Positions 1 to 6,419 of a DNA stretch of 6,419 bases are shown one piece after another. The notes under the pieces are model-generated. The model did no database searches, had not been told where the DNA came from, and was given only the letters and a program-made list of their open reading frames with translations. The translations under genes were made by a program, and so were the position numbers. Each line of letters starts with the position of its first letter. Position 1 is the first letter of the stretch. Source of the stretch: Pseudomonadota bacterium (lineage in GTDB: Bacteria; Myxococcota; UBA9042; PHBI01); NCBI GenBank assembly GCA_005788935.1, contig SYAK01000347.1, forward strand, positions 1 through 6,419, in the 5' to 3' direction.

Positions 1-2
1 AC

Positions 3-641
3 TTGTCCGCCGCCGAGGCCGGCTACACGGCCGGGATTGCGAAATTGTTGCAACACAAAAGAATGATCGACGCGGTCGTCCCGGCCCTCGCGCGCGTCGA
101 GCTCGCCCTCATCCGCCGCGACTTCGCAGCCGCCCGCGCAGCCTTGGCGGGACCCCCGCTCGCTGGCCTGCCATCTGGCACCCGCGAGGCCGACGACGTG
201 GCGTTGATGGCGGCCCGCGTCGATCACGCGGCGTCCTCATCCGAGGCCGACGCGGCCATCCTCGCCGCGTCGGCCGCCCGCCGCGGCGCGTCGGGTCGCC
301 CGCTCGAGGGCCTCGCCGCCGTCACCGCCCTCGTCGACCTCGCCCCGCGCGGTGACGCCGAGGCGCGCAATCGCCTCGAGGCCGCTGTCGCCGCAGTCCC
401 GGGCCGCCTCGAGGGGGCGCTGGCGCTCGAGGTCGAAGGTCTCCGCGCGTGGCACGCGGGCGCCGCCGAGACGCTCCGTGCCCTTCGCGCCCGGGCCGCC
501 GCCGCCGGGCTGCGCCTCCTCGCGCTGCGCTTCGGCCGTCGGGCGATCGAGGCTGGCGCGTCCGACCTTCACGACACGCTTGTCTCGGAGGCCGCCGCGC
601 TCGGCCACGCCGCCGAGCTTCATCGCCTTCGGAATCCTTGA
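3..641 (+). CDS. C-terminal part of a helical-repeat (TPR-like) protein, 5' end uncertain or cut off
   Basis: The frame is open from the left edge to the TGA at 639-641, giving 212 visible residues. The chain is almost entirely Ala/Leu/Arg-rich amphipathic helix. Helical pairs such as the one around RRDFAAARAAL resemble TPR-type solenoids, and no catalytic motif is visible. Similar C-terminal solenoids occur in large regulatory proteins, including kinase-TPR proteins of myxobacteria. Since the neighbours are kinases, this may be the tail of another one, but that is inference. The true start is unresolved. TTG at 3 is only the first usable codon at the edge. An in-frame ATG at 63 follows an unusually AT-rich patch and would give a 192-residue stand-alone protein. 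Third-position G/C is very strong after position 67, so the frame itself is reliable. No specific function can be assigned. Confidence 0.7.
   Translation: MSAAEAGYTAGIAKLLQHKRMIDAVVPALARVELALIRRDFAAARAALAGPPLAGLPSGTREADDVALMAARVDHAASSSEADAAILAASAARRGASGRPLEGLAAVTALVDLAPRGDAEARNRLEAAVAAVPGRLEGALALEVEGLRAWHAGAAETLRALRARAAAAGLRLLALRFGRRAIEAGASDLHDTLVSEAAALGHAAELHRLRNP
46..55. repeat. 10-bp perfect palindrome in an AT-rich patch
   Basis: TGTTGCAACA is its own reverse complement. It lies in the only clearly AT-rich stretch of the first gene (about 35-67), 7 bp before the in-frame ATG at 63. It could be an operator if the gene starts at 63. It is only coding sequence if the gene starts further upstream. 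Confidence 0.3.
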
Positions 642-643
642 AA

Positions 644-660
644 GTCACACGTTACGTGAC
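644..660. promoter_or_regulatory. Operator-like dyad in the gap before the dual-kinase gene
   Basis: GTCAC at 644-648 and GTGAC at 656-660 form perfect 5-bp inverted arms around 7 bp. A second, overlapping dyad, CACGT-T-ACGTG, spans 648-658. The site starts 3 bp after the stop codon of the upstream gene and lies about 150 bp before the ATG at 807. A transcription-factor site is plausible, but arms this short can arise by chance. No rho-independent terminator is visible in this gap. Confidence 0.3.
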
Positions 661-792
661 GCGACGGCATGGTCTCAGGACTGGCGGCGCGGTTGGTCGT
701 CAGGGCCCGAGACGCGTGGGTTCTGGCCCCTTCTGCCGACGACGGCCGCTGTCGAGCCTCGGGGGCGAATGGACGCTCCGGGCGAGACCGAT

Positions 793-798
793 TAGACT
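793..798 (+). promoter_or_regulatory. -10-like hexamer very close to the start codon
   Basis: TAGACT fits the TAnnnT pattern of a housekeeping -10 element. It ends 8 bp before the ATG at 807, so transcription from it would start at or next to the start codon and give a nearly leaderless message. No convincing -35 hexamer is seen upstream. The alternative is a longer transcript that uses the weak GGGG at 799-802 as a ribosome site. Confidence 0.25.
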
Positions 799-806
799 GG
801 GGCACG

Positions 807-3800
807 ATGAACGCTTCCCAGCCCCCGTCCGCGTCGGTCCGCGCGGTCCGGACAGAGCCGATGCCATTTCCCGTGGGCGCCATCTGGGCCGCCGCCCGTC
901 GCTCAGGCCAGGTCACCGAGGCCTACCGGGGGCTCGAGAACGTCATGCGCCTGATGACGGCCCTCCTGCTCGCGGACGTCCTCGACCTCCCCTGGTACTC
1001 CGAGCTCGAGGAGCTCCTCGCGGGTCACCCCGACCGGCGTAGCCTCTTCAGGATGCCGCTCGGCACACGTCGGCACCTCATCGGCCAGCTCGTGCGAGCC
1101 CACTCTGCTGGCCGCCTCGCCGCCTCGCCGCGTGTCCTGCCAGACCTCGCCGCGTGGTGGGCCGCGGCCGAGCCGCTGCTCGTCAGCGCCGTAACGTATC
1201 GGAATGCGGACATTCACGGGGTCGCCTCGAGTCCGGACGCGCCCGAGGTCGGGCTCGACACGCTCGCGGCCTTCCTCCGGGCCTCACGCTGGTTGTCGGA
1301 CGTTCAGCTCGTCGCTGTCGAGACCCGCGGTCAGCGGCTCGGTGTCTCCCAGGGCTTCGTGCAGCGCCTCATCGGGCCGTCTCCGTTCGACGCCGTGCAG
1401 CATCGGTTCGAGGCCTCCTGGACGCCACGGCTCTCCGATGGGCTCGTGCACATGGGGCCCCGCGATGGCCGGCTCTGGGTCGTGTGTCCGTTCCTGCAGC
1501 TCGAGCGCCGCGGCCTCGCGCTGCTCGACGGGGTCTCCCGTTCTGGAGAGCTCACCTTCGGAGACCCGCTCGCGCTCGACAAGTCGGCCGCGCGCGCTGG
1601 CTTCATGCCGACCCTCGCGGGCGACATCCCGTGGTTCGACTTCGTCGGCCGCCGACGCGAGCTCGCCGAGGGGCTGCGCTTTCGCGAGCCCCGCCCCGAC
1701 CGCATGCTTCAGCTCGAGCGGGCCCCTGGCGAGGTCCTCGCCCCAGGTGAGCTGCTCGACGCCGACCACCGGCTCGTGGCGCGTATCGGGGGCGGGAACG
1801 TCGCCGATGTCTGGGAGGTCGAGGATATTCATTCGAGGGCGCGTTATGCGTTGAAGATACCTCGCCTCGACGCGCTGACGCCAGAGCTCGAGCTGCGCTT
1901 CCGACGCGAGATCGAGCTGCTGAAGCGGCTCTCGGCCGATGGGGTCAGGCGGGTCGTGGGCCCGGTCGAGCGGCTCCAGTTTCAGCTCGAAGGGGAGCCC
2001 GTGGCGGCCCTGCGCATGCCGCTCCTCCCGGCCACGCTGGCGAGTCGTCTGGCGGAGGCACAGCGCAAGGGCGTGGCCCCTCCCGCGGCGTCGGTCCTGC
2101 GCTGGGGCTGCGAGGCGCTCGAGGGGCTCGGCGAGCTGCACGTCCGCGGCCTCGTCCACCGGGACGTCAAGCTCTCGAACCTGCTGCTCGACGCCGACGG
2201 GAGCGTCGTCCTCGCCGACCTCGGGCAGGCGCGCGATCTCCGCGAGGATGCCCGTCTGACGGGCGCCCCGATGCGCCAGAGCAGCGGCGCGGCTGCCGCG
2301 CGTCAGTCCGGGCTTCTGGACGTGCGCGACCTCGCGCCCGAGCAGGTCGTGACGCCCCGGACCTTCACCGACAAGACCGACGTCTACTTCCTTGCCCGCG
2401 CGCTGCATGCGCTCGCGACCAACGGTGGGCCCGGAAAGCCGGGGGACGGTCTCGCGGCCCCGCTCGGGCCGTGGCTTGCGCGGATGGCGAGCGAGGACCC
2501 CGAGGCGCGACCGAGCGCCCGGGAGGCGATGGCGATGGGGCGGGCGCTCGAGTGCCACGCCGCCGACGTGCCACGCGCGGGCTCGCTCGAGGGGGCCTGT
2601 CCGCTGTGTGGCGACCCCGGCGTGGTCGGCAGCCCCTGCCGCCAGCGGGTCTGCGCGACTCGGGGGATCTTCGTCGTCCCGGGCGCACACGCCGAGAAGG
2701 CCCTGAACCTGCCGAGCGACGAACGTGAGCCGCTGCTCGGGAGTTTCGTGGGTGAATTCCTGATCGTCGATCGCCTCGGTCGCGGCAGCTTCGGACGGGT
2801 CCTGCTCGGTCTGCAGAGGCCGCTGTTCCGCATGCGCGGGGCTGTGAAGCTCCTCGACTTCGATGCGTCCGAGGCGTGGGTCGTGAACAAGGTGCGCGAG
2901 TACTTCACCCGCGAGGCGGAGGCGCTGTCCGTCCTGCACAGCCCGAACATCGTCCGGCTCCTGCACGTGGGCGACCATCAGGGGCAGCCGTGCGTCGTCA
3001 TGGAGTACATCCCGGGCGGGCGGACGGTCGAGTCCGAGATCGAGAAGGCGGCGCTCGATGGCCGGGCGTTGCCGCTCTCGGCGATCCGCCGGATCGTCGA
3101 GAACACGGCCAACGGGCTCGAGGCGGCTCACGCGGAGGGGCTCGTTCATCGCGATATCAAGCCCGCCAACCTGATGCTGCAGTCGGTCGCGGACGACCCG
3201 TGGTTCGTCAAGATCGTGGACTTCGGTCTCGCGCGGATGGCCGAGTCGAATGGTCGCAGCACGGCGGTCACGGGGACCCTGCACTACATGGCGCCCGAGC
3301 AGTTCGACGGCGGCGAGCTCGGGCCGTGGACCGACCTCTATGCGCTCGGCGTGATGGCCTTCGAGCTGCTCCTCGGGCGTCGCCCCTTCGAGAGCGAGCG
3401 CACCGATGTCGTCCTGGCCGAGAAGCGTGACCCCGGCTTCGACCCGATGTCCCGTGTGGCGAACCACGATGTCCCGGATCTCGTGTCGGTCTTCCTGCGC
3501 AAGGCCCTGAGCCTCGACGCGAAGCGCCGTTACAGGACCGCCCGCGAGTTCCGTGACGCGTGGCGGCGGGTCGTCGACAGCCTCGCGCAGCGCGGCTCGC
3601 TCACGGCCGACCTCAGTTCGCTCGTGGACCTATCCGATCCTGCCATCCGCGAGCGTCTCAGGGCCCGTCTCGCGCGGCTCGACGCGGCGCTCTCGACCGA
3701 GTCGGGGGAGAACGCGCGGGTGGCGCCGCGCCCCCCGCGTGCTGGGCCCCAGCCCTCCAACATCAAGCTCGAAGACGCGACAGCGATCCTCGCGGTCCAG

Positions 3801-4049
3801 GCGCCGAGGACGATGGACGCGACGCGCATCGCGACCCGACCGCCACCGCTCGCCCACGATCCCGGGCCAGCGTCGCCCCCTGTGCAGCCCGTCGCGAGCT
3901 CCGGGGCCCGGGTGCCGAATGTCGAGGTCCCTCAGCCTGAATGGCCCACCGTTTCGCGGTCCGAACGCCCCGCATGGCATTGGCCGGTCGTCGTGATGGC
4001 CGTGTGCGGGGCGGCCCTCGCCCTCTGGCTGACTTTCGGGGGCCCCTGA
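807..4049 (+). CDS. Membrane-anchored dual Ser/Thr protein kinase with N-terminal HEPN-like module and inter-kinase zinc ribbon
   Basis: This 1080-residue protein likely phosphorylates Ser/Thr on unknown partners at the inner membrane. Residues about 28-170 are helical and carry R-N-A-D-I-H-G at 132-138, a HEPN-type R-x4-H signature; about 175-275 looks like a beta-rich companion half. Kinase 1 (about 323-575) has a glycine loop at 328-335 with Ala for the third Gly, K350, E368, HRD at 451-453, N458, DLG instead of DFG at 471-473, and APE at 510-512. A Cys4 knuckle (C598, C601, C611, C616) follows. Kinase 2 (about 652-915) is canonical: GRGSFGRV at 658-665, K681, E703, HRD at 781-783, DFG at 805-807, APE at 829-831. 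A Pro-rich linker leads to a helix at 1059-1077, leaving almost no tail beyond it. ATG 807 was chosen because the 46 codons back to ATG 669 show weaker third-position G/C and no domain; ATG 861 is an alternative. Kinase identity is certain; the HEPN and zinc assignments are by motif only. Confidence 0.93.
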   Translation: MNASQPPSASVRAVRTEPMPFPVGAIWAAARRSGQVTEAYRGLENVMRLMTALLLADVLDLPWYSELEELLAGHPDRRSLFRMPLGTRRHLIGQLVRAHSAGRLAASPRVLPDLAAWWAAAEPLLVSAVTYRNADIHGVASSPDAPEVGLDTLAAFLRASRWLSDVQLVAVETRGQRLGVSQGFVQRLIGPSPFDAVQHRFEASWTPRLSDGLVHMGPRDGRLWVVCPFLQLERRGLALLDGVSRSGELTFGDPLALDKSAARAGFMPTLAGDIPWFDFVGRRRELAEGLRFREPRPDRMLQLERAPGEVLAPGELLDADHRLVARIGGGNVADVWEVEDIHSRARYALKIPRLDALTPELELRFRREIELLKRLSADGVRRVVGPVERLQFQLEGEPVAALRMPLLPATLASRLAEAQRKGVAPPAASVLRWGCEALEGLGELHVRGLVHRDVKLSNLLLDADGSVVLADLGQARDLREDARLTGAPMRQSSGAAAARQSGLLDVRDLAPEQVVTPRTFTDKTDVYFLARALHALATNGGPGKPGDGLAAPLGPWLARMASEDPEARPSAREAMAMGRALECHAADVPRAGSLEGACPLCGDPGVVGSPCRQRVCATRGIFVVPGAHAEKALNLPSDEREPLLGSFVGEFLIVDRLGRGSFGRVLLGLQRPLFRMRGAVKLLDFDASEAWVVNKVREYFTREAEALSVLHSPNIVRLLHVGDHQGQPCVVMEYIPGGRTVESEIEKAALDGRALPLSAIRRIVENTANGLEAAHAEGLVHRDIKPANLMLQSVADDPWFVKIVDFGLARMAESNGRSTAVTGTLHYMAPEQFDGGELGPWTDLYALGVMAFELLLGRRPFESERTDVVLAEKRDPGFDPMSRVANHDVPDLVSVFLRKALSLDAKRRYRTAREFRDAWRRVVDSLAQRGSLTADLSSLVDLSDPAIRERLRARLARLDAALSTESGENARVAPRPPRAGPQPSNIKLEDATAILAVQAPRTMDATRIATRPPPLAHDPGPASPPVQPVASSGARVPNVEVPQPEWPTVSRSERPAWHWPVVVMAVCGAALALWLTFGGP

Positions 4050-4075
4050 GCCAGCTTCGCGGCAGCCTTGGCGAG

Positions 4076-4093
4076 CCGTGACTCCCCGTGACT
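4076..4093 (+). repeat. 8-bp direct repeat at 10-bp spacing
   Basis: CCGTGACT occurs at 4076-4083 and again at 4086-4093, exactly one helical turn apart. It ends 8 bp before a TTGACA hexamer. Tandem half-sites on one DNA face just upstream of a -35 element are a common layout for activator binding, for example by OmpR-type response regulators. That role is inferred; the repeat itself is directly visible. Confidence 0.45.
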
Positions 4094-4101
4094 GGCACAG
4101 G

Positions 4102-4130
4102 TTGACAGGGCGTCTGTAGGGTGGAAAAAA
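4102..4130 (+). promoter_or_regulatory. Candidate sigma-70-type promoter
   Basis: A consensus -35 hexamer TTGACA is at 4102-4107. After a 17-bp spacer comes an A-run (AAAAAA, 4125-4130) that matches the -10 consensus poorly. In such a GC-rich background both the perfect -35 and the A-run stand out. A transcript from here would carry a leader of about 400 nt before the ATG at 4541. Confidence 0.3.
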
Positions 4131-4352
4131 TCGGAGACGGGATACGGTCAGAGCTTGGCCGGAGTGGCCCGTCCGACCCTGCATGGAGTGGCATGAATAC
4201 TTGGTGCCGCAACGGCCCGCCGCTGCACCCGATGGTGCTCCTCGGAGCTCGCGGCGGCTTGGTACCGAGGCCCGGTGGGCCCGGCGAGCAACGTGTGCGC
4301 GGGGTATCGACCGGGCGAGCGCCAGCCGAGCGGGGAGGGGCCCCGATGGCGT

Positions 4353-4371
4353 CCTTCGCACGGCGCGAAGG
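4353..4371. other. Perfect 7-bp hairpin in the long leader region
   Basis: CCTTCGC at 4353-4359 pairs exactly with GCGAAGG at 4365-4371 around a 5-nt loop. No U-run follows, so it is not a standard rho-independent terminator. It lies within the putative leader of the TPR gene and could be an RNA structure, or a chance inverted repeat in GC-rich DNA. Confidence 0.3.
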
Positions 4372-4540
4372 TGGATCGCTTGCATCGTGGGTGCGTGCGT
4401 TCAGGGGCCGGGGGGGTGCGCGTCGGCGGGGCGTCGACCCGGACAGGCGTCGGCGCCGCACGCAGTGCGTCCTTGCGTCAGGCCGAGGCCTCGACGCGCG
4501 GTTCACCTGACATCGGACAATCGAGCGAGGGCGAGCGGAC

Positions 4541-5575
4541 ATGCATCACCACCTAAGGAACGGTCTGGCTTGCGTGATGGCGGTCGTCGTGTGCATGCAG
4601 GCTGGGCGGCCGGCGCTCGCGGCGCTGTCCGCCGAGCGGGAGGCCGAAATTCGGGCGCTCGTCGAGGAGGCGCGGGTGCATCGCGCGGCGGGTCGCTTCG
4701 ATCAGGCGATCGCGGCGCTGCAGCGGGCGCTCGACATCCAGGCGGCGCCATGGTTGCTCTTCAACGTCGGCCGTGTCCGTGAGGTCGCGGGTCACCACGA
4801 CCTCGCCCGCCGCCACTATGAGCTCGCCGCGACCGCGGAGGATGACGCGGAGACGCGGCGGAAGGCGCTCGAGGGCGTCCGCCGGGTCGACGCGCTCGCG
4901 CCGCGCGGTGTGTTGCGTCTCCGGGTCGCCTTTCCAGCGGGAGCCGGAGAGGGCGGTGAGCCGACCGAAGTCCGGATCGACGGACACGTCTGGGAGCCGC
5001 GACTCGGGCGGGACTTCAACCTCGCGCGCGGCCAGCACGTCGTTGAGGTCACGGCGCCCAGCCTCGCGCCGTGGCGCCAGTCCGTCGAGCTTGGTGAGCT
5101 GCTGGTCGTCGAGGCCCGCCTCGCGCGGGAGGGCGAGGCCCCGCCGGCTCCGGTGGACACCCCCCCCGTCGCGCCCTCTCCCGTTCCCTCCACGCCGGCC
5201 CCGCTGGTTGGCCCGGGGGTTCGGGTCGTCGAGCCAGCCAGCGCCTCCGAGGCGAACGCCTGGTTGCCCTGGACGGTCTTCGGGGCGGGTGTCGCTGGCG
5301 CTGGCGTGGGTCTCTACCTGCTCGTCGACGGCGCACGGGATTGGGACCGCGTCAGCAGCGCCCCCGCGGACGCCTTCTTTCAGGACGAAGCACAGGCCAT
5401 CGTCGACGCGGGTGCCGAGAAGAAGGAGCTCGGCACCATCGCCGTCATCGCCGGTGGCGGGCTCGCGGTCGGAAGCCTCCTGTGGGTGGTCTTTGGCGCC
5501 TCCGAAGGACAGGCCACGGTCGCCCCGGTCGCTGGCCGCGGCGTGGCGGGTCTCGAGGTCTCGGGTCGCTTCTGA
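4541..5575 (+). CDS. Exported TPR protein with PEGA-like segment and two C-terminal hydrophobic helices
   Basis: The protein has 344 residues. Residues 1-27 look like a Sec signal peptide: a positive start, a hydrophobic core and an ALA cleavage site after A27. Two TPR-like repeats follow at about 39-104 (AGRFDQAIAALQRALDI, then a W71-to-T98 helix pair), a fold that usually binds protein partners. Residues about 123-195 look like a degenerate PEGA-type beta domain, with an RIDG turn at 145-148. A Pro-rich linker spans about 199-226. Hydrophobic, Gly/Ala-rich helices at about 244-262 and 297-318 flank a polar 34-residue loop, and the chain ends in a short tail. A GAGG at 4527-4530, 10 nt upstream, supports ATG 4541; ATG 4577 is in frame but would shorten the signal peptide. 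The TPR-PEGA pattern is common in myxobacterial envelope proteins of unknown function. The gene lies in the same direction as the dual kinase, but the 491-bp gap argues for its own promoter. Confidence 0.85.
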   Translation: MHHHLRNGLACVMAVVVCMQAGRPALAALSAEREAEIRALVEEARVHRAAGRFDQAIAALQRALDIQAAPWLLFNVGRVREVAGHHDLARRHYELAATAEDDAETRRKALEGVRRVDALAPRGVLRLRVAFPAGAGEGGEPTEVRIDGHVWEPRLGRDFNLARGQHVVEVTAPSLAPWRQSVELGELLVVEARLAREGEAPPAPVDTPPVAPSPVPSTPAPLVGPGVRVVEPASASEANAWLPWTVFGAGVAGAGVGLYLLVDGARDWDRVSSAPADAFFQDEAQAIVDAGAEKKELGTIAVIAGGGLAVGSLLWVVFGASEGQATVAPVAGRGVAGLEVSGRF

Positions 5576-5594
5576 CGCCCAACCGCGCCCGTCA

Positions 5595-6419
5595 TCAGTC
5601 GATATAGACCGGCGTGAGCGAGGGCTTGGCCGTGGCCGGCTGTTCCGCCGCGGGCTTCGTGGTGGCGGTCGGACGAGGCGGCGCTGTCCGCCGGACGGCG
5701 AGGGGCTCGAGCTGCCGCTCGAACGCGGACGTGTCAGCCGTGACGTCGAGGTCGTGGCGCAGCGTGCGGTAGCCGGGCGCCTCGAACTCGAGCGTGAGCC
5801 GCGTCCCGGGCGGGGCCTGAAGCTCGACAGGGGTCATGCCGCGCGCCACGCCGTCGACCCGCAGTCGCGCCCCGGGTGGCCGCGAGCGCACCACGAAGCT
5901 CCGGGGCGTCTCCACCGGTGGCGGCGTGGGAGGCGGTGACGCCGGGACTGCGGCCGGAGGCGGAGCGGGCGCAGGAGTGGCCGGTGTGGCCGGTGCGGCC
6001 GGTGCGGCGGGCGGGGTGGGTGTTGGCGGCCTGGCCGAGTCGTCGCGCGGGGTCGCGGCAAGACCTGGGCTCTCGACCACGCCGGCCGCGGCGCGCGATT
6101 CGCCGTCGGCCTCCAAGGCATCGCGACCTGACCCGCGCACGAAGGCGGCCCCGAGGGCAGCCAAGGCGACTGCGGCTGTCGCGGTCCACCACAACCACTG
6201 CCGCCTGGCCATTCGGGAACCGGCCGCCGCATTGGAGCCGGGCAAGGGCGCTGCGCTTCCAGCCCGGTTCGAATCGGTGAGGGGGGCCGTCCCGAGGTGG
6301 CTGCTCGGGGCCGCGCCCCCCGTTCGAGCCGCGGCGAGCAGCTCCGCGAGGCGCTGCGGCCCGACGAGCGCGCTGAGGTCTGTCGAGGCGGCGCGTCGGG
6401 TCCCGAGGGCCTCGAACAG
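5595..6419 (-). CDS. C-terminal part of a membrane-anchored Ser/Thr kinase-type protein with PEGA domain (5' end beyond window)
   Basis: The reverse-strand frame is open from the right edge to the TGA at 5597-5595, giving 274 visible residues with the N-terminus missing. The first residues (LFEALGTRRAASTDLSALVG) resemble the segment just after the catalytic domain in myxobacterial kinases; the dual kinase here has a similar DLSSLV stretch after kinase 2. A transmembrane helix lies at visible residues 74-94 (WLWWTATAAVALAALGAAFV, 6197-6138), preceded by basic RR, so the N-terminal side should be cytoplasmic. Next comes a Pro/Ala/Thr-rich linker, then a good PEGA domain at about 174-241 (PPGARLRVDGVARGMTPVEL and a later PGYR), and a Thr/Pro/Lys tail. 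PEGA domains in such kinases are generally placed outside the membrane, possibly contacting the envelope. The kinase domain itself is not visible, so that part is inferred from architecture. A TTG at 6245 is a possible but unlikely internal start. Confidence 0.8.
   Translation of the reverse strand: MFEALGTRRAASTDLSALVGPQRLAELLAAARTGGAAPSSHLGTAPLTDSNRAGSAAPLPGSNAAAGSRMARRQWLWWTATAAVALAALGAAFVRGSGRDALEADGESRAAAGVVESPGLAATPRDDSARPPTPTPPAAPAAPATPATPAPAPPPAAVPASPPPTPPPVETPRSFVVRSRPPGARLRVDGVARGMTPVELQAPPGTRLTLEFEAPGYRTLRHDLDVTADTSAFERQLEPLAVRRTAPPRPTATTKPAAEQPATAKPSLTPVYID
5977..6012. repeat. 9-bp tandem repeat encoding a Pro-Ala-X linker
   Basis: There are four near-copies of GTGGCCGGT: two exact (5977-5985, 5986-5994), one with a single change (5995-6003) and a more diverged fourth (6004-6012). 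On the reverse strand they encode three-residue steps of the PAA/PAT type in the linker between the transmembrane helix and the PEGA domain. Slippage at such repeats could change linker length in frame. Confidence 0.6.

Follow-up and report, generated by a model that had tools for sequence, protein, structure and literature searches.

In the parts of the superfamily survey by Anantharaman et al. (2013; PMC3710099) drawn on here, the HEPN domain is defined by an Rx4-6H motif at the end of helix 3 or the start of the loop to helix 4 and by an insert that separates helices 2 and 3; an acidic motif in helix 2, Ex3[KR], is described in sections 6 and 7. The same parts describe the KEN domain of Ire1 and RNase L as a HEPN domain fused to a kinase, C-terminal to that kinase and circularly permuted, and include the ankyrin fusion of the RNase L type. 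PMC8195603, in the portion used here, counts FGE domains among the effectors of conflict systems.

A two-kinase protein with an N-terminal helical module

The window analysed is a 6,419-nucleotide stretch of bacterial DNA. A sequence-only reading had proposed that one polypeptide in it joins an N-terminal HEPN-like module, two Hanks-type kinases, a Cys4 knuckle and a membrane anchor, and all of these elements are present in a forward-strand frame of 1080 codons. Their order is N-terminal module, kinase 1, Cys4 ribbon, kinase 2 and C-terminal hydrophobic helix. The features of the window are:

3-641, partial open reading frame, neighbour
807..4049, + strand, whole reading frame, 1080 aa; database protein P0002 matches from residue 19 with 100% identity as rounded by the search
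861..1301, + strand, HEPN-like helical domain, residues 19-165; predicted helices, conserved in 63 modules
936..950, + strand, E44-x3-R48, matching the HEPN helix-2 acidic motif Ex3[KR]; [ED]x3[RK] in 48 of 63 modules
1200..1217, + strand, R132-N133-A-D-I-H137, predicted HEPN RNase motif Rx4H, end of helix 3
1302..1760, + strand, beta-rich region, residues 166-318; strands predicted where the model is of low confidence, with pLDDT blocks of about 29-40 past residue 170
1761..2537, + strand, kinase 1, residues 319-577; Pkinase match, boundaries from the kinase profile, groups with kinases of other HEPN-module proteins
2586..2741, + strand, Cys4 ribbon head of kinase 2 (C598, C601, C611, C616); a head of this kind in each of the 20 kinase loci fetched
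2751..3551, + strand, kinase 2, residues 649-915, canonical; Pkinase match, nests among Cys4 kinases (local support 0.936)
3552..3971, + strand, Pro-rich, poorly conserved tail, residues 916-1055; 24-42% identity between relatives, pLDDT mostly below 50
3975..4037, + strand, hydrophobic helix at the C-terminus, residues 1057-1077; tail anchor predicted from hydropathy and a low-confidence model, which places the helix at 1058-1077
4541-5575, TPR protein, neighbour
5595-6419, - strand, partial PEGA protein, neighbour

The database record of the protein begins at window residue 19, and an in-frame ATG at 669 would lengthen the product to 1126 aa. Across residues 1-18 the relative P0004 agrees at 10 of 13 aligned positions, which supports the start at 807. 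Two stretches are recognised by Pfam Pkinase (E 2.5e-60 for the whole protein), the ribbon gives only a weak zinc-binding match (E 0.41), and residues 1-320 gave zero Pfam matches at E ≤ 1. The structure model of the full chain is of low confidence (pLDDT 47.5).

The predicted C-terminal helix is strongly hydrophobic: the best 19-residue hydropathy near the C-terminus is 2.09 in the window protein, 2.13 in P0003 and 1.88 in P0004, the last just under the cut-off of 1.9. As only three residues follow this helix, the protein looks tail-anchored, with no outside domain, and the terminal helix together with the kinases suggests that the bulk of the chain faces the cytoplasm.

The N-terminal structure model has pLDDT blocks of about 62-89 across residues 31-160, with helices predicted at residues 22-33, 36-58, 65-70, 77-81, 85-102, 115-136, 145-159 and 161-165. 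The string RNADIHG at residues 132-138 has the HEPN form Rx4-6H with a polar residue after the arginine (R132-N133-x3-H137), and on the predicted model it lies at the end of helix 3, with residues 65-102 forming an insert between helices 2 and 3. The Ex3[KR] of helix 2, a common although not universal HEPN trait, is present as E44-x3-R48.

Conservation was assessed over 63 modules, gathered in two profile rounds over the open frames of fetched loci; these frames run from stop to stop, so that gene starts and gaps within them are undefined. By alignment column the arginine is conserved in 94%, the asparagine in 76% and the histidine in 84% of the modules; all three occur together in 47 of the 63 (one with a longer spacer) and not in the other 16, the motif being gone from a subgroup, and it is retained in the window protein and all five close relatives. 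The string RN...H occurs 47 times in the 63 module-bearing proteins (55,677 residues), and its occurrence is beyond chance because 46 of these fall on one aligned column, with a single one elsewhere. Profile A9 was made from 41 of 61 extracted modules, 20 being omitted (11 without the exact motif, 9 near-duplicates or other close relatives); its invariant arginine is biased by that selection, and the motif percentages were taken from all 63 modules instead. The motif is present in 25 of 28 modules with a kinase and 22 of 35 without (Fisher 0.021), a value that ignores kinship, 10 of the 25 being one similar group, and that is not counted as evidence.

HEPN is the only type of Pfam family that weakly matched more than one of the 41 modules (best E 0.0039); the nearest models are HEPN_RiboL-PSP, HEPN_MAE_28990 and HEPN_Swt1, none of which reaches E < 0.001. 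Alignment of the module with HepT-like by hhalign scored above controls (P 0.0039, probability 8.6%). Each Pfam match to a non-HEPN family hit a single one of the 41 modules, including Retrotrans_gag at E 0.00051, and such families were rejected for the helical part. Sequence searches of the PDB with A2, the N-terminus and A9 returned nothing, or unrelated chains at E 0.08 and above. The proposal of a HEPN-like module thus has good support from the motif, its position and the weak profile matches, although the model-based Foldseek comparison of the N-terminal part gave no useful lead; the helical part is probably a HEPN domain. As judged by these profile searches, the module is a family without a Pfam model. 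The beta-rich region is conserved along with the HEPN part.

Two kinases of separate descent

Kinase 2 matches the Pkinase profile and carries the canonical Hanks-type motifs GRGSFGRV, AVK (679), HRDIKPAN (781), DFG (805) and APE (829). Kinase 1 also matches the profile and has the K, HRD, N and D residues of a Hanks-type kinase, in the motifs GGGNVADV, K350, HRDVKLSN (451), DLG (471) and APE (510). The canonical GxGxxG and DFG are absent from kinase 1, GGGNVADV and DLG standing in their place, and its activation segment is altered while the catalytic K/D/N are kept. DFG is retained in kinase 1 of P0004, P0005, P0053 and P0054. Alanine at the third glycine is not peculiar to the window protein, as all six close relatives have it. 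The suggestion that the two kinases differ clearly holds for DLG and the altered glycine loop against a canonical site, although part of the loop change is common to the relatives. Alteration of kinase 1 is graded: the single-kinase relatives are nearest to canonical, P0004 is intermediate, and P0001 and P0003 are the most altered, which is what would be expected if kinase 2 relieved kinase 1.

The Cys4 ribbon had been described as an insert splitting the kinases, a description that the comparison with other kinases overturns. A ribbon lies directly ahead of the kinase in all 20 loci (L148-L167) that were fetched from a longer match list; these loci have one HRD motif in the frame portion examined and no RN...H ahead. 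With a profile of ribbon plus kinase 2, matches at E ≤ 1e-30 came from 52 of 52 genomes, and many of them spanned the kinase alone. By this comparison the ribbon is the N-terminal head of kinase 2's own family, and an inserted zinc switch between two kinases was ruled out.

Relatives were sought with residues 1-640 against about 5.8 billion proteins. Among the 7996 candidates scored, 51 proteins reached E ≤ 0.001; P0002, P0003, P0004 and P0005 cover at least 89% of the query and the rest at most 46%. The same domain order had been expected to be worth seeking elsewhere, and the protein search found it in two other proteins, P0003 and P0004. What recurs more broadly is the unit of HEPN, beta region and kinase 1, with a second half that is replaceable by FGE-sulfatase or other domains: P0005, P0053 and P0054 (the latter two from a second search) have the N-terminal module with kinase 1 but an FGE-sulfatase domain in place of the second half. 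When the N-terminal portion of the second two-kinase protein served as the query for homologues, one entry came up, 98% identical.

A first genome scan (with A2) found no relative. The second gave two matches. L001, a MAG contig, encodes the module with a single kinase, then a hydrophobic segment and a C-terminus that looks TonB-like to us (it has no such Pfam match); L002 matched residues 311-380 only. Profile A7 located the module in at least 7 of the 377 genomes of L001's phylum (5 candidates scored per listed genome), and A8 in at least 19 of 52 and at least 27 of 317 genomes of two classes, probably undercounts since no more than some of the candidates per genome were scored. It was also found in 1 of 149 genomes of a phylum containing a Kitasatospora genome. 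No relative was found in viral contigs with six patterns, nor any plasmid place covering 80% of the query, and a viral or plasmid origin was set aside. No description of this bacterial family was found in titles and abstracts of one open-access library; a described, widespread family of this kind did not emerge from that library or from the one protein collection, and the module-bearing family is apparently undescribed.

The phylogeny of 50 kinase domains was built with FastTree (local supports, rooted at the midpoint, five near-identical proteins omitted). In it the three kinase-2 domains lie within a clade together with all 20 Cys4 kinases (0.936). Kinase 1 clusters with those of other HEPN-module proteins, with support of 0.973 for the six close relatives and 0.978 for nine. 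The kinases of the remaining module proteins do not form a single clade, which makes repeated joining of the module to kinases probable. As HEPN plus kinase 1 occurs without kinase 2, and Cys4 plus kinase 2 without HEPN, the window protein is most simply read as a fusion of a HEPN-kinase and a Cys4-kinase, the second kinase being a later addition by gene fusion. Two kinases occur in 4 of the 63 module proteins. In the fourth of these, L056, the second kinase falls outside the Cys4 clade as a sister branch, one cysteine lies between the kinases and the motif is the variant RKREEGH, so that dual kinases probably arose twice.

Possible mechanisms

The domain layout and the conserved residues speak for a HEPN RNase tethered to the membrane and controlled by the state of the kinases. 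Our preferred reading, tentative and given somewhat short of an even chance, is that the protein is a tail-anchored, cytoplasm-facing, kinase-gated fusion of HEPN RNase type with two Ser/Thr kinases. Those parts of it that can be read off the alignments directly are the domain order, the conservation of the HEPN motif, kinase 1 as partner of the module in close relatives, and Cys4 plus kinase 2 as a separate cassette. The predicted HEPN domain would cut RNA upon dimerisation, and kinase 1, on the same chain, would gate it through dimerisation and phosphorylation, by analogy with Ire1 and RNase L. The fused Cys4-kinase 2 would have taken over canonical catalysis, and kinase 1 may have drifted to a regulatory role, with its changed glycine loop, DLG and remodelled activation segment, its catalytic residues being kept. 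The tail anchor would hold the RNase at the inner face of the membrane. A periplasmic domain is absent, so that any trigger would act from the cytoplasm or via the ribbon of kinase 2.

The sequence-only reading had envisaged a relay, in which HEPN is a sensor or an RNA- or nucleotide-binding input rather than an output, acting on kinase 1, which phosphorylates kinase 2, which in turn acts on an outside target. The varied partners of the module (kinase, GGDEF, NACHT, FGE) would suit a common input; the canonical state of kinase 2 and the loss of RN..H from a subgroup of modules also speak for the relay. However, a catalytic-type motif in 47 of 63 modules, counting those of the window protein and every one of the five close relatives, goes beyond what binding would require, and because this motif is conserved an output or dual role of HEPN is favoured over that of a sensor alone. 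Moreover, kinases 1 and 2 come from separate kinase groups, and therefore no ancestral relay is indicated: the three-step chain gives way to two pre-existing units that were fused. We regard the relay as rather unlikely. Equally doubtful to us is the most extended form of the preferred reading, in which a bacterial HEPN family so far undescribed would have been coupled time and again to Ser/Thr kinases, yielding RNases that are bound to the membrane and gated by phosphorylation, an independent parallel in prokaryotes to the Ire1/RNase L principle, with a second active kinase here driving an increasingly pseudokinase-like first.

The surroundings of related genes bear on an improbable third account, an anti-phage or stress suicide effector in which infection or damage signals reach HEPN through the kinases and the RNase acts on host RNA. 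In L010 a Cmr6 gene and a Cas6 gene flank the module gene on the same strand, an MkoA-like gene is near the module gene in L013, and a gene adjoining that of L011 has weak Avs2 similarity; HEPN and FGE domains, moreover, recur in conflict systems in the parts of PMC3710099 and PMC8195603 consulted. These neighbours come, however, from a scan of 8 chosen frames in 4 loci, 3 of the 8 without a match (3 of the 5 other L010 frames scanned gave none, and the neighbour in L012 matched a HEAT-repeat model only), PADLOC matched none of the three other frames of the window, and its matches to the window protein fall on the kinase domains. A phage-linked trigger is possible. It is distinctly improbable that kinase 1 serves as an inactive scaffold and HEPN as a decayed dimerisation arm, leaving kinase 2 to work alone as an ordinary membrane-tethered Ser/Thr kinase. 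The changes in the glycine loop, DLG and activation segment would fit such decay, as would the lower conservation of kinase 1 than of kinase 2 (77% vs 85% identity to P0003; 55% vs 66% to P0004), but K350, D453, N458 and D471 are invariant in six close relatives, and conservation of the HEPN and beta parts is about level with that of kinase 1.

Comparison with known systems

Matches to the defence kinases PglW, MAD6 and PD-T4-6 lie on the kinase domains and amount to generic kinase similarity; membership was rejected for PglW of BREX (102.7 against an NCBIfam cut-off of 990 bits) and MAD6 (162.4 against 460 bits), and PD-T4-6 likewise showed generic similarity. The Cys4-headed Ser/Thr kinases of a related bacterial class share the cassette of Cys4 ribbon and kinase 2, but have one kinase motif in the frame portion and no RN...H ahead. 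The HEPN-kinase-FGE-sulfatase proteins (P0005, P0053, P0054, L012 and L088) share HEPN, beta region and kinase, with FGE in place of Cys4 and kinase 2. The partners of the module are typical of signalling and conflict systems.

The HEPN superfamily is further characterised by a four-helix fold and metal-independent RNase activity. The module shares with it Rx4H, a polar residue in second place, where helix 3 ends, Ex3R in helix 2 and the insert between these helices. It differs in its extra conserved beta region and, relative to the parts of PMC3710099 drawn on here, in its recurrent bacterial Ser/Thr kinase partner.

Ire1 and RNase L of eukaryotes likewise carry a Ser/Thr-type kinase and a HEPN RNase-type domain on one chain, and Ire1 is also a membrane protein; it has a luminal sensor. 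In the window protein HEPN is N-terminal (residues 19-165) with the kinases after it, there are two kinases, and there is no outside domain: the terminal helix leaves no luminal or extracytoplasmic sensor, and no ankyrin match was found. By domain order and sensor the window protein is outside the Ire1/RNase L family, and its mechanism would be Ire1-like in logic, not in family. In relatives such as L103 the module does stand C-terminally, behind an N-terminal kinase. Should the HEPN module prove to be an active RNase, bacteria would possess a kinase-RNase fusion family in which Ser/Thr kinase signalling acts directly on RNA, and the origin and logic of Ire1-like control would be testable outside eukaryotes.

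Module genes near CRISPR and defence-like genes

At one bacterial locus, L010, the frame carrying the HEPN-like module is flanked by Cmr6 and Cas6 frames, all on one strand (3352–9060, minus):

3352–4530, minus strand, Cas6 frame
5431–7809, minus strand, open frame for the module, a hydrophobic segment and an FGE-sulfatase domain
7813–9060, minus strand, Cmr6 frame

The module protein lacks a kinase and is possibly an undescribed type III CRISPR accessory. At L013, an MkoA-like protein lies about 2.5 kb from a HEPN-kinase gene:

13954–16965, plus strand, MkoA-like protein (PADLOC, E 4.7e-76)

Modules in pairs, in other combinations and with a lost motif

The module is found in several further settings:

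L094, 718–6795, plus strand, two neighbouring open frames, each with module, kinase and TPRs
L055, 18017–19900, plus strand, module sharing a chain with a NACHT-type NTPase
L089, 1621–4434, plus strand, module sharing a chain with FHA and GGDEF
L053, 4212–7373, minus strand, module with the motif RNGVAH

The region following the L053 module resembles, by eye, an eroded kinase; a Pfam search gave no match. In a subgroup comprising L048, L049, L051, L052 and similar proteins, a hydrophobic segment is present and no kinase was detected. The module is retained there with the RN..H motif lost (for example, RRELMY), which suggests a non-catalytic derivative.

In the window itself, another protein is cut off by the window end:

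5595–6419, minus strand, C-terminal part of a PEGA-domain protein (PEGA domain match)

Judging from its tail, we would guess that this is possibly another Ser/Thr kinase.

Kinase-first proteins

The domain order is reversed in the protein below and nine similar to it, with the kinase N-terminal and the module C-terminal:

L103, 3849–7142, minus strand, kinase and module protein

Frames of this type span about 1050–1210 residues and carry an RNSFAH-like module motif. Their order, kinase and then C-terminal module, is nearer to that of the eukaryotic kinase-RNase Ire1.
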